From positions 1,922,001-1,986,000 of the forward strand of contig NZ_FQWU01000001.1 of assembly GCF_900129765.1 (NCBI RefSeq): a stretch of 64,000 bases of DNA. The letters are read 5' to 3'. This DNA is from Massilia sp. CF038 (GTDB lineage Bacteria > Pseudomonadota > Gammaproteobacteria > Burkholderiales > Burkholderiaceae_D). Made by a program: the position numbers and the translations under genes. Of this stretch, positions 1-64,000 are shown piece by piece. The first letter of the stretch is position 1, and every line of letters starts with the position of its first letter. The notes under the pieces were generated by a model. It made no database searches, was not told where the DNA came from, and worked only from the letters and a program-made list of their open reading frames with translations.

Positions 1-1
1 G

Positions 2-403
2 CGCGGCAAGGGGACCTTGATCAATATCGCCTCGATCGTCGCGATTGCGCCGGAGCTTCTCAATGGCGTGTACGGGGCCAGCAAGGCCTATGTGCTGGCC
101 CTGAGCCAGTCGCTGCGCCATGAACTGGCGGGCAAGGGCGTGCGCGTGCAGACCGTTTTACCGGGTGCAACCGCGACCGACTTCTGGAAGCTCGCCGGCA
201 CCCCGGTGGAATATCTGCCGCAAGAAATTGTGATGCGCGCCGATGCGATGGTCGACGCGGCCCTGGCCGGTCTGGATGCAGGGGAGTTTGTCACCATTCC
301 AGGCCTGGAAGACGGCGCCAAGTACGATGCGTTTGAAGCTGCGCGCATCGCCATGCACGGCGAATTGTCGACCACGACCCCGGCGTCGCGCTATCGGGCA
401 TGA
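2..403 (+). CDS. Short-chain dehydrogenase/reductase, C-terminal part (5' truncated by window edge)
   Basis: The frame is open from base 2, so only the last 133 residues are present and the true start lies to the left of the window. The text NIAS (catalytic Ser region) followed by YGASK (Tyr-x-x-x-Lys catalytic pair) and PGATATDF (the PG motif after the sixth strand that contacts the nicotinamide) identifies a classical SDR that oxidises or reduces a small carbonyl or alcohol with NAD(P). The Rossmann glycine motif is missing only because of the window edge. The substrate cannot be told. The gene runs in the same direction as the cupin operon but is separated from it by about 170 bases carrying regulatory repeats. 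Confidence 0.9.
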   Translation, partial: RGKGTLINIASIVAIAPELLNGVYGASKAYVLALSQSLRHELAGKGVRVQTVLPGATATDFWKLAGTPVEYLPQEIVMRADAMVDAALAGLDAGEFVTIPGLEDGAKYDAFEAARIAMHGELSTTTPASRYRA

Positions 404-410
404 TGCTGTT

Positions 411-470
411 ATGTGTCTGAATGTGTCTGGCGGCGTTACAGCAACATGGCCCGCCCGCCCAGACACAATC
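411..470. promoter_or_regulatory. TGTGTC/GACACA repeat array upstream of the cupin-thioredoxin operon
   Basis: Two tandem 10-bp repeats ATGTGTCTGA and ATGTGTCTGG occupy 411-430, one helical turn apart. An inverted copy, CAGACACAATC, lies at 460-470. The same hexamer array is found upstream of the bufferin operon (6677-6747). Direct repeats at a 10-bp period are typical of OmpR-family response-regulator sites. Assignment to a specific regulator is inference. Confidence 0.5.
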
Positions 471-572
471 CCGACATTGGCGTGACATGCTGGCGCGGTT
501 TAATGCATGTGTGGACTGCAAAGCAGGCTTCATCCCGGCGCCGGCAAGCATGTCCCTCACAGGAGAACCACC

Positions 573-995
573 ATGAAAGTCACCTACCCGAAGCGCGCCC
601 GCGCAACCTTGCTGCTGGCATCGGCCTTTGCCCTCGGCAGCGCCGCAATGGCCCCAGCATCGGCACAGCAGCTCGACGCCAACGGCATTGGCCGTACCGA
701 GGTGGTGCGCCGCGATCTCGATGCCAAAAACGAGGCGATCCAGGTCCGTGTCGACTTTGGCCCGCACGCGGCCTTCGGCAAGCACGCGCACCCTGGTGTG
801 GAAATCGCGTACGTGCTGGAAGGGACGATGGAGTATGTCCTTGACGGTAAAGCCGTCACGCTCAAGGCGGGAGAGTCTCTGTTCATCCCTGCCGGCGCCG
901 TGCATTCGGCCCGTAACCTCGGTAGCGGCAATGCATCCGAACTGGCGACCTACCTGGTCGAAAAAGGCAAACCAATTCTGGTGCTGGCCAAATGA
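573..995 (+). CDS. Secreted small cupin-domain protein
   Basis: A 140-residue protein with a Sec signal peptide ending near SAQQ (residues 1-33) and a single cupin barrel. Cupin motif 1 is visible as GKHAHPGVE (His-x-His-x3-Glu metal ligands) and motif 2 as PAGAVHSARN (fourth His). It is therefore expected to bind one divalent metal in the periplasm; substrate unknown. ATG 573 was chosen over an upstream in-frame start because AGGAGA sits 7 bases before it and because the signal peptide begins there. Its stop overlaps the next start by 4 bp (ATGA), so it is translationally coupled to the thioredoxin-like gene. The upstream repeat array is shared with the bufferin operon, which suggests a joint stress response. 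Confidence 0.88.
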   Translation: MKVTYPKRARATLLLASAFALGSAAMAPASAQQLDANGIGRTEVVRRDLDAKNEAIQVRVDFGPHAAFGKHAHPGVEIAYVLEGTMEYVLDGKAVTLKAGESLFIPAGAVHSARNLGSGNASELATYLVEKGKPILVLAK

Positions 996-2083
996 GCGGC
1001 CCGCACAAAACAAAACGCATTGCGCTCATGGCGGGAGCACTGGCCGTGGCCGGTGCGCTGGCAGTGCCGGCGCTCACCGGCCTGTCCCTGGTGGGGGCCG
1101 CGCCAAGCGGCAGCCGCCTGCAGGTGGAGGGCACCATGGCCGGTTTCGACGGCGCCACTACCTGGCTCAATTCCGCTCCCCTGACCGCGCCCAAGCTGCG
1201 CGGCAAGGTCGTGCTGGTCGATTTCTGGACCTATTCGTGCATCAACTGCATCCGCAGCATGCCCTATGTGCGTGCCTGGGCTGCAAAGTATCGCGACCAG
1301 GGGCTGACGGTGGTCGGCGTGCATACGCCCGAATTCAAGTTCGAGGAAGATCTGGTCAACATCAATGCGGCAGTGGGGCGCTTTCAGATCGACTTTCCCG
1401 TGGCCGTGGACAGCCAGCACAAAATCTGGCAAGCCTGGGGCAATCGCTACTGGCCTGCCTTTTATCTGGTCGATGCACAGGGCAAAATCCGTTTCCATCA
1501 ATTTGGTGAGGGCGGCTACGACAAGATGGAACTGGCGATTCAGTCCTTGCTGGCCGAAGCGTCGGGCCGTCCGGGTGACGGCAAGCTGGTCAATCCGCAG
1601 GCTGGCGCCGAGCATATGGCGCCAGCCCTGGGCAGCATCGGCTCGGACGAAACCTACGTCGGCTACGAGAAAGCGTCCAATTTCCGTGGCGCGCCACGGC
1701 TGCGTGAAGATCGTTTGCAGACCTATACGATGGCCAATCTGGGCTTGAATCAATGGGCTCTGGCGGGCGGCTGGGTGGTGGGCGCCGAAAGCGCGGTCGC
1801 TGCCGAATCGGGCGCCGCGCTGGCGCACCAGTTCAGCGCGCGCGACCTGCATCTGGTGATGGGGCCAGGCGCAGCCGGTGCCAAAGTGCGCATCAAAGTG
1901 ACGCTCGATGGCCGCGCACCCGGTGCCGATCATGGCGCCGATATTGACGCCGAGGGCAATGGCGTGGTGGATGCGACGCGCTTGTACCAGCTGGTGCGCC
2001 AGTCAGGCCGCGTAAGCCAGCGGCGCTTTGAAGTGCGCTTTCTCGACAAGGGCGCCGAGGCATTTGCGTTCACTTTCGGGTAA
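992..2083 (+). CDS. Exported TlpA/DipZ-type thioredoxin-fold protein
   Basis: A 363-residue protein with an N-terminal hydrophobic export segment (about residues 8-36). A redoxin domain follows with the active site FWTYSCINC (C83-x-x-C86), and the continuation VVGVHTPEFKFE is characteristic of the DipZ C-terminal thioredoxin module. The last roughly 140 residues (GSDETYVGYEKASNF onward) match the extra beta-rich domain that follows the redoxin in that family. It likely handles thiol-disulfide exchange in the periplasm. It is coupled by a 4-bp overlap to the cupin gene. The length is normal for the stand-alone soluble version, which lacks the CcdA-like membrane half of DipZ. A perfect inverted repeat just after the stop separates it from the convergent bufferin operon. 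Confidence 0.88.
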   Translation: MSGPHKTKRIALMAGALAVAGALAVPALTGLSLVGAAPSGSRLQVEGTMAGFDGATTWLNSAPLTAPKLRGKVVLVDFWTYSCINCIRSMPYVRAWAAKYRDQGLTVVGVHTPEFKFEEDLVNINAAVGRFQIDFPVAVDSQHKIWQAWGNRYWPAFYLVDAQGKIRFHQFGEGGYDKMELAIQSLLAEASGRPGDGKLVNPQAGAEHMAPALGSIGSDETYVGYEKASNFRGAPRLREDRLQTYTMANLGLNQWALAGGWVVGAESAVAAESGAALAHQFSARDLHLVMGPGAAGAKVRIKVTLDGRAPGADHGADIDAEGNGVVDATRLYQLVRQSGRVSQRRFEVRFLDKGAEAFAFTFG

Positions 2084-2090
2084 GTCGTCT

Positions 2091-2121
2091 GCTCTCGCGC
2101 AGGCGCAGCCTCCGCGAGAGC
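2091..2121. terminator. Hairpin between convergent operons
   Basis: GCTCTCGCG (2091-2099) pairs perfectly with CGCGAGAGC (2113-2121). The loop contains a further GGC/GCC pair. It lies 7 bases after the thioredoxin stop and 4 bases beyond the doxX stop, as expected for a shared bidirectional terminator. No clear T-tract follows, so intrinsic termination is not certain. Confidence 0.5.
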
Positions 2122-2125
2122 GCAT

Positions 2126-2539
2126 TCATCGTTTCAAGGCAGCGTCCAGTGACACGGCGCCAGCGCCACGCCCAATCAGGGGCAGCAGCAAGGCCATCCA
2201 GCTTAAATGAGTCGGCCAGGCTGCCGGATACACAAACACCTGGATCACCGCCGTCATTCCCAGCAGGCCCAGCGCCGCGCTACGTGTAAACAGTCCGATC
2301 ACCAGAAGCAGGGGCAGCAGATGCTCGGCCCCCGTTGCCAGCTGCGCTGCCAACTCGGGGGCGATCAAGGGCAAGGCGTATTCTGAACTGAACAAATCAT
2401 AGGTGGCGGGCTTGATGGTCATCAGGCCCTCCACTTTGGTGCGCCCGGACAGAAAGAAGATCGAGGCGGCCGACACTCTGGCCAGTAAAAGCAGGGCCGA
2501 AGTCGGGATCAAGTGGTCGGGAAGGGTAATTGGTTTCAT
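2126..2539 (-). CDS. DoxX-family membrane protein, terminal gene of the bufferin operon
   Basis: A 137-residue protein with four predicted membrane segments (around [51 protein letters not shown] and [12 protein letters not shown]). DoxX members are common last genes of bufferin operons (sometimes called bufD), where they are proposed to supply a quinone- or thiol-linked membrane step. ATG 2539 starts the conserved part; an in-frame ATG at 2578 would add 13 residues and overlap the hydrolase gene. Neither start has a strong Shine-Dalgarno sequence, so coupling to the upstream gene is likely. The family assignment is solid; the exact role is not known. Confidence 0.82.
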
Positions 2540-2565
2540 GGTGGCTCGCACGATCAAGGGTAAGT

Positions 2566-3546
2566 TCAAGTGCGCCATACGGCAGCGCGTGTCACGCCGA
2601 GAACGGCGTCGGCAAATGCTTGTGGTGCTTCACGGGGTAAATCGTGTCCGGCAGCGGCGATATGCAGCACGCGGCTCTGCGCCAAGCGCGCCGGCTGGCG
2701 TGCGCTGGCGCCGCCTTCGAGTGCGATGACCGGAACGGTCGGCGCTTTGCGCGCCGCCACGGTCAGTTCGGCCTTGACGTAGCGGGGATCAGGATCGGCA
2801 TTGCCGAAGCGATAGCGCCAGGCATGCAGGACTGTCTCGATAAAATCGGGGTTGTCGAAGCTGGCAGCAGCTTGCGCAAACGCGGCTTCGTCCATTCGGC
2901 CATCGCGGTTTGCATGGCGCCACACCTCTCGCATCACGCCAATGCGGTTGGTTTGCAAGGCCTGCCGTCCGCGTTCCGTCTGAAAGTAGAACTGGTGCCA
3001 CAGCGCCGCCTCGGCCGCCGGGGCCAGGGGCGTGGTGGCTGCGGCCGCGTCGTCGATGCCTTCGTTATTGGCAAGCACAAGCCCAACGCAGCGACTGGGG
3101 CGCAGCGCGGCCATTGCGCATGCAGCGCTCGCCCCCCACCCGAAACCGGCAAACACTGCTTCCGGAATGTGGAGCGCATCGATCAGGTCGAGCAAATCAC
3201 GCCCGAGCGCGGCCTGCTGGCCGGAGCGCGGCGTAGCCTCGCTGCGATAGCGGGTGGCACCGTGGCCGCGCAGGGACGGAACGATCACGCGCAGGCCCGC
3301 GTCGGCCAATATCCCAGCGGCCGCGGCGAAGCTCCGGATGTCGTAACCCAGATCATGGACAAGTACGACCGGGCGCCCATGCTCCGGGCCCAGAATCGCG
3401 CACGAAATGGCCAGTGTGTCGGTGTTCACCTGCTGAACCTGCAACCCGGGCAGCGCGACTGCGCCGAGCGCCCCTTTCGCCGCGGCCAGGGCCACAGCAC
3501 CGGTCAACAGAAATTGGCGGCGGCCGTTGATATGAGGACGGTTCAT
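2566..3546 (-). CDS. Tat-exported alpha/beta-hydrolase-fold protein lacking the nucleophile
   Basis: A 326-residue protein whose N-terminus [10 protein letters not shown] plus a hydrophobic stretch is a twin-arginine signal. The body follows the alpha/beta-hydrolase plan: [14 protein letters not shown] (oxyanion region), RGHGAT, the nucleophile elbow, and [12 protein letters not shown] (catalytic His, residue 301). The elbow reads [10 protein letters not shown]. Related proteins carry GYDWGG or GHSxGG there, so the Asp or Ser nucleophile is replaced by Gly136 (codon GGG, 3139-3141). The protein may bind rather than hydrolyse its ligand. It starts inside the stop of the DUF2063 gene (ATGA at 3543-3546), which places it in the bufferin operon between bufC and doxX, an unusual accessory position. 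Periplasmic location is inferred from the Tat motif. Confidence 0.85.
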
Positions 3547-4325
3547 GCTGCTCTCCGGTTCGTGGGTGTGGCCGCGCTCTGCTCGACACCGATGATCATG
3601 TCATTGGCAAGCCAGTCCGCCAGCATGGCGCCAGCTCTGGCCACGCCTGCTTCCTCGCCCAGGCGTTCGGCCAGCAAGGCACACAGCGCGGTAAAGCCAC
3701 GGTGACCACGGGCTTTGTGGAGGGTCTCAAGTTCGAGTTGCTGCAGCCGGCGCAGGCGTGTACCAAAGCCGCGCCGCCAGATGGCGATGCCTTCTTGTGT
3801 CGCGAGCATGCGCGCTTCGGGCGCCGGCTCGCCGTTTTCGAGCGCGATCCAGATCTCGGCGGCGTTGGTGGCAACCGACGCCAGCGCCAGGGATGGGGTA
3901 AAGACCAGGCGCGCGCGCTCCCAGTTGACGCCGGCGAGCATGCTCGAGTCGACAGGGGCCGCATCGCGCGCAACGAAGGCAGTCGTCATCGCCCATTCGA
4001 TCCATGCCAGCTCGTGCAGGTCCGGGTTGTCGGGAAATTGCAGACGCAGCGTATCGACAAAGCGCTCGCCGTAGGCATCCAGCGTCCAGGCCTGCGGCGG
4101 ACGACGGTTGATGTGCGCGACGGCGGCGTGCTGGAACGCGGTGGCGCCGATGAAGCTTCGCAAGCGCGGGAAAGTCTGTTCCAGGCAGCCGGTCAATTGG
4201 CTGCGGTAGTTATTCTGATAGACGTGCAAACCGCCACGGGCAGTGCCCGCGAGCCGTCGGGCGCTGTCCTCATCGGCGTGGATCAGCCAGCTGCGCATCT
4301 GGCGCTGCAGGGTGGCCAGCTTCAT
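3543..4325 (-). CDS. bufC: DUF2063 protein, MNIO partner (bufC-like)
   Basis: A 260-residue protein of the DUF2063 (HvfC/BufC) family, recognisable from the N-terminus MKLATLQRQMRSWL, the helix text VYQNNYRSQLTGCLEQTFP, and ELAWIEWA in the middle. Members bind the precursor peptide and present it to the neighbouring DUF692/MNIO enzyme in the cytoplasm; older annotations call the N-terminal domain DNA-binding. The start at 4325 overlaps the bufB stop by 4 bp (ATGA) and its own stop overlaps the next start by 4 bp, so bufB, bufC and the Tat hydrolase are translationally coupled. There is no signal peptide, in keeping with a cytoplasmic modification step before export of the precursor. Confidence 0.88.
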   Translation of the reverse strand: MKLATLQRQMRSWLIHADEDSARRLAGTARGGLHVYQNNYRSQLTGCLEQTFPRLRSFIGATAFQHAAVAHINRRPPQAWTLDAYGERFVDTLRLQFPDNPDLHELAWIEWAMTTAFVARDAAPVDSSMLAGVNWERARLVFTPSLALASVATNAAEIWIALENGEPAPEARMLATQEGIAIWRRGFGTRLRRLQQLELETLHKARGHRGFTALCALLAERLGEEAGVARAGAMLADWLANDMIIGVEQSAATPTNRRAA

Positions 4326-5158
4326 GTTTGCACCATCGCGCCAATCTGACGCGCGGTATGCAGTTCCGCCATCAACTCTGCCAGCGGTGGAATGGCGGCG
4401 TCGCGTTCGATCATGGTGGCCACTGCGCCACAGCGGGCACGCGCGTGCGCGTACAGCGCCCAGACGGCGTCCGCAACGCTGCTGTCGTGGGTATCGATTA
4501 GCAGACCATCGCCGCGGCTGTGTCCCGCCAGATGGATTTGGCGCACCATCGGAGCCGGTATGCCCTCGAGGAAGGCGTGCGGATCGAAGCCGTGGTTGAC
4601 CGAACTGACGTACACATTGTTCACATCGAGCAGCAAGCCACAGCCGGTGCGCTTGCACATGGCCGCAATGAATTCCCACTCGTGCATGGCAGCGCCGGGG
4701 AAGCTCAGGTAGGCGGACGGATTTTCAAACAGCATGGCCCGGCCCAGCGTGTCCTGGGCGCGTTCGATATTGCTGCATACGATGTCGAGCGCTTCGTCAG
4801 TGTAGGGCAAGGGCAGCAGGTCGTGCGAATTGAAGGCGCCGATGCGCGACCAGCTCAGATGGTCGGACACAAACAAAGGGTCGATTTCGTCTGCCAGTTC
4901 GCGCAGGCGCGCAAGATAGTCGGCCCGTGGTCCGTCAGCCGAGCCAATCGACAGCGAGACACCATGCATGGCAACCGGATAGCGATCGCGGATCCGGCGC
5001 AGAATGTGGCGCGGCTGACCGCCGTCGACCATAAAATTTTCGGAGATGATTTCGACAAAATCGACGCCGACATCGGTCTCGAGAAAATCCTGGTAATGCT
5101 CGCGGCGCAGGCCCAGGCCATAGCCGGAAAACGAATCGGGTAAAGGAAAAGCCGGCAC
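4322..5158 (-). CDS. bufB: DUF692 / MNIO multinuclear iron enzyme (bufB)
   Basis: This is a DUF692-family TIM-barrel enzyme. In the bufferin systems that have been studied, it uses a multinuclear iron centre to oxidise Cys residues of the BufA precursor to thiooxazole-type groups. Visible metal-ligand motifs in order are MHGVSLSIGS, FVSDHLSW, LFENPSAY, LLDVNNVYVSS, IHLAGHS, DTHDSS and MIERD. An upstream ATG at 5218 keeps the frame open, but the stretch 5186-5215 in between is a perfect hairpin. GTG 5158 has GAGG six bases before it and gives 278 residues, the usual family size, so I prefer that start. It lies directly downstream of a bufferin precursor and overlaps bufC, which is the canonical arrangement. 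Confidence 0.9.
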   Translation of the reverse strand: MPAFPLPDSFSGYGLGLRREHYQDFLETDVGVDFVEIISENFMVDGGQPRHILRRIRDRYPVAMHGVSLSIGSADGPRADYLARLRELADEIDPLFVSDHLSWSRIGAFNSHDLLPLPYTDEALDIVCSNIERAQDTLGRAMLFENPSAYLSFPGAAMHEWEFIAAMCKRTGCGLLLDVNNVYVSSVNHGFDPHAFLEGIPAPMVRQIHLAGHSRGDGLLIDTHDSSVADAVWALYAHARARCGAVATMIERDAAIPPLAELMAELHTARQIGAMVQT

Positions 5159-5185
5159 GGTGGGCCTCGCATCAAAGTGATTACT

Positions 5186-5215
5186 CTGGTCCGCCGCTGA
5201 AAGTGGGCGGACCAG
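5186..5215 (-). promoter_or_regulatory. Perfect 10-bp hairpin between bufA1 and bufB
   Basis: CTGGTCCGCC and GGCGGACCAG form a perfect 10-bp stem around a 10-base loop, 8 bases after the bufA1 stop. There is no T-tract, so this looks like an intercistronic attenuator or 3' stabiliser that would raise precursor mRNA over enzyme mRNA. It also argues that bufB translation begins after it, at GTG 5158. Confidence 0.6.
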
Positions 5216-5222
5216 CATGGAC

Positions 5223-5489
5223 TTACTCTTTTTCGGTCAGGGTGCCGCCCAGTGCCTTGCACTCGGACGGTGTTTTGACCAGCACACCCTGGCCCTTGCA
5301 GTCGTTCAGGCCTTTGCAGTCGTTTTTGGCCGTGGCGCACAGGCTCTGGCCCTTGCAGCTATTGATGCCATAGCAGCGGGTGGGCTGTTCGGCGTCGGCC
5401 GCAAAGGCGGGGCTGGCGGCACCAGCAGCCAGAGCGAGAAGGGCGGCGGCGCCGGCAAGGCTGACGCGGGAAGTCAATGTGGTTTTCAT
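5223..5489 (-). CDS. bufA1: Bufferin precursor, Cys-rich DUF2282 peptide (bufA1-like)
   Basis: An 88-residue protein with an intact Sec signal peptide (cleavage after SPAFA, about residue 30) and a short Cys-rich mature part with six cysteines: RCYGINSCKG, SLCATAKNDCKGLNDC and SEC. The CYG-x-NSCKGQ and CKGQG texts are the hallmark of bufferin-1 type RiPP precursors. In the cytoplasm the cysteines are modified by the MNIO enzyme, and the product is then exported to the periplasm, where it sequesters copper. AAGGAG lies 8 bases before the ATG. It is followed by a strong hairpin and then bufB. It is small and acidic to neutral, with no membrane anchor. Confidence 0.93.
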   Translation of the reverse strand: MKTTLTSRVSLAGAAALLALAAGAASPAFAADAEQPTRCYGINSCKGQSLCATAKNDCKGLNDCKGQGVLVKTPSECKALGGTLTEKE

Positions 5490-5547
5490 GTGATGCTCCT
5501 TGATGGTGGTGAAATGCGGGCAGGTGCTGCCTGCCAGGTTGGGAAAA

Positions 5548-6321
5548 TCAGAATGTGTCCAGCGCGGCCTGTTCGATCACCTTGGCCACGTCCTCCGGCC
5601 GCGATACGTGTACGGCATGGCTGGCAGCCAGTTCGACCACTTTGGCGTGAGCGCGCTGGTACATCATGCGTTGCGTTTCGGGACTGAGAAAACGGTCGGC
5701 GCTGGCCACGATGGCGTAACTGGGCTTGCTGTGCCAGAGCGCCGCGTACGATGGCGTGCCTGCGAAGTCCTGGTACATCGGTACCTGCGAGGCGGCAAAG
5801 AAGCTGGCGCGGTTCGGGCTCAGATCGGCCCCGAAATCGCTTTGCCAGCGGGCCCGGTCTGCCCAGTAGACGCCGGACCAGTCGGGTTTGATAGCGGCGC
5901 CTTGAGTCGGCACGGCGCGCAGCAGCTGCAGCGCGTTTTCGCCTACCTCGGGCGCCAGCGCTGCCACGTAGACCAGCGCGCCAATCTTGGCGCCACTGCC
6001 CGCGTGACCAATCACGCTGCCGCCAATGCCATGACCGACCAGCACCACCTTGCCGATCTGCTGAAACAGGATGCGGCGGGTCATCGATACATCGGCGTCA
6101 AGCGAGGTATGGGTGGCCGGGACCACGGTCACGCGGTAGCCCTTGTGGCTGAGGATATCGTGCACGACGTGCCAGCTTGAGCCATCGGTAAAGGCGTCGG
6201 GGACGATGACAATATTGCGCGCCAGGGGCAGCGCTGCCGGTTCGGCGGGGGCTGCGCCGGCGAACTGCATGGCCACACTCAGTGCGGCAGCCGTCATCAG
6301 TTTGTGGGAAGTGAAAGGCAT
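5548..6321 (-). CDS. Exported alpha/beta-hydrolase-fold protein lacking the nucleophile Ser
   Basis: A 257-residue protein with a Sec signal (residues 1-28, ending near APAEP). The fold is that of EstC-like esterases: NIVIVPDAFTDGSSW, VVLVGHGIGG, LVYVAALAPE, ASADRFLSPE (acid Asp209) and AASHAVHVSRPE (His235). The nucleophile elbow, normally GHSYGG, reads GHGIGG, so the Ser is Gly98 (codon GGC, 6028-6030). The other two triad positions remain. It lies between two bufferin precursor genes, 10 bases after bufA2, so it belongs to the same transcript. The ATG at 6321 was chosen because it begins the signal peptide and follows AAGG; the longer upstream frame overlaps bufA2. A binding or chaperone role is possible but unproven. 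Confidence 0.87.
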   Translation of the reverse strand: MPFTSHKLMTAAALSVAMQFAGAAPAEPAALPLARNIVIVPDAFTDGSSWHVVHDILSHKGYRVTVVPATHTSLDADVSMTRRILFQQIGKVVLVGHGIGGSVIGHAGSGAKIGALVYVAALAPEVGENALQLLRAVPTQGAAIKPDWSGVYWADRARWQSDFGADLSPNRASFFAASQVPMYQDFAGTPSYAALWHSKPSYAIVASADRFLSPETQRMMYQRAHAKVVELAASHAVHVSRPEDVAKVIEQAALDTF

Positions 6322-6331
6322 GATGTCCGCC

Positions 6332-6601
6332 TTATTTGCGTGGCGTGAGCGAACCGAAGCCCTTTGGGGTCTTGATGGTGGTGCAGGTGCCTTTGGCCAC
6401 CAGGGTCCAGGCATCGCCCTGGTAATCGGTCTTGGAGGTGGCGGCGCAGCTGGTACCGGCACCGGCTGCACAGTCATTGTGACCGGCTAGCGAGACGCCG
6501 TAGCATTTCTCGGTTGGCTTCCTGGCTTCGTCGGCGTGGGCGGCGCCCGCGCTCAGGACCAGAGCGAGAGCGGCGGCAGCGGTGGATAGAGAATGTTTCA
6601 T
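6332..6601 (-). CDS. bufA2: Bufferin-like precursor, DUF2282 peptide of a second type (bufA2-like)
   Basis: An 89-residue protein with a clear Sec signal (cleavage near AAHA, residue 22) and four cysteines in the mature part: [28 protein letters not shown] and KGTC. The KCYGV-x-LAG-x-NDCA start and the YQGDAW middle mark the DUF2282 subgroup usually called BufA2, distinct from the CKGQG-type peptide at 5223. AAGGAG lies 9 bases before the ATG. It is the first gene of the bufferin operon, is followed by a hydrolase-fold gene rather than by its own MNIO gene, and presumably shares the single bufB/bufC pair. The upstream region carries the TGTGTC array. Confidence 0.88.
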
Positions 6602-6676
6602 GGTCTGGCTCCTTGTGGACGTTGTCGCGGCGGTGGAAATCATCGTTGCGCGATGTGTTCCATTAGACCGGGCGGG

Positions 6677-6747
6677 TGTGTCGTCGACATCTCGCGCGTG
6701 TGTCGCAAGGAGGGGCGATTGTGTCAATGGCCAGGCCAGACACAATC
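6677..6747. promoter_or_regulatory. Phased TGTGTC array with 9-bp inverted repeat upstream of the bufferin operon
   Basis: TGTGTC occurs at 6677, 6699 and 6720 (spacings 22 and 21, two helical turns). The third copy forms a perfect inverted repeat GATTGTGTC (6717-6725) / GACACAATC (6739-6747). The text CCAGACACAATCC is shared with the cupin promoter region at 459-471. This is probably a binding region for the OmpR-type regulator encoded just upstream or for another stress regulator; which one is inference. Confidence 0.55.
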
Positions 6748-6777
6748 CGAAACAAATCTGTTCTACAAAACCGGGTT

Positions 6778-8103
6778 TTACAGCGCCGTCAGGACGAGGC
6801 GCGCTTCCAGACCGCCTTCGGGGCGGTTGTGCAAAGTGAGTGTGGCTGCCATGGTGCCCGCCAGCTGGCGGGCGATGGCCAGGCCCAGGCCGGTGCCGCC
6901 GGTATCGCGGCTGCGCGAACCCTCAAGCCGGTAAAATGGCTCGAATACCGCTTCGAGCATCGCTTCCGGAATGCCAGGGCCCGTGTCGCAAACCCGAATC
7001 GTGCAGCGTTCGGGTCCGTCGCGCTCGAGCACAACGTGCGCAGTGGCGCCGTATTTGAGCGCATTGTCGATCAGGTTGACCAGCAGGCGCCGCAGGGCCT
7101 TGGGCCGCGCAGGCAGTGGCCCACCGCAGCTCCCCGACATGCGCACTGCTGCCCCTGCGTCGCGGTAATCGAGCACGATACTATCGAGCAGATTGTCGAG
7201 GTCAACCACTTGTGCCGGCTCCGGCTTGCCGTGCATGGTGCGGGCATAGCCGATCCCCTCGCGCACCAGGTCCTGCAACTGGCGCAAGTCGTCGCCAAAG
7301 CGCGCCTGCTGCACCGTATCGTCCATCAGATCGACGCGCAGGCGCATGCGCGTGATGGGCGTTTGCAGATCATGCGATATGGCGGCCAGAATACGCAGAC
7401 GTTCGTCGACGTAGCCCGCAATGCGGCGCTGCATGGCGTTGAGCGCACGCGCGGCGCGCACCACCTCGGACGGCCCTTGTTCGGGCATTTCGACGGGGCG
7501 CAGGTCGGGGCCTAGCGCATCGGCCACCTCGGCCAGGGTGCGCAGGGGACGGGTGGCCATGCGCACGGCCAGCCAGCACGCCAGGGCAACCAGTGCCAGC
7601 TGCGCGGCCAGCATGTAGGGCAGCCAGGGCGAGAGCGGCAAGCCGGAACGCGGGCGGAAGTCGATGGTGATGGTCTGGCCGTCGGTCAGGCGCACGTCGA
7701 CCTGAAAACGTTCGATCGGGCCCGGCACCGCGTGGGCCGAAAACGGATAACTGCCTTCCAGAGCACGCGCCGTCGAGGCAAGCAGGCGTGCCGAGAGCGT
7801 CGATTGCACGGGCGGGCCAGGCTGGGTGGGGCCCGCTTCGAAGCGGTAGGCCCCGCGGGCCAGGCGCGGCATCCAGGCAGGACGCTCGGCGGCGGGCAAG
7901 CGGTCCAGCAGGGACACGGCGGCGCGCACATCGACTTCGACCAGATCGATCATCGCGCCCATGGTGGTCTGGTCGCGTTCGCGGATGGCCAGGCTGACAG
8001 AAAGCAGCTGCGCGGCAGCCAGGCCCGCCAGCAAAATCAGGGACAGACGCGCGAACAGGCTGGCCGGAACCAGCTTGCGAAGCAGCGCGCCCGCGCCGCT
8101 CAA
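6778..8103 (-). CDS. Sensor histidine kinase (EnvZ-like)
   Basis: A 441-residue inner-membrane kinase. Two membrane segments (about residues 16-38 and 162-182) flank a periplasmic sensor region. A HAMP domain follows (about 183-235), then the dimerisation box [14 protein letters not shown] with phospho-accepting H244, the N box [13 protein letters not shown] (N347), the G1 box DTGPGIP and the G2 box [14 protein letters not shown]. All catalytic boxes are intact. The gene overlaps its response regulator by 4 bp and ends 177 bases before the first bufferin precursor on the same strand. The signal is unknown; the neighbours (Ohr, CzcE-like protein, bufferins) suggest metal or oxidative stress in the periplasm. 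Confidence 0.93.
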
Positions 8104-8840
8104 GGTGCGCCCTCGAGCACCGTCACGGCACTGGAAAAGACATACCCTTCGCTGCGCAGCGTTTTGATGTAGCGGGGCTCGCGCGCATCGTCACCAAGGC
8201 GCTGGCGCAGGCGGCTGACCAGGATATCAATCGAGCGGTCGAACTGGTCGGCGTCGTCGCCATGGGTCATGGCCAGCAACTGCTCGCGCGTGAGCACCCG
8301 CTGTGGATGGTCAAGGAAGACCCGCAGCAGACGGTACTCGCCACCGCTGACGGCCACCACCACGCCGTCGCGATCGAGCAGGTGGCGCGCTTCAGTGTCA
8401 ACGCGCCAGTCGCCAAACCCCAGCATGGTGGCCACTTGCGTGACCTGCATGTTCGGGGGCAGCATGCGCGTGCGGCGCAGCACGGCGTGAATGCGCGCCA
8501 GCAGTTCACGCACCGAAAATGGCTTGGGCAGGTAATCGTCGGCACCCAGCTCAAGGCCGACAATGCGGTCGGTTTCTTCATCGCGCGCGCTGAGCATGAT
8601 GATGGGGATGGCGCGATGTTTCCCCGCCCGCATTTCGCGGCACAGGGTCAAGCCGTCGTCGCCCGGCATCATGATGTCGAGGACAATCACATCCGGCGTG
8701 AAGCGCTGCAGCGCGCTGCGCATTTCGCGCCCGTCGGCCGCGCCCGTGGCACGCAAACCCTGCTTTTCCATATAGGCGCAAATGAGCTCGCGGATACCGC
8801 GGTCGTCATCGACAACCAGGACATGGTCGTTTTCGCGCAT
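8100..8840 (-). CDS. OmpR-family response regulator
   Basis: A 246-residue regulator. The receiver domain contains VLVVDDD (acidic pocket), VIVLDIMMPGDDG (phosphorylated Asp), LSARDE and DYLPKPF (Lys). The C-terminal winged helix follows, with the typical end RFGRSIDILVSRLRQ-like text (here QFDRSIDILVSRLRQ) and YIKTLRSEGYVF. ATG 8840 follows AAGGAG by 8 bases; an upstream in-frame ATG adds 15 basic residues without a ribosome site. It overlaps the kinase start by 4 bp and begins 16 bases after the ohrR gene, so it may be co-transcribed with ohrR. Direct TGTGTC repeats upstream of the bufferin and cupin operons are plausible targets. Confidence 0.93.
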   Translation of the reverse strand: MRENDHVLVVDDDRGIRELICAYMEKQGLRATGAADGREMRSALQRFTPDVIVLDIMMPGDDGLTLCREMRAGKHRAIPIIMLSARDEETDRIVGLELGADDYLPKPFSVRELLARIHAVLRRTRMLPPNMQVTQVATMLGFGDWRVDTEARHLLDRDGVVVAVSGGEYRLLRVFLDHPQRVLTREQLLAMTHGDDADQFDRSIDILVSRLRQRLGDDAREPRYIKTLRSEGYVFSSAVTVLEGAP

Positions 8841-8856
8841 CGGCGCTCTCCTTGAT

Positions 8857-9333
8857 TTACGCTGGGCCCTTGCCTTTGACGGCATCGATCAGATTGTTGC
8901 GGATCTTGACGATCTGCTGCTGCACCGCCGGTACCGCCTCTGGCGCCAGGCCGGTTTGCTCGATCACGCCGCGGCCGATGGCGCTTTGGCGCAGGCGGTG
9001 GCCAGCCTCGGTCAGCGCGACCCGGACCTGGCGCTCGTCTTGGCTGTCACGCCGGCGCCGCACATAGCCCATCGCTTCCAGCTTTTTCAGAATCGGCGTG
9101 AGCGTATTCGATTCCAGGAACAGCTTTTCACCCAGGCTGCTGACGGTTTGTTCGTCCTCTTCCCACAGCGCGATGATGGCAATGTACTGGGTATAGGTCA
9201 GGCCCAGCTCTTCAAGGAGCGGCTTGTATGCCTTGTTGAGCGCGAGGTTGGCCGAATAGATCGCGAAACACAAAAAATCCGACAACTTCCTCACGCCCGG
9301 GTCGCCCGGCTGCACACGATCGCTGTTTTTCAT
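8857..9333 (-). CDS. ohrR: MarR-family organic-hydroperoxide sensor OhrR
   Basis: A 158-residue winged-helix repressor. The segment [19 protein letters not shown] contains the N-terminal reactive cysteine (C22) at the position conserved in OhrR; its oxidation by organic peroxides releases DNA. The wing text [20 protein letters not shown] is typical. ATG 9333 has AAGGAG 6 bases upstream. The target gene ohr lies on the same strand about 1.6 kb upstream, separated by a transporter and a CzcE-like gene, so ohr, czcE-like, MFS and ohrR may form one peroxide-induced transcript. Confidence 0.92.
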
Positions 9334-9407
9334 GCTGGTCTCCTTGCAGTGCATCTTGTCTGTGCGCCGATTATATGTCGAACCCGATTGATTCAGCATG
9401 CTTGATT

Positions 9408-10580
9408 TTATGCCACCGCCGGCGCGCCGACGATTGCCTTGGCGGCAATGTGGCGGTCGGCCAGCAGCGCCATGCCAAAGGCCAGGGCCACCAGCGCGCC
9501 GGCCATCAAGCCGAGGCGGTGCGGATCAAACCAGCCCAGGCCGGCGGCGCCCAGCACACCGGCCGAGGACACGCCCACATACAGGGCTGCCGAATTCAGG
9601 CCCATCAGCAGCGGCGCGGCAGCCGGTGCCAGCGTGATCAGGCGGTGCTGCTGTGGCACCAGCAAGCCCCAGCCGCACAGGCCCCAGACCACAATTGCCA
9701 GCACCGATGTGACGGCATGGGCCGAGCTCCACGGGGTCAGTGCGAAATTGAGCGCCATGATGACCAGTGCGGCATGGATGATGCGGCGGCTGCCGAAACG
9801 GTCCGTGAGCTTGCCGGCTACCAGGTTGCCGATGGTGGCCGCGAGGCCCCACACCAGCAGCAAGCCGGCCAGCATGCTTGAGCTGCCGTGCGTGACCCGG
9901 TCAAACACCACGCCAACGTAGGTGTAGACGGAGAATGCGCCTGCATAGGCCAGCAGGGTGGTCAGCAAGGTCAAGGTGATGCGGGCATCGGCCAGGGGTG
10001 CCAGGCGCTGGCGCAAAGTGGCCGAGGGCAGTGCCGGAATCGGGGGCAAACTGAACCAGACCGCAATGGCTGCAATGGTGCCCACCGCACTGACGAACCA
10101 CATGGTGGCGCGCCAGTCGCCCACGCCGGCAATCAGGGTACCCAGCGGTGCGCCGAGCGCGGTGGCACTGGAGAGACCGGCAATCACGATGGCCAGCGCG
10201 GCGGCGCGCCGTTCAGGCGCAACCAGCGAGGCACCGGTGGCGGTCGCAGTCGGGCTGTACATGGCGGCGCCCAGGCCGGCAATCACCCGGCTGGCCAGGA
10301 CCCAGCCGATGCTGGGCGCCAGCGCCGTGATGGCGTTGCCAATCACAAAAATGACCAAGCCCGTCAGCAGCAGCTTGCGGCGCGGCCAGTGGCCGGCCAG
10401 CGCTGCCACCGTCGGCGACAGCAGGGCATAGCTCAAGGCATACAGGGTCACCATTTGACCAGCCAGGGGAATCGACACGCCGAGCGATGCGGCAACCTGC
10501 GGCAAGATGCCGGCAACGACAAAACTATCGGTCCCGACGGCAAACATGCCGGCGGCTAGAACGAGTAAGCGGCGGTCCAT
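9408..10580 (-). CDS. MFS transporter, DHA1 (AraJ/NepI-like) family
   Basis: A 390-residue inner-membrane protein with 12 predicted helices. The N-terminus [20 protein letters not shown] and the first-half motif [15 protein letters not shown] (motif A) mark a DHA1 drug or metabolite efflux carrier. The second-half equivalent is [15 protein letters not shown]. It starts 27 bases after the CzcE-like gene with AGGAG 7 bases before the ATG. Substrate unknown; its place between ohr and ohrR suggests export of a toxic compound or stress product. Confidence 0.9.
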
Positions 10581-10607
10581 GGTGGCTCCTGATATCGGCG
10601 CGTGGCC

Positions 10608-10946
10608 TTAAATGCCGAGATACAGCGGGTTGGGCGCCACGATCACGCGCACGGCGGGCAATTGCGTACCCGGTGGCAGGATCTGCTTGAGAGCGAACTC
10701 ATTGACATTGGAATAGGTCGACACTTGCCAGCCAAAGCGTTGGCCATCGAACTCGAAGGTGACGGCTTCGCCATTGGTGACGTGGACATATTTGGTGGCG
10801 GCGCTAATCCGGATGACGCGGCCGCTGGCGCCGTCCGTGACGGGAACGCCGTAGTCGGCGCCAGTGGCGGCAGGGGTGAGGGCGTGTGCGCCCAGGCTGA
10901 AGGTGGCGCTCAGAACGAGGGCGGCAATTGCAGGCAATTTGGACAT
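10608..10946 (-). CDS. CzcE-like periplasmic metal-binding protein
   Basis: A 112-residue exported protein (signal peptide about residues 1-22, ending GAHA). The mature part ADYGVPV, RVIRISAATKYVHVTNGEAVTFEF and VRVIVAPNPLYLGI matches the small beta-barrel CzcE family, whose Cupriavidus prototype binds copper. It sits 27 bases after ohr and 27 bases before the MFS gene. Together with the bufferin genes 4 kb downstream it supports a copper-defence theme for this block. The family call rests on recognising the KYV-x-VTNGE-x-VTF and APNPLY texts. Confidence 0.78.
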   Translation of the reverse strand: MSKLPAIAALVLSATFSLGAHALTPAATGADYGVPVTDGASGRVIRISAATKYVHVTNGEAVTFEFDGQRFGWQVSTYSNVNEFALKQILPPGTQLPAVRVIVAPNPLYLGI

Positions 10947-10973
10947 GATGGTCTTTCGTGAGTGGGTAGGAAA

Positions 10974-11393
10974 TCAGGCAAGACGAATGGCCACATCAAT
11001 ATTGCCGCGGCTCATTTTGGAATACGGGCAGGTCTGGTGCGCCATATCGACCAGGGCCTGGCCTTGGTCGCGGGCGACGCCGGGCAGGTTGACGGTCAGC
11101 CGGGCCTGCAGGCCGTAGCCGTCGGCACCGGTGCCCAGATCGACTTCCGCATCCACGCTCAGATCGGCTGGCAAGGTGATGCCGAGCTTGGTCGCAGCGA
11201 TGCCCATGGCGCCGATGAAGCAAGCGGACCATCCTGCGGCGAACAATTGTTCCGGGTTCGTGCCAGTGCCTGCGCCGCCGGGTGACGACAGATGGATGTC
11301 AAGACGCCCGTCGGAACTGCGGGAAGTCCCGTTGCGCCCGCCGGAAGAGGTGTGGGTTTTCGCGGTGTAAAGCACTTTGTCGAGCTGGATCAT
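10974..11393 (-). CDS. ohr: Organic hydroperoxide resistance protein Ohr (OsmC family)
   Basis: A 139-residue thiol peroxidase that reduces organic and fatty-acid hydroperoxides with lipoylated electron donors. The two catalytic cysteines are present: C58 in GWSACFIGAM and C122 in HQTCPYSK. The conserved Arg20 (SGGRNG) and Glu48 (NPEQLFAAGW) that position the peroxidatic thiolate are also there. ATG 11393 was chosen because homologues begin at this point and AAAGG lies just upstream; the longer frame has no ribosome site. It is the first gene of the putative ohr - czcE-like - MFS - ohrR - two-component transcript. Palindromes upstream are candidate OhrR operators. Confidence 0.94.
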   Translation of the reverse strand: MIQLDKVLYTAKTHTSSGGRNGTSRSSDGRLDIHLSSPGGAGTGTNPEQLFAAGWSACFIGAMGIAATKLGITLPADLSVDAEVDLGTGADGYGLQARLTVNLPGVARDQGQALVDMAHQTCPYSKMSRGNIDVAIRLA

Positions 11394-11437
11394 GATGTTA
11401 CCTTTCGAGAATTTCATTGTTCGGCGCATCCGATTGG

Positions 11438-11490
11438 ATCGCATGCGATGCATATTATCAGACTTTCCCGCAAAGTCAAGCGCATGCGAT
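11438..11490. promoter_or_regulatory. Repeated CGCATGCGAT palindromic motif upstream of ohr
   Basis: ATCGCATGCGAT (11438-11449) is a perfect 12-bp palindrome, and CGCATGCGAT recurs at 11481-11490, about four helical turns away. Both lie 45-98 bases upstream of the ohr start. These are candidate OhrR operators; binding is not shown. Confidence 0.4.
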
Positions 11491-11543
11491 TTAAATTGGG
11501 GTGGCCCGGGGCAGGGCCAAGGAGAATCGCTGAGGCGGTCAGG

Positions 11544-12128
11544 TCAGGCGGCGTTGAAGACCACGGAGTGTGCGAGGTGCACGTCCATCATTGAGTGCTG
11601 GGCGTTTTGGGTGAAGCCGCCGCGCGGGTAGGCGCAGAACAGGGAGAAGCGCTCGCTTTGGCACATGCGCGCCCATAAATGCTCGAGCCGGATGGTGGCG
11701 CCGCAATGGCCTTTGGCCCATAGCAGGGCCACCATTTCGCCGAACGCCCGCACTTTGGGATAGCGGGGACGCGCCCGCTCCAGCAGAGAAAACACAAAGG
11801 CGTTGAAGCGCTGTTCATCGGGCCAGCCGTTGTCGACGAAGGTGTCAATCGCGGCGGCGGCGTCCAGCGCGATGTACTGGTCGCGCTCGGCAGCTGCGGC
11901 CAGGTCAAAGCCGCTCCTGGCCAGACGTTCTTCCAGCAGCTTCAGGTGGACGCTGGTGGCAATCAGGATCACCGCTTCGCCTTGCTGCAGACCGGCGCCT
12001 GCATAGGCTTCCAGCGCGGCCAGGAAGACATCGTCGTTTTCGTAAATTTGCAGGCAATGATCGCAAGCGGCAATTTCGGCCCAGAAAACGTCCACGTCTT
12101 TTGCAGGTTTTTTCGGTAGTGAAGTCAT
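11544..12128 (-). CDS. MEDS-domain sensory protein
   Basis: A roughly 194-residue soluble protein of the MEDS (DcmR-like sensory) family: HCLQIYENDDVFLAALEAYAGAGL, GEAVILIATSVHLKLLEERL, YIALDAAAAIDTFV and VRAFGEMVALLW are the family landmarks. MEDS domains usually sense small ligands upstream of kinases or helix-turn-helix partners; here the domain stands alone. The N-terminus repeats MTSLPMTSLP, giving two in-frame ATGs (12143 and 12128). The first lies inside a perfect 11-bp inverted repeat, so I use 12128, but neither start has a good Shine-Dalgarno sequence. A cytoplasmic location is expected. Confidence 0.8.
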   Translation of the reverse strand: MTSLPKKPAKDVDVFWAEIAACDHCLQIYENDDVFLAALEAYAGAGLQQGEAVILIATSVHLKLLEERLARSGFDLAAAAERDQYIALDAAAAIDTFVDNGWPDEQRFNAFVFSLLERARPRYPKVRAFGEMVALLWAKGHCGATIRLEHLWARMCQSERFSLFCAYPRGGFTQNAQHSMMDVHLAHSVVFNAA

Positions 12129-12130
12129 GG

Positions 12131-12162
12131 GTAAGCTGGTCATTTGGTTGCGACCAGCTTAC
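12131..12162. promoter_or_regulatory. Perfect 11-bp inverted repeat over the MEDS gene start
   Basis: GTAAGCTGGTC (12131-12141) and GACCAGCTTAC (12152-12162) are perfect complements around a 10-base loop. The upstream candidate ATG (12141-12143) sits at the stem-loop edge. It could be an autoregulatory operator or an mRNA hairpin that hides the first start codon. Confidence 0.5.
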
Positions 12163-12281
12163 TGCAATCCCTGTTCCGAATCGGCGGAGCAACAGGCGGG
12201 TTGTTTGAGCTATATCAAGCTTTGGTCAGTGAACTTGGGCTGCGACTAGATATTTCTCAAACATTGTAACTATTAGTTGAT

Positions 12282-14783
12282 TCACTTTGGCAATTGCTTC
12301 CAATGCTGCATGAGCTTGCGCAGCGCTTCCGGCTTGTTGAGCGGGGTGAAGCCACCGGCCTGATCCTTGGAATTGAGTCCGTGACACGAGGCGCAGGTGC
12401 GGATCTCGCCAGGCTGGAAGGTAAGCCAGTTGCGTTCGCGTACCACGGCTTTGCCAGCCGCGTCGGTCAGCTGCCAGGTCATGGCGCGCCGCGCCGGCAC
12501 AAAGGCCGCGCTGGAGCCATCCAGTCCCAGCTTGACGCTGCCGGCAGGGCCGCCAGTGCCAGTCGGATTTTTCACCTTCGGATCGTGCATGGTCTGCGCC
12601 AGTGGCCGCCGGCCCTCGCGCGGGGCGTTCACGCCACCATAGCCGCGGATCTGGTCGGCCTGGAACAGCTGCAAGTGGCTGATGTCATACACTTTGCCGT
12701 TGTCGCCTTTTTTGCTCACGCCGCCTGGCACTTGCAGATTGAACGGTTGCTGGCGCTCGCCGCGGTCACGGCTGGTGTTGTCGCGCGTAACGATCAAGGC
12801 CAGGTCGTTCGAAGTGAGCCAGGCGCGCAGCTGCGCTTCGTCCACGTTTTCTTCCAGCAGAACGGCCCGCTCCGGCGCTTCCAGTGCATCGCTGCGGCGC
12901 GACGGTTTCGCGCGCGGCATCACTTCGACCGGGTCGAGTTCCCACAAAATGCCGTCAAAGTCGACACGCGCATCCGGGTCCCAGTACCACAGCGCCTTGC
13001 GCGTACCAGCGGTCAACGCGCGGTCAGCCACAAAATGAACGCCGCTTGGCTTCATCGATTTCAGACGGAACTGGTAACGATAGCGCGGCGCCGCGCGGGT
13101 GCCTTCGTTCTGGTCAAGCCGGGTCTCGGCCGTGTGCACCGCCACCAGGGCGCCGTCAGCCATCGGCAGGGGATTGCGGTACATGCCGCTGTGGCTGGCC
13201 GCGGGCGTGCCGCCTTCTGCAGTAAAGCCGGCCGTATCAGGATGGGTCACGGCGGTGACGATCATGGTCTCGGCGTTCAGTGTTGGGCTGCCGGTAAAGC
13301 GTACGATCTGATTGGCGCCGGCAGTGCCGAATTCACGCACGTTGCTGCCGTAGTAGGTGCCGGGCTGGAGCGGGTCTTCGCGCAGATGGAACAGGCCGCC
13401 GTCCGAACGCAGCAAGGTGCGGTTGGCAAAGACGGATTCACGGCTGAATTCCAGCAGACTCGGGTCGTTGTTAAACGCGCGCGGGATGTAGCTTGGGCCG
13501 ATTTCATGGCGCCCCACGTGGTTCAGCGTTTCTTCCGATGTGCCGTCTTCATTGACTTGCCATGGCATGAAATGGTTGAAGGTGTGGCCGTTGGCGTGGT
13601 TGGCGACGTTGCTTGGGTGGTTGTCCAGGCGCGGCTCGGGGAACACTTCGTCGGCCAGTGCCTTGCGCGCGGCGGCCGCGCTTTCGTCGGCGTACAAAAA
13701 GGCGCCATTGGGCGGACTGGCCGGGTTGGCGCGGTCGGCGTCGGCCTGCTGGTCCTGCTGCAGGTGATCCCAGCGGGTGAAAATCACCCGTCCAAAGCTG
13801 TCCACCGACGGGCTGAAGGCGCCGCTGACGGTGTGATTGAGCAGGAACAGATTGCCGCTGGCCGGATCCAGGCTCCAGATCCCGGTCACGATCGGGAAGC
13901 TTTCGTATTCATCGAGCTGCGGGTAGAGATGCGCTTCGCCACCGCGCGGACGGTCCGAGGTAAACAAGACCCGTTCATCGCTGCCGTAAAAAGGCGAGAC
14001 GTTGTTGTACGCAGGCTGGCGCGCGATCTTGGCGATGCGTGCAGTGGCGCCTTTTTCCAGGCCGCTCACTTCATATACTTGCCACTGATACTGGCGCACT
14101 TCGTACTGGGTGGCGGGCGAACCGACGACCATGCTGAACAGGGCCTTGCTGCCGCTCCAGTGCACCGAGGGCTCGCGCACCGCGATTGCGTTGGCGCCCT
14201 GGAACCCGGCGCTGCCGAAGCCGGCTTCCTGGGTCAGATTGCGCGTACTGCCGTCGGGGTAGCGGATCATCAGGTCGCCGCCGCGCGGCACCGCCGTCGG
14301 ACTGGCCAGATGATTGCCAAAGGTGGTGGTGCGGCTGGCAAAGCCCGACACCGGGGTCTGGGTCACATAAAGAATAGGATTGCTGCCAACGGCCACCGGT
14401 GCCGCCACGGTCACGGTGGTACTGGCAGTCTTGCTGCCACTGGCGTTGGTGGCGGTCAGGGTATAGGTGACCCCGGCCGCAGCCGTCACCGCTTTGCTGC
14501 TGCCGGTAACCACGCCGATGCCCTGGTCAATCGAGATCGCCGTTGCGCCAGTGACGTTCCAGGTCAGGGCAAAACTCTGACCGGCACTGACAATGGCCGG
14601 ATCGGCGCCAAAACTGGCAATTACGGGAGCCACACCCTGAGGCGGGGTTGGATTGGTGCCTGGTGTGGGTGTCGGTGCCGGAGTTGGCGTTGGCGTGGAG
14701 GGGCTTCCACCACCGCTGCCGCCTCAGGCGGCCAGGGTACAGAGAATCAGGCAGGTGAGCAGGCGTTGCGGGTAACGGACCAT
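12282..14783 (-). CDS. HzsA-related PD40/cytochrome c lipoprotein with in-frame TGA at the lipobox Cys
   Basis: The frame reads MVRYPQRLLTCLILCTLAA, then TGA (14724-14726), then GGSGGGSPSTP and a long open frame to 12282. Codon 20 is exactly where a lipoprotein signal peptide (LAAC) needs cysteine, so a TGC or TGT codon has become TGA. The mature part has a Pro/Thr linker, an Ig-like domain (APVIASFGADPAIVSAGQS onward), a beta-propeller (PD40-like, DERVLFTSDRPRGG) related to the hydrazine synthase alpha-subunit family, and one C-terminal haem site TCASCHG. Without readthrough, a GTG at 14633 would give a product of 783 residues with no export signal, which could not receive haem. It may be a recent nonsense mutation, a sequencing error or, less likely, a selenocysteine codon. 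Confidence 0.8.
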
Positions 14784-14803
14784 CGTGTTTTCCAGTGGGG
14801 CTG

Positions 14804-14825
14804 ATACTGTCCGTATTGACAGTAT
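14804..14825. promoter_or_regulatory. LexA-like palindrome upstream of the HzsA-related gene
   Basis: CTGT (14807-14810), eight bases, ACAG (14819-14822), flanked by TA on both sides, matches the CTGT-N8-ACAG SOS box. It lies 24-39 bases before the ATG at 14783. The match is to a known consensus; regulation is inference. Confidence 0.4.
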
Positions 14826-14875
14826 TTTGCGACATGGTACTGGAAAATTTACTTAATGCAACAAAATGCACATCC

Positions 14876-14900
14876 CATTTGCGCAAACGTAGCGCAAATG
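14876..14900. repeat. Perfect 9-bp inverted repeat downstream of the Lnt-like gene
   Basis: CATTTGCGC (14876-14884) and GCGCAAATG (14892-14900) flank a 7-base spacer, 35 bases beyond the Lnt-like stop and upstream of the HzsA-related gene. It may be a terminator hairpin without a T-tract or an operator. Confidence 0.45.
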
Positions 14901-14934
14901 TAAGTGACGGCGTCCGTGCTGCCAAAGAATTAGG

Positions 14935-17403
14935 CTAGGGCGCGGTCACCGTCACCAACAGCCAGGCGGGCAGGCCGATGAACAGGGCGGCATGACCGGC
15001 CCGTTCCAGCGACTGGCGCACGGCGCCGGTGCGGCCAGGCTGCACCAGCGCGGTCGCCAGGGTGCCGGCAGCAATGGCCGCGCGCAGCAAGGCTTCGCTC
15101 AGCACCACGCCGATCGTCCATGCCGCCCACCACAATGCAAAAGCGCTCAAATACGCCTTCAGGCCGAAACTGTAATACTCGCCGAACGCGCCGCCATAGG
15201 CAATCTGCTGCTGCAGGTGAAATGCTGGAATGGCCAGGGCCAGAGGCAGCAGCACATACTTTGCCAGCGGGTGATCGAGGCGTGAGCGCGGTGTGGCCAG
15301 CGCAGCATGGGTATAGGTTTGCATGAGGGCGCGCGACTGGGGTGGGCTTGCCGCCGCGCCTGTCAGCAGCGCGGCCAGCTCTTGCGGCCTGACGCTGGCC
15401 AGGCCATAGCGCCAGCGCGCGCCGGACGTCAGCTGCAGCCACAGGCCGGGGCAAGGCAGTGGCAGGCGCCATAGCTGGACGGAGGCAATGTCGGCCAGTG
15501 CAAATTCGATCCGCTGCTTGCCGCGCGTGATCACCAGTGTGCCTTGCGCGACAGTGGCCTTGGCCGAAAACAGGTACAGCACGCACCATGCCGCCGCTTC
15601 GGGGACCAGGAACAAGGCGCCAAACATGCGCATCTGCGCCAGCGTATTGGTGCGCAAGGCTTCGTCGCGCAGCAGCGTGATGCCGATCCACAGCAGCCCG
15701 GCGCGCGCGCAAAGGCGCAAGATGGCCGCGGCCAGGCGCGCTGCCGGCGCCAGCACGGCCACGGTCTGCGCCAGCGCCGGGCCAGGCCGTGCGGGGCGCG
15801 CGGCGGGCGCTGTCAGGCGCAGGGCGGCGCGCCAAGACCACAGGCCCAGGGCGACGAGGAACAGGCAGGCCGCGCGCCCGACCCAGTCACCCCAGCGCAC
15901 CATCAAGGTCGGGGCGGCGGCGTGCACCGGCAAGTCGGCAATGACCAAGGTGCGCTCGCCCATGCGCGAACCGGCCAGGATGGCGCCGGTGGCATCGATG
16001 GCGGCGCTGTACCCGTTGTTGGTGACCCTGAACTGAGGCAGCCCGGTTTCGATGCTGCGGAAGGCGGCGACCGTCTGGTGCATGCGCGCGCCCAAAGGTG
16101 CGGCGCTGAACCAGGCGTCGTTGGACATGGTCAGGATGACCTGGGCACCGAGGCGGGCACCATCGGCCGCGAGCGTGGGGTCTACGTCGTCGCGGCAGAT
16201 CAGCGGCAGCACCGGGATTTCGCGGCCATCTGCCAGGCGCAGGGGGAAAACGCGTGCGCCATTCCCGGCGCGCCAGCTGCCAGTCCAGGGCAGCAGGCGC
16301 CGCAGCGCGGGGCTGTCCATCCAGGCCGGCACGTACTCGGTCAGGGGGAACAGGCGCGTCTTGCGGTACATGCCGAGCAGGCCGGTGTCGGGCTGGACAA
16401 AGGCGGCGGCATTGTATTCGCCAGCGCTGCCGCGATCGTAGGTACCGAAGATGAAGGGCACGCCGGCCGCTTTGACGGTAGCGAGAATGTGCTGGTCGAA
16501 TTCGGCGCCGCTCTCACTGCGCGGCTGGCCAAAGGTGGTGGGATAGGCCGTTTCGGGCCACATGACTGCATCGGCATGCTGGCGCACGATGGCGTCGTAG
16601 CTCATCGCGAAATGGGTGTCGAGTACATCGCGCACCACAGCATAACTGCCTTTTTCCTGGCGCTGGCGGTCGTAGGCCACGATATTGGATTGAATCAGGC
16701 CGATGCGCACCGACTTGGCATCGGGCGCCGGCGTACCCGAAAGCGCAAAGGCGCCATACCCGGCCAGCAGGAGCGGCAGCGCCAAACCCATCGCCAGCGG
16801 TGCTGCCAGCGCGCGCACGCCGTTGGCGCGGCGCGCAAGAGCCGCCGTGACGGCCTCATTCACGAGCAGCAGCAGCACGCTCAAGCCGGCCGCACCACCC
16901 ACGGCCGCCCCCTGGCGCAGCAAGCGCGATGGGTGCAGGCCGTAGCCGATGGTGTCGCCAAGCAGTCGGGGAAGCAGCCATTCGGCGCCGACCCATGCTG
17001 CTGCCCCGGCCAGCGCGCCAAGCAGCACACCGTGCCGGCGCCGGATCAGGTGGCGCAGCAGCACGAAGGCGAAAAATTGGGGCTGAAACAGCGGCGCGCC
17101 AAGCAGCAGCAAGACCACACCGGCAACTTCGCCAATCTGTGCGTACAGACCGAGTGCGCTGCCAAACCAGGCAAATGCGGCAGCGGTGTAAGCGAGCGCC
17201 ATGGCATAGGCACGCCACAGTGCGGCACCCACGGTCACGCACGCGTCGAGGGTACGCAGCCACGGTACCAGGAATACGAAGCCGAGGAGCCAGGCGGGCC
17301 CGCCGCGCACATACAGGCCCGCCATCACTGCACTTGCCAGTACCGCCGCAATGCTTGGCAAGTTCGTTTTCAGTCGACGCAGCATCGCTTCAGCGGCCCC
17401 CAT
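14935..17403 (-). CDS. Apolipoprotein N-acyltransferase-like (Lnt/nitrilase) protein with long C-terminal extension
   Basis: An 822-residue membrane protein. Residues 1-225 carry six or more membrane helices and 230-490 a nitrilase domain as in Lnt, the enzyme that adds the third acyl chain to lipoproteins at the periplasmic face. The catalytic set is visible: E284 (MWPETAYP), K348 (MYRKTRLFP) and C403 (PLICRDD); SNDAWF and ETGLPQFRVTNNG are further Lnt landmarks. Ordinary Lnt is about 500-540 residues. Here about 310 more follow, with several membrane segments around a soluble, beta-rich stretch (VAQGTLVITRGKQRIEF), possibly PH-like. The start abuts the upstream stop (TGAATG). The next gene downstream is itself a lipoprotein. 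It may be a dedicated paralogue rather than the housekeeping Lnt. Confidence 0.82.
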   Translation of the reverse strand: MGAAEAMLRRLKTNLPSIAAVLASAVMAGLYVRGGPAWLLGFVFLVPWLRTLDACVTVGAALWRAYAMALAYTAAAFAWFGSALGLYAQIGEVAGVVLLLLGAPLFQPQFFAFVLLRHLIRRRHGVLLGALAGAAAWVGAEWLLPRLLGDTIGYGLHPSRLLRQGAAVGGAAGLSVLLLLVNEAVTAALARRANGVRALAAPLAMGLALPLLLAGYGAFALSGTPAPDAKSVRIGLIQSNIVAYDRQRQEKGSYAVVRDVLDTHFAMSYDAIVRQHADAVMWPETAYPTTFGQPRSESGAEFDQHILATVKAAGVPFIFGTYDRGSAGEYNAAAFVQPDTGLLGMYRKTRLFPLTEYVPAWMDSPALRRLLPWTGSWRAGNGARVFPLRLADGREIPVLPLICRDDVDPTLAADGARLGAQVILTMSNDAWFSAAPLGARMHQTVAAFRSIETGLPQFRVTNNGYSAAIDATGAILAGSRMGERTLVIADLPVHAAAPTLMVRWGDWVGRAACLFLVALGLWSWRAALRLTAPAARPARPGPALAQTVAVLAPAARLAAAILRLCARAGLLWIGITLLRDEALRTNTLAQMRMFGALFLVPEAAAWCVLYLFSAKATVAQGTLVITRGKQRIEFALADIASVQLWRLPLPCPGLWLQLTSGARWRYGLASVRPQELAALLTGAAASPPQSRALMQTYTHAALATPRSRLDHPLAKYVLLPLALAIPAFHLQQQIAYGGAFGEYYSFGLKAYLSAFALWWAAWTIGVVLSEALLRAAIAAGTLATALVQPGRTGAVRQSLERAGHAALFIGLPAWLLVTVTAP

Positions 17404-17418
17404 TCAGCGGCCCCCATT
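17391..17418. repeat. Tandem 14-bp duplication at a gene junction
   Basis: CAGCGGCCCCCATT occurs twice in direct tandem (17391-17404 and 17405-17418). It covers the end of the hypothetical gene at 17404 and the start of the Lnt-like gene, creating the abutting TGA and ATG. Confidence 0.75.
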
Positions 17419-18042
17419 GGCGGGCGGCGGAATGACGATCTTGCGCAGGGCCAGGCCGGCCGGCGCCAGTTCGGGCGGGACCACGCCGTTGGCGGGCATG
17501 GCGATGGGGCGCCCGCTGGCATCGAGCATTTGAAAGCCGGGGGCGAACATCAGAATCGCCTCGATCGGCTGGCCGTCGTCGGTGGCCTGATGGTGGCGCA
17601 CGTAGCCCTTGGGCAGAACAAAGTCCTCAGGTACCGCCAGGCCCACCAGCGGCGGACTGGTGCCCGGAGGTGAAAAGGCGCCCAGGCCGGAATAGATGCC
17701 GCGCTGGTGCAGGCGCTCGATCACCTCGGCCACGCTGGGGTTTTCGCCGCGCGCGACGTAGCTGGACAAGTCCGCAGTAGGATCGGCGTCGCCCTCCGGG
17801 TCCGGCGTCGGTGCGCCGCCTGGCACGATGGGCGAGATCGAGGCAGCTTGCACGGGTGCCGGTGGCGCTGCTGCCGCCTGGGCAGTTGGCGCATCCGGCG
17901 CCGATGGCGTCCACCAGGTCAGCAGCAAGGTCAGGGCGGCAGCGCCGGCCAGCAGCGCGACGATGAAGCCCAGACCCGAGGGACGCCAGGCGCGGTCAGC
18001 ATCGCTGGCCGGCGCCTGTCTGGGATCGCGTGGAGCGTCCAA
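17404..18042 (-). CDS. Single-pass membrane protein of unknown function
   Basis: A 212-residue protein not recognised as a named family. A short cytoplasmic N-terminus is followed by one membrane helix (GLGFIVALLAGAAALTLLL, about 23-41). A Pro/Ala/Thr-rich linker then leads to a folded periplasmic part (about 90-212) containing EDFVLPKGYVRHH, EAILMFAPGFQMLDASGRPI and GLALRKIVIP. Its stop touches the start of the Lnt-like gene, so the two are co-translated and may act together at the envelope. It follows the SGNH hydrolase stop by 16 bases on the same strand. Confidence 0.75.
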   Translation of the reverse strand: MDAPRDPRQAPASDADRAWRPSGLGFIVALLAGAAALTLLLTWWTPSAPDAPTAQAAAAPPAPVQAASISPIVPGGAPTPDPEGDADPTADLSSYVARGENPSVAEVIERLHQRGIYSGLGAFSPPGTSPPLVGLAVPEDFVLPKGYVRHHQATDDGQPIEAILMFAPGFQMLDASGRPIAMPANGVVPPELAPAGLALRKIVIPPPANGGR

Positions 18043-18058
18043 GTGCGCGTCCTTTCAA

Positions 18059-19147
18059 TCAGGGCGTGGCCGGATTGTAGGTCGACACGGCCCAGCCGAT
18101 GCGCTCATGCCCGTACTGATTCCAGATCGGGTTCTTGCCAGCGCTGATGGTGCTGTAGCGTGGCGCGCCGCTGCCGGTGGTGCCGCCAAACAGGCCGGAA
18201 CTGAAGGTGCTGCCATTGTAGGTTGGGTGGGTATCGTCCGACTGGATGTAGTCGTAGCTGCTGCTCGACGAGATAAAGTGGGTGTTGGCGTCGCGGATGG
18301 TCGAGCGTAGCGTCGTGGTGATGCGGTTCACATAGCTCGCTTCGCTCTCGCCATCGATATAGCGCAGGCCGTCCGAATCGATCTTGCCATCGCCATTGCT
18401 GTCATAGTCGCCCCCCATGTACTGGGCGAAGTTGTCGGCGCATTTGAAACCCTTCTGGCGCGCCACATCGCACATCATGAAGTTCATGCGGGCCAGCGCG
18501 GGCAAGAATTTGTCCTGCATCTTGACGGTCGCGCCAGTACCAGGGTCCTTGCACGAACTTTGCACGTTGTCGACCGCGTAGCCGGGATAGTGCAGATTGG
18601 AGACCACCTTCAGCTTCACGCCGGCATAGGCGTTGGCGTTGATGTAATCCATGGCCGCCGTGACGTAGGTTTTGCAGCTGTTCTCGGCGGCCGTCAGCAC
18701 ATTGTAATTGCAGGTGCCAGTCTGGCTCTTGAAACTGGCGCGCGCCTGCAAACCATCATTGCCGCACATCTCGAAGGTGACGACACGGGTATTGCTAGCT
18801 TGCATGTAGGAACGTTCAGCCACGATCTTGTTGTTGTACACGTCAGAAGCGATGGCACCGGACTTGGTGCGGCGCACGCTTTCCACGTCGCTGCCCCATT
18901 GGGCCGAAAGATACTCCGCATTGACGGTGGGGGCCGCATATTTGGCTGCACTGGTGACGGAACCGTTGTAGCCGGCGTAGATCGAATCACCGTAGGCGAC
19001 CGTGCGGTATTTGGTGCTGGTGCCGGCGCGGTCGATGGTCCACGAGGCATTCTGGTTGATGGTGCTGGCGTTCGCCTGGGGAATCAGGACGGCAAGTGCA
19101 ATGACAGGTAACAGGGCGTGCAAGGAACGACGAAAGCGTGTGCTCAT
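18059..19147 (-). CDS. Secreted SGNH/GDSL-type hydrolase
   Basis: A 362-residue exported protein (signal peptide about 1-28, ending QANA). SGNH landmarks are visible in order: AYGDSIYAGY (block I, nucleophile S55), FEMCGNDGLQ (block III Asn) and SDDTHPTYNGS near the C-terminus (block V Asp-x-x-His). It probably hydrolyses an ester, for example on lipids or acetylated polysaccharides, outside the cytoplasm. DYDSNGDGKIDSDG looks like a calcium-binding loop. ATG 19147 follows AAGGAG by 7 bases. It is the first gene of a run with the 212-residue membrane protein and the Lnt-like gene. Confidence 0.87.
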   Translation of the reverse strand: MSTRFRRSLHALLPVIALAVLIPQANASTINQNASWTIDRAGTSTKYRTVAYGDSIYAGYNGSVTSAAKYAAPTVNAEYLSAQWGSDVESVRRTKSGAIASDVYNNKIVAERSYMQASNTRVVTFEMCGNDGLQARASFKSQTGTCNYNVLTAAENSCKTYVTAAMDYINANAYAGVKLKVVSNLHYPGYAVDNVQSSCKDPGTGATVKMQDKFLPALARMNFMMCDVARQKGFKCADNFAQYMGGDYDSNGDGKIDSDGLRYIDGESEASYVNRITTTLRSTIRDANTHFISSSSSYDYIQSDDTHPTYNGSTFSSGLFGGTTGSGAPRYSTISAGKNPIWNQYGHERIGWAVSTYNPATP

Positions 19148-19451
19148 GTAGTGTCTCCTTATTGTTGGCATTTATGTCAATACATTGTTTTCCAATAAAT
19201 AAAGCTTGGAAGACAAATGTAGGGCAATTTGGCGGAGACGTGCCAATCGAACATGCAAAACGCATGGAAAACGATAAATAAACTTTATTTGTTGTATGCA
19301 TGCAGCTTGCTTGGCGACAAGGGCTACGAGACAAAACAGGGATGGCGCAGCGATGGGCGCCACGGGCGTGGAAGGGGGAGGGCAAGCCCGCGCGCGTGGT
19401 GCAAATCGCACGCGCGCGGTTGTTTGAGGGAGGGGCGAACTCCCCTTGAAA
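19148..19451. other. Intergenic stretch upstream of the SGNH gene
   Basis: No credible coding sequence was seen. The right half contains a GC-rich perfect hairpin, annotated separately at 19388-19419. The left half is AT-rich (19180-19300) and probably contains the leftward promoter of the SGNH hydrolase gene, but no convincing -35/-10 pair could be fixed. Confidence 0.5.
19388..19419. terminator. GC-rich perfect hairpin after the DUF3606 gene
   Basis: CCGCGCGCGTG (19388-19398) pairs perfectly with CACGCGCGCGG (19409-19419) across a 10-base loop. It lies 33 bases beyond the DUF3606 stop, so it is a likely transcript end for that gene. A weak T-run (TTGTTT) is on the plus-strand side. Confidence 0.5.
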
Positions 19452-19628
19452 CTAGTTGCTCATTGCCGCGCGTACGGCTGCCGGGTTGTTGCCGACCTTG
19501 CTGACCAGGCGCTGCAGTTCTTCTTCGCTGATGCCCAGCGCCTTTGTCCAGTAAGCCACCTCGTGTTTCTCTGTCAGGCTAATCCGGTTTCGGTCCTGTG
19601 CACCGCGATTGTTCAAGTCGTCTGCCAT
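19452..19628 (-). CDS. DUF3606 small protein
   Basis: A 58-residue protein: DRNRISLTEKHEVAYWTKALGISEEELQRLVSKVG is the DUF3606 signature, a small helical domain common in proteobacteria and often stress-associated, with unknown function. AAGGAG lies 7 bases before ATG 19628. No signal peptide. It is followed by a strong hairpin and preceded by the ankyrin gene 50 bases upstream on the same strand. Confidence 0.85.
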   Translation of the reverse strand: MADDLNNRGAQDRNRISLTEKHEVAYWTKALGISEEELQRLVSKVGNNPAAVRAAMSN

Positions 19629-19678
19629 GATGGTCTCCTTAAAGTGAGTCCCTATTTTCTGCAGCACGGTTGTACAGT

Positions 19679-20245
19679 TCAGTGCGCCATCTCACCGTGC
19701 ACGCCACTTGCTTTCGCGCTTGGCTGTTCGCGGTGGAACAGGCGCTCCTGCAATTGCTTGAGCGTGTCACTCGCGCCCATCGAGGCCGCCAGGCTCAGGG
19801 CGGTCATCCCGCGGCTGTCGGTCGCATCAATGCGGGCGCCCCGCGCAAGCAGCAGATCAACGATGGCGGTGCGGTTGAACATGGCGGCCATCATCAAGGG
19901 CGTCTTGCCATCCGGACTGCTACCTTCCACGGCGGCGCCGTGTTCAAGGAGGAGGGTGGCAATGTCCAGATACCCCTTGTAGGCCACGCCGGCCAGTGGG
20001 GTCTGACCCTGGTCGTTTGCGACGTTAGGATCGGCACCAGCCGCCAGCAAAATGCGCGCGGTGTCGGCGTGGCCGTGATAGGCCGCGAGCATGATCAGAC
20101 TGTCGCCTTTTTCGTTACGAAAATTTACCGGCAAGCCTTTGCCAATCAAGCCCTCCAGTGACGCCGTTTCGCCCGCGCGGACCAGGGCGAATACGCCACG
20201 GATGAAGTCCAGTGTTTCCTGATCCATTTGTCGTGCCTCTGTCAT
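19679..20245 (-). CDS. Ankyrin-repeat protein
   Basis: A 188-residue soluble protein with about four ankyrin repeats: GDSLIMLAAYHGHADTARIL, GQTPLAGVAYKGYLDIATLL, GKTPLMMAAMFNRTAIVDLL and GMTALSLAASMGASDTLKQL. A short helical leader (ETLDFIRGVFALVRAG) precedes them. No signal peptide. Proteins of this type often accompany catalase genes as protective partners, but no catalase gene is adjacent here. It is divergent from the PAS-GGDEF-EAL gene. Confidence 0.88.
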   Translation of the reverse strand: MTEARQMDQETLDFIRGVFALVRAGETASLEGLIGKGLPVNFRNEKGDSLIMLAAYHGHADTARILLAAGADPNVANDQGQTPLAGVAYKGYLDIATLLLEHGAAVEGSSPDGKTPLMMAAMFNRTAIVDLLLARGARIDATDSRGMTALSLAASMGASDTLKQLQERLFHREQPSAKASGVHGEMAH

Positions 20246-20426
20246 TGCCTGTGTCCTTTTCCGTTACGTGAGAATGTCATCGCGAGCATAGGCGTCTTTT
20301 GCCGTATGGCTCTGTACGCAAACACACGCTGTGGCGACGGGGCATCACTGTTTTGTGCGGCCCTTGCAGGGCGTGGAGGCTGGGCGCAAAATTAGTATTC
20401 AGCGTATTAAGTGAGGTGCCGCGACA

Positions 20427-22880
20427 ATGTCCGACAGGGGAATGGCGCGCGTCGCGCCAAAGCGCGATCCCGCCTGGTCGACCATGGATATGTTGAACGA
20501 CCAGATCGCTGTGATCGATGCGACCGGTACAATCATCAGCGTTAACGCGGCCTGGGAAAAGTTTGCCCGCGACAATGGCGGCGATGCGCGGCGGGTCTGC
20601 GCCGGTGCCAATTACCTCTCGGTATGTGAACATGCGGCCCAGCAAGGTGATGCCGATGCGCTGCGTGCCTTGCGCGCGCTGCGCGAGGTGCTCGCTGGCG
20701 AAAGTCAGAGCGCCACCATGGAATACGCCTGCGATGCCCCGCACGAAGAGCGCTGGTTCCGGCTGCGCTTCATGCGCTCCCCCATGGCGGGGCAGGCACG
20801 CTTTGTCGCTGTGCATGAACAGGTGGTGGCGCCACTGATCGCGGAGCGCCAGATCCGTTTGCAGCGCCACTTGCTGGCATCGGTCGAGCAGGCGGTCATT
20901 GCCACCAATCTTAGTGGGGTGATCGTTTTCTGGAACCCATTTGCCGAAAAAATGTATGGCTGGTCGGCCGCTGAAGTGTTGGGGCGCAATATCGTCGAGG
21001 TCTTGCCAGCGGAATCGGCGCGCCAGCATACGAGCCAGATCATGGCGCGCCTGAACCGCGGCGAAAGCTGGATTGGCGAATACGAAGTGCGTCACCGCAA
21101 CGGCCGCACGATGCAAGTCCATGTGACGGACTCGCCGTTGCGAAATGAACGCAATCAAATGATCGGCGTAATCGGCGTGTCGACCGACATTACCGAGAAG
21201 AAGCGCATCGAAAAGGCCCTGCGCCTGTCGGGCATGGTCTACAAGGCCATTGGCGAAGCCATCATGGTGTTCGACATGCAGGGGCGCGTGGAAGCCATCA
21301 ACCCTGCATTCACCGCACTGACCGGCTATGCCGAAGCCGACATCGTGGGACGCAATGTGGATCTGCTCAAGTGCGACGCGGCGGCGGGTCTGGTCCCGTT
21401 CGAGGGCCAGCCTGTCCTGTCCAAGACCGGGCACTGGGCCGGCTCGGTCAGGGCGCGGCGCAAGAGTGGTGAACAAGTGCTGGAATGGCTGCGGATTGAT
21501 ACCATTTACGACGAGAGTGGGTGCGAAAAACTACGGATAGGCATGTTTTCGCCTGTAACCGACCAGAAACGCGCAAAGGAAACAATCTGGCGTCAGGCCA
21601 ACTTCGATACCCTGACCGGGCTGCCCAACCGAAGCATGTTCCGCGACCGGCTGGAACACGAATCCCACAAGGCCGCGCGCAGCGGGGCCAGGCTGGCCCT
21701 GATGTTCATTGACCTCGACCAGTTCAAGGAGGTCAACGACACGCTCGGTCACGACACTGGCGACATTTTGCTCCAGCAGGCCGCCGAGCGCCTGAGCGCC
21801 TGCGTGCGCGCAGTCGATACGGTGGCGCGCATCGGTGGCGATGAATTCACCGTCATCCTGGGTGAACTGGACGGTGCGACCATTGTCGAGCGGGTCGCCA
21901 GCCAGATTGTACGGGCGATGGCGCAACCGTTTTATCTGGGAGAGAACAGCGTGTACGTGTCCGCCAGTATCGGCATCACGGTGTTTCCGGACGACGCGCG
22001 CGACGTCGACAGCCTGATCAGAAATGCCGACCAGGCCATGTACGCGGCCAAAAACCAGGGGCGCGACCAGTTTCGCTACTTCACCCAGCGCATGCAGCAC
22101 GAAGCCTTGATGCGCATGCGGCTCTCGAACGATCTGCGCCATGCGCTGTCGAACCAGGAGTTCGAGTTGTTGTACCAGCCGATTGTGGGCCTGGCTACTG
22201 GCGCCATTCACAAAGCGGAGGCGCTGCTACGCTGGCGCCATCCAGTGCGGGGCAATGTCAGTCCGGTGGAGTTCATCCCCGTGGCCGAGCAAACGGGCAT
22301 GATCGTACCGATTGGCGACTGGGTGTTTCAGCGTGCAACCGAGCAGGCTGCCGTCTGGCGCGAGCGCATTGATCCGCAGTTTCAAATCAGCGTCAATTTG
22401 TCGCCGGCCCAGCTGCGCCACGTGGGCAATGGGGGCCATCGCTTGCCTGCATGGCAGCCGCCAGTCAGTGCGGGCGCATCGGCCTGCGCCATCCTCGAAA
22501 TCACCGAAAACATTCTGCTGGAGTCGAACAAGGCCATCATGGCGCAATTGCAGAGCATGCGCGAGGCGGGTGTGCAGCTGGCCATTGACGATTTCGGCAC
22601 CGGCTATTCGGCGCTGTCGTATCTGCGCAAATTTCATATCGACTATTTGAAGATTGACCGCAGCTTTGTCACCCGCCTTGCTGCCAACTCAGACGATCTG
22701 AGCATGTGCGAAGCGATCATCGCCATGGCACACAAGCTTGATATCAAGGTGATTGCAGAAGGCATCGAACGGGCCGAGCAGCGCGATTTGCTGACCCAGG
22801 CCGGGTGCGACTACGGACAGGGCTTTCTGTTTGCCGGCCCGTTGCCGGCCGCCTCGCTGTGCGGCATGCTGGGGCGCTGA
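20427..22880 (+). CDS. PAS-PAS-GGDEF-EAL c-di-GMP signalling protein
   Basis: An 817-residue cytoplasmic protein. Three PAS-type regions are apparent (about 15-130, 143-265 and 268-388; the second has VIVFWNPFAEKMYGW and ends EVRHRNGRTMQV...TDITEKK). A GGDEF domain follows with an intact RIGGDEF signature near residue 470, then an EAL domain with KAEALLRW (about 597), EITENILLES, IDDFGTGYSAL and IAEGIER. Both catalytic motifs look complete, so it could make and/or degrade c-di-GMP. No membrane segment, so it senses an internal signal. GAGGT lies 10 bases before the ATG. It stands alone, divergent from the ankyrin gene, and runs to within 5 bases of the convergent tlpA-like gene. Confidence 0.93.
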   Translation: MSDRGMARVAPKRDPAWSTMDMLNDQIAVIDATGTIISVNAAWEKFARDNGGDARRVCAGANYLSVCEHAAQQGDADALRALRALREVLAGESQSATMEYACDAPHEERWFRLRFMRSPMAGQARFVAVHEQVVAPLIAERQIRLQRHLLASVEQAVIATNLSGVIVFWNPFAEKMYGWSAAEVLGRNIVEVLPAESARQHTSQIMARLNRGESWIGEYEVRHRNGRTMQVHVTDSPLRNERNQMIGVIGVSTDITEKKRIEKALRLSGMVYKAIGEAIMVFDMQGRVEAINPAFTALTGYAEADIVGRNVDLLKCDAAAGLVPFEGQPVLSKTGHWAGSVRARRKSGEQVLEWLRIDTIYDESGCEKLRIGMFSPVTDQKRAKETIWRQANFDTLTGLPNRSMFRDRLEHESHKAARSGARLALMFIDLDQFKEVNDTLGHDTGDILLQQAAERLSACVRAVDTVARIGGDEFTVILGELDGATIVERVASQIVRAMAQPFYLGENSVYVSASIGITVFPDDARDVDSLIRNADQAMYAAKNQGRDQFRYFTQRMQHEALMRMRLSNDLRHALSNQEFELLYQPIVGLATGAIHKAEALLRWRHPVRGNVSPVEFIPVAEQTGMIVPIGDWVFQRATEQAAVWRERIDPQFQISVNLSPAQLRHVGNGGHRLPAWQPPVSAGASACAILEITENILLESNKAIMAQLQSMREAGVQLAIDDFGTGYSALSYLRKFHIDYLKIDRSFVTRLAANSDDLSMCEAIIAMAHKLDIKVIAEGIERAEQRDLLTQAGCDYGQGFLFAGPLPAASLCGMLGR

Positions 22881-22885
22881 CGTTG

Positions 22886-23350
22886 TCAACGCGCCGGTAC
22901 AGGCGGCAAGCGGCTTTCCAGTTCGGCCCGTGTAACCTGGCCCAGCTTGGTCAACACCAGCGTACCGGCGGCATTGAACAGCAGGGTGGTCGGATAGGCC
23001 TTGACCTTGAATTCGGCCAGCGTAGCCGGGTTGCCTGCAATGATCGGATAAGTCACATGCAGGACCTGGGCATAGCGCTGGATGCGGGGCAGGTTGTCGC
23101 CGTCGGCGGCCAGACCGAGCACCACCAGATCGCCGCGTGCGTGAGACAAGGCTTCCAGCTCCGGCATCTCCTTGATGCAAGGGGCGCACCAGGTGGCCCA
23201 CACATTCAACACGATCCACTTTCCCTTGTGCCGTTCCAGCGTATGGCGCTGGCCCTGCACATCGGTCAGGTGGAAGGCAGCTGCCGGCGCGCAGGTAAAC
23301 GCTGCCAGCACGGCAAGCGTCGCGACAGCCCGGGCAGGCAGCGTGCCCAT
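22886..23350 (-). CDS. TlpA-like periplasmic thioredoxin
   Basis: A 154-residue exported thioredoxin-fold protein (signal about 1-25, ending PAAAF). The active site is VWATWCAPCIKEMPELE (C55, C58), followed by the cis-proline region KAYPTTLLFN. It probably reduces disulfides or copper-site cysteines in the periplasm. It overlaps the outer-membrane gene by one base (TAATG), and the pair is transcribed divergently from nirK from a promoter with matching FNR and NsrR sites. A role in supporting copper insertion or redox upkeep of the denitrification proteins is therefore a reasonable inference. Confidence 0.9.
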   Translation of the reverse strand: MGTLPARAVATLAVLAAFTCAPAAAFHLTDVQGQRHTLERHKGKWIVLNVWATWCAPCIKEMPELEALSHARGDLVVLGLAADGDNLPRIQRYAQVLHVTYPIIAGNPATLAEFKVKAYPTTLLFNAAGTLVLTKLGQVTRAELESRLPPVPAR

Positions 23351-24312
23351 TACAGTTGCCCGGACAGGCCGATTACCAGCGCGCGGTCGGCGCTGAGCTG
23401 GATGCCAGTTACATGACGGTGCACGGGTACTTGGTAAAACGCGTACAGCTGCTTGTTGCCGGGTAGCGCAACGCTCAGGCCGGGACTGGCGTACAGGTAG
23501 CGGCCACCGCTGCTGTCTGGCTCGCCTTCGCTGCCACGGTCGGCGCGCTTGTAGACATAGTTCAGTTGCCCCAGCAAGCCGACGGTGGCGCTGATTCCCT
23601 TGCGTACTCCCACATCCAGGCCGAGCTGGGCGCCTGGACGGTAATTCTCACGCGTGTTCAAGGCATGCTGGAATTGCCCCTGGGCAAACCAGGAAAGGTC
23701 GCTGTCGACCAGCTTGCGGTGATAGTAGCCGCCCAGGATCAAATCAGTGGTGCCGGTGCCGGGCTGCATGCTGCGTTCGCCCACAGCGCCTTTTCCGTTG
23801 GCAAGATCAAATTTACCCGTGGGCAGCTTCAAACCGAAGGTGATGCCCGCATTGGCTGGCCGCAGCGGATCGTCCATGGTCAGCAGCTGATAGCGCCCTG
23901 TCACACGGACGTCGCCCAGTTCGGTGAAAGACCAGCTGTCAAAGATTTGGGCGCCGTGGTGATTGTGAATGTGCTCATGTTCGCGTTTGCCAATCGCGCC
24001 GCTCACTTCCAGGCCGAAGCCGTTGCCGAAGCTGTGGCTGTAGCGCACAACAGCGTTGCGATTCATGGTGCTTACTTCGTCATGGTGGGCCTTGATCTCG
24101 CCCACCGCCAGCTTGCGCGATCCGGTCATGGGCTGATCCTGCTTGATGCTCTCAAAGCGCAGATCGAATGCGTCGTTTGCTTCTGCCAGTGCGCTCTCGG
24201 CGGTCCAGTTGCTGTTGACGGCGCAAAAGGCGGCGCCGCAGCTGGCGCTGGCGAGGGATGGCAAGCATGCGGCGAGGGCGGCAGCGATCAGAGTGGGGAC
24301 GATTTTTTTCAT
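23350..24312 (-). CDS. Outer-membrane beta-barrel protein co-regulated with nirK
   Basis: A 320-residue protein with a signal peptide (about 1-23). A mature N-terminus with paired cysteines (CGAAFCAVNSNWT) is followed by alternating amphipathic strands typical of a porin-like barrel, ending VIGLSGQL. The His-rich loop KREHEHIHNHHG (about 125) could bind metal. Texts such as TFGLKLPTGKFDLANG and TTDLILGGYYHRKL resemble the transporter/phenol-degradation MetA-like barrel group. It lies divergent from nirK across a symmetric promoter and is coupled to a TlpA gene; metal or nitrite passage is a guess. Confidence 0.75.
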   Translation of the reverse strand: MKKIVPTLIAAALAACLPSLASASCGAAFCAVNSNWTAESALAEANDAFDLRFESIKQDQPMTGSRKLAVGEIKAHHDEVSTMNRNAVVRYSHSFGNGFGLEVSGAIGKREHEHIHNHHGAQIFDSWSFTELGDVRVTGRYQLLTMDDPLRPANAGITFGLKLPTGKFDLANGKGAVGERSMQPGTGTTDLILGGYYHRKLVDSDLSWFAQGQFQHALNTRENYRPGAQLGLDVGVRKGISATVGLLGQLNYVYKRADRGSEGEPDSSGGRYLYASPGLSVALPGNKQLYAFYQVPVHRHVTGIQLSADRALVIGLSGQL

Positions 24313-24353
24313 AGTGGTTTACCTTCGGTTGGCGGGATTGCCGGGTTGGAGAA

Positions 24354-24376
24354 ATCATATATCTCCGATGCATGTT
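24354..24376 (-). promoter_or_regulatory. NsrR-type operator, leftward promoter
   Basis: An 11-1-11 imperfect palindrome; the better half is CGATGCATGTT, which reads AACATGCATCG on the other strand. It is nearly identical, inverted, to the site at 24460-24482 and lies about 41 bases before the outer-membrane gene start, overlapping a likely -10 (TATATG-like) element. Confidence 0.6.
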
Positions 24377-24382
24377 TTACAT

Positions 24383-24396
24383 TTGATGTAAATCAA
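24383..24396 (-). promoter_or_regulatory. FNR/Dnr box, leftward promoter
   Basis: TTGATgtaaATCAA, a perfect match to the FNR/Dnr consensus TTGAT-N4-ATCAA. It is placed 6 bases from the left NsrR-type site, so it would serve the tlpA/outer-membrane operon. Confidence 0.8.
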
Positions 24397-24439
24397 ATTT
24401 TCCCAAGTGCATCAAATAACGCTGCCATCTGTCGAATAT

Positions 24440-24453
24440 TTGATGTGAATCAA
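24440..24453 (+). promoter_or_regulatory. FNR/Dnr box, nirK promoter
   Basis: TTGATgtgaATCAA, a perfect FNR/Dnr consensus. If it acts at about -41.5, transcription of nirK would start near 24488 and the NsrR-type site 24460-24482 would cover the -10 region. Confidence 0.82.
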
Positions 24454-24459
24454 TTTTTT

Positions 24460-24482
24460 AACATGCATTGCGAATATATGAT
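24460..24482 (+). promoter_or_regulatory. NsrR-type operator, nirK promoter
   Basis: An 11-1-11 arrangement beginning AACATGCATTG and ending GAATATATGAT. The first half fits the NsrR half-site AAGATGCATTT well, the second poorly. It overlaps the likely -10 of nirK (TATATG). Confidence 0.6.
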
Positions 24483-24496
24483 TTGATCAAGGTCAA
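24483..24496 (+). promoter_or_regulatory. Additional FNR-like site before nirK
   Basis: TTGATcaagGTCAA differs from the FNR/Dnr consensus at one position. It directly abuts the NsrR-type site and lies near the predicted transcription start, where binding would repress rather than activate. Confidence 0.4.
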
Positions 24497-24537
24497 CAGG
24501 TGCAGTTCCGCACCAGACATAACTAGGTGAGAAAAAC

Positions 24538-25947
24538 ATGAAAAAGACAATCATTTCGCAGGCCGTCTTTGCCCTCGTACTTGGCGCCGCCAGCCTGGCG
24601 CCGGCGCTGGCGCAGCACGCTGGCCACGGCCAGGCTGGTGGCAGCTCGGCAGTGCAGTACCGCCCGGACGTGACGTTCACGCTGCGCACCGATATCGCCG
24701 ACGGCAAGCTGGTGTTCATCAGCGAAACCGGTGCCAACAAGGGCACCGCGAACCCGACATTGAACGTGCCGGAAGGCGCTGTCGTACAGATCAACCTGGT
24801 CAACGGCGATGGCGCCACCCACGATGTGACCGTGCCCGACTTTAACGCCAGATCAAATCAGATCAATGACAAGGGCGCCAGTACCTCGATCGTGTTCAAG
24901 GCGGACAAAAAGGGAGAATTTACCTATATCTGCAGCCTGCCCGGGCATGTTGCCGCAGGCATGATCGGCAAGATTATCGTCGGAGGCGCGGTGGCTGCGC
25001 CGGTGGCAAAAGGGGCCGACATTTCACGCAATCCGCTCGATGTTGGTACGCCGGTGGGCGCGCGCGGTCCTAAAAAACTCAAGGTGAGCCTCGAGACGAC
25101 CGAGATCGTGGGCCAGCTTGCCGACGGCACCACCTACCGCTACTGGACCTTCAACAACAAGGTGCCGGGTCCGTTCTTGCGTGTGCGCGTGGGTGACACG
25201 GTGGAAGTCGATATGAGCAATGCCAAAGATAGCCATATGATCCACTCGGTCGACTTCCACGCGGTGACCGGTCCTGGCGGCGGCGCTGCCGTGACCCAGG
25301 CCGCCCCTGGCAGCACCAAGAGCTTCACGTTCAAGGCACTGAACCCCGGTCTGTACGTGTACCACTGCGCCACCCCGATGGTGGCCCAGCACATCTCGAA
25401 CGGCATGTACGGCATGATTCTGGTCGAACCGGAAGGTGGCTTACCGAAGGTGGACCGCGAGTTTTACGTGATGCAGGGCGAGTTGTACACCGCGCAGCGC
25501 CATGGCACGCCGGGCGAAGCCGAGTTCTCGCTCGAGAAGCTGCTCAATGAACAGCCGGAGCATCTGATGTTCAACGGGACCCACAACGCCCTGACCAAAA
25601 CACACCGCATGGAAGCGAAAGTGGGCGAGTCCGTGCGCATCTTCTTCGGCGTGGGCGGACCGAACCTGACCTCGAGCTTCCACGTGATCGGCGAAGTGTT
25701 TGACCGCGTGTATTCGCAGGCCGATCTGACCTCGCTGCCGGCCAAGAACGTGCAGACCACCACCGTGGCACCGGGCGGCGCGACCATGGTCGAGTTCAAG
25801 GTGGAAGTGCCCGGCCGTTACATCCTGGTCGACCATGCTCTGTCGCGCATGGAGAAGGGCCTGGCCGGTTTCCTGTACGTGACCGGCAAGGAAAACCCGG
25901 ACATCTTCCGCACCGCCAGCACGCCGGACGCGAGCTCGGGGCACTGA
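24538..25947 (+). CDS. nirK: Copper nitrite reductase NirK with extra N-terminal cupredoxin domain
   Basis: A 469-residue periplasmic enzyme that reduces nitrite to NO. Signal peptide 1-26. Residues 40-150 form an additional blue-copper domain with ligands H95 (ATHDVTVPDF), C132, H137 and M142 (YICSLPGHVAAGM). The catalytic two-domain core then follows. Type 1 copper ligands are H236, C277, H285 and M290 (YHCATPMVAQHISNGM). Type 2 ligands are H241, H276 and H433, with catalytic D239 and H382 (SSFHVIGEVFDR). The fused cupredoxin is the layout of Hyphomicrobium-type three-domain NirK and may deliver electrons. The promoter carries FNR and NsrR-type sites, and a Dnr-like regulator gene follows behind a terminator. 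Confidence 0.96.
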   Translation: MKKTIISQAVFALVLGAASLAPALAQHAGHGQAGGSSAVQYRPDVTFTLRTDIADGKLVFISETGANKGTANPTLNVPEGAVVQINLVNGDGATHDVTVPDFNARSNQINDKGASTSIVFKADKKGEFTYICSLPGHVAAGMIGKIIVGGAVAAPVAKGADISRNPLDVGTPVGARGPKKLKVSLETTEIVGQLADGTTYRYWTFNNKVPGPFLRVRVGDTVEVDMSNAKDSHMIHSVDFHAVTGPGGGAAVTQAAPGSTKSFTFKALNPGLYVYHCATPMVAQHISNGMYGMILVEPEGGLPKVDREFYVMQGELYTAQRHGTPGEAEFSLEKLLNEQPEHLMFNGTHNALTKTHRMEAKVGESVRIFFGVGGPNLTSSFHVIGEVFDRVYSQADLTSLPAKNVQTTTVAPGGATMVEFKVEVPGRYILVDHALSRMEKGLAGFLYVTGKENPDIFRTASTPDASSGH

Positions 25948-25964
25948 TTGCCGCCAGCTTCCCC

Positions 25965-25991
25965 AAGACCCGCTGCATGCGGGTCTTTTTT
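25965..25991 (+). terminator. Rho-independent terminator after nirK
   Basis: AGACCCGC (25966-25973), loop TGCAT, GCGGGTCT (25979-25986), then a T-tract (25986-25991). It ends nirK transcription and implies a separate promoter or partial readthrough for the Crp/Fnr gene that starts 20 bases later. Confidence 0.9.
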
Positions 25992-26010
25992 GCATTTTGA
26001 AAGGCGCCTT

Positions 26011-26691
26011 ATGCTTCCATCAAAAATAGACCGGCGCGAGTTCCTCAAGCGCTTGCCCCTGTTTGCCGACTTCAGTCCCGAGGAGCTGGCCGGACTGGCG
26101 GCGCGCACCCAGGAGCTGCACGTCGCGCGTGGCATGCCCATATTTCATCGGGGCGACCCCTGCCGCGGCTTTCATATCGTCATTTACGGCCAGGTCAAGC
26201 TGGGGTTTCTGTCGGCCCAGGGCGACGAAAAGATCATTGAAATCATCGGGCCGGGCTTCAGTTTTGGCGAAGCGCTCATGTTCATGGAAAAGCCCTACAT
26301 TGTCGGCGCCACGGCCCTGGCGGACACCATGCTGCTGCATATCGCCAAAGAGGCCGTGTTTGATGAACTCGAGCGTCAGCCCGCTTTTGCGCGCCGCATG
26401 CTGGCCGGGATGAGCCGGCGCCTGCATGGCCTGATCAAGGACGTCGAATCGTATTCGCTGCGCTCGGGCAGCCAGCGCATCGTCGGCTATCTGCTCAAGG
26501 ATGAACCGGAAGGCGATGGCGCGCTCGTCACGCTCACCGTCAGCAAGAAATCATTGGCCTCGCGCCTGAATCTGACGCCCGAATATTTTTCGCGCGTGCT
26601 GCACGACCTGGTTGAACTGAAGATGATCAGCGTGCAAGGTCGGCAGATCACCATTCTCGATATCGAACGCTTGCGCGTCTATGAGGGCTGA
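26011..26691 (+). CDS. Crp/Fnr-family regulator, Dnr-like
   Basis: A 226-residue transcription factor. The cyclic-nucleotide-binding-type beta-roll (PLFADFSPEELAGLA, FHIVIYGQVKLGF, FGEALMFMEKPYIVGATAL) is followed by the dimer helix and a helix-turn-helix (SKKSLASRLNLTPEYFSRVLHDL). It lacks the N-terminal cysteine cluster of Fnr, so it is of the Dnr/NNR kind, which senses NO through haem and activates nir, nor and nos genes at TTGAT-N4-ATCAA sites. Such sites sit in the nearby nirK promoter. ATG 26011 follows AAGG by 6 bases. The 3' end overlaps the convergent membrane-protein gene by 13 bases. Confidence 0.9.
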   Translation: MLPSKIDRREFLKRLPLFADFSPEELAGLAARTQELHVARGMPIFHRGDPCRGFHIVIYGQVKLGFLSAQGDEKIIEIIGPGFSFGEALMFMEKPYIVGATALADTMLLHIAKEAVFDELERQPAFARRMLAGMSRRLHGLIKDVESYSLRSGSQRIVGYLLKDEPEGDGALVTLTVSKKSLASRLNLTPEYFSRVLHDLVELKMISVQGRQITILDIERLRVYEG

Positions 26692-27950
26692 AGCGCCCGC
26701 TGGATCGCGCGGCAGCGCAGGGTGGCGCGCAGCAGCCCGGTGGCCAGCAGCGCACTGGCTGCCGCCAGCAGCAAGGCGGCCGGGCGCGCGAACAGCGCCG
26801 GCAGCCATACCCCTGCCAGCAGCGCCCCCAGCGCGGCGCAATGGCACCAGAACTGGCGCCGCGCACTGTCATCGGCCAGGACGTCGCGCAGCGCCGGCAC
26901 CGTCCCCTTGCGCGCACGCGCGTCCTGCTGCAGGTGGTACCAGAGCAGGAAGGGCACGATCTTGTAGAGCATCCCGTTGACCACGCCCATGGCAAAGCCA
27001 GCCAGGAACACGATTGCCGTGGCCAGCGTCAGGCGATCGCTGGATGGGAGCTGGACTAGCAGGGCGCTCAGCGCCAGGCTGAGCAGGGCCAGACGCCAGT
27101 ACAGCGTGGAGGCGTCGGCCTTTTTTCGCTGCGGCCTCGCCAGCAGCCAGGCCGTGCACGCGGCAAACCCGGTCAGCAGTAAAGTCAGCGCCGCGCTGGC
27201 CCAGCCGGTCTGCGCGGGCATCAGTACGCGCAGGGCGCTCCAGGCCAGCAGCGCCAGGCCCAGCGCCAGGGTGCCCCAGCGCGTCACCAGGACCGGATAC
27301 AGGCGTGTGGACTGGAACATGGGGACCACCTGAAAGGCCACGCACAGCACCAGCATCAGCACCCAGCCCAGCATTCCCCACAGTGCGTGCAGGTCGACCA
27401 GCAGCATCAGCGGCAGGACCAGCCAGCCGCCAAAGCCACTGGCCAGCAGGCACCCAAGGGCCAGCGTCAGGACCAGCGCGGCGACGGCCATGCGCATGCC
27501 GCGCACCATGGGCATGGCCGCCGGCGCGGCTGGCCGCTGCAGCGCGCGCGCCAGGCAATGCAGCAAGGGCGCGAAGCCCACCACCAGTGCGGCTGCTGCC
27601 GGCACAAACAGCGCGGCAAGGTTGCGCCCGAGGGCAAGTGACAGCAAGATGGTACCCAGCGACAACGCGCTCCAGGCAAGTGCGGCGGCGCTGCGGCTCA
27701 GGACCGCGGCGGTGCCGGTGACAACGGGAATGAGCTGCAGCATTGAGCCGGCCATGGCCATGGACAGATAGCCAAGTGTGAGCAAATGGGTGATTGCCAG
27801 TGTGGGCGTGGCCCAGCGCGACACCAGAGCGCTCTCGCCTGTCCACAACAGCACCAGCGCCGCCAGCAGCGCAAACCAGGGTGCAGTGAGCAGGAAGACC
27901 AGCGGCAGCTGCGGGGCGGGCGAGAGTGCGTATGCCAGCTTGCGCTGCAT
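26679..27950 (-). CDS. Polytopic membrane protein of the NO operon, haem-copper oxidase subunit I-like
   Basis: A 423-residue protein with about 12 membrane helices. Histidines lie within helices at TLAITHLLTLGYLSMAMAGS, LLVDLHALWGMLGWVLMLV and FLLWYHLQQD. The glide GMLYKIVPFLLWYHL resembles proteins next to nor and nnr genes that look like diverged haem-copper oxidase subunit I or NnrS relatives. It is the last gene of the norZ - DUF2249 - nsrR - SirB2-like - DUF2249 operon and overlaps the preceding stop by one base. A role in NO tolerance or in haem-copper centre assembly is inferred from context only. Confidence 0.7.
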   Translation of the reverse strand: MQRKLAYALSPAPQLPLVFLLTAPWFALLAALVLLWTGESALVSRWATPTLAITHLLTLGYLSMAMAGSMLQLIPVVTGTAAVLSRSAAALAWSALSLGTILLSLALGRNLAALFVPAAAALVVGFAPLLHCLARALQRPAAPAAMPMVRGMRMAVAALVLTLALGCLLASGFGGWLVLPLMLLVDLHALWGMLGWVLMLVLCVAFQVVPMFQSTRLYPVLVTRWGTLALGLALLAWSALRVLMPAQTGWASAALTLLLTGFAACTAWLLARPQRKKADASTLYWRLALLSLALSALLVQLPSSDRLTLATAIVFLAGFAMGVVNGMLYKIVPFLLWYHLQQDARARKGTVPALRDVLADDSARRQFWCHCAALGALLAGVWLPALFARPAALLLAAASALLATGLLRATLRCRAIQRALQPS

Positions 27951-28186
27951 TAGCGCTCCTCGATCACGATCTGGTACAGGCCGGCCTCGGGCTGGGTGCT
28001 CTGGTAGCGGTAGTTGTTGCGCTCGAGGATGCGAAACAGGGGATGCGGCTCGCGCTCGATCAACAGCCGTACTTTTTGCCGCGTTTGCAGCGCAGCCAGA
28101 GCGTCAAGCACACGTTCCATCGGCTCGGGCGGAAACAGGCCGCGCAGGTCGAGGAACACTTCAGGCGGTTCGGGCAGGGTGGACAT
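27950..28186 (-). CDS. DUF2249 protein (first of two in the NO operon)
   Basis: A 78-residue SirA-like alpha/beta protein. VFLDLRGLFPPEPMERVLDALAAL, VRLLIEREPHPLFRILERNNYRY and LYQIVIEE give the DUF2249 pattern. No cysteines and no export signal. DUF2249 genes are frequent companions of nor and nitrite genes, but their biochemical role is unknown. It sits 11 bases after the SirB2-like gene and overlaps the start of the polytopic membrane gene by one base. Confidence 0.85.
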   Translation of the reverse strand: MSTLPEPPEVFLDLRGLFPPEPMERVLDALAALQTRQKVRLLIEREPHPLFRILERNNYRYQSTQPEAGLYQIVIEER

Positions 28187-28197
28187 GACGGTTCCAG

Positions 28198-28578
28198 TCA
28201 AAGGAAGAAAAGTGGATTCTTGGTGACGGCAGTGGCGCCGATGTAGCCAAAGCACGCCAGTGCGGCAAAAAATGCGCTGCCGCGCTGCAGGCGGGTGCGA
28301 CCGTATTTCAGGGCGACCGAACCAAGCAGGATGTAGGCGATGAGGGCAATGACTTTGGCGCCCAGCCAGGGGCTGGTCCAGGGCAGTTGCCCGCTCCACC
28401 ATGCCAGGCCGATGGCGCTGGCCAGCAGAAGCGAGTCGATCATGTGCGGCAAGCTGCGCACCCAGGCGCGCTCCAGCATGGGCGAGGCGGCCAGCATCCA
28501 CAGGCCGCGCAGCAGGAACAGGCTGCCGCTGAGGGCAGCAAGGGACATGTGTACGTGCTTGAGAAGTAGGTAGTTCAT
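28198..28578 (-). CDS. SirB2-family membrane protein
   Basis: A 126-residue inner-membrane protein with four helices. KHVHMSLAALSGSLFLLRG and the run PHMIDSLLLASAIGLAWW are SirB2 signatures. The His residues in the first and second helices could bind haem, but this is not shown. It starts inside the stop of the first nsrR gene (4-bp ATGA overlap), so it is coupled to the regulator in the NO-responsive operon. Function unknown. Confidence 0.82.
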   Translation of the reverse strand: MNYLLLKHVHMSLAALSGSLFLLRGLWMLAASPMLERAWVRSLPHMIDSLLLASAIGLAWWSGQLPWTSPWLGAKVIALIAYILLGSVALKYGRTRLQRGSAFFAALACFGYIGATAVTKNPLFFL

Positions 28579-29000
28579 GTGATCGGCAGCGTCAGTCTGG
28601 CACAGGGGGTGAGTAGGGTCGATAATGGGACCTGGTCGAGTTTGGCAAGGTAGGCCTCGGTTGCATCCAGCAGCAGACCCTTGAGCTTGCAGCGCCCGGC
28701 CAGCGTGCAGGTGTTGTCCTGCGCGAAGCATTCAACCATTTGAAAGTCCGGTTCCGTCATGCGGATCACGGCGCCGAGCATGATCTGTTCGGGCGGGCGG
28801 GCCAGGCGGATCCCGCCAGCGCGTCCGCGCAAGTTCGACAGCACGCCCAGCTGGCCCAGCTGATGCACGATCTTGGTCAGGTGATTGTGGGAGATGCCGT
28901 GCGCCTGCGAGATCTCGCGGCTGGTAATGATTTCGCCCGGGTGCGCGCCCAGGTGCATCAGCACGCGCAAGGCATAATCGGTGTAGTCGGTCAGGCGCAT
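28575..29000 (-). CDS. nsrR: Rrf2-family NO-sensing repressor NsrR
   Basis: A 141-residue winged-helix repressor beginning MRLTDYTDYALRVLMHLG, the NsrR hallmark. The recognition segment ISHNHLTKIVHQLGQLG is followed by the iron-sulfur cysteines in CFAQDNTCTLAGRC (C-x6-C-x5-C). Nitrosylation of the cluster lifts repression of NO-detoxifying genes. It is encoded within the norZ operon, consistent with autoregulation through the twin operators at 31669-31718. A paralogue lies divergent to norZ at 31802. Gap to the upstream DUF2249 gene is 14 bases. Confidence 0.92.
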   Translation of the reverse strand: MRLTDYTDYALRVLMHLGAHPGEIITSREISQAHGISHNHLTKIVHQLGQLGVLSNLRGRAGGIRLARPPEQIMLGAVIRMTEPDFQMVECFAQDNTCTLAGRCKLKGLLLDATEAYLAKLDQVPLSTLLTPCARLTLPIT

Positions 29001-29014
29001 GGCGGTTTCCCGGC

Positions 29015-29278
29015 TCAGCCGATGACTTTGAAGTCGATAATGACCGCACCAGGCTCGCGCGCCAGATAGGCGGCGCGCAGGCGTGCGCCAAAATGGTGAT
29101 CGAGCTGCTGCAGCAGGGGCAGGGGATCGTGGTCGTTATAAAAGCGCATCGTTTCGCCCACCGAGAGCGAGCCAAGCGCGCCGAAGATGGCGGCGTGGCG
29201 AAAGCGTCGCGCCACGCCGCGCGCATCGAATTCATAAATCCCGAAGTCGGAGTTGGGTTGGGAGCATTCGTGCATCAT
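29015..29278 (-). CDS. DUF2249 protein (second copy in the NO operon)
   Basis: An 87-residue protein: YEFDARGVARRFRHAAIFGALGSLSVGE, MRFYNDHDPLPLLQQLDHHFG and IDFKVIG show a DUF2249 (SirA-like) domain with a C-terminal strand. GGAG lies 6 bases before ATG 29278; an alternative ATG at 29290 lacks a ribosome site. It is about 67 bases after norZ and 14 before nsrR. It differs strongly from the copy at 27950, so the two are not a recent duplication. Confidence 0.8.
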   Translation of the reverse strand: MMHECSQPNSDFGIYEFDARGVARRFRHAAIFGALGSLSVGETMRFYNDHDPLPLLQQLDHHFGARLRAAYLAREPGAVIIDFKVIG

Positions 29279-29345
29279 GGGGTTCTCCATGTTAAGTCGG
29301 ATAGTGGCCGGCGCGCGCCAGTTGCACAGCGCCGGCCGGGTTGGA

Positions 29346-31622
29346 TCAGGCAGCGCTGGCCAGGGCCGCTGCGGCCTGGGTGCGCGCGGCGCGGTTCTGG
29401 AACACCAGGCGCCACATGAACAGCACCAGGAACAGCACGCCGATCGTGAACACGATGTCACCGGGCACGCGCAGCCACACCATGGTCTCCATGAAGCTCG
29501 AGTGCACCACTTCGGCCGAGCGGGCATACCACACGCCACGGGTGATGCTGGCCCAGGCCTGGTAGATGCCGGCCGGGACCAGCGAGATGAAGACCATCAT
29601 CGCCAGGCCCAGGTTCAGCAGCCAGAACATCGGACGCAGGGCGGCATCGGACCAGGCCAGGCGGTCGGACAGGCCGCGCAGGCAGAACAGCATCAGACCG
29701 ATCCCAAGCATGCCGTACACGCCAAACAGGGCGGCGTGGCCGTGCGCTGCCGTCATGTTCATGCCTTGCATGTAGTACAGCGCGATCGGTGTATTGATCG
29801 AGAAGCCCAGCAGGCCGGCGCCGACCGTATTCCAGAAGCCGACAGCAATGAAGCACAAGATCGCCCACTTGTAATTCTGTACCCATGGCGCCGCCTGCGA
29901 GCGCTGGTAGTTGCGGTAGGCTTCAACCCCGATGATCGACAAGGGCACCACTTCCAGGGCCGAGAACATCGAGCCAATCGCAATGACCGACGTGGGCGTG
30001 CCGGTGAAGTACAGGTGATGCAAGGTGCCCAGAATGCCGCCGAACAGGAACACGATTGTTTCGAGCACGATGGCCGTGTTGGCCGACGCGGCGCGAATCA
30101 GGCCCAGACGGGTGAACAGCAGGGCGATGACGGCGGTGGCGAACACTTCGAAGAAACCTTCCACCCACAGATGGACCAGCCACCAGCGCCAGTACTCGAC
30201 CATCGAATAATGGGTGCGTGGACCCCAGGTCAGCGAGGTGGCGTAAAAGCCGCCAATGCACACCGCTGCCAGGAACACCATGGCAATCAGACCGCGGCTG
30301 TCGGACGGTTTTTTCAGCGCTGGCCACAGACCGCGGCCCAGCAGCGTGGCCCAGAACAGCAGGCCGACGAACAGCAGAATCTGCCACACGCGGCCCATGC
30401 TGGTGAATTCCAGGCCCTGGTTGCCGATCCAGAAGGCGAATTCGGTGCCTTGTTTTTGCAGTGTGCCGAGCCAGCCAAACAGGGTCGAACCGGCCACGAT
30501 GAACAGCAGCGCATAGAACAGCACATTCACGCCCAGTGCCTGGTATTTGGGCTCATGGCCGGAGATGGCGGGGGCGATATACAGACCGGTGGCCAGCCAG
30601 GCAGTGGCAATCCAGAGCACGGCAAACTGGGTGTGGATCGTGCGGCTGACGGTAAATGGCAGAATCTGCGCCAGCGGCAAGCCAAAGAAGCTGGTGCCTT
30701 CCACCGAATAGTGGGCGGTGATGATGCCCATCCCGATCTGGGCCAGGATCAATGCCACCACCACGAAGAAGTACTTGCGCGTGGCTTTCATCGAGGCTGT
30801 GGGCTTGAGATCAAACAGAGGATCGTTCTTGGGGGGGACGGGATCGTCTTCTTCCTTGTGCATGGAATGGAAGAAGATCATGCCGGCGATCGCGCCGATC
30901 ATCAGGATCACGCTGGCGATCGACCACATGCCGGCGCCTGCCGTGGGGGTATTGCCCACCAGCGGTTCGTGTGGCCAGTTGCTGGTGTAGGACAGGTCTT
31001 CCTTGCCAGGCCGGTTGGCGGCCGCGGCCCATGAAGTCCAGAAGAAGAAGCCGGTCAGGCTCTTGCGGTCTGCCGCGACAGGCAGCGCATTGGGCGTCAT
31101 GGCATATTGTTCACGCAAATTGTCGAGTGCCGTGGCGTCGCCGAACAGATCGTCAAAGTGACGCGCGGTGCGCCGTACCGCCTCGGCGCGGATGGGCGAG
31201 AGCACCAGCGCATCGGCCTTGGGGTCGTAGGTGTTGGCGCGCAGCTCCTGCTTGACCAGTACATCGACGCGGGCCCGGTCGCCCGTGTCCAGCTCGGCGT
31301 AAGGGCGGCCCAGATCGCGCTCGGCAATGATGTCCTGCAGGGCCAGCGCTTCGCGGTGCAGCCAGTCGGCCGACCAGTCTGGCGCCACATAACTGCCGTG
31401 CCCCCAGACAGTGCCCAGTTGCTGTCCGCCAGCGGACAGCCAGGCTTGCTGGCCATGCTGGACATGTTCTTTTGTATACAGGATGTCCCCGGTCGCAGTG
31501 CGGACCTGCAGGGGGATCGGCGGCGCCTCCAGGTAGATCTCGCGGCCAACCCAGCCAAGGGCGGCAAACGAAAGTACACAGATGACAGCGAGCCAGGTCC
31601 ATAGTTTGCGCGTGGCGTGCAT
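29346..31622 (-). CDS. norZ: Quinol-dependent nitric oxide reductase NorZ (qNOR)
   Basis: A 758-residue inner-membrane enzyme reducing NO to N2O with quinol electrons. After an N-terminal anchor comes a periplasmic domain typical of qNOR (TGDILYTKEHVQHGQQAWLS, GQQLGTVWGHGSYVAPDWSADWLHRE). The NorB-like helix bundle follows, with haem/FeB histidines in RTIHTQFAVLWIATAW, WWLVHLWVEGFFEVF, LHHLYFTG and AHGHAALFGVYGMLG. The fusion of both regions distinguishes qNOR from the cytochrome-dependent NorCB. ATG 31622 follows AAGGAA by 6 bases. It leads an NO operon with two DUF2249 genes, nsrR and a SirB2-like gene, and its promoter has two tandem NsrR-type operators. Confidence 0.95.
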   Translation of the reverse strand: MHATRKLWTWLAVICVLSFAALGWVGREIYLEAPPIPLQVRTATGDILYTKEHVQHGQQAWLSAGGQQLGTVWGHGSYVAPDWSADWLHREALALQDIIAERDLGRPYAELDTGDRARVDVLVKQELRANTYDPKADALVLSPIRAEAVRRTARHFDDLFGDATALDNLREQYAMTPNALPVAADRKSLTGFFFWTSWAAAANRPGKEDLSYTSNWPHEPLVGNTPTAGAGMWSIASVILMIGAIAGMIFFHSMHKEEDDPVPPKNDPLFDLKPTASMKATRKYFFVVVALILAQIGMGIITAHYSVEGTSFFGLPLAQILPFTVSRTIHTQFAVLWIATAWLATGLYIAPAISGHEPKYQALGVNVLFYALLFIVAGSTLFGWLGTLQKQGTEFAFWIGNQGLEFTSMGRVWQILLFVGLLFWATLLGRGLWPALKKPSDSRGLIAMVFLAAVCIGGFYATSLTWGPRTHYSMVEYWRWWLVHLWVEGFFEVFATAVIALLFTRLGLIRAASANTAIVLETIVFLFGGILGTLHHLYFTGTPTSVIAIGSMFSALEVVPLSIIGVEAYRNYQRSQAAPWVQNYKWAILCFIAVGFWNTVGAGLLGFSINTPIALYYMQGMNMTAAHGHAALFGVYGMLGIGLMLFCLRGLSDRLAWSDAALRPMFWLLNLGLAMMVFISLVPAGIYQAWASITRGVWYARSAEVVHSSFMETMVWLRVPGDIVFTIGVLFLVLFMWRLVFQNRAARTQAAAALASAA

Positions 31623-31668
31623 GACAATTTCCTTATTGATGAAGTGTGGTGAAACGGGGTGAGGCATT

Positions 31669-31691
31669 AAGCTGCATTTTATTTGTATGTT
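31669..31691. promoter_or_regulatory. NsrR-type operator 1, norZ / second nsrR divergent promoter
   Basis: An 11-1-11 palindrome starting AAGCTGCATTT (one mismatch to the NsrR half-site AAGATGCATTT). Its second half ATTTGTATGTT reads AACATACAAAT on the other strand. Confidence 0.6.
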
Positions 31692-31695
31692 TTAG

Positions 31696-31718
31696 AAGAT
31701 GTAAATGGAATGTATCTT
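31696..31718. promoter_or_regulatory. NsrR-type operator 2, norZ / second nsrR divergent promoter
   Basis: The half-sites AAGATGTAAAT and (other strand) AAGATACATTC are arranged 11-1-11. This is the closest match to the NsrR consensus in the window, only 4 bases from operator 1. Confidence 0.72.
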
Positions 31719-31801
31719 TAAAATTGATCCAGTTTAGGTTTCGACGTAGATTGCGTGAACGGGTAAAATTATTCTTTCAGCGCTGCAGACCGGATCACCC
31801 G

Positions 31802-32275
31802 ATGCGATTGACTTCCTACACCGACTACGCCCTGCGAACGCTCATGTTCCTGGCCGCCAACCAGGACCGCCTGGTCACCATCCAGGAAATCGCCGACACC
31901 CACGGCATCGCCAAAAATCACCTGAGCAAAGTCGTCCATCAGCTCGGACAACTCGGCTACATCGATACCTTGCGCGGACGCAGTGGCGGTCTGCGTCTGG
32001 GACGCGAACCGGCCGACATCAACATCGGCGCGGTGGTGCGCCAGACCGAAAACGACTTCTTCATGGCAGCCTGTTTCGATACCGCCTCGGCCGGGTGCAT
32101 CTACGCCGGCCAGTGCAGCCTGCAAGGCACATTAAGCGCTGCCACCCACGCTTTCCTGGCCGTGCTTGACGGCGCCACGCTCGACAGCATGCTTGCGGCG
32201 AGCCAGTCCAAAAAAGGACCGCGCGGCGCAGTCAAGGCGGTACAGATGCATTTCAAAGCGCCGAAAGGCGCATGA
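31802..32275 (+). CDS. Second NsrR-like Rrf2 regulator
   Basis: A 157-residue Rrf2 protein starting MRLTSYTDYALRTLMFLA, with HTH text IAKNHLSKVVHQLGQLG almost the same as in the first nsrR. The cluster cysteines are C-x7-C-x5-C (CFDTASAGCIYAGQC), one residue longer than the paralogue, and a basic tail (SKKGPRGAVKAVQMHF) is added. It is divergent from norZ across the twin NsrR-type operators and followed by nnrS. Having two NsrR paralogues around one nor operon suggests a split of NO-sensing duties. An upstream frame extension is ignored because the conserved start is at 31802. Confidence 0.88.
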   Translation: MRLTSYTDYALRTLMFLAANQDRLVTIQEIADTHGIAKNHLSKVVHQLGQLGYIDTLRGRSGGLRLGREPADINIGAVVRQTENDFFMAACFDTASAGCIYAGQCSLQGTLSAATHAFLAVLDGATLDSMLAASQSKKGPRGAVKAVQMHFKAPKGA

Positions 32276-32323
32276 TCGCACTGACGGCAGGCCGATCTTA
32301 GCGGGCGCGGGCGCGCCTTGCCC

Positions 32324-32337
32324 ATGATGTAGATCAA
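32324..32337 (+). promoter_or_regulatory. FNR-like site upstream of nnrS
   Basis: ATGATgtagATCAA is one mismatch from TTGAT-N4-ATCAA, about 120 bases before the nnrS start and 80 bases before the NsrR-type operator. Confidence 0.45.
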
Positions 32338-32417
32338 ATTTTTTCGAAATGCAGCGCTGCCTGCAAATATAGTTTCGAACCCCGCTTTTTTCATTGCGCA
32401 GGCCGCCGCCAATCACT

Positions 32418-32440
32418 AACATGCATTAAAAATACATGTT
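32418..32440 (+). promoter_or_regulatory. NsrR-type operator before nnrS
   Basis: An 11-1-11 palindrome with halves AACATGCATTA and, on the other strand, AACATGTATTT. It ends 13 bases before the nnrS ATG and just before its AAGGA ribosome site, so a bound repressor would block transcription. Confidence 0.7.
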
Positions 32441-32452
32441 AAGGAAACCGTG

Positions 32453-33640
32453 ATGGCACTGCTGCACATCGATCCACCCGGGGCGGCGCCCCACACCTAC
32501 GGCGGCCCGGCCTGGCTGGCGCTTGGCTTTCGTCCTTTCTATCTCGCTGGTGCGGCCTTTGCCGCGCTGGCCATTCCCTTGTGGCTGGCGCTGTACTACG
32601 GCCGCGTGGCCGGCGTGCCGCTGGGCGTGGTCTGGCACATGCATGAAATGGTGTTCGGCTTCGTGATCGCCATCGTGGTCGGCTTCATGTATACAGCAGG
32701 GCGCAACTGGACCGGGCTTTGGACCCCGCGCGGCGCCTGGCTGGGCTGTATCGCCGGCGTCTGGCTGGCGGGCAGGGTGGCGCAGTTGCTGGCGCCATCG
32801 CTGGCCACGGCCGCCATCGACGCGGCCTTCCTGCCGCTGGCAGCCTGGCCCATGTACCGGGTGCTGGCGCGCTCCGGCAACGCGCGCAACATGGTGCTGG
32901 TGGTGGTGTTGGCCCTGCTGACAGTGGCCAACCTGGTGTTTCATGCGGCGCAGCTGGGCATGCTGGCCGTGAGCCCGCTGCGGCCGGTCTATGCTGCCAT
33001 CATTCTGGTCGTGGTGATCGAAACCATCATTGGCGGGCGCGTGATTCCCAACTTCACCGCCAACGCTGTCCCCGGGGTCAAGCCGGTCCCGCGCCCGTTG
33101 CTGGAGCGCGCCACCATGCTGCTGACCATCCTGGCTGGCCTGGGCTGGGTGATGGACGTGCCAGTGGCGCTGGCGGCGCCGCTGGCATTCGCTGCTGCAC
33201 TGGCGCAAGCGGCACGCCTGGCCTTGTGGCAGCCATGGCGCACGCTGTCCCGGCCGATCCTGTGGATACTGCATATTTCCTACGCCTGGATTGCCCTCGG
33301 CATGGCCTTGCTGGGATTGGCCGAGATGGGCCTGGTGACCACCAGCGCAGCCGTGCATCTGCTGGCCGTGGGCGCGCTGGGCGGCCTGATTGTCGGCATG
33401 ATCACGCGCACCGCGCTGGGCCATACGGGGCGTGCGCTGGCTGCAGGGCCTGCCGATGTGGCCATGTATGTGCTGATGCAGCTTGCCGTGCTGGCCCGTC
33501 TGGCCGCCGCCCTGAGCAACTGGCAGCGCGACGCTTTGCTGCTGCTGGCTGGTGCCTGCTGGAGCCTTACTTTCCTGATCTACCTGGCCGTGTATGGCCC
33601 GCGCCTGCTGGCGCCCCGCATCGACGGGCGCGAAGGCTGA
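32453..33640 (+). CDS. nnrS: NnrS family haem-copper membrane protein
   Basis: A 395-residue inner-membrane protein with about 12 helices. The opening GPAWLALGFRPFYLAGAAFA and VVWHMHEMVFGFVIAIVVGF are NnrS signatures (the WHxHEM histidines bind haem/copper), as is GGRVIPNFTAN later. NnrS relieves NO stress, including protection of cytoplasmic iron and thiols. ATG 32453 follows AAGGA by 7 bases; a GTG immediately before it is in frame. The NsrR-type palindrome at 32418-32440 sits in the promoter. hemN follows 22 bases later, probably on the same transcript. Confidence 0.93.
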   Translation: MALLHIDPPGAAPHTYGGPAWLALGFRPFYLAGAAFAALAIPLWLALYYGRVAGVPLGVVWHMHEMVFGFVIAIVVGFMYTAGRNWTGLWTPRGAWLGCIAGVWLAGRVAQLLAPSLATAAIDAAFLPLAAWPMYRVLARSGNARNMVLVVVLALLTVANLVFHAAQLGMLAVSPLRPVYAAIILVVVIETIIGGRVIPNFTANAVPGVKPVPRPLLERATMLLTILAGLGWVMDVPVALAAPLAFAAALAQAARLALWQPWRTLSRPILWILHISYAWIALGMALLGLAEMGLVTTSAAVHLLAVGALGGLIVGMITRTALGHTGRALAAGPADVAMYVLMQLAVLARLAAALSNWQRDALLLLAGACWSLTFLIYLAVYGPRLLAPRIDGREG

Positions 33641-33662
33641 ACCAACAACCATGGAGCATGCA

Positions 33663-35078
33663 ATGAACCACACCCCAACGACCGCGGTCGATTTCGATGC
33701 CGCCCTGATCGCAAAAATGAGCCAGCAAGGTCCACGCTACACTTCCTACCCGACCGCCGACCGCTTCCGCGCTGGCTACGGCCATGCGGAATACGCCGCC
33801 GTGGTGGCGACCCTGGGCCCGGCCCCGCAACGCTTACCGCTCTCGCTGTACCTGCACATTCCATTCTGCGAGTCGCTGTGCTATTACTGCGCCTGCAACA
33901 AGATCATTACCAGGGAGCGTGACAAGGCCGCGATCTACCTGACGTATCTGAAGCGTGAAATCAGCATGCAGGCCGCGCTGCTGGGCCGGGATCAGCAGGT
34001 CGAACAGCTGCACCTCGGTGGTGGAACGCCAACCTATTTGTCGGACGCCCAGATGGACGAGCTGATGGCGCATCTGCGCGCCTGCTTTGGCTTTGCCGGC
34101 GACCGGGACGGCGAATATTCCATCGAGATCGATCCGCGCACGGTCGATGCGGACCGCATCTTTTCCCTGCGGCGCCAGGGCTTCAATCGGATCAGCCTGG
34201 GTGTGCAGGACTTCGACCCCGGCGTGCAGGAGGCGGTCAACCGCATCCAGCCCGAGGCGCTGACGCTGAACGCCATCGCTGCGGCGCGGGCGGCAGGATT
34301 CCGCTCGATCAGCATCGATCTGATCTACGGTCTGCCGCGCCAGACGCTGCAGACCATGGACCAGACCTTGCACAAGGTGGTGGCGGCCAGTCCCGATCGC
34401 ATCTCGATCTACAACTACGCGCACATGCCGCAGCTGTTCAAGTCGCAGCGCCTGATCATTGATGCAGAACTGCCCTCGGACCATGACAAGCTGGCCATGC
34501 TGGGGCTGTGCATCGAACGCCTGACCGCAGCCGGTTATGTCTATATCGGCATGGACCACTTCGCCAAGCCGGGTGACGAACTTGCGCTCGCCCAGCAGAG
34601 CGGCCAGCTGCATCGCAACTTCCAGGGCTATTCGACCCATGCCGATACCGACATGGTGTCGTGCGGGGTGTCGGCCATCAGCGCCGTCGGCCGCTCCTAC
34701 TGTCAGAATGAGAAGTCGCTCGAGCGCTACTATGCGGGCCTCGATGCGGGCCATTTGCCGGTCGCGCGCGGTATTGCGCTCACGCGCGACGACGTGATCC
34801 GGCGCGACGTGATTGGACGCTTGATGTGCGACTTCAGCCTGAGCGTGCGGTCGGTCGAGCACGCGCACGGCATTGAATTTGCCGTGTACTTCGAAAAGGA
34901 GCTGGCCCGTCTGCGCGAATTCGAGGCTGATGGCTTGCTGACGATGTCCGATGCGGCGCTGACGGTAACAGCCCGTGGCCGCCTGCTGGTGCGTAATCTG
35001 TGCATGGTGTTCGATCAGTACTTCGGCACGCCGAACGACGTGCCCTTGCAGCGCATGCGCTACTCAAAAACCATTTGA
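33663..35078 (+). CDS. hemN: Oxygen-independent coproporphyrinogen III dehydrogenase HemN
   Basis: A 471-residue radical-SAM enzyme that decarboxylates coproporphyrinogen III for haem synthesis without oxygen. RYTSYPTADRF at the start is HemN-specific. The iron-sulfur motif is LHIPFCESLCYYCACNK (C-x3-C-x2-C plus the extra Cys), followed by LHLGGGTPTYL, IEIDPRTVD, RISLGVQDFD and IDLIYGLPRQT. ATG 33663 has GGAG 6 bases upstream. Its place behind nnrS within a nitrite/NO respiration region fits the haem demand of qNOR and cytochrome synthesis under low oxygen. Confidence 0.95.
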   Translation: MNHTPTTAVDFDAALIAKMSQQGPRYTSYPTADRFRAGYGHAEYAAVVATLGPAPQRLPLSLYLHIPFCESLCYYCACNKIITRERDKAAIYLTYLKREISMQAALLGRDQQVEQLHLGGGTPTYLSDAQMDELMAHLRACFGFAGDRDGEYSIEIDPRTVDADRIFSLRRQGFNRISLGVQDFDPGVQEAVNRIQPEALTLNAIAAARAAGFRSISIDLIYGLPRQTLQTMDQTLHKVVAASPDRISIYNYAHMPQLFKSQRLIIDAELPSDHDKLAMLGLCIERLTAAGYVYIGMDHFAKPGDELALAQQSGQLHRNFQGYSTHADTDMVSCGVSAISAVGRSYCQNEKSLERYYAGLDAGHLPVARGIALTRDDVIRRDVIGRLMCDFSLSVRSVEHAHGIEFAVYFEKELARLREFEADGLLTMSDAALTVTARGRLLVRNLCMVFDQYFGTPNDVPLQRMRYSKTI

Positions 35079-35091
35079 GCAGCCCGTTTTC

Positions 35092-35343
35092 CTAGCCCCC
35101 GCAGCCGCCGCAGCAGCTGCCGCCGGCGTGGCGCGTGGCTTGTTGCGGATAGCCGGAGCGGGCCAATACGGTGCCCAGTTCCTGCGGCGAGGTGCGGTTC
35201 TGGTCGAAGCGCACTTCGACCACCCGTTCGCCGGACACGGCTTCGACCGCGTCCACTCCGGGTACCGCGCGCAGCGCATCCATGACTTTGATGACGCCGG
35301 CGACATCGAGAACGCTGGCCAATTGCAGACTGTGGTGAATCAT
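35092..35343 (-). CDS. Small HMA-fold-like protein with Cys-rich tail
   Basis: An 83-residue cytoplasmic protein. The ferredoxin-like pattern SLQLASVLDVAGVIKVMDALRAVPGVDAVEAV...VRFDQNRTS resembles heavy-metal-associated domains, but the usual N-terminal CxxC is absent. Instead the C-terminus ends GGSCCGGCGG, a plausible metal-binding tail. GGAG lies 7 bases before the ATG. It is convergent with hemN and divergent from the cytochrome c gene. A copper or iron delivery role is plausible but not shown. Confidence 0.78.
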   Translation of the reverse strand: MIHHSLQLASVLDVAGVIKVMDALRAVPGVDAVEAVSGERVVEVRFDQNRTSPQELGTVLARSGYPQQATRHAGGSCCGGCGG

Positions 35344-35505
35344 TTTTTTCTCCTGGTTGACATGGTTGACGCTTTCATTATCGGGATCTGGGAGACGAGC
35401 GTCCTTAAAGCAGTTCAAGGATTTGCGCCGCCGTTGCAGACAGCGCCGCAGACAGGGTTCTACAATTATTTTTGCCGTACTTGCGGCTTTTTTCAGGAGA
35501 TTGAC

Positions 35506-35814
35506 ATGAAGACCTTGGTATCTGTTTTACTCGCTTGTGCCGCCGCCACCGTGACCGTGCAGGCCCAGGCCAATGCGGATCTGGCGAAAGCGAAGAACTG
35601 CATGGGCTGCCATGCGCTGGACAAAAAGGTGATTGGCCCTGCCTTTCGTGACGTGGCAGCGAAATACGGCGCCCAGAAGGACGCTCAAGCCAGGCTGGTG
35701 GCCAGTATCACCAAGGGCAGCACCGGCACCTGGGGCCCCATGGCCATGCCCCCCAACGCCGTGAGCAACGATGAAGCGCAAACGCTGGCGAAATGGGTGC
35801 TGGCACAGAAGTAG
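35506..35814 (+). CDS. Small class I cytochrome c (c551/c552 type)
   Basis: A 102-residue periplasmic monohaem cytochrome. Signal peptide ends at QAQA (about residue 22); haem-binding CMGCH lies near residue 32 and the axial Met in WGPMAMPP. IGPAFRDVAAKYG is typical of c551/c552 electron shuttles that feed nitrite reductase. AGGAGA lies 6 bases before the ATG. Its position in the denitrification island suggests it donates electrons to NirK. Convergent to the class II RNR gene. Confidence 0.92.
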   Translation: MKTLVSVLLACAAATVTVQAQANADLAKAKNCMGCHALDKKVIGPAFRDVAAKYGAQKDAQARLVASITKGSTGTWGPMAMPPNAVSNDEAQTLAKWVLAQK

Positions 35815-35853
35815 CAGGGTTAGGCACGGCATGTTTGCCGGGCCCGTGGAACA

Positions 35854-38319
35854 TCAGCCGCAGCTGCCGATATAGTGGCACTCGCCGCAATGGCTGCAGC
35901 CGTCCACTTTGTGCAAGGCCCGGGCCCCGCATTCGGGGCATTTGCGTGCGGTGCCGGCAGCTGGCAGCGGCGCCGGCGGCGCGGGCACGGCCGGCGCCGC
36001 CAATGTGCTGCGTTCGAGCTGGCGCGCCAGTTCGGCGACCGGGACCTGGTTGCCATTCCGATCCAGGAAGCCACGCCGTATCAGAACCCGTTGCAGCATG
36101 AAGGCAATGGCGCCCACTTCCGAGTCATGAAACGCCGGCACCTCGGTGCCATCCTCGCGCGTGAGCGTGCCGCAGCGCACCGGCCCCTTTTCCCATACCA
36201 CCTCGCGCATGTCGGCCAGGGCTTTTGCCACCGAGCCGCCGGCCCTTGCCGCAAGCGACAGCAGACGCATGGTCGAGGTGATCCATTGCTGGCCGTCGCT
36301 GCGCTGATTGGCCGGCATGAAAAATTCAAACGGGCGCTCAATGAGCACCGGCTGGCCGTTCAGCCGGCCTTCGGCGCGGATGAAACTCACGGTCAGGTAG
36401 GCGGCCTTGCTGCCTTCCTGGGTTGCATAGCGTACCTTGCAAGTGACCGATTCCAGTTCACCCTGGGGCCGGTTGTCAAAGCGCTTGACCAGCGGATCGT
36501 CGTCGGGCAGCGGCGCTGGCGCGTCGGTCTGGGTGACGCTCAGTACACTGGCCAGGCCGGCGTTCGGCCGATACGTGGCCAGGCCCTTGAGGCCCGCCTC
36601 CCAGGCGTTCTGGTACAAATCCTTGAAGTCGGCGTAAGGGTAGTCGGCCGGCACATTGACCGTCTTGGAAATGGCCGTGTCGATGAAGGGCTGCACCGCC
36701 TGCATCATGCCCAGATGGTCACGCGCCGACATCTGCAGCGCGGTCACGAATTGCGGCGGCAGGCGCGCGTCGTCACGGACATCGTGTCCCAGGTGGCGAT
36801 ACACGCGCCAGGCATGGTCGGCCACTTCGTAGCTGCGGGTGCTGCCGTCGGCCATGCGCTTTTTGCGCCAGTACACCCATGAGAAGGCCGGTTCGATACC
36901 GTTCGATGCGTTGTCGGCAAACGCCAGCGTGATCGAGCCGGTGGGCGCGATCGACAGCAAATGGGAATTGCGGATGCCGTGCACGGCGATCCGGTCGCGC
37001 AGGTGCTGCGGCAGACGCGCCGTGAACTGGCCAGCCAGATAGGCGGATGCATCAAACAGAGGGAAGGGTCCTTTTTCGCGCGCCAGCTCGATCGAGGCAT
37101 CATAGGCGGCATCGCGCAGTTGTTCGGCGATCAGCGCAGCTGTCTGGCGCCCCTGATCGCTGTCATACGCGATGCCCAGCATGACCAGCGCGCTACCCAA
37201 TCCAAGAAACCCCAGTCCCACCCGGCGCTTTGTGTGGCCTTCCTGTTGCTGCTGCGGCAGTGGCCATTCGGTTGCGTCCAGTGCCAGATCGAGCATGCGC
37301 ACCCCGACGGCGGCCACTTCACGCATGCGCTCCAGGTCCAGGCGTGCCTGTGGCGTGAAGGGCGCCACCACGAAACGGGTCAGATTGACCGAGCCGAGGT
37401 CGCAGCAGCCATACGCCGGCAATGGCTGTTCGCCGCAAGGGTTGGTCGCGCACAGGCGCTCGGCGTAATACAGATTGTTTTCGGCGTTGATGCGGTCGAT
37501 GAACAGCACACCCGGTTCGGCGTGATCGTAGGTCGAGGTCATCACGGCATGCCACAGGGCGCTGGCATCAACGGTGCGTTACACCCACAGGCCATCTTCG
37601 CGCAGGAAGGCGCCAGCGTCGATCTGGTCGTCCGCCGGTTCTGCCGCATGGGCCAGTTCAAAGGACCGGCCTGCGGCGAGCGCCAGCATGAAGGCGTCAG
37701 TCACGGCGATCGACAGGTTAAAGTTGGTAAAGGCGCCGCTATGTTTGGCGCTGATGAAGCGTTCGATGTCCGGGTGGTCGATCCGCAGCACCCCCATCTG
37801 TGCGCCACGGCGCGCGCCGGCCGACTCCACCGTTTTGCACGAAGCGTCAAACACTTCCATGTACGAGACCGGGCCCGAGGCACGCGAATGGGTGCCCTTC
37901 ACCTTGCTGCCGCAGGGGCGGATGGCGCTGAAATCGTAACCGACACCACCGCCCCGGCGCATGGTTTCGGCCGCTTCGGCCACAGCTGTGTAGATACCGG
38001 GCAGGCCATCGTGCCAGCCGGTGACCGCGTCGCCCACCGGTTGCACGAAACAGTTCATCAGGGTTGCCTTCATGCCCATGCCGGCAGCCGAGTTGATGCG
38101 GCCTGCAGGAACAAAGCCGGCTTGCTGGGCCCACAGGAATTTTTCTTCCATGGCGCTGCGCAGCTCCGGGATTTCATACTGCGCCAGAGCACGCGCCACG
38201 CGCGCCTGGATCGCCTCGACTGTGGTTTCACTGCCCTTGGCATATTTTTCGCACAATACGTCGAGCGCGACTTCTTGTGCCGGCAGGGGTTTGCCGAACA
38301 TGTTTTCGTTTGCGTTCAT
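35854..38319 (-). pseudogene. nrdJ: Class II (adenosylcobalamin) ribonucleotide reductase NrdJ interrupted by an in-frame TAA
   Basis: Two open stretches in one frame make up a normal class II RNR of about 820 codons. The first (38319-37582) has ATLMNCFVQP (first active-site Cys), GGGVGYDFSAIRP and the end FLREDGLWV. TAA (37579-37581) follows, then [12 protein letters not shown] and [39 protein letters not shown] (thiyl-radical Cys) and a C-terminal zinc ribbon ([22 protein letters not shown]). Related enzymes have Tyr between WV and RTV, so TAC or TAT became TAA by one base. No frameshift. ATG 38319 follows AGGA. Either a recent inactivation or a base-call error. A working copy would make dNTPs without oxygen. 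Confidence 0.85.
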
Positions 38320-38338
38320 TCTATTCCTGGAGTCCGAT

Positions 38339-38400
38339 GGCACTGGGCGCCACCATGGCGCCAGCTGCGACGACTATGCGTGAACCGCAGCGCCAGTGCC
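38339..38400 (-). promoter_or_regulatory. Structured region upstream of nrdJ
   Basis: The outer arms GGCACTGGGCGC (38339-38350) and GCGCCAGTGCC (38390-38400) pair with one bulge. Inside lies GGCGCC-ACCAT-GGCGCC (38346-38362), an alternative hairpin sharing the left arm. It lies 20-80 bases upstream of the nrdJ start. I do not see a cobalamin-riboswitch core. It may equally be the terminator of the cupredoxin transcript. Confidence 0.4.
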
Positions 38401-38432
38401 TTAACGCAGGCTAAGAAATTCCGCTCTTGGGA

Positions 38433-38906
38433 TCAGCGCACCTCGATCCGGCCGCGCATACCCGCCTCGTAGTGGCCCGGCAGCAGGCAGGCATAGTGTA
38501 CGGTTCCCGCCTGCGCAAAGCGCCACACGATTTGCGCCTGGCCGCCTGGCGCCACGTGCGCCATGGAAGCTGCGCCGTGCGTCATGGATGGATCGCGCCG
38601 CATGGCTTGGCGGTGCTGTTCGATTTCGTCAGCGCTGCCAAGCACGATTTCGTGCATCAGCCGGCCCTGGTTGCGCAGCAGCAGGCGCACGGTCTGGCCG
38701 CGCTTGACCGTCAGCGTACTCGGTGCGTAGCGCATGCTGTCATACATCGCCAGTTCGACGGCGTGCTGCACGGCGTGTGCGTCTCCCGGTGCACCTGCCT
38801 GGGATGGCGCGCCTTCAGGTGCCCCGTGCATGTGGCCTGGCCCTGCACGAACATCGACAGAGAAAGTCAACGCCAGCATCCATATCAATTGAGCGCAGCG
38901 CTTCAT
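38433..38906 (-). CDS. Exported plastocyanin-like cupredoxin
   Basis: A 157-residue protein with a signal peptide (about 1-21) and a His/Met-rich linker (GHMHGAPEG). The cupredoxin barrel has type 1 copper ligands His in RLMHEIVLGS and Cys, His and Met in YACLLPGHYEAGM. A Met-rich insertion (RQAMRRDPSMTHGAASMAHV) occurs between them. It probably carries electrons or copper in the periplasm. It is coupled to ubiT by a 4-bp overlap, an unusual partnership, and lies in the same operon as ubiU and the decarboxylase. Confidence 0.87.
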   Translation of the reverse strand: MKRCAQLIWMLALTFSVDVRAGPGHMHGAPEGAPSQAGAPGDAHAVQHAVELAMYDSMRYAPSTLTVKRGQTVRLLLRNQGRLMHEIVLGSADEIEQHRQAMRRDPSMTHGAASMAHVAPGGQAQIVWRFAQAGTVHYACLLPGHYEAGMRGRIEVR

Positions 38907-39376
38907 GGCGCCGCCTTGCGCGTTTTAGATGGCGACAAGCGCGCCAGAAAATGCTCGAAGACGGCGCCGTCAAAGGCGTCCATGGTGTTCTTGAAGATCA
39001 GGCCAAGTTCGGTGTCGCCTTCCAGCGTCAGGCGACGGCTGAAGAACAGGCTGTCCGGGTCTTCTTCGCGCCGCGCCAGCAGCCACAGATCGTGCAGGCT
39101 GGCGCCAACAGTCAGGTCGGGTGTGGCGCTGCTGTCGGCAGGCTCAAATCGTTGGCCGCGCCAAAGCACATCGAAGGCCAGGCCCAGATCGAGCACGCGC
39201 AGGCGCAGGTGCCGTCCTTGCAGCGCCACGCGGGTGTCCGTTGGCAGCTGCGGTGCCAGCACGGCAGTCAAGGCGCGCGCAAACAACCACGAACCAGGGT
39301 AGACGGGCAGCCGTGCTGTCAGCGCCGCCAGCGATGGCAGGGGCCGGGGCGCTGGCCGGCACCCGCGCCAGCTCAC
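38903..39376 (-). CDS. ubiT: UbiT-like SCP2-domain protein, oxygen-independent ubiquinone synthesis
   Basis: A 157-residue protein with an SCP2 lipid-binding domain: ALTAVLAPQLPTDTRVALQGRHLRLRV, LDLGLAFDVLWRGQRFEP, DLTVGASLHDLWLLARREEDPDSLFFSRRLTLEGDTELGLIFKN is the UbiT pattern. UbiT carries ubiquinone intermediates in the anaerobic pathway with UbiU and UbiV. Its start overlaps the ubiU stop by 4 bp, and its stop overlaps the cupredoxin start by 4 bp. The neighbouring ubiU makes the assignment firm. Confidence 0.88.
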   Translation of the reverse strand: MSWRGCRPAPRPLPSLAALTARLPVYPGSWLFARALTAVLAPQLPTDTRVALQGRHLRLRVLDLGLAFDVLWRGQRFEPADSSATPDLTVGASLHDLWLLARREEDPDSLFFSRRLTLEGDTELGLIFKNTMDAFDGAVFEHFLARLSPSKTRKAAP

Positions 39377-40278
39377 GCGGCCACCTGCAGCATGCCGCTC
39401 TGGCCGTGCCAGTAGCCATTGCAGGCCTCACCGGTCAGCAGCGGCGCCAGCTGGGCGCGTGCGGTCTCGAGCGGCAGCAGTTCCAGCGTGTTCAGGCTGG
39501 CCGGTTCCTCGATGGCGTAATAGCTCTCGGCCTCCACTTCAAAACGGCCCTTGCACAAGGTGGGATAGCTGGCGTTTTCGCCCGCGCCGTAACGGTCGAT
39601 CAGTACGCCGTTCAGACGTGCCTCGAGCGCACCAGGCTTCTCGACCCAGCGCACCGCCTTTGCCGGCGAACAGACACCGTGCGTGTTGGGCGACTCACCG
39701 GTGGCATACGATGACAGTGCGCAGCGGCCTTCCACCATCACGCACAGGCTGCCAAAGCCAAAGACCTCGATCTCGACTGGCGTATGGCCGATCAGCTGGC
39801 GTACCTGGGCCAGCGACAGCACCCGCGGCAGCACGGCGCGCACGATGCCGAAGTGGCGGTGGTAGAAGTTGATCGCCTCGGCGTTGGTGGCCGAGCCCTG
39901 GACTGACAAATGCAGGCGCAGGGCAGGGTGGCGCTCGGCCACGTAAGCCATCAGGGCGGGATCGGCGCAAATGAGTGCGTCGGCGCCGGCCCCGGCGGCG
40001 CGGTCGGCGGCGCTGCGCCAGGCGCGCCAATTGTCCGCCTGCGGATAGGTATTGAGCGCCACCAGCACCTTTCGCTCGTGTTGGTGGGCATAGGCGATAC
40101 CCTGTTCAATGGCCCGGTCATCGAAATTGAGACCGGCGAAATTTCGCGCATTGGTCGCATCGCGAAACCCCAGGTAGACGCAGTCGGCGCCCTGGTCGAC
40201 TGCCGCCTTGAGCGCGGGCAGACTGCCGGCCGGGCAGACCAGTTCCGGAACGCGGGCTTGATCGGGGGCGCTCAGCAT
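39373..40278 (-). CDS. ubiU: UbiU, peptidase U32-family component of O2-independent ubiquinone hydroxylation
   Basis: A 301-residue iron-sulfur protein. The beginning ELVCPAGSLPALKAAVDQGADCVYLGFRDATNARNFAGLNF is diagnostic for UbiU. The cluster cysteines are in EVFGFGSLCVMVEGRCALSSYATG, NTHGVCSPAK and SYPTLCKGRFEVE. With UbiV it hydroxylates ubiquinone precursors using prephenate instead of oxygen. It overlaps ubiT by 4 bp and the upstream decarboxylase by 7 bp. No ubiV gene is present beside it. It supplies ubiquinone for qNOR-dependent respiration under low oxygen. Confidence 0.92.
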   Translation of the reverse strand: MLSAPDQARVPELVCPAGSLPALKAAVDQGADCVYLGFRDATNARNFAGLNFDDRAIEQGIAYAHQHERKVLVALNTYPQADNWRAWRSAADRAAGAGADALICADPALMAYVAERHPALRLHLSVQGSATNAEAINFYHRHFGIVRAVLPRVLSLAQVRQLIGHTPVEIEVFGFGSLCVMVEGRCALSSYATGESPNTHGVCSPAKAVRWVEKPGALEARLNGVLIDRYGAGENASYPTLCKGRFEVEAESYYAIEEPASLNTLELLPLETARAQLAPLLTGEACNGYWHGQSGMLQVAA

Positions 40279-41927
40279 GCTGCCTCCGCCGGTGCCACGG
40301 CGGCGGCAGGGTGCTGCAGCCGGCGCACGCCGTTGACGAAGCGCGCCAGCGTGGCCGATACGGTCCCACGCGGAATCATCACTTCGATCAGCTCGAAGCG
40401 GCCGCGGCGCGCCATGGCGCGATCAAGCGCTGCGCCCAGTTCGGCGCGCGTATGCACACGGCAGCCATGGCCGCCCAGCGCAGGCGCCATGTCGGCAAAA
40501 TGCCAGTCGCTTAATTCGGTAAAGCGCGCCTCCGGCTCGAACGCGCGCAGCATTTCCCAGCTCTGGTTGTTGAAGACGATGACCAGCGGATCCCAGCCAT
40601 AGCGCTGGCAGTTGCCCAGTTCCCAGCCCGTCATCTGGAAGGCGCCGTCGCCTACCAGAATCAGTGGCCGGCCTGCGCCGCCGGCTTGCAAGCCCAGACC
40701 GGCAGGGACGGCGTAGCCCATGCTGGCGTAGTAGCCCGGCGCGACCAGATCGGTGTGGACGATATCGAGCGCGGTAAACAGGCAGTCACCAATGTCGGCC
40801 GCCAGCGGCAGATTGGGGTGCTGCGACAGCAGGTCATTGATGGCGCGCGCCACATCCTGCGGGCCAATTGGCGCTGCGTCGCGCGGCAGTGTGTGGGCGT
40901 ATTGCGGCGCCTGCAGGGCGGGCGCACGGACGTCCAGCCGGCGGCCCCGTTCAAGCAGTGCGTCGACCAGGGCCGCGAGCGTGACGGCCGGCCAGCTCTG
41001 GTAGCCCATTGTGACCGCGCCGTCGCTGGCCTGGATGCTGCGATGCAGATCGATTTTGCTGGCCGAGACGCCAAAATTGGTGTCCGAGACAATCACGCCC
41101 AGCATCAGCAAGGCATCGGCCTGTTCGACTGCATCGGCCAGTTCCGCCGGTCCCGCCACGCCCAGATAGGTGCCAAGGAGCTTGCAGTCGGCTTCGGCCA
41201 GCAGCCCCCGTCCCATGAAGGATGTGGCGACCGGAATGTCAAGCAGGCGCGCCAGACGCGCCACCTTGTCTTCAATGCCGTAGCGGCGAATTTCTACGCC
41301 CACCAGCATCAGTGGTGCGCGTGCGTTGCGCAATCGGGCCAGCACGGCGTCGACACAGGCATCGAGGGCGCGCGTGTCGGTCCGGGGCGCGGCCAGGCGC
41401 GGCACGCGCGCGCACGGCGCCAGCACCATGTCGCGCGGCAGCTCGATGTACACAGGGCGCGACTGCGCCAGGCAGTTGGCCAGTGCCCGCGCCAGATCGG
41501 CCGGCGCGCGGGCCGGATCGTCCAGCACCACCTGGTCGCAGGTGATCTCGCGGTAAATGGCCAGTTGCGAGTCGAGCGTGCGCACCTGGTGATGCAGCAG
41601 GTAGCCGGAGCGGCGTTCGGCGGCGCCGGGTGCGCCGGAGATGACCACCAGCGGCACTTTCTCCGCATACGAGGAGGCGACGGCGTTGACCATGTTGAGC
41701 GCACCAGCGCCATAAGTCACCACGGCCACGCCGGGGCGACGGTGGTAGCGCGCGGCCGCATCGGCGGCAAAGCCGACCGCCGGTTCGTGGCTCAAGGTAT
41801 AGATGGGAAGCAGGGCGGACGCCTCGGCCTGGCGGAAAAAAGCCAGGATGAAGTCGCCAGGAATGCCAAACAGCTCGCGCGCGCCGTGATCGTGCAGCGC
41901 ATGGAGAAGTGCCTGTGACAGGTTCAT
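40272..41927 (-). CDS. Thiamine-diphosphate 2-oxo-acid decarboxylase (indole/phenylpyruvate decarboxylase-like)
   Basis: A 551-residue TPP enzyme. LFGIPGDFILAFFRQAE and YTLSHEPAVGFAADAAARY give the N-terminal domain with the catalytic Glu (HEP). Later come SGYLLHHQVRT, GDGAFQMTGWELGNCQRYGWDPLVIVFNNQSWEMLRAF (the GDG...NN diphosphate-Mg motif) and ETLLE-type end. The sequence resembles AldB/IpdC-like aryl-pyruvate decarboxylases more than acetolactate synthase. ATG 41927 matches the usual family start; an upstream TTG adds 5 residues. It heads an operon with ubiU, ubiT and the cupredoxin through overlapping frames, suggesting a link to aromatic precursor or prephenate/phenylpyruvate metabolism. 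Substrate not determined. Confidence 0.83.
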   Translation of the reverse strand: MNLSQALLHALHDHGARELFGIPGDFILAFFRQAEASALLPIYTLSHEPAVGFAADAAARYHRRPGVAVVTYGAGALNMVNAVASSYAEKVPLVVISGAPGAAERRSGYLLHHQVRTLDSQLAIYREITCDQVVLDDPARAPADLARALANCLAQSRPVYIELPRDMVLAPCARVPRLAAPRTDTRALDACVDAVLARLRNARAPLMLVGVEIRRYGIEDKVARLARLLDIPVATSFMGRGLLAEADCKLLGTYLGVAGPAELADAVEQADALLMLGVIVSDTNFGVSASKIDLHRSIQASDGAVTMGYQSWPAVTLAALVDALLERGRRLDVRAPALQAPQYAHTLPRDAAPIGPQDVARAINDLLSQHPNLPLAADIGDCLFTALDIVHTDLVAPGYYASMGYAVPAGLGLQAGGAGRPLILVGDGAFQMTGWELGNCQRYGWDPLVIVFNNQSWEMLRAFEPEARFTELSDWHFADMAPALGGHGCRVHTRAELGAALDRAMARRGRFELIEVMIPRGTVSATLARFVNGVRRLQHPAAAVAPAEAAC

Positions 41928-42074
41928 GAATTGGATGCTCAAAGAAGGTGGGGCGGGCCCAATGCCAGCCGCAGCCGCACTGTAGCGCGCACCAGGCGCG
42001 CACTTCCTTGACCTGCTTTAAGGATTTTGTAATCCTGGCAGGGGGACAATGGTGACCTGTGCAATGGAGGAACC

Positions 42075-42494
42075 ATGGAGACGATATTCGACCTGCTGGC
42101 CAGCGATCATGCCGTGCATGGGGCGCTGTTTCAGCGCGTGTGTACGCGCGTGCGGCAAGCGGACTGGGAGGGCGCGGCGCGCACTTTGCGCGGACTCGGG
42201 CGCGCCCTGGTGCGCCATTTGCGGCGCGAGGAAGCGGCGGTGCTGCGCCACTTGCACGATGGTGGCCGCGCCAGTATGCCGGTCGCGCAGCTGCGGGTCG
42301 AACAGCGCCTCGTGCAGGGTGTGCTGGCGCGCATGGCGCATAGCCTGCAATCTAACGACCGCAGCGCTTTCCTGAAACATGCTGGCACGTTGCGCTTGCT
42401 GCTTCAGTTCCACAATCAGAAACAGTCAACCTTGTATGCGCCATGTTACGCCCGCGCTGCAGCACCGGCAGCAGCGCTGCGTGGGTCTATGTAA
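42075..42494 (+). CDS. Hemerythrin-like (HHE) domain protein with incomplete ligand set
   Basis: A 139-residue helical protein. ETIFDLLASDHAVHGALFQRV (first His pair), RALVRHLRREEAAVLRHL (His, Glu), FLKHAGTLRLLLQFHNQKQSTLY (two His) give the HHE four-helix pattern. At the fourth helix start, where relatives have MxxEH, this protein has RVEQRL, so one His ligand is Gln, and the last Glu (HNxKEE) is Gln. The di-iron site may be altered. GGAGG lies 7 bases before the ATG. It stands between the decarboxylase operon (divergent) and the DJ-1 gene; proteins of this type occur near NO and denitrification genes. Confidence 0.75.
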   Translation: METIFDLLASDHAVHGALFQRVCTRVRQADWEGAARTLRGLGRALVRHLRREEAAVLRHLHDGGRASMPVAQLRVEQRLVQGVLARMAHSLQSNDRSAFLKHAGTLRLLLQFHNQKQSTLYAPCYARAAAPAAALRGSM

Positions 42495-42563
42495 TACTGG
42501 ACGCCGCAGCAGCGGCACGCGCTCGGCGTGTCTTGGCACACTATTTTTCGCGAGGAATTAGAC

Positions 42564-43145
42564 ATGGGCGCAAAGAAAATTCTGTTTCTGACGGGTGATT
42601 TCGCTGAAGATTACGAAACCATGGTGCCGTTCCAGGCACTGCAAATGGTGGGACATACGGTGCATGCAGTCTGTCCCGGCAAGCAGGCCGGCGACAAGAT
42701 CAAAACCGCGATCCATGATTTCGAAGGCGACCAGACTTATACCGAAAAGCCGGGTCACCTGTTCGCTCTGAACGCCAGTTTCGACCAGGCCGACGCAGCT
42801 CAGTACGATGCGCTGATGATCGCCGGTGGCCGCGCGCCCGAGTACTTGCGTTTGAATGAACGCGTGATCGCGCTGGTCCGTGCGTTTGCGCAGGCCAACA
42901 AGCCAATTGCTGCCGTGTGCCATGGCGCCCAGCTGCTGGCCGCGGCCGACGTGATCCGCGGCAAGCGCATCTCGGCCTATCCCGCCTGTTCACCCGAAGT
43001 GCGGCTGGCAGGCGGCGAATATGCCCAGATCGAAGTCGACCAGGCCGTCACCGATGGCAATTTTGTGACGGCGCCCGCGTGGCCTGCGCACCCGCAATGG
43101 CTGGCGCAATTCCTGGCCGTTCTGGGGACCGAGATCAAGCTGTAA
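42564..43145 (+). CDS. DJ-1/PfpI-family protein
   Basis: A 193-residue cytoplasmic protein of the class-I glutamine-amidotransferase-like fold: [41 protein letters not shown] and the nucleophile elbow [15 protein letters not shown] (Cys). The family includes stress chaperones, deglycase-like enzymes and isonitrile hydratases; which applies cannot be told. GAGGAA lies 8 bases before ATG 42564. Single gene, no operon partner seen. Confidence 0.9.
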
Positions 43146-43271
43146 GCAACAGCTGATTACCGATCCATTACAAATTCGCACGGTCATTCTATTTTCCTCT
43201 GCTGCTGCCGGCTTGCCCCGTTACACTGGGTGCAAGGCCCGGCGGCGGGCCCGCACACAGGAGTAGAGGCA

Positions 43272-43844
43272 ATGAATTTGTGGTTTCGCTTGATCTGGAT
43301 GCTGCTGACGGTGCGCTGGCGCAGCAAAGTGAGCATTTTTGAATCAGCTGCGCTGACAATGACGGTGATGCCCACCGATCTGGACTTCAATGGCCATGTG
43401 AATAACGGGCGCTATCTGACGCTGGCCGATGTGGCACGCATGGATTACATCGTGCGCTCGGGCACGGCGCGCGTGGCGCTGGCCCTGCGCGCGCGGCCCA
43501 TCGTGGGCGATGCCGTGGCCAAATTCCGGCGCGATCTAAAACTCTTCCAGCGGTTTAAGGTCGAATCACGTTCGCTGGGCTGGAATGCGCGCTGGAGTTT
43601 TCTGGAGCATCGTTTTATGCGGGAAGGGCGCGTGCTCGGCGTGGTCGTGATCCGCGGCATGCTGGTCAACAAGGATGGGCCGATTGCACCGCCTGATCTG
43701 GCGCGCCATCTGGGCGTGGAGCGCGAATCGCCAGCCGTGCCACCCTGGGTGCTGCAGTGGAGCGACAGCTGCGACATGCTGAGCGACCAGTTGCGCCACG
43801 AAGAAGCCGAAGCCATGAAAGCACGGCTTGCCGCCCATAATTAA
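43272..43844 (+). CDS. Hotdog-fold thioesterase family protein
   Basis: A 190-residue protein. MTVMPTDLDFNGHVNNGRYLTLADVARMD carries the 4-hydroxybenzoyl-CoA-thioesterase-like Asp and the GHVNNxRY motif. The remaining hotdog strands are VVIRGMLVNKDGPI and following. A hydrophobic N-terminus (LWFRLIWMLLTVRW) may associate with the membrane. It probably hydrolyses an acyl-CoA. Start at 43272, after GAGG 8 bases upstream; frames further left lack a ribosome site. Confidence 0.85.
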   Translation: MNLWFRLIWMLLTVRWRSKVSIFESAALTMTVMPTDLDFNGHVNNGRYLTLADVARMDYIVRSGTARVALALRARPIVGDAVAKFRRDLKLFQRFKVESRSLGWNARWSFLEHRFMREGRVLGVVVIRGMLVNKDGPIAPPDLARHLGVERESPAVPPWVLQWSDSCDMLSDQLRHEEAEAMKARLAAHN

Positions 43845-43935
43845 GGCGGCGCCCAGCGGCGTGTGCCAGCGAACGGAGCCGAAAGTCCACCGGGGCTAGA
43901 CTGGCTGGCACCATCCATCCGCCCGGGAGACAAAC

Positions 43936-44313
43936 ATGCTCAACGATAGTGAAGTGGTCGCCATGATCGCCGTGACCGACATTCATCGCGCCGCCACTTT
44001 TTATGAAACCACGCTTGGCTTGCGGCGCGAGACCACCGAAGGCGCCGAAGTCATCACCTACCGCAGCGGCGCCACGCGCCTGAATATCTACCGCTCGGAG
44101 TTTGCCGGCACCAACAAAGCCACTGCCGTGTTGTGGAACGTCGGCAAGGAGATTGGCAAGGTCGCGGCCGCGCTGGCCGCCAAGGGCGTGCGCTTCGAAC
44201 ACTACGATATGCCGGGCATGACTGTCACGGATGGCATGTACAGCAACGACAACATGAAGGTCGCCTGGTTTAAGGATCCAGACGGCAACATTTTGAGTAT
44301 CGTCGGCGTTTAA
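43936..44313 (+). CDS. VOC-family (glyoxalase/dioxygenase-like) protein
   Basis: A 125-residue protein with a single betaalphabetabetabeta pair: MIAVTDIHRAATFYETTLGLRR at the start and VAWFKDPDGNILSIVGV at the end are standard VOC text. The first metal His is replaced (MIAVTD), so the metal site is uncertain, and Glu/Asp positions suggest a binding rather than a catalytic protein. GGGAGA lies 6 bases before ATG 43936. Confidence 0.88.
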   Translation: MLNDSEVVAMIAVTDIHRAATFYETTLGLRRETTEGAEVITYRSGATRLNIYRSEFAGTNKATAVLWNVGKEIGKVAAALAAKGVRFEHYDMPGMTVTDGMYSNDNMKVAWFKDPDGNILSIVGV

Positions 44314-44358
44314 GCACGCATCGTCCGCTTACTCTGTTCACCTGTATAAAGTTTCATT

Positions 44359-44367
44359 TGATACAAT
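44359..44367 (+). promoter_or_regulatory. Extended -10 promoter element for the permease leader
   Basis: TGATACAAT fits the extended -10 pattern TGnTATAAT with one mismatch. Transcription would begin near 44374, giving a leader of about 110 bases before the permease start codon. Confidence 0.5.
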
Positions 44368-44369
44368 AT

Positions 44370-44441
44370 GCCCCACTGCGGAGACGCATAGCAAAGGGGC
44401 TTCGGCTCTTTCTCACCTCCTTCACCGGAGGTGTTTTTTTT
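44370..44441 (+). promoter_or_regulatory. Permease mRNA leader with intrinsic terminator (candidate attenuator)
   Basis: CACCTCC (44414-44420), loop TTCACC, GGAGGTG (44427-44433), then eight T (44434-44441) form a textbook terminator inside the leader of the amino-acid permease. Upstream, CCCC (44371-44374) can pair with GGGG (44396-44399). The longer GCCCCAC (44370-44376) is perfectly complementary to GTGGGGC (44451-44457) beyond the terminator, an alternative fold. This is the layout of a riboswitch or attenuator. No known class recognised. Confidence 0.6.
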
Positions 44442-44484
44442 CCGTGCCTTGTGGGGCGCGCCACCGACCAAGCGGAGACACATC

Positions 44485-45876
44485 TTGAGCCTGTTTCGTA
44501 CAAAAAATATAGATCACATGCTGGCAAACGCGCGCGGCGACAGCGCCTTGCGCAAAGTCCTGGGGCCGTTCGACCTGGTGTTGATGGGTATCGGCGCCAT
44601 CGTCGGCACCGGCATTTTTGTGTTGACCGGTACCGGCGCCGTCACTGCCGGCCCGGCCTTGACCTTGTCCTTCGTCATCGCTGCCATCGCTTGCGGCTTC
44701 GCCGCCCTGTGCTACGCCGAATTCGCTTCTGCCGTGCCGGTGGCCGGCTCGATTTATACCTATAGCTACGCCACCATGGGGGAGCTGGTGGCCTGGATGA
44801 TCGGCTGGGATTTGCTGCTCGAATATGGCTTGGCCACCTCGGCCGTGTCGGTGGGCTGGTCTGGCTATTTCCAGTCGCTGATCAGCGGCTTCGGATTGAA
44901 GCTGCCAGTCGTGCTCAGCGCCGCGCCGGGCGCCATTCCCGGCGTTGAAACCTGGATCAATCTGCCCGCGCTACTGATCATGCTGGTGCTCACGGCCATG
45001 CTGTCGTGGGGTGTGCGCGAGTCGGCCCGCCTGAACGGCATCATGGTCGTCATCAAAATTGCCGTCGTGCTTCTGTTTATTGCGGTCGGCATGGGGCACG
45101 TCAAGCCGGCCAACTGGACGCCATTCATGCCGTTTGGTATGAACGGCGTGATGAGCGCGGCAGCGCTGGTGTTTTTTGCCTTTATCGGCTTTGACGCCGT
45201 GACCTCGGCTGCGGAAGAGGTCAAGCGGCCCGAGCGTGACTTGCCGATCGGGATCATCGGCTCGCTGGCGGTTTGCACCATTCTGTATGTGCTGGTGGCC
45301 GGCATCATGACCGGGATTGTACCGTTTGCCCAGTTTGCCGGGGTCGATCATCCGGTCTCGCTGGCCCTGCAAGTGGCGAAAGAAAACTGGGTGGCCGGCT
45401 TCGTTGACCTGGGCGCCATTCTGGGCATGATGACGGTGATCCTGGTCATGGCTTACGGCCAGACGCGCGTGATCTTCGCCATGTCGCGCGATGGCCTGCT
45501 GCCAAAACGCCTGTCGCACGTCAATCCGCGTTTCGGCACGCCATTCTTTGCCACCTGGGTGGTGGGCATTGTGTTCGGCCTGATCGCCGCCGTGGTGCCG
45601 CTCAATGTGCTGGCCGAACTGATCAACATCGGTACGCTGGCCGCGTTCTGCCTGGTGTCGGTCGCGGTGGTGGTGCTGCGCAGAACGCGTCCTGAATTGC
45701 CGCGCGCCTTCCGCTGCCCGTGGGTGCCGGTGGTGCCGGCCCTGGCGGTGGTGTTCTGCGTGATCCTGATGACCTTCCTGAGCAAGACGACCTGGATTGC
45801 ATTTGGCATCTGGCTGGCGCTGGGTCTGGCCGTGTACTTCGGCTATTCGCGCAGCCGCTCGCTGCTGCACCGTTAA
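44485..45876 (+). CDS. APC-family amino-acid permease (cationic amino-acid transporter type)
   Basis: A 463-residue inner-membrane transporter with 12 helices. LGPFDLVLMGIGAIVGTGIFVLTG is the APC signature helix, followed by AALCYAEFASAVPVAGSIYTYSYATMGEL, then FFAFIGFDAVTSAAEEVKRPERDLPIGI, as in the YhdG/CAT group. TTG 44485 is preferred because GGAGA lies 8 bases before it and the family starts SLFRTKNIDHML; the upstream ATG at 44431 would lie within the terminator hairpin. Expression probably depends on readthrough of the leader terminator. A bidirectional hairpin follows the stop. Confidence 0.92.
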   Translation: MSLFRTKNIDHMLANARGDSALRKVLGPFDLVLMGIGAIVGTGIFVLTGTGAVTAGPALTLSFVIAAIACGFAALCYAEFASAVPVAGSIYTYSYATMGELVAWMIGWDLLLEYGLATSAVSVGWSGYFQSLISGFGLKLPVVLSAAPGAIPGVETWINLPALLIMLVLTAMLSWGVRESARLNGIMVVIKIAVVLLFIAVGMGHVKPANWTPFMPFGMNGVMSAAALVFFAFIGFDAVTSAAEEVKRPERDLPIGIIGSLAVCTILYVLVAGIMTGIVPFAQFAGVDHPVSLALQVAKENWVAGFVDLGAILGMMTVILVMAYGQTRVIFAMSRDGLLPKRLSHVNPRFGTPFFATWVVGIVFGLIAAVVPLNVLAELINIGTLAAFCLVSVAVVVLRRTRPELPRAFRCPWVPVVPALAVVFCVILMTFLSKTTWIAFGIWLALGLAVYFGYSRSRSLLHR

Positions 45877-45898
45877 AGCGCCCCGGACGGGGGCGCTT
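45876..45898. terminator. Bidirectional terminator between convergent genes
   Basis: AAGCGCCCC (45876-45884) pairs with GGGGCGCTT (45890-45898) over a 5-base loop, directly after the permease stop and before the stop of the convergent secreted-protein gene. Confidence 0.7.
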
Positions 45899-45903
45899 GT
45901 CCC

Positions 45904-47412
45904 TTACTGGCCCCAGACTTCCAGCTCCGCGTAACTGTTCCACAGATTCGCGGAGTTGCCGTGTCCGACGATGCGGATATAGCGCACATCGCCTTCCTTG
46001 AAATCAAACCGCTGCAGCCCGTCCACGCCGGGCGCGCTGCGCTTGCCTGTCAACAACGGCGTCCAACTGCCGGGCGTGGCTGCGCCCAGCACGTCGAACA
46101 ACGCGCTGCGCTTGCTGCCGCCACTAAAGAACGCAATCCGCAGCTGGCCTACCTTGCGTGGCGCGCCCAGATCGATGGTGAGCGATTGCGGATTGCCATA
46201 GCCCGACCAGCGGCTGGCCAAATTGCCATCGACCAGGTTAGCGACCACATTCAAACCGTCCACCGGGGCGCTGGTGCGGATGGCGGCCGGATCGATGCGC
46301 AGCTTGCGCGCCTGCGAACACTGCACTTCAGGATACACAGGGCGCCCGGCCAGCAGGATGCGTGCGTTTAGCGCACCGTTTCCGTAGAGCTGGGTATTCT
46401 GGCCCACCTGATGGCTTTCCAGGCGTTTCTGCAAGCCGGCATCGAAGCGGCCCAGCTTGACGAAACCATCGTTGAACCAGCCACCGTTGCTGCCGCTGCC
46501 GTCCAGGTAGGCCGGGTAGGGCTTGGCGGCAGGCCAGACGATGCCGAAAGTTTTCACCAGGCCGGCCATGTCCGTGACCGTGTATTCCTGACACATCGAC
46601 TGGGCTTCGACCATGGCAGCAATCACCGCATTGCCGTGCGAAACGTCCTGGCCAGGGCGCCCGCTCTGGGTCCAGTTTTCGTTCCACCACCAGGCACCGG
46701 GATTGAGCGGATGGGCCCGCATCTGGGAGCGCATCGATGCCTTGTAGTTCGGCATGCCGTGGTTGAAGTTGTTGAAAATGGTCCAATAACGGCTGTTGTC
46801 GGTGATGACGCCGAGGTCCATGCCAATGCGCGCCCAGTGCGAGGCCATGTGGATGTTCTGGCGGTAGATGTAACTGTTGGCGCCCCGCGTCTGCCACTTT
46901 TCCACGATATGCTTTTCGCTGAAGGCGAGAATCTGCTGGTACTGACTGCTATAGCGCGGATCGTTCAGGAGCTTCGGTGAGGTCTTGATGATGCGCAGCA
47001 GAGTCGTCACGTAGCGCCAGGCGAAGCTTTCAAACAGCGGGTATTCCTTGCCATCGTTGCCCAGACTTGGGTGACTGTGATTGGCCCACCCGAGGTAGCT
47101 GTCCTTAAACTGACTTTTCGGCAGCGCCGACGACGGGCGCGCGCCGGCAATCATGTTGTTCACGTACAGCAAAGCGCGGTCGAGGTAACGCGTATTGCCG
47201 GTCGCCTGGAACATGCTGGTGTTGGCGTCGATGGAATAGGCGAGGTTGTAGAACTGCCAGCTGTCGCCGGAGGTACTTTGGGGATGGGCCGTGTTGTATT
47301 CGACTGTGGCGGCGCTCTGAAAGCGCGCCTCCCAGTGCGCCACGGTGTTCAGATTTTGGGCGCCGGCGTGGCTGGATACGGCCAGAAGAGCGGCAATCGC
47401 GATTTTGTTCAT
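45904..47412 (-). CDS. Secreted polysaccharide-active-like protein with C-terminal F5/8 type C (CBM32-like) domain
   Basis: A 502-residue exported protein (signal 1-18, ending HAGA). The first roughly 370 residues are helical, rich in Trp and aromatic residues (DSWQFYNLAYSIDANTSMF, ESFAWRYVTTLLRI, NPGAWWWNENWTQSG), as in alpha-helical-toroid lyases and glycosidases, but no definite family was recognised. Residues about 385-502 form a discoidin-like sugar-binding domain (LVDGNLASRWSGYGNPQSLTIDLG, VRYIRIVGHGNSANLWNSYAELEVWG). GGAG lies 6 bases before ATG 47412. It neighbours two other secreted-protein genes on the same strand. Confidence 0.75.
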   Translation of the reverse strand: MNKIAIAALLAVSSHAGAQNLNTVAHWEARFQSAATVEYNTAHPQSTSGDSWQFYNLAYSIDANTSMFQATGNTRYLDRALLYVNNMIAGARPSSALPKSQFKDSYLGWANHSHPSLGNDGKEYPLFESFAWRYVTTLLRIIKTSPKLLNDPRYSSQYQQILAFSEKHIVEKWQTRGANSYIYRQNIHMASHWARIGMDLGVITDNSRYWTIFNNFNHGMPNYKASMRSQMRAHPLNPGAWWWNENWTQSGRPGQDVSHGNAVIAAMVEAQSMCQEYTVTDMAGLVKTFGIVWPAAKPYPAYLDGSGSNGGWFNDGFVKLGRFDAGLQKRLESHQVGQNTQLYGNGALNARILLAGRPVYPEVQCSQARKLRIDPAAIRTSAPVDGLNVVANLVDGNLASRWSGYGNPQSLTIDLGAPRKVGQLRIAFFSGGSKRSALFDVLGAATPGSWTPLLTGKRSAPGVDGLQRFDFKEGDVRYIRIVGHGNSANLWNSYAELEVWGQ

Positions 47413-47589
47413 GGAACTCCCTGATTGGTGTGAGCTCCGATTCTTGCACTCAAGTTCAGGGAATGGGGACCGTGGACCGGTCCGCCGGCAAGGGAATATT
47501 GAACCGGTATACCATCGGTAGAAAATCCGGACGGCCGTTGCGCTGACCGGCACCCAGGGCGCCGGTCATGGCCAATGGAGCTCGTGAAC

Positions 47590-49683
47590 TTACTTGACGA
47601 TCACCACGTGGGTGGCGACCGAAATATCGTGGCCTCGCAACATTGGAATGGCTTTGACGACACCGTTCTGGGTGTACACCGCCTTGTTTGCCACCGTGCT
47701 CAGGGTGATCGACCCGTCGGCGGAGGTCAGGGAGTTGCGCGGTGTCAGCGCCGGCGGGAACGACACTGCCAAATTCTTGTTCCATATCACCGGCACAACG
47801 CCACCTTGCGGAAGCTTTCCTTCGCCATCAACACGCTCTCCGCCATTGCTGGTGCGCCAGGCCGCACTGTAATTTTTGCCGGCATTGAGATACGTCGCCG
47901 CACTTGGCGAATCGCCGTTGATATTCCATTTCACCGCCACCGCGCGCCATGTGTTGTAGCTTCGGTCCGGAATCAGGCTGGGATCCAGAATGTAGCGGAA
48001 CTCTTCAACCGTTGCTCCAGTGTATTCAACCAATCCCCATGTCGTACCCACCACGGTTTTGCCGTCGGGCGAAATGCCGAACGCTTCGTTGAATATTCCC
48101 CCTGCACCAACTGGCAAAGCCCGCACACCGCTCTTCGATGACCAGCGAAACGCAATTTGTTGCGTATTCGGTGCCCCGGAATAATAGCTATGGCCGACAA
48201 TCACAATTTCCGGATCGTTTGCATAGCTGATGACCTTGCCGGCGACGGCAAAGTAATCGGATTGCGGGTCGCCGTCTTCGCCAATCTGACCGCGGAATGC
48301 CGCCACGATTTTGCTCGTGTTGGCTGGCGCTGTCGCGTTCATGGTAACGCTCGCGCCGGGGGCGAGATCCTGATATGCGCTGCCGTTAGGCAGAGGGGTG
48401 CGATTGCCGTTTGCATCCTCGGCGTAGATCGCGACAGTGCCCTTCATCGCCTGTGTACCTGCATTTTTGATCGTCCAGCTATTCGCCGTCGCTCCAGGCG
48501 CGATGTCGATTTTTCCTCTGAAAAAGTGATTGATCATCCCGGTCGAAAAAGCCGAAGCGCGCGGCATCAACACTTTGTAACCGGCTTTCCAAACCTCTGA
48601 ATTTTCGATGAAAAATGTTGTTACGATTGGAAATTCGGTAAGCAAGGAGCGTGCGGCCAGGGGCAGTTCTTCCGATTGCAGGCCTGAGTAGCCATCCCAT
48701 ACCGTACCAGCGACGTAAATGGTGTTTCTATCACGCCATACGCCATCCGGGTAAACAACGGGTTTTCCGACAAACATTTCCTTCAAGTAGCGGTTAGCGC
48801 CACTCGGAAGTGGAAATCCAGAAGCCGGTTTAATGTTGTCATACCCTGCGTATTGGGTGCCGAACGACGTAAAATTATTGGACGTAAATTCGGCCATGCC
48901 AACGTACATAGGCACGGTTCCTGGTGATTGCCAGAAATGTCGCGCTGTCGGAAGCACGACCGGCTTCGGATAAGCATAGTCGCGCAGGGCTAGCTCAACA
49001 TCTGCTGAATGGTCGAGCGTGTACAGCTCGTACGATGCCCAGTCAGGGTAAGTGTTTAAAAAGGGCACTGGATGCAGGTGCTGATCATTGCGGGTATGCG
49101 CAGGTTGTCCCATGTCTTGTACATGGTGCACGACGTGGCCGATATTCTGGAAAACCAAATACATCGCCTTGTCGCGTTCAACTTTGCTGGCCGCAGTCAA
49201 GGACCGCAGCAGCGCCTGCTGCCCCTTCCTGTACGAAAATTCCTGAGGACATGGCAGACCGCAATTCAGTGTGCCGCCATGGGCGTCAGCCTGCAGGCCA
49301 CGATCTTCGAGAATGAAATCGGGCGACGCATTACCCAGCTTTACACCAAGGATCGTAAGTGGTCTGCCCTGCAGATTATTTGCCTGCGGGTCGTAGAAGT
49401 GGTTCAGGGCGCGGGTGTTGTAGATATCATCTTCGTTCGTCGCACCAAATGCGATCACATCCCGGGTGGATTCGGCGGGAGCCAGAGGCGTGCCACGGTT
49501 ATAGGTGGCGCTGGTCCATGGCATGAAGCCGAGGTCGCTCAAAACCGAGGGGTTGGTGGCCAGGACGGAGCGGTCCGCAGCGTGCAAGGTCAACTGCTTG
49601 TGGGTGCCGGTTTCATAGGCTGCAGCTGGGACGGCAAGCGTCAACAGCGCCACTTTCATGGCAAATCGCAAAATTTGGTTCAT
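47590..49683 (-). CDS. Secreted zinc-phospholipase-C-like / S1-P1-like protein, large
   Basis: A 697-residue exported protein (signal about 1-22, ending AAAYE). The text AYETGTHKQLTLHAADRS at the mature start (first His) and VFQNIGHVVHHVQDMGQPAHTRND (His-x3-His-His...Pro-x-His) match the metal-binding helices of the zinc phospholipase C/S1-P1 nuclease fold. The C-terminal half (from about 400) is beta-rich, with Ig-like or propeller-like texts (NSWTIKNAGTQAMKGTVAIYAED, FGISPDGKTVVGTTWG). The substrate, lipid or nucleic acid, is unresolved. Base composition is less GC-rich than the neighbours in its middle, which may hint at transfer. Confidence 0.7.
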   Translation of the reverse strand: MNQILRFAMKVALLTLAVPAAAYETGTHKQLTLHAADRSVLATNPSVLSDLGFMPWTSATYNRGTPLAPAESTRDVIAFGATNEDDIYNTRALNHFYDPQANNLQGRPLTILGVKLGNASPDFILEDRGLQADAHGGTLNCGLPCPQEFSYRKGQQALLRSLTAASKVERDKAMYLVFQNIGHVVHHVQDMGQPAHTRNDQHLHPVPFLNTYPDWASYELYTLDHSADVELALRDYAYPKPVVLPTARHFWQSPGTVPMYVGMAEFTSNNFTSFGTQYAGYDNIKPASGFPLPSGANRYLKEMFVGKPVVYPDGVWRDRNTIYVAGTVWDGYSGLQSEELPLAARSLLTEFPIVTTFFIENSEVWKAGYKVLMPRASAFSTGMINHFFRGKIDIAPGATANSWTIKNAGTQAMKGTVAIYAEDANGNRTPLPNGSAYQDLAPGASVTMNATAPANTSKIVAAFRGQIGEDGDPQSDYFAVAGKVISYANDPEIVIVGHSYYSGAPNTQQIAFRWSSKSGVRALPVGAGGIFNEAFGISPDGKTVVGTTWGLVEYTGATVEEFRYILDPSLIPDRSYNTWRAVAVKWNINGDSPSAATYLNAGKNYSAAWRTSNGGERVDGEGKLPQGGVVPVIWNKNLAVSFPPALTPRNSLTSADGSITLSTVANKAVYTQNGVVKAIPMLRGHDISVATHVVIVK

Positions 49684-49756
49684 ACGTGTCTCTGGTTCAG
49701 ATCGAAACCTCGCCGCGATGCGACGAGTCTAAAATGGCTGCAATGCCGCTGTGCTG

Positions 49757-50704
49757 TCAGAATTCGTGAACCATCCACTGTTCGTCGACATACAGGAACG
49801 TCACCGGCCGCACGGTGATCTTGCTCTTGTAATTCATCCTCACCGACGCCAGCGCATAGCGTGGACGAAGTTCGAAGATCGCAAAGTCGGAAAGGGTGCC
49901 GGAGATGGTTCGGGCGGTTTCCCCCATTTCCCCGAAGGCGCGCGCATATTTCTCGTTTGAACCTGACGAGATATATCGCAGTGCGGTGGCCTTGTCGCCC
50001 GCATCGAGCGCCGTTAGCATGGCGTTCCAGGTGGCGGCGACGGTCGCGCCTTGATCCACACGGAAAACCCCGCCTGCATCGGCCACCAGCACCGCCTTCA
50101 AACGGTTGTTCACACTCACGCGCAGGTCGGTGCGGCCATCGCCGTTCGTGTCTTTCAGCTCCGCGCTGGTCCCCTCGGCACCGAGGTTGATGCCGATGGT
50201 GGCAACGCTGAGCTGTTGTATCAGGCGCAGGGCGCCCGTATCCGCGGCCATCGCCACCACGAAACTGGAAGCACTGCTGTTTTCCGCCTTGATCAGAAGG
50301 GCACCGGCGCCTGTGCCCAGTACGTCCCCATACACCACGCGGTGCGTGCCGGCTTGCCAGATGCCGCTGCCGGTGATATCCGCTCCCGGTTTGCTGACCA
50401 GGGTGAAGGTACCGCCAGCGCCCGAAAGTAAAACAAAGGTCGGACTTGGCGGCGTAATGGGCAAGGGTACTTGGGTGTCGTCGAGATTGAGCATCACGAT
50501 CGCAGGGCGCGCCCTGACCAGAATATCGGCAATACCATCTTGATTGACGTCGCCGGACAGGACCTCATACCTGGTTCTGCTTACCGCATTGGCAAAGCTT
50601 GCCGCTTGTGCTGTTATGCCGATCTGACAGGCCAGCAAGGTGATACCCAGAAGGACGCCGGGGCGCCGTGCACCGGCCGCAAGGCGTTTGACCACTTTCT
50701 TCAT
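49757..50704 (-). CDS. Secreted FG-GAP/VCBS-like protein
   Basis: A 315-residue exported protein. A basic N-terminus and hydrophobic segment (GVLLGITLLACQIGITAQA) form the signal. SGDVNQDGIADILVRA and LKDTNGDGRTDLRVS are calcium-binding FG-GAP/VCBS repeats of a beta-propeller. A different C-terminal domain follows (WNAMLTALDAGDKATALRYI onward), ending TFLYVDEQWMVHEF. ATG 50704 begins the signal peptide; the ribosome site is weak. It lies upstream of the phospholipase-like gene on the same strand, 73 bases away. Function unknown. Confidence 0.75.
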   Translation of the reverse strand: MKKVVKRLAAGARRPGVLLGITLLACQIGITAQAASFANAVSRTRYEVLSGDVNQDGIADILVRARPAIVMLNLDDTQVPLPITPPSPTFVLLSGAGGTFTLVSKPGADITGSGIWQAGTHRVVYGDVLGTGAGALLIKAENSSASSFVVAMAADTGALRLIQQLSVATIGINLGAEGTSAELKDTNGDGRTDLRVSVNNRLKAVLVADAGGVFRVDQGATVAATWNAMLTALDAGDKATALRYISSGSNEKYARAFGEMGETARTISGTLSDFAIFELRPRYALASVRMNYKSKITVRPVTFLYVDEQWMVHEF

Positions 50705-51005
50705 GTTTGCTTTCGTTTCAATGCCGTCTGGCGGCAAGTGCTGCCGTAAAAAATGGTGCTTGCCGAGTGCGGAAATTGCCAATCGTGAATTGTTTTATGG
50801 CAATGATTCTAGCTATCATTTTGGCAAGTTGCAAGTTTATTTCTTTGATCACATAACTTGTATTATTGCCTGCCAGCTGTCTGCAACTGCTTGGGACACG
50901 GGGCCGGATGTCGGGCCTCGCGCCAGTCATCGGCCTTGACGGGGGAACAGGAATGCGTCGCGACCACGGGCAGCGACGTGGACCACAGGGAGGGTGATTG
51001 GGGAT
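50705..51005. other. Intergenic stretch upstream of the FG-GAP protein gene
   Basis: No gene recognised. An AT-rich core (about 50790-50870) probably holds the leftward promoter of the 49757 gene. The right side grades into the duplicated GGDEF tail at 51006-51084. Confidence 0.5.
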
Positions 51006-51084
51006 GCTTCAGGCGCCGGGCGTCACGCAGATCCGGTTGCGTCCGCCCTGCTTGGCCTGGTACAGCATGGCGTCGGGGCGCAGG
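51006..51084 (-). pseudogene. Remnant of a GGDEF gene 3' end (79-bp duplicate)
   Basis: The 79 bases match 52161-52239, the 3' end of the intact GGDEF gene, with 5 mismatches and no gaps. On the minus strand they encode DAMLYQAKQGGRNRI and a stop, against DAMLYEAKQGGRNRI in the intact gene. No upstream GGDEF body is attached. The remnant ends 8 bases from the stop of the endonuclease-like gene. Confidence 0.8.
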
Positions 51085-51092
51085 GGCGCGCG

Positions 51093-51944
51093 TCAGCTGG
51101 CGTTACCGAGCTCGATCAGCACTGGTTGATGATCCGAGCCCGTGTGCAGCGGGAGCACGCGCATGCTGTGAATGTGACTTTGCAATTGCGGCGTAGCAAA
51201 AATATAGTCGTAGGTGAATGGCACGGTATCAACGGCATGCACGCACACCGTGGCCGGTGTCGGCTGCCCGGGATAGCGCAAATTCCACGCGTCGCAATAA
51301 GGCGGCACCGCGTCGCCAAAAGGCGCGGTCAGGCGCCGGTATTCCGGTTCGTGCGGCTGAAAATTGCAGTCGCCGGCGAGCAGGGCCAGCCTGGCCGCAG
51401 CAGGCGCACTGAAAGGACCGTCGGACAAGCGCGGCGACTGGGCCGGTGCAGGGCGCAAAGCACTGTCGTGATGCAGCTCACGCAAGCGTTCGACCTGCGC
51501 GCTGCGCTGGCTCGCGGAGAAATATTCTAGATGCGTGGTACTGACCCGCAGCACGCCGATTGGCGTGTCCAGCACCGCTTCGATCACGCCGCGCTGCATG
51601 CTATCAACCTCGGGGTCGGGCGGCCATGGCAGGGTGTGGCGGGCAATCTGCAGCAGGGGAAAGCGCGAGAAGAGCATATTGCCGAATTGCTGTCGCGGGT
51701 GACGATCAGCATGCCTGTCGGTGACGATGCCATCGACGCCGGTAAAGCCAGGGAGCAAATCGCGCAGCTGGGCGAACTGGTCGACGCCCTCCAAGCCGGG
51801 CAAGTCGTGATAGCCGCAGGAAACCTCTTGCAGGCACAGCACGTCGAACTCACTTGCCTCGCGTAACTGCGCCAGCGCGCGCGCGGCATCGCACTGGCCG
51901 TCGAGGCCGCGGCCGCGCTGCATGTTCCATGAAATGATTCGCAT
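51093..51944 (-). CDS. Endonuclease/exonuclease/phosphatase-family protein
   Basis: A 283-residue protein. RIISWNMQRGRG (metal-binding Asn), CLQEVSCGY (catalytic Glu), LLAGDCNFQPHEPEY (GDxN) and HTGSDHQPVLIEL (SDH) are the complete EEP motif set, so it should be a Mg-dependent phosphodiesterase or phosphatase acting on nucleic acid or a phospholipid. No signal peptide. AGGAAG lies just before ATG 51944. The gene sits between an intact GGDEF gene and a second copy of that gene's 3' end, which suggests it arrived with an insertion. Confidence 0.9.
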   Translation of the reverse strand: MRIISWNMQRGRGLDGQCDAARALAQLREASEFDVLCLQEVSCGYHDLPGLEGVDQFAQLRDLLPGFTGVDGIVTDRHADRHPRQQFGNMLFSRFPLLQIARHTLPWPPDPEVDSMQRGVIEAVLDTPIGVLRVSTTHLEYFSASQRSAQVERLRELHHDSALRPAPAQSPRLSDGPFSAPAAARLALLAGDCNFQPHEPEYRRLTAPFGDAVPPYCDAWNLRYPGQPTPATVCVHAVDTVPFTYDYIFATPQLQSHIHSMRVLPLHTGSDHQPVLIELGNAS

Positions 51945-52163
51945 GCCTTCCTCACGAAAAAACGTCAGGTTGTTAGCATACGGCGCCTGTTTGGGCCGTG
52001 CATGCGCGCCATCTAAGTGCGCGCGGCGTGTGCGCTTGCCAACTGTGCTAGGCAAGCGTGGCGAACGCCGATGCAAGTTTGCCCAACCGTAGCACGTGAG
52101 CGATTGCCCCTAGGTGTGGAGAAGGTCGTCACCGGCACTGCGCTGGTGGTGGAACAATCCGCT

Positions 52164-53477
52164 TCAGGCGCCGGGCGCCGCGCAGATCCGGTTGCGCCCG
52201 CCCTGCTTGGCCTCGTACAGCATGGCGTCGGCGCGCAGGAACAATTCGTTCTCGCTCTTGTGCTCAGGATAGGCGGCCACGCCGCCGCTGAAGGAAAAGT
52301 GGCGCAGTTCGCCGTTGCCAATGTCGAAGGCAATGGCGCCAAAGGCGGTGCGCATGGCATCGAGCCGCTGGCGCCCTTGTTCCAGCGTGCAGTCCCAGAA
52401 CACCAGGACAAACTCCTCGCCGCCAAAGCGGCTGAGCAAATCGCGTTCGCCCACATGGGGCGACAGGCAAAGCGACAGGCGTTTGATGACGATGTCCCCG
52501 AAGTAGTGACCCCAGGTGTCGTTGATGGTCTTGAATTTGTCGATATCGATCACGCCAAAGGCCAGAGGGCGGTTTTCCTGGCTCGCCTGACGGATCAGGT
52601 CCTGGGCTTTTTTCTGCAGGCCGATCTTGTTCAGCAGCCCGGTCGCGCGGTCTTTGCCGATCAGGTCTTTATTGACGCGGATCTTGTCGGCCCGATTGAT
52701 CAGCTGCTCGCCCAGCACGTGAGGATCGGTCATGGGCAAGATGGCATCGAAGCCGCTGGCCAGGGCGCGCCGCGTGAGCGCCGTGTCCGGCGCGTGCTGG
52801 AGCAGGGCGATCTCGCGCACAGGATCGGCTTCAATGTTCTTTTTGAGGACACGCACAACCGCTTCGGTGCGCTCGTATTCAAGGTCGGTGATGACCACGA
52901 TATCGGGCTGCAATTCCTTCACGCGCACGTGCAAGGTCTGGGGATCGGCGTGATAGATCAGTTCGACGCGTCGCGCCAGCAAGGCCGCCGCATCCAGACC
53001 GACGGGCTCGCCAAGATAGATCAGGCGCACCAGATCGCCGCGCCGTTTCTGCACGAACAGGGTGAACAGTTTGTCGACCAGCACGTCGTTGGCAATCGGC
53101 TTTTCGGCATAGGCCAGGCAATTGCTGTCGACCAGGCGCTGTTGCAAGAGGAAGCGGCCACCCTGGCGCACGGATTGTAAATAGACATAGCTGTGGGTGG
53201 CGGGCAAGCGCGCCAGCAATTCGCTCAGCATCAAGGTCTTGCGGCTATCCTGCATATCGGACTGCATGTTATGCAGTGCGTCAAGATCGATCACGAACAG
53301 GGAATTGCCCTGGTCGTTTTGCACCGCATTGGCAAAGGCGTGGATCTCGTTGAAAAAGACGATGTCGAAATCGTACTTATGTGCGCACAGGAGCAGCTCG
53401 GCCTCGTTGTCCTTGACGAAAAACGTCTGGGACAACATCAGCACATGATTTTTGTACAGTGGCGCGTCGCTGGTCAT
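52164..53477 (-). CDS. Diguanylate cyclase with receiver-like N-terminus
   Basis: A 437-residue cytoplasmic protein. Residues 1-125 and 145-270 look like two degenerate receiver-type folds (SLFVIDLDALHN; DIVVITDLEYERTE). They lack a clean Asp-Asp and Lys set. The GGDEF domain (about 275-437) has DRATGLLNKIGLQ, GVIDIDKFKTINDTWGH and the active signature SRFGGEEFVLVF. It should synthesise c-di-GMP. GAGGA lies 6 bases before the ATG. Its last 79 bases are duplicated at 51006-51084. Convergent or adjacent partners do not suggest a specific pathway. Confidence 0.9.
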   Translation of the reverse strand: MTSDAPLYKNHVLMLSQTFFVKDNEAELLLCAHKYDFDIVFFNEIHAFANAVQNDQGNSLFVIDLDALHNMQSDMQDSRKTLMLSELLARLPATHSYVYLQSVRQGGRFLLQQRLVDSNCLAYAEKPIANDVLVDKLFTLFVQKRRGDLVRLIYLGEPVGLDAAALLARRVELIYHADPQTLHVRVKELQPDIVVITDLEYERTEAVVRVLKKNIEADPVREIALLQHAPDTALTRRALASGFDAILPMTDPHVLGEQLINRADKIRVNKDLIGKDRATGLLNKIGLQKKAQDLIRQASQENRPLAFGVIDIDKFKTINDTWGHYFGDIVIKRLSLCLSPHVGERDLLSRFGGEEFVLVFWDCTLEQGRQRLDAMRTAFGAIAFDIGNGELRHFSFSGGVAAYPEHKSENELFLRADAMLYEAKQGGRNRICAAPGA

Positions 53478-53573
53478 GTCTCCTCGGCTTTCGTGGCGCT
53501 GGCTGATTGCTGCGTTCCCTAACGATACACGTTATTGCAAAACGCGGGTGCACTTCGGTGCGGCCCGATGCTT

Positions 53574-53888
53574 TCAGGTGCCGGCAAGGGGCGAACCGAA
53601 CAGGCCGACAGCCAGCTCGGCCCAAATCAGCAGAAGGCTGAGCGCAAGCAGCCCGCCAAGCAAGTAGCGCTGGCGCCGCTGCCGTACCGAGCGCAGCAGC
53701 GCAACGTAGAGCAGGCCGGTGGCACCCAGCAAGACGGCCGCCACCGCGAAATCGAACAGTGTCCAGTGAATTGCGTCAGTCAGTTGCATGCCGATGAGTG
53801 GCAACAGCAAGACCGTAAGCGTGCCCAAGGCGACCAGGGCGATGCTGCTTCCAAGCGAGAGCGGCGCTTGTGATGGTTTGTTGTTCAT
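53574..53888 (-). CDS. Small three-helix membrane protein
   Basis: A 104-residue inner-membrane protein with three predicted helices (SSIALVALGTLTVLLLPLIG, FDFAVAAVLLGATGLLYVALL, YLLGGLLALSLLLIWAELAVGLFG). No family recognised; Arg-rich loop RSVRQRRQRY between helices 2 and 3 indicates a cytoplasmic side. AAGGAGAATGTA precedes the ATG. It is divergent from the Cys-rich protein gene. Confidence 0.8.
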   Translation of the reverse strand: MNNKPSQAPLSLGSSIALVALGTLTVLLLPLIGMQLTDAIHWTLFDFAVAAVLLGATGLLYVALLRSVRQRRQRYLLGGLLALSLLLIWAELAVGLFGSPLAGT

Positions 53889-54228
53889 TACATTCTCCTT
53901 CTTGATGAATAAGTCGCCAGCGTAACGAGGTCGTGTGAAGGCAAGATGCGTTTGGCGTGAAGTGCGGTATGTACATCTTTATAAGATCTTGATTCGATGG
54001 CGTTAACAATAAGTTACGCTTCCGGTTCGGCGTCCGTTCTGAGCAACACAGGCCTTCCCTATGAGCAAGCCCCAGATTCGCCATTTACCAACAGTTGACG
54101 TGAATCAATTCTTTGCCATCATGTCGTTCTGGATTTACAATCACTAGCTATAACTTGGGAATTAGCAACAATCCTGAGGAAAAGACTAACATCTGCCGGT
54201 TCGGCGCTATATTCGACACAGGAAGCCA
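53889..54228. other. Divergent intergenic region upstream of the Cys-rich repeat protein
   Basis: A 340-base stretch with no credible gene. It is AT-rich around 53960-54020 and 54140-54200 and should contain promoters in both directions. The only recognised site is the FNR-like motif at 54095-54108. Confidence 0.5.
54095..54108 (+). promoter_or_regulatory. FNR-like site upstream of the Cys-rich protein gene
   Basis: TTGACgtgaATCAA is one mismatch from the FNR/Dnr consensus and shares the spacer with the nirK box at 24440. It lies about 120 bases before the ATG at 54229. Confidence 0.45.
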
Positions 54229-55869
54229 ATGAAAATGCCTCAGAAATTTTTCGGACGTGTGACGCGCGTCGCCGCGCTGCTGATGATGGGACTGGTCAGC
54301 ACCAGCCTGGTACATGCCCAAGTGCAACAGGGAAGTGCTGCTGCAGCGTCGGCATCGGCCGTCACGGGGCGTACGGCAACTGTGGTCAATGTCGCCCAGA
54401 GTGGCAAAAGCGTGGGCGTTTTGCGCAAAGTAAATGGCGTCAACTGGATCGAATTTGACACCTCCGGCGTGGCCGTCTTCAAATACGATGAAGTCAAACG
54501 AGATGATTCCTCGGTCCACCTGATCGACAATTCGCGCGGCATTACGCTGCAGGTCGATGTGCGTGCGCGCAAGGTAACGTCGATTGATTCGGTCACCCGT
54601 CGCCGCGAAATCATGTACGACGTCCAGTCCGCATCCGCCACCCCGGTGCCGGTCGAAGCAATTGCGGCGTCCAAGGAATTCCGTCCCGTTGGCCCCTTGA
54701 CCACGCGTGATCGCGCCACCGGTGTATCGAGCACCGTGGTGGTCGAAGAGAAGCCGAAATTCTGCTGGACCGACGCCTTGATGCGTCCAGCAGGCACGAT
54801 TCCAGGCCGCGTGGCCGATTGCCCGGCTGGCTATTCGCTCAGCGGCGGCAGCTGCAAGCGCACCGCAGACAGCATTGCCGCGCCTTCGCGCGCAGCGGAT
54901 TGCCCTGCCGGCTACACGAACAGTGGCAACGCCTGCGAGCGTGCAGCGGCGACCAAGCCAAACAGCAACAGTCGTCCTGCAGATTGCCCTGATGGCTATA
55001 CCAATACCGCTGGCGAATGCTTCCGTCTGTCGGCACCAAAACCGCTCGACGCGAGCAGCATGACCTGCAAAGGCGGCGAAACCAAAATCGACAGCCGTTG
55101 CTTCCGCAGCTGCGAAGCCGGCTTCACCAGCAGTGGCGCCAACTGCGTGCGCGCAGCGAGCAGCCTGGGCGCCGACAATATGACGTGCAAGGCCGGTTAC
55201 CAGAAAAATGCCAAGGGCCGCTGCATTGCAGAATGCGCAGCTGGTTATACCAACACGGGCGAAGCTTGCACCCGCGCTGCCGATGCGCTCAGCGTCGATG
55301 CCATGTTGTGCAAAGCCGGCGAAACCCGTAACGGTGGCCGTTGCTTCCCAGCCACCGGCAGCTGCGCCAAGGGCGAAGTTCTGCAAGGCGGCCTGTGCTA
55401 CACCGCCTGCGCGGCAGGGTACGAAGGCGTGGGCACCGCTTGCATCGCAGCAGCGCCAAAAACCTGGGCCCAGTGTGGCATGGGCGCCGCCAAGGATCTG
55501 CCGGCCTGCGCTGCCATGGCCTTCGATCCGGTCGGCGCTGTCAAACAACTGGCGCTGGTGGTGGGCTTGACGGGCGGCTCCGGCATTCCGCAAGCGGCCC
55601 GTCTGGCTGCCATGCAAAAAAAATACAAGGAACTCAACGACGCCTACGCCAAGGCCAAAGAGCAGCCGGCACTGAAAAAAGCCCGTGCCGACTGGGAGCA
55701 AGCCAACAGCGGCAAGGACACCCTGCTGGCCGTCGACAAAATGAGCAGCGCGACCACGGAAGAAGATATGGTGCGCCACGCAGCGCAAATGATCGCCATC
55801 GTTGACCTGGTTGGTCCGATTGACCAGGGATCGTATCCGAAGTGCGCGGCCTTGTTTCCGGTGAAATAA
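54229..55869 (+). CDS. Exported Cys-rich repeat protein
   Basis: A 546-residue secreted protein with a signal peptide (about 1-30, ending LVHA). An N-terminal beta domain (VLRKVNGVNWIEFDTSGVAV) precedes a run of about eight short Cys repeats between residues 185 and 410, of the type DCPAGYSLSGGSCKR, DCPAGYTNSGNACER, SCEAGFTSSGANCVR, ECAAGYTNTGEACTR. These look like EGF- or keratin-associated-like knots with C-x3-GY-x4-G-x2-C spacing. A helical C-terminal domain (AARLAAMQKKYKELNDAYAKAKEQ) follows. No family was recognised. AGGAAG lies 5 bases before the ATG, and a strong terminator follows. A surface or periplasmic structural role is likely, no more can be said. Confidence 0.78.
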   Translation: MKMPQKFFGRVTRVAALLMMGLVSTSLVHAQVQQGSAAAASASAVTGRTATVVNVAQSGKSVGVLRKVNGVNWIEFDTSGVAVFKYDEVKRDDSSVHLIDNSRGITLQVDVRARKVTSIDSVTRRREIMYDVQSASATPVPVEAIAASKEFRPVGPLTTRDRATGVSSTVVVEEKPKFCWTDALMRPAGTIPGRVADCPAGYSLSGGSCKRTADSIAAPSRAADCPAGYTNSGNACERAAATKPNSNSRPADCPDGYTNTAGECFRLSAPKPLDASSMTCKGGETKIDSRCFRSCEAGFTSSGANCVRAASSLGADNMTCKAGYQKNAKGRCIAECAAGYTNTGEACTRAADALSVDAMLCKAGETRNGGRCFPATGSCAKGEVLQGGLCYTACAAGYEGVGTACIAAAPKTWAQCGMGAAKDLPACAAMAFDPVGAVKQLALVVGLTGGSGIPQAARLAAMQKKYKELNDAYAKAKEQPALKKARADWEQANSGKDTLLAVDKMSSATTEEDMVRHAAQMIAIVDLVGPIDQGSYPKCAALFPVK

Positions 55870-55912
55870 GCAGGCTTGGCGCGCGCAGCAATTGCGCGCT
55901 GCAGTAAAACGG

Positions 55913-55950
55913 CAGGGGCACAACGGCGACGTTGTGCCCCTGTTTTTTTT
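55913..55950 (+). terminator. Strong intrinsic terminator
   Basis: CAGGGGCACAACG (55913-55925), loop GCGA, CGTTGTGCCCCTG (55930-55942) and eight T (55943-55950). It terminates the Cys-rich protein gene before the convergent Pro/Ala-rich gene. Confidence 0.95.
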
Positions 55951-55959
55951 GCCCGCGCC

Positions 55960-57201
55960 TTACAGGTTGCTAAGCGGGTCGCGCCGCTTTTTGGCGATAT
56001 ATGCGTCGTACGTGTGCTGTGCCATCGGGTCGGGCTTGGGCGCGGCCGAAGGCTTTGGCTGGCCCGGCTGGTCGGGCTTGAGTACCACCAGCCACTCCGA
56101 TGCCGAGTTGCCGGTCTTGCGCACGGCAGTCTGGTTCGCGCTGTCGGCGTCGGCCTGTTCCACAGGGACTGCGGTGGCCTTGGGCGCGCTGGCCATCATG
56201 CGCTCGCCAGGGGGCTCGGCCGTGATGCGGGCAGGCTTGGCCGGCGCAGGTGGGGCGCTGCTGGCCGGCGTCTGGGCCAGCGCGGGGCGTGCACGCGCCG
56301 GCATCGCGGCGACGACGGGCACACGAGCTGGTTTGGGCACATGCGCCACGAGCGGTGTCACCCGTGCGGCCGGGCGCAGGGCGTCCGCATGCCGCACTGG
56401 TGGCGCGCTCTTGCTCACCAACGCCAGCTTGTTCTGGGCGCGCCGTGCCGGTATTGCCGCGAGCGCGCGTGGCGCCGCTGGTACGACGGACGGTTTGCCA
56501 GGTACACGCGCGGACTTAATGGGCGCCAGGGCCGTGGTCCTGGCTGGCGCGCGCAAGGCCAGCGCAGGCCGCACGGCGGGCGCCGCAGACGCTGGGCGCG
56601 CGACGTTTGCCGTGATCGCATGCGGCGCCGGGGCAGGGCGCGCGGCCGTGCGGCTTTGCCGGTCGGGAGCGTGCGCCGCCACTGCCTTGGCCGCTGTCTG
56701 GGACGCAGGCTTGACTGGCGGGCGCGCCGTTGGTGCAGCAGGCCTTGGCGGCGTGGCCGATCGGGTTCCCAGGGCCACCACCTTGGCAGCAGTTGGCCGG
56801 GCCGGAACGCTGGCCGCTGCCGGGGGCACTGGTCTGGCCGGCGTGACCTGGCGCGGCGCCTGCATGACGGGGGCATTGACGGGCAGGGGCGCGGGCGCGG
56901 GGGTGTCCAATGGCGGCACTACTTCGGCCGCAAGGGGCGCCACGGCGTCGTCCACCTCATGGGACGGCGCGTCGTCGAACGGGCGTGGCGCGGGCGCCTC
57001 GTCAGGACAGGTACGGCGCTGCATGATCTCGCCACGGCGGTTGACGCGCTGCTCGACACGGCAGCCATCTTCCCAGAATACCTCGCTCGGCATGCGCTCG
57101 TAGCGGCGCGCGGGGCGGCCATCGCGCCAGTCCTGGGCCTGGGCGGCAAACGGGCTGGTCAGAAAGGCCAGCGGCAGGATCAATAATCTCATTCGGCGCA
57201 T
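55960..57201 (-). CDS. Exported Pro/Ala-rich protein
   Basis: A 413-residue protein with a signal peptide (RRMRLLILPLAFLTSPFAAQAQ). A short conserved-looking head, WRDGRPARRYERMPSEVFWEDGCRVEQ (two Cys with RRTCPDEAP), is followed by about 270 residues of low-complexity Pro, Ala, Arg and Lys. A short C-terminal segment comes last (SEWLVVLKPDQPGQPKPS to TYDAYIAKKRRDPLSNL). GGAGGA lies 7 bases before the ATG. The basic PA-rich stretch resembles cell-wall-spanning linkers such as those of TonB, but no partner domain is recognisable. Long open frames on the opposite strand are compositional. Confidence 0.72.
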   Translation of the reverse strand: MRRMRLLILPLAFLTSPFAAQAQDWRDGRPARRYERMPSEVFWEDGCRVEQRVNRRGEIMQRRTCPDEAPAPRPFDDAPSHEVDDAVAPLAAEVVPPLDTPAPAPLPVNAPVMQAPRQVTPARPVPPAAASVPARPTAAKVVALGTRSATPPRPAAPTARPPVKPASQTAAKAVAAHAPDRQSRTAARPAPAPHAITANVARPASAAPAVRPALALRAPARTTALAPIKSARVPGKPSVVPAAPRALAAIPARRAQNKLALVSKSAPPVRHADALRPAARVTPLVAHVPKPARVPVVAAMPARARPALAQTPASSAPPAPAKPARITAEPPGERMMASAPKATAVPVEQADADSANQTAVRKTGNSASEWLVVLKPDQPGQPKPSAAPKPDPMAQHTYDAYIAKKRRDPLSNL

Positions 57202-57383
57202 GATGATTCCTCCACGTCAGGCTGCCTATCGTACGCCCGCCATGCACCATGAAACGTCCCGTTCCTGTATCACACGTAAGCAATGGTTTCTGGGCTGCGG
57301 CTTTGGCACCAATGCAAAATATGCCAAAAGCAATCATTGGCAGGAAGTACAATGGTGAACTTCTTCTCTTATGGACAACGTTC

Positions 57384-57881
57384 ATGACCGACCAGGTTTT
57401 CAAGCCGCGCGTCGCGCCCCGCAACCTGGCCGATCTGCTGGTCACGGCCGGCGTCGGCCTGGTGCAAGTGCTGGTGCTGATCGGACTGCCCGGCGCGCTG
57501 GCGTACGCGGTCAGCGGCAATCCGTTTATCGCGCTGCTTTGCATGACCGGCGCGAATGTGGTGTTTGCCCTGTTCTCGGTGTCCAAGGTTGTGTGCCGCG
57601 CAGATGGCCTGCACTTTTCCCGCGTGCTGGGCACGCCCAAGCGCATTGCCTGGGATGCCATCGTCGGGGTGGCCGAAGCGCCGCGCCGCGAATTGCTGGT
57701 GCGCGGCTGGTTATGGCCCATCTTTCCGCCGCGCGAGCTGACCACTTCGCTCACCTCGATCGGACATGTCCGCATCGATTACGGCAGCCGTTCGGTGTAT
57801 TTTCCGCCATGCGACAGCGCCGCCTTCCTGGCCGCGATCGCGGCGCATCGGGCAGCCGTCAAGCCCGCCGGGACGCTGTAA
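57384..57881 (+). CDS. Small membrane protein with PH-like C-terminus
   Basis: A 165-residue protein. Two closely spaced helices (ADLLVTAGVGLVQVLVLIGLPGALAYAV and PFIALLCMTGANVVFALFSV) form an N-terminal membrane hairpin. A beta-rich tail (VVCRADGLHFSRVLGTPKRIAWDAIVGVAEAPR, VRIDYGSRSVYFPPCDSAAFLAAI) follows that resembles bacterial PH-domain proteins. Function unknown. ATG 57384 is used because conservation-like text starts there; a TACAAT element at about 57346 makes further upstream starts unlikely. Confidence 0.72.
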   Translation: MTDQVFKPRVAPRNLADLLVTAGVGLVQVLVLIGLPGALAYAVSGNPFIALLCMTGANVVFALFSVSKVVCRADGLHFSRVLGTPKRIAWDAIVGVAEAPRRELLVRGWLWPIFPPRELTTSLTSIGHVRIDYGSRSVYFPPCDSAAFLAAIAAHRAAVKPAGTL

Positions 57882-57922
57882 ACATTCCGCTATCGGGCTG
57901 GCGTCCGCCGTATAATTGACGC

Positions 57923-58714
57923 ATGGATAGCGATCGAGTTGCACCGAACGCGGCCCGGCGCGCGCTGGTACTTGGCGCTCTGGCTGGGGCCGTTCTGCCT
58001 GCGCCTGCCGCAGCGCGCGAGCTGCTGGTGGTGGGCGCCCATTTTGCCCGCGTCTACGAACGCGCCGATGGCAATTTCAGCGGCATGGGTCCGGAGATCC
58101 TGCGGGCCATTGCCGGCACCCTGGGTCAACCACTGCATTTCGATCTGCTGCCCTGGGCGCGAGCCCAATCCATGGTGGCCAAAGGCCAGGCCGATTTGCT
58201 GGTGGGACCCTACAAATCCCCCGAGCGGCTTGGCTTGTTTGCCTTCTCGGAGCGCGCCTTCTACCTCGATGAAATGGTGTTTTATGCGCGTGTGGGCGAG
58301 GGCCTGGCCTGGAACGGCAGCTTTGCTGCGCTGCGCAATCTGCGCATTGTGTGCATTAACGGCTGGGCGTATGGGCCGGCTTTCGACGCAGCACGCGCCA
58401 ATCTGCATGTGAGCGTGACCAACACGGTTGAGGCCGGTCTGGCCATGCTGGCCCGGGGCCGGGTCGATCTGTTTGCCACCAATCGCCGCAACACCGAAGG
58501 GGTGGTCCCCCTGCTTGAACTGGAGGACAAGGTGGCGCCGCTGGACCCCATTCTTGCCACCCAGCGCGGCTATTTTGCGTTTCCCAAGCTGCCCGAGTAC
58601 GATGCGGCGCTGGGCCGCTTCAACCGCGCCTTCAACGCCTATGCCGACAGCGGTGAACTGCAGAAGCTGGGGCGCCGGCTGCGCGTCCAGGTTGGTCCGG
58701 ATGCCGCCAACTAG
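57923..58714 (+). CDS. Periplasmic solute-binding-like protein (family 3)
   Basis: A 263-residue exported protein (RRALVLGALAGAVLPAPAAA signal). ELLVVGAHFARVYERADGNFSGMGPEILRAIAG, LLPWARAQSMVAKGQADLLVG and VDLFATNRRNTEGVV are typical of the SBP_bac_3 fold found in bacteria without an attached ABC permease. It probably acts as a sensor or chaperone for a small ligand, possibly as the input for the receiver-GGDEF gene that follows 73 bases later on the same strand. Confidence 0.85.
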   Translation: MDSDRVAPNAARRALVLGALAGAVLPAPAAARELLVVGAHFARVYERADGNFSGMGPEILRAIAGTLGQPLHFDLLPWARAQSMVAKGQADLLVGPYKSPERLGLFAFSERAFYLDEMVFYARVGEGLAWNGSFAALRNLRIVCINGWAYGPAFDAARANLHVSVTNTVEAGLAMLARGRVDLFATNRRNTEGVVPLLELEDKVAPLDPILATQRGYFAFPKLPEYDAALGRFNRAFNAYADSGELQKLGRRLRVQVGPDAAN

Positions 58715-58787
58715 TCCACGCGGGACAGCGCTTAACAATTACAATTTCTCGGCGTAATTTTATGCTTGTGTATTTATTTCAGGAGAC

Positions 58788-59810
58788 ATGCCGGTGAGCG
58801 TAAAAGCCATTTCAGGCGCAGTGACGGTGCGGGTGCTGGTGGTGGACGACCAGACCATCGTGGTGGAAAAGCTCAAGCAGTTGCTGGCCGGGGCCGAGGG
58901 CGTCACGGTCTCGGTGGAGACCGATGGCAGCAATGCGGTGGAAGCGGCCCTGGCATTTCGGCCGACAGTGATCTTGCAGGACTTGATCATGCCGCAGGTG
59001 ACGGGCCTGGAACTGATTGCCGAATTCCGCAAGCACGATGTATTGCGTGACGTGCCGATCGTGATTCTATCGTCGATGAATACGCCACAGCACAAGGAAA
59101 AAAGCTTTGAAATGGGGGCCGACGATTACCTCGTCAAGCTGCCCGACCGGATCGAACTGCTGGCGCGGCTGCGCTACCACTCGGCGTCGTTTGCCAAGGG
59201 ACTGGAACGCGACGAAGCCTTTGAACTGCTGCGCGTGAGTCAGAAAAACCTTGCCATTGCCAATGTCGAGCTGCAGATTCTCAGTGGTCAGGACGGCCTG
59301 ACCGGCCTGGCCAACCGGCGCCGTTTCGACGAGTCGCTCAAGAAGGAATGGCAGCGCGGCTGCCGCAACGGCACCCCGCTGTCGCTGCTGATGTGCGATA
59401 TCGATCATTTCAAAAAATTCAATGACAGCTTCGGTCACGTGGAGGGCGATCTGTGCCTGAAACGCGTTGCTGCGGTATTGATCGAATCACTCAAGCGGCC
59501 GGGCGATCTGGCCGCACGCTATGGGGGCGAAGAGTTTGCACTGCTCCTGCCCGACACCGATCTGGAGGGCGCGCGCATCGTGGCCGATCAGTGCTTGCGC
59601 CATCTGGCCTATATCGCCATCCCCGCGCCGAGCATGGGCGAGGATGGCGCGGTGGTGACCCTGTCCATGGGCGTGGCCAGCGTGGTGCCCGAGGAGGGCG
59701 GCTCGAAAGATGATTTGATCCGCCGGGCTGACCGAGCCCTGTACGATGCCAAACATGCTGGGCGCAACCGTGTGGCTTGCGCGCCGGTGCCCGATAAAAC
59801 GGCGCACTAG
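58788..59810 (+). CDS. Receiver-GGDEF diguanylate cyclase (WspR-like)
   Basis: A 340-residue response regulator. The receiver domain has VLVVDDQ (acidic pair), VILQDLIMPQVTG (phospho-Asp), ILSS and DDYLVKLPDR (Lys). A coiled linker leads to the GGDEF domain: SGQDGLTGLANRRRFDESL, MCDIDHFKKFNDSFGH and the active signature ARYGGEEFALLLPD. The domain order and VKLPDRIELLARLRYHS text are those of WspR. It makes c-di-GMP when phosphorylated. AGGAGA lies 2-3 bases before the ATG region. No cognate kinase gene is in the window. Confidence 0.93.
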   Translation: MPVSVKAISGAVTVRVLVVDDQTIVVEKLKQLLAGAEGVTVSVETDGSNAVEAALAFRPTVILQDLIMPQVTGLELIAEFRKHDVLRDVPIVILSSMNTPQHKEKSFEMGADDYLVKLPDRIELLARLRYHSASFAKGLERDEAFELLRVSQKNLAIANVELQILSGQDGLTGLANRRRFDESLKKEWQRGCRNGTPLSLLMCDIDHFKKFNDSFGHVEGDLCLKRVAAVLIESLKRPGDLAARYGGEEFALLLPDTDLEGARIVADQCLRHLAYIAIPAPSMGEDGAVVTLSMGVASVVPEEGGSKDDLIRRADRALYDAKHAGRNRVACAPVPDKTAH

Positions 59811-59836
59811 CACCGCCGCTGGCGGCCGAATCCCAC

Positions 59837-59842
59837 TACAAT
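59837..59842 (+). promoter_or_regulatory. Probable -10 hexamer overlapping an upstream ATG
   Basis: TACAAT (59837-59842) contains the first two bases of the in-frame ATG at 59841, so a transcript from this promoter would exclude that codon. This supports the TTG start at 59874. Confidence 0.4.
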
Positions 59843-59873
59843 GGGTCTCTCATTTCGCTACCCGGAGACGCCA

Positions 59874-61169
59874 TTGAACACTGCCAAGCTGTCATTACGC
59901 GGCGCTGCCGCGCTGCCTGTCCTGCTGCTGGCCTGCGCCGGCGCCACCGCCGCCGCCCCGGCGCCCGTCGCGGTCACCGCCATCAAGGCTGCGCACATGC
60001 TCGACGTGCGCAGCGGCGCATTGATCAACGATGCCGTGGTGCTGGTGAGCGGCGAGCGGATCACCGCCGCAGGCAGCAAGCTGGCCATCCCGCCTGGCGC
60101 CAATGTAATCGACCTGGGGGCCAAAACGCTGCTGCCAGGCCTGATCGACGCCCATACCCACCTGACCGGCAACCCGGAAGACGCTGGCTATTCGAGCGTG
60201 CGCATTTCCGTGCCGCGCGCCGCGCTCACGGGTGCCAAGAATGCGCGCCTCACGCTGCAAGCCGGTTTTACCACTGTGCGCGATGTGGGCAGCGAAGGCT
60301 ATGCCGACATCGGCCTGCGCGACGCCATCAACGATGGCGATGTACCGGGGCCGCGCATTGCCGCTTCCGGACCGGCGCTGGGCATCACGGGCGGCCACTG
60401 CGACGACACCATGCACGCGCCGCAGTACAACGCCATTGCCACCGGGGTGGCCGATGGCGTTGAGGAAGTGACCAAGCGCACGCGCCAGATCATCAAGTAC
60501 GGGGCCGACGTCATCAAGATTTGCGCCACTGGCGGCGTGCTGTCCATGGGCGACGATCCGCGCGCCTCGCAATATTCGCCACAGGAGCTCAAGGCCATCG
60601 TCACCGAGGCGCACCGGCTGGGGCGCAAGGTGGCCGCGCATGCCCACGGCGGCGACGGCATCCGCCTGGCCGTGCTGGCCGGCGTGGACTCGATCGAACA
60701 TGGTTCCTACATCGATGACGAGGGCATCAAGCTGCTCAAGGAGCACAATACCTGGCTGGTGCCAACGCTGTATCTGGGCGACTGGCTGATCGATAACGCC
60801 GAAGCCATCAAGCTGCCCAAGCCCTTGCTTGAGAAGGCCAAGGTGGTGTTGCCGGCCGCGCGCGTCAATATCGGCAAGGCGATCAAGGCGGGCGTGCCAA
60901 TTGCGTTTGGCACCGATGCCGCGGTCTACCCGCATGGTTTGAATGGCCGCGAGTTCGCCGTGCTGGTCAAGCTGGGCATGACGCCGATCCAGGCGATTCG
61001 CAGCGCTACCGTCAATGCCAGCCAGTTGCTGGGCTGGAGCGACAAGGTGGGCGCAATCGAGGTGGGCAAATTCGCCGACCTGATCGCCGTCGATGGCGAA
61101 CCTCTCAAGGACGTCACCACACTGGAGCGCGTGCAGTGGGTCATGAAGGGCGGGGCCGTGGTGCGCTAG
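59874..61169 (+). CDS. Exported amidohydrolase (imidazolonepropionase-like / Xaa-Pro dipeptidase group)
   Basis: A 431-residue metal-dependent hydrolase. TTG 59874 follows GGAGA and begins a proper signal peptide ([26 protein letters not shown]); an ATG 11 codons upstream overlaps a -10 element. Metal ligands are visible: [12 protein letters not shown] (HxH), [10 protein letters not shown] (Lys), [22 protein letters not shown] and [12 protein letters not shown] (Asp). The family includes periplasmic dipeptidases and organophosphate-acting enzymes; the natural substrate is unknown. Confidence 0.9.
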
Positions 61170-61211
61170 GCGCACGGTATACTGGCGCATTTTTTTCGAC
61201 TGGATCCGATC

Positions 61212-62024
61212 ATGGCGCCACACCCTGAATTGCGCGCGCAAGCGCTGCGCTGCCTGCTCGAGCCCGATCCGGCGCGCAAAATGGCCAGTATCGGCGCCAT
61301 GGCGGCCGCCTTCGAGTCCGGCGGCTGGGACATCGCGTCCGAGGCGCTGCTGGTCGCCGATGGTCCGATTCCCGGCCGGCCAGCGCAGCCGGTGCTGGTG
61401 CCGCCGCGCCTGGTGGGGCGGCGCTCGATGGCCACGCCCGAAGGCCGCGCGATGCTGATCCACTCGCTGGCGCATATCGAATTCAATGCCGTCAATCTGG
61501 CGCTTGACGCGCTCTGGCGGTTTTCGGCCATGCCGGCGCAGTACTACACGGACTGGCTGCGCGTGGCACGGGAAGAAGCCAGTCATTACACCTTGCTGGC
61601 AGCCCATCTGCACACCCTGGGGCACCAGTACGGCGACTTCACGGCGCACGACAGCCTGTGGGAAATGGTGGAACGTACAACTGACGATATCGTCGCGCGC
61701 ATGGCACTGGTGCCGCGCACGCTCGAAGCGCGCGGGCTCGATGCGATTCCCCCGCTGCGCGCCAAGCTGGCGCAGGCTGGGGACCTGGCAGCGGCCGCGA
61801 TTCTGGACATCATCCTGCGCGACGAAGTGGGCCACGTCCAGATTGGCAATCACTGGTATCTGTACTTGTGTCAGGCGCGCGGGCTCGATCCGGTGCCCAC
61901 CTACGATGTGCTGGCCGCGCGTTACAGGGCGCCCGTGCTGAAGGGACCATTCAATCTTGATGCACGCCGCGCGGCCGGATTCAGTGAGATGGAACTGGCT
62001 GCGCTGGCGGACTGGCCGCGGTGA
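61212..62024 (+). CDS. DUF455 ferritin-like protein
   Basis: A 270-residue soluble protein of the DUF455 family: LIHSLAHIEFNAVNLALDALWRF, VAREEASHYTLLAAHL, DDIVARMALVPRTLEARGLDA and ILRDEVGHVQIGNHWY supply paired Glu/His ligands of a ferritin-like di-iron site (Glu-x6-Tyr...Glu-x2-His). Proposed relatives hydroxylate small molecules or tRNA-like substrates, but no activity is established for this group. Stop touches the convergent GST gene (62024/62025). Confidence 0.87.
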   Translation: MAPHPELRAQALRCLLEPDPARKMASIGAMAAAFESGGWDIASEALLVADGPIPGRPAQPVLVPPRLVGRRSMATPEGRAMLIHSLAHIEFNAVNLALDALWRFSAMPAQYYTDWLRVAREEASHYTLLAAHLHTLGHQYGDFTAHDSLWEMVERTTDDIVARMALVPRTLEARGLDAIPPLRAKLAQAGDLAAAAILDIILRDEVGHVQIGNHWYLYLCQARGLDPVPTYDVLAARYRAPVLKGPFNLDARRAAGFSEMELAALADWPR

Positions 62025-62696
62025 TTACGGCGCGGCCAGCAGCGGTGCCGGGGTCGCGCTGATACCTTCGGCCTCGGCACCTTCGCGTTCGGCCATGCAG
62101 GCACGCTGGAAGGCGGGGCGCAGTTTAAGGCGGGCCAGGTAATCGCTGACCGAAGGCGGGAAGGCGGGCGCCATGCCCAGATACTCGGCCAGCAGCAGCG
62201 CATAGCCGACCGAAATATCGGCCATCGTAAAACGGCCGGCGCACATGGTCGGCTGGTTGGCCAATAGTGGCTCAAGGGTCTTCAGGCGGCCCAGAAACCA
62301 GCGCCGGTAATCTTCAGCTGCCTGCGGCAAGCGGCGCTCCGGCGGCTCGAAACGCTCGTAGCGCAACACGATTGTTTGCGGGAAGGTGAGGGTGGCCTCT
62401 CCAAAGTGCAGCCAGTTCAGGAACATGCCGAAGTCGGCTTCGTCCGGCCCGGGTACCAGATCCGAGGGACCGTACTTCACGCCCAGGTAGTGGCAGATGG
62501 CCGCCGATTCTGTCATGCGCAGATCGCCGTCGAACAAGGTGGGTACGGTGCCCAGCGGGTTGATACCCAGGTAGGCGCGGTCCACCGCGCGCGGCGGGAA
62601 CGCGAGCACCTTGAGCTGATACGGCAAGCCCAGCTCTTCCAACGCCCACAATGGCCGGAACGAGCGGGCGGCGACGCAGTGGTAAAGCACAATCAT
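62025..62696 (-). CDS. Glutathione S-transferase family protein
   Basis: A 223-residue protein. The N-terminal thioredoxin-like domain starts MIVLYHCVAARSFRPLWALEELGLPY, with NPLGTVPTLFDGDLRMTESAAICHYL (cis-Pro and Glu-Ser glutathione-binding motif). An all-helical C-terminal domain follows (FTMADISVGYALLLAEY N-cap). ATG 62696 matches the family start; a longer frame to 62855 has no ribosome site. Likely conjugation or disulfide reduction in the cytoplasm; substrate unknown. Confidence 0.9.
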   Translation of the reverse strand: MIVLYHCVAARSFRPLWALEELGLPYQLKVLAFPPRAVDRAYLGINPLGTVPTLFDGDLRMTESAAICHYLGVKYGPSDLVPGPDEADFGMFLNWLHFGEATLTFPQTIVLRYERFEPPERRLPQAAEDYRRWFLGRLKTLEPLLANQPTMCAGRFTMADISVGYALLLAEYLGMAPAFPPSVSDYLARLKLRPAFQRACMAEREGAEAEGISATPAPLLAAP

Positions 62697-62956
62697 CCGG
62701 GGACCTGGTTGGTGACAAACCCGCATTTTGGCAGATTGGCGCACCTGCCCGGACAAACTTGCAAAACGAGGTGTGACCCCGGCTTTTCTGCATAGAATAG
62801 GATTTAGCTGATCACTGGGGTAGGATACTTCTGTTTTTTGGAAGTAAAGCTTCATTAATTACATGTTTTATATCTGAAACATGAAAGCTACACTACGCCC
62901 CAGTCCTGTCGGTACAGCCGGCTGGCGCACACCTACTTACTGGGGAATAACAACAC

Positions 62957-63988
62957 ATGGCAACTGACCAGCCCGGATTCATGATCAAAAAACTTGGTGC
63001 GAGCGAGATCGCATCGTATTTGTTTGTCGCAGCGCTGCTGCTGCTGGTGCTGGTCAAGGGCTTGCTGGGCGCGCTGTTCGCCGGCTTGCTGGTGTATTCA
63101 CTGGTGCACCTGATGGCGCCGCGCATCGGCCGCCGCTTCAGCGACGAACGCTCGCGCATGATCGCCGCCGGCGCCATTGGCCTGGTCATCATTGCCACGC
63201 TGGGCCTTGCGGCCTGGGGCGTGTCGACCCTGCTGCACGGTGACGCCAGCAGCATGAGCCACATGTTCCAGAAAATGGCTGACATTATCGACGGTGCGCG
63301 CGGCCAGGTACCGCCCTGGCTGAGCGAGCGCTTGCCGCTCGACGCTGACGCCGTGCGCGAAATGCTCACTGGCTGGCTGCGTGAACACGCCTCCGACGCA
63401 CGCGCGATCGGCGCCGAAGCCGGCATGGCGATTACCCGCATTCTGCTTGGCCTGATTATCGGTGTGATGGTGGCGCTGCACGATACGCTGGCGCCGCATA
63501 CGCACCGCCCGTTTGCCGCGGCCTTGCTCGAACGCGCCCGTCATCTGGCGCATGCATTTCGCAGCATTGTGTTTGCTCAGGTCTGGATCTCGGGGATCAA
63601 TACCATCCTGACGGCCGTGTTCATTTTTGTCGTGCTGCCGATGGCCGGCATCAAGCTGCCGTTTTCCAAGACCCTGGTGGCGATCACCTTTGTGGCCGGG
63701 CTGCTGCCAGTGATCGGCAATCTGATTTCCAATTCGGTGCTGGTGGTGCTGGCGCTGTCGCATTCGCTCGATGTGGCGCTTGCCTCGCTGGCCTTCATGA
63801 TCGTGCTGCACAAGCTGGAATACTTCCTGAACGCCCGCATCATCGGCGCGCATATCAATGCCCGCTCGTGGGAGCTGCTCATTGCGATGCTGGTCGGTGA
63901 GGCGGTGTTCGGCCTGGTGGGCGTGGTCGCGGCGCCGGTCTTCTATGCCTACGTCAAGGAAGAACTGCGCGCGCGCCAGTTGATTTGA
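62957..63988 (+). CDS. AI-2E family (PerM-like) membrane protein
   Basis: A 343-residue inner-membrane protein with about seven helices. IASYLFVAALLLLVLVKGLLGALFAGLLVYSLVHLM at the start, a soluble helical stretch (AWGVSTLLHGDASSMSHMFQKMADIIDG) and the conserved end FVAGLLPVIGNLISNSVLVVLALS, HKLEYFLNARIIGAHINARSWELL mark the AI-2E transporter family. Members export quorum signals or act as Na+/H+ antiporters; the role here is unknown. GGGGAA lies about 9 bases before the ATG. Complete within the window. Confidence 0.92.
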   Translation: MATDQPGFMIKKLGASEIASYLFVAALLLLVLVKGLLGALFAGLLVYSLVHLMAPRIGRRFSDERSRMIAAGAIGLVIIATLGLAAWGVSTLLHGDASSMSHMFQKMADIIDGARGQVPPWLSERLPLDADAVREMLTGWLREHASDARAIGAEAGMAITRILLGLIIGVMVALHDTLAPHTHRPFAAALLERARHLAHAFRSIVFAQVWISGINTILTAVFIFVVLPMAGIKLPFSKTLVAITFVAGLLPVIGNLISNSVLVVLALSHSLDVALASLAFMIVLHKLEYFLNARIIGAHINARSWELLIAMLVGEAVFGLVGVVAAPVFYAYVKEELRARQLI

Positions 63989-64000
63989 TTGCCGCTTACT

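What the first reader, a model, noticed from the sequence alone, without database searches (positions are those of the whole stretch)
2566..6601. Bufferin locus carries two alpha/beta-hydrolase-fold proteins that both lack the catalytic nucleophile
Seen: the operon bufA2 - hydrolase - bufA1 - bufB - bufC - hydrolase - doxX encodes two exported hydrolase-fold proteins, one Sec and one Tat. Their nucleophile elbows read GHGIGG (Gly98, codon 6028-6030) and AGFGWGA (Gly136, codon 3139-3141), while the catalytic His, and in one the acid, remain. Known: DUF692/MNIO plus DUF2063 plus DUF2282 peptides are copper-responsive bufferin systems. Inferred: the same loss in two unrelated subfamilies in one operon suggests a shared non-hydrolytic role, for example binding the modified peptide or a thiooxazole-copper complex.
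Basis: partly seen in the sequence, partly recalled or inferred. Interest (0 to 1): 0.8.

Follow-up and report, generated by a model that had tools for sequence, protein, structure and literature searches.

The report
Bufferin loci with nucleophile-less hydrolase partners
A group of bacterial gene clusters that make copper-binding peptides also carries an enzyme-like protein that has repeatedly lost its key catalytic residue yet is kept by selection, so its job there probably does not need ordinary hydrolysis.

Summary
In detail: both exported hydrolase-fold proteins of the window have Gly where the nucleophile should be. Comparison with 80 named loci (the best 80 of 298 relatives) and 14 loci of the window's family splits the story in two.

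ABH1 (Sec type) is a regular part of one bufferin subtype: found in 76 of 84 distinct loci, nucleophile Ser in 48, Gly in 19, Asp in 9. A single origin of the non-Ser forms is rejected (p-AU 0.00012). Acid and His are kept in 74 of 74 rows examined, 28 of 28 non-Ser rows; 57 of 58 relatives outside these loci have Ser. Non-Ser copies stay under purifying selection. The loss is thus recurrent and nearly confined to bufferin-linked members, but not their rule.

ABH2 (Tat type) is an optional epoxide-hydrolase-like gene: 20 intact-type, 8 degenerate, 21 shrunken by half, 34 absent. Its state shows no association with ABH1's, in a test without power, so "shared loss, shared role" is not supported.

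Best reading: ABH1 does a periplasmic job needing its pocket and His-Asp pair, not the nucleophile. Untested at the bench.

The parts
6332..6601 (-). bufA1-type precursor (DUF2282), exported, 89 aa
   Evidence: PF10048 83.8 bits against cut-off 22.4
5548..6321 (-). ABH1: exported alpha/beta-hydrolase-fold protein without catalytic nucleophile
   Evidence: PF12697 61 bits; profile of BUF-linked ABH1 matches HNL/SABP2/methylketone synthase structures
6028..6030 (-). ABH1 nucleophile position, Gly98 (GHGIGG)
5695..5697 (-). ABH1 acid, Asp209 (kept)
   Evidence: aligned to the acid, D in 74 of 74 BUF-linked rows
5617..5619 (-). ABH1 His235 (kept)
   Evidence: H in 74 of 74 BUF-linked rows
5223..5489 (-). 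bufA2-type precursor, exported, 88 aa
   Evidence: NF050166 91.9 bits against cut-off 60
4322..5218 (-). bufB, MNIO maturase
   Evidence: NF050167 374.2 bits against 310; PF05114 363.6 bits
3543..4325 (-). bufC, DUF2063 partner
   Evidence: PF09836 70.1 bits against 27.2
2566..3546 (-). ABH2: epoxide-hydrolase-like protein with twin-arginine start, nucleophile and acid lost, His kept, ends in WRT
   Evidence: an intact relative (L109) matches PDB 5bov at E 9.9e-96
3139..3141 (-). ABH2 nucleophile position, Gly136 (GFGWGA; Asp in intact-type relatives)
2644..2646 (-). ABH2 catalytic His (kept)
2126..2578 (-). doxX/hvfX-like membrane protein (start perhaps 2539)
   Evidence: PF07681 58.4 bits against 23.6; NF050144 50.4 bits, under its cut-off of 80

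Best explanation
ABH1 is an accessory protein of a bufferin subtype that carries a bufA1 + bufA2 pair. It descends from Ser-His-Asp hydrolases of the hydroxynitrile lyase/SABP2 kind. At the bufferin locus its work no longer depends on the serine: the nucleophile was replaced by Gly or Asp several times, while the Asp209-His235 pair and a set of BUF-specific residues (Asp55, Gln132, Asn170, Arg171) stayed fixed. SHOWN: linkage, repeated replacement, retention of acid and His, purifying selection. INFERRED: ABH1 acts in the periplasm on the bufferin or a small partner of it, holding its ligand in the old active-site pocket and using His-Asp as a proton relay or polar anchor, not forming an acyl-enzyme. 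ABH2 is a separate, optional, epoxide-hydrolase-like gene that is being lost stepwise (nucleophile changed, then second half of the fold deleted, then gone) in many lineages, including the window's; what remains keeps an export signal, one core block and the C-terminal WRT, so a residual binding role is possible.
For: ABH1 in 76 of 84 distinct loci and directly before bufA2 in 70 of 71 named loci where both were found; two less related loci, with BufB about 54% identical, have no ABH1 or ABH2 match. Nucleophile Ser 48, Gly 19, Asp 9; at least 9 changes of state on the BufB+BufC tree, 7 between Ser and non-Ser, at least 6 and 5 on ABH1's own tree with the elbow columns removed, where one clade of all 28 non-Ser rows is rejected, p-AU 0.00012. 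Acid D and His H in 28 of 28 non-Ser rows; 43 of 246 core columns are invariant in those rows, so two named columns would both be invariant by chance in about 3%. Asn170 is fixed in 74 of 74 BUF-linked rows against 1 of 58 others, Gln132 3 of 58, Arg171 5 of 58, Asp55 12 of 58. Median dN/dS of non-Ser ABH1 0.12-0.29 in five groups, BufB of the same groups 0.12-0.19. The same search found no second ABH1-family gene in the window's genome at E 1e-8. ABH2: 20 intact-type, 8 degenerate, 21 mini, 34 absent, 1 undetermined of 84; at least 4 changes between full and mini among carriers; a 23-residue leftover in P. marginalis (L104).
Against: 48 of 76 BUF-linked ABH1 still have Ser, so in most lineages ordinary hydrolysis may go on and the Gly forms may be derived side branches. 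Non-Ser ABH1 evolves somewhat faster (medians 0.12-0.29) than Ser-type ABH1 (0.08-0.15), as relaxed constraint would give. Asp209 and His235 are also invariant in the 58 relatives, so they could be kept for reasons of fold. No structure prediction was possible (tool off), and no ligand, activity or export was tested.
Confidence: 0.5

Rival explanations
1. ABH1 is a pure binding protein or chaperone for the modified bufferin or its copper complex; the old triad has no chemical role.
For: Purifying selection without a nucleophile and BUF-specific fixed residues fit a binding surface; neighbours are a metallophore precursor and its maturation enzymes.
Against: Fixed Asp and His in 28 of 28 non-Ser rows is more than a pure binder needs, though not excluded for reasons of fold. 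No Cys- or Met-rich metal site was seen among the BUF-specific fixed residues (Met220 is the only such residue and is M in 30 of 58 relatives too).
Confidence: 0.25
2. Slow decay: ABH1 is an old esterase under weak constraint in these loci, and Gly/Asp forms are early steps of loss, as for ABH2.
For: ABH2 in the same loci clearly decays; non-Ser ABH1 has higher dN/dS than Ser-type; three distinct BUF-linked loci outside the Sphingomonadaceae lack ABH1 (L103, L152; L141 starts at a contig end), and one ABH1 is truncated (L101).
Against: 19 Gly and 9 Asp copies are nearly all full-length open frames (28 of 28 long enough to be aligned) with dN/dS well under 1, across at least 5 separate changes. 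Asp needs a second codon step beyond Gly (codons AGC/AGT, GGN, GAC/GAT), unlike simple decay.
Confidence: 0.15
3. The Asp forms are working enzymes with a swapped nucleophile and the Gly forms are stepping stones (Ser to Gly to Asp, single-base steps).
For: Codons fit single steps; one Gly row (L114) and one Asp row (L128) are neighbours in both trees.
Against: Gly forms are older and more numerous than stepping stones should be (19 against 9), with whole clades of Gly only.
Confidence: 0.1

Closest known systems
Bufferin biosynthetic gene clusters (Buf1/Buf2; MNIO + DUF2063 + DoxX), PMC12452194
   Same: Precursors, MNIO maturase, DUF2063 partner and DoxX match the described core.
   Different: Two exported hydrolase-fold genes inside the operon; the survey's main text uses 'hydrolase' only for peptidyl-tRNA hydrolase and says additional conserved genes occur in extremely low proportions. 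Its supplements were not available to me.
'Pep4' cluster of Pseudomonas fluorescens, eLife 2021, PMC8719888
   Same: Listed there as DUF2282 peptide, DoxX, hydrolase, short peptide, DUF692, DUF2063, hydrolase: the same gene set and order as in the Pseudomonas loci here.
   Different: The passages seen give a gene list only; nothing on nucleophiles, decay or role.
Hydroxynitrile lyase / SABP2 / methylketone synthase 1 group of alpha/beta hydrolases
   Same: Profile of BUF-linked ABH1 matches these structures (3dqz 2.4e-10, 1y7h 2.8e-9, 3stt 2.2e-7). In Arabidopsis HNL the triad His is proposed to act as general base (PMC3444685, abstract and passages).
   Different: Plant enzymes, not exported. 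Methylketone synthase 1 working without a serine nucleophile is recalled, not checked here; AtHNL itself needs its Ser (Ser81Ala under 2% activity).
Epoxide-hydrolase-like alpha/beta hydrolases (PDB 5bov)
   Same: Intact-type ABH2 (L109) matches 5bov at E 9.9e-96, with Asp elbow GYDWGG.
   Different: BUF-linked ABH2 ends in WRT (44 of 49 carriers; 0 of 25 relatives elsewhere) and is often degenerate or halved; the window copy lacks nucleophile and acid.

Membership tests
Bufferin cluster | MNIO maturase of the BufB family | tested here: met
   NF050167 374.2 bits against cut-off 310
Bufferin cluster | DUF2282 and/or BufA2-type exported precursor | tested here: met
   PF10048 83.8 against 22.4; NF050166 91.9 against 60
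Bufferin cluster | DUF2063 partner and DoxX | tested here: met
   PF09836 70.1 against 27.2; PF07681 58.4 against 23.6
Bufferin cluster | Thiooxazole on Cys and copper binding by the product | not testable with these tools
   needs expression, mass spectrometry and metal titration
alpha/beta-hydrolase fold (Abhydrolase_6) | Profile match over the cut-off | tested here: met
   ABH1 61, ABH2 44.3 bits against 26.3
Catalytic serine hydrolase (ABH1) | Ser nucleophile with Asp and His | tested here: not met
   Gly98; Asp209 and His235 present
Epoxide-hydrolase-like enzyme (ABH2) | Asp nucleophile, acid and His | tested here: not met
   Gly136 and changed acid position, His present in the window copy
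Hydroxynitrile lyase/SABP2/MKS1 group (ABH1) | Sequence kinship | tested here: met
   distant: profile E-values 1e-7 to 1e-10; window protein alone finds 8hfw (4.9e-6) and 9clr (0.0005)
Hydroxynitrile lyase/SABP2/MKS1 group (ABH1) | Same reaction | not testable with these tools
   no substrate known

The most novel reading that the evidence does not exclude
ABH1 is a new kind of nucleophile-free alpha/beta-hydrolase-fold protein that acts on thiooxazole metallophores (or their oxidised or copper-loaded forms) through a His-Asp pair, and mini-ABH2 is a halved hydrolase turned into an exported adaptor whose WRT tail docks to another part of the bufferin machinery.
Probability: 0.22. Interest if true: 0.8.

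Novelty: new variant of a known kind. Interest (0 to 1): 0.55.

Why it matters
Bufferins are described as a four-part system (precursor, MNIO, DUF2063, DoxX). If ABH1 is a true partner, a periplasmic step after modification and export is missing from that picture. The repeated loss of the nucleophile in separate lineages gives natural mutants (Ser, Gly and Asp forms in matching loci) with which to ask whether the step is hydrolysis, acid-base chemistry or binding. The halved ABH2 is a case of an enzyme fold losing its second half repeatedly and still kept under purifying selection.

Tried and rejected
Chance or sequencing error: rejected, because the same state recurs in other genomes. One shared loss of both nucleophiles: not supported by the cross-table, and the independent-pair test has too few pairs to be significant either way. 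One origin of non-Ser ABH1 spread by transfer: rejected (quick tree, long branches present). WRT as a by-product of overlap with the next gene's start: in the window WRT overlaps the ATGGCGCAC that can start doxX, but in the Pseudomonas loci WRT is followed by no such gene and is coded differently, so it is kept as protein sequence. Remnants of ABH2 in loci scored absent: 29 of the 34 absent loci plus L141 were searched; only L104 showed one near bufC, and hits in L097 and L100 lie far away. Structure comparison could not be done. A text search for checkable precedent of a serine-less methylketone synthase found none usable. Numbering printed is 19 too high; one search gives the right one.

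Rows dropped: 11 family loci that are the same contigs as named loci (judged by equal contig lengths) before the 84-row tree; L101 (truncated) and L092 (my trimming error; its Ser, acid and His are visible) from the 74-row count. 'Relatives elsewhere' means not at one of the 15 close BufB places; for the 40 short fetched pieces the flanks were not read. All 58 come from the window's family. The 84 rows are the best 80 of 298 plus 4, so more distant bufferin loci are not represented.
Full report
Observation. The minus strand from 6601 to 2126 carries bufA1 (DUF2282), ABH1, bufA2, bufB, bufC, ABH2 and doxX. The genome has four MNIO matches and one ABH1-family match at E 1e-8.

Distribution. In 294 genomes of the family, BufB matches of 72% identity or more were found at 15 places in 13 genomes. 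Of the 14 such loci fetched besides the window, ABH1 matched in 14 (a fragment in L069) and ABH2 in 13, in six of them only over a short stretch. Two loci with BufB at about 54% had neither. A scan of the genome collection with a BufB alignment gave 298 relatives, of which the best 80 were kept: Massilia, Duganella, Pseudoduganella, Telluria, Cupriavidus, Paraburkholderia, Burkholderia, Caballeronia, Undibacterium, Pseudomonas, Dyella, Luteibacter, and five Sphingomonadaceae. After removing 11 duplicates, 84 distinct loci remain. ABH1 is in 76; it is missing from the five Sphingomonadaceae, L103 and L152, and L141 begins at a contig end. ABH1 is directly before bufA2 in 70 of 71 named loci in which both were found, the exception being L083. 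Of 72,556 plasmid records 15 hold a BufB match at E 1e-90; the one annotated record opened has an 'alpha/beta hydrolase' in the same place.

ABH1 nucleophile. Ser 48, Gly 19, Asp 9. On the BufB+BufC tree at least 9 changes among three states and 7 between Ser and non-Ser are needed; shuffled labels need 22-28, so the states follow kinship. On ABH1's own tree, elbow columns removed, at least 6 and 5, and one clade of the 28 non-Ser rows is rejected (p-AU 0.00012). Of 58 relatives of the window's family away from these loci 57 have Ser; the one Gly is a paralogue about 10 kb from the bufferin locus of L070. Fisher p is 1e-7, not corrected for kinship. Acid and His are kept in 74 of 74 rows, 28 of 28 non-Ser. 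They are also fixed in the relatives, so retention alone is moderate evidence: 43 of 246 core columns are invariant among non-Ser rows. Asn170, Arg171, Gln132 and Asp55 are fixed in BUF-linked rows and rare elsewhere. Median dN/dS of non-Ser ABH1 is 0.151, 0.287, 0.200, 0.124 (one pair) and 0.181 in five groups; Ser-type 0.076, 0.148, 0.082; BufB 0.06-0.19. So non-Ser ABH1 is constrained, a little less than Ser-type.

ABH2. Of 84 loci, 20 have the intact-type elbow GYDWGG (one of them, L152, with a broken frame), 8 are long but degenerate (seven with Gly, including the window; L103 keeps Asp but lacks the His), 21 are shortened to about 143-194 residues from the likely start, 34 lack it and one is undetermined. 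At least 4 changes between long and short forms are needed among carriers. The short forms keep a twin-arginine start, the block around LHIPEAV and the end WRT, while the cap and the second half with acid and His are gone. Their median dN/dS is 0.156-0.320. WRT ends 44 of 49 first frames (two end one residue earlier, two are broken frames whose second piece ends WRT, one is cut by a contig end) and 0 of 25 relatives elsewhere, all 25 of which have Asp at the nucleophile. In P. marginalis a 23-residue leftover remains. ABH2 therefore decays repeatedly. Intact-type ABH2 accompanies 11 of 48 Ser-type and 8 of 28 non-Ser ABH1.

Kin. A profile of 44 BUF-linked ABH1 matches hydroxynitrile lyases, SABP2, pyrethroid hydrolase and methylketone synthase 1 among solved structures; intact-type ABH2 matches a putative epoxide hydrolase, 5bov. 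In Arabidopsis HNL the triad His is proposed as general base, but Ser81Ala has under 2% activity (passages), so it is only a partial precedent.

Neighbourhood. In all 14 Dyella and Luteibacter loci an Ohr-family gene lies 42-75 bases before the bufA1 match on the same strand; two Ohr genes tested (L114, L134) pass TIGR03561. Ohr matches occur in 21 of 80 named loci and TlpA-like thioredoxin in 22; no background rate was measured. In the window an OhrR-like regulator (NF052638, 123.9 bits, under its cut-off of 200), a response regulator and a sensor kinase precede bufA1. This suggests, as inference, that the subtype answers to thiol or organic-peroxide stress as well as copper.

What is in print. 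The gene set is listed as 'Pep4' in a Pseudomonas paper (PMC8719888, passages). The bufferin survey (PMC12452194: passages and section 14) and two related papers (PMC13097082, PMC12538549: passages) do not mention such hydrolases in the passages seen. Searches found no paper on nucleophile loss in these proteins; the library lacks most subscription papers.

Verdict. Real, recurrent and partly new: ABH1 is a regular partner of this bufferin subtype whose nucleophile is replaceable; ABH2 is a decaying passenger or a shrinking adaptor. The function of neither is shown.

Noticed in passing
L097, L098, L100, L106, L121, L125, L130, L134, L136, L140, L143, L146, L157, L159: An Ohr-family peroxiredoxin gene lies 42-75 bases upstream of the bufA1 match on the same strand in all 14 Dyella/Luteibacter loci, hinting at organic-peroxide stress.
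   Followed up: partly
window 6778-9399, minus strand: An OhrR-like MarR regulator (8857-9399), an OmpR-type response regulator (8100-8885) and an EnvZ-like kinase (6778-8103) run into the bufferin operon; the kinase and regulator recur near 23 and 20 of 80 named loci.
   Followed up: partly
window 507-2083, plus strand: An exported cupin and a TlpA/ResA-like thioredoxin converge on doxX; the thioredoxin has matches in 22 of 80 loci.
   Followed up: partly
L070:1218-1949 (minus): A second ABH1-like gene with GHGYGG about 10 kb from the bufferin locus, the only Gly among 58 relatives outside the loci.
   Followed up: no
L070:11412-11576 and 12852-13016 (minus): Two nearly identical bufA2 copies in one locus.
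   Followed up: no
L104:11644-11712: A 23-residue leftover of ABH2 just after bufC.
   Followed up: yes
L101, L152 (ABH2), L101 (ABH1): Broken or truncated copies of the hydrolase genes beside intact bufB.
   Followed up: no
L129, L138, L154, L155, L160: Sphingomonadaceae loci have bufA1-doxX divergent from bufA2-bufB-bufC and no ABH1: ABH1 seems to mark the other branch.
   Followed up: no
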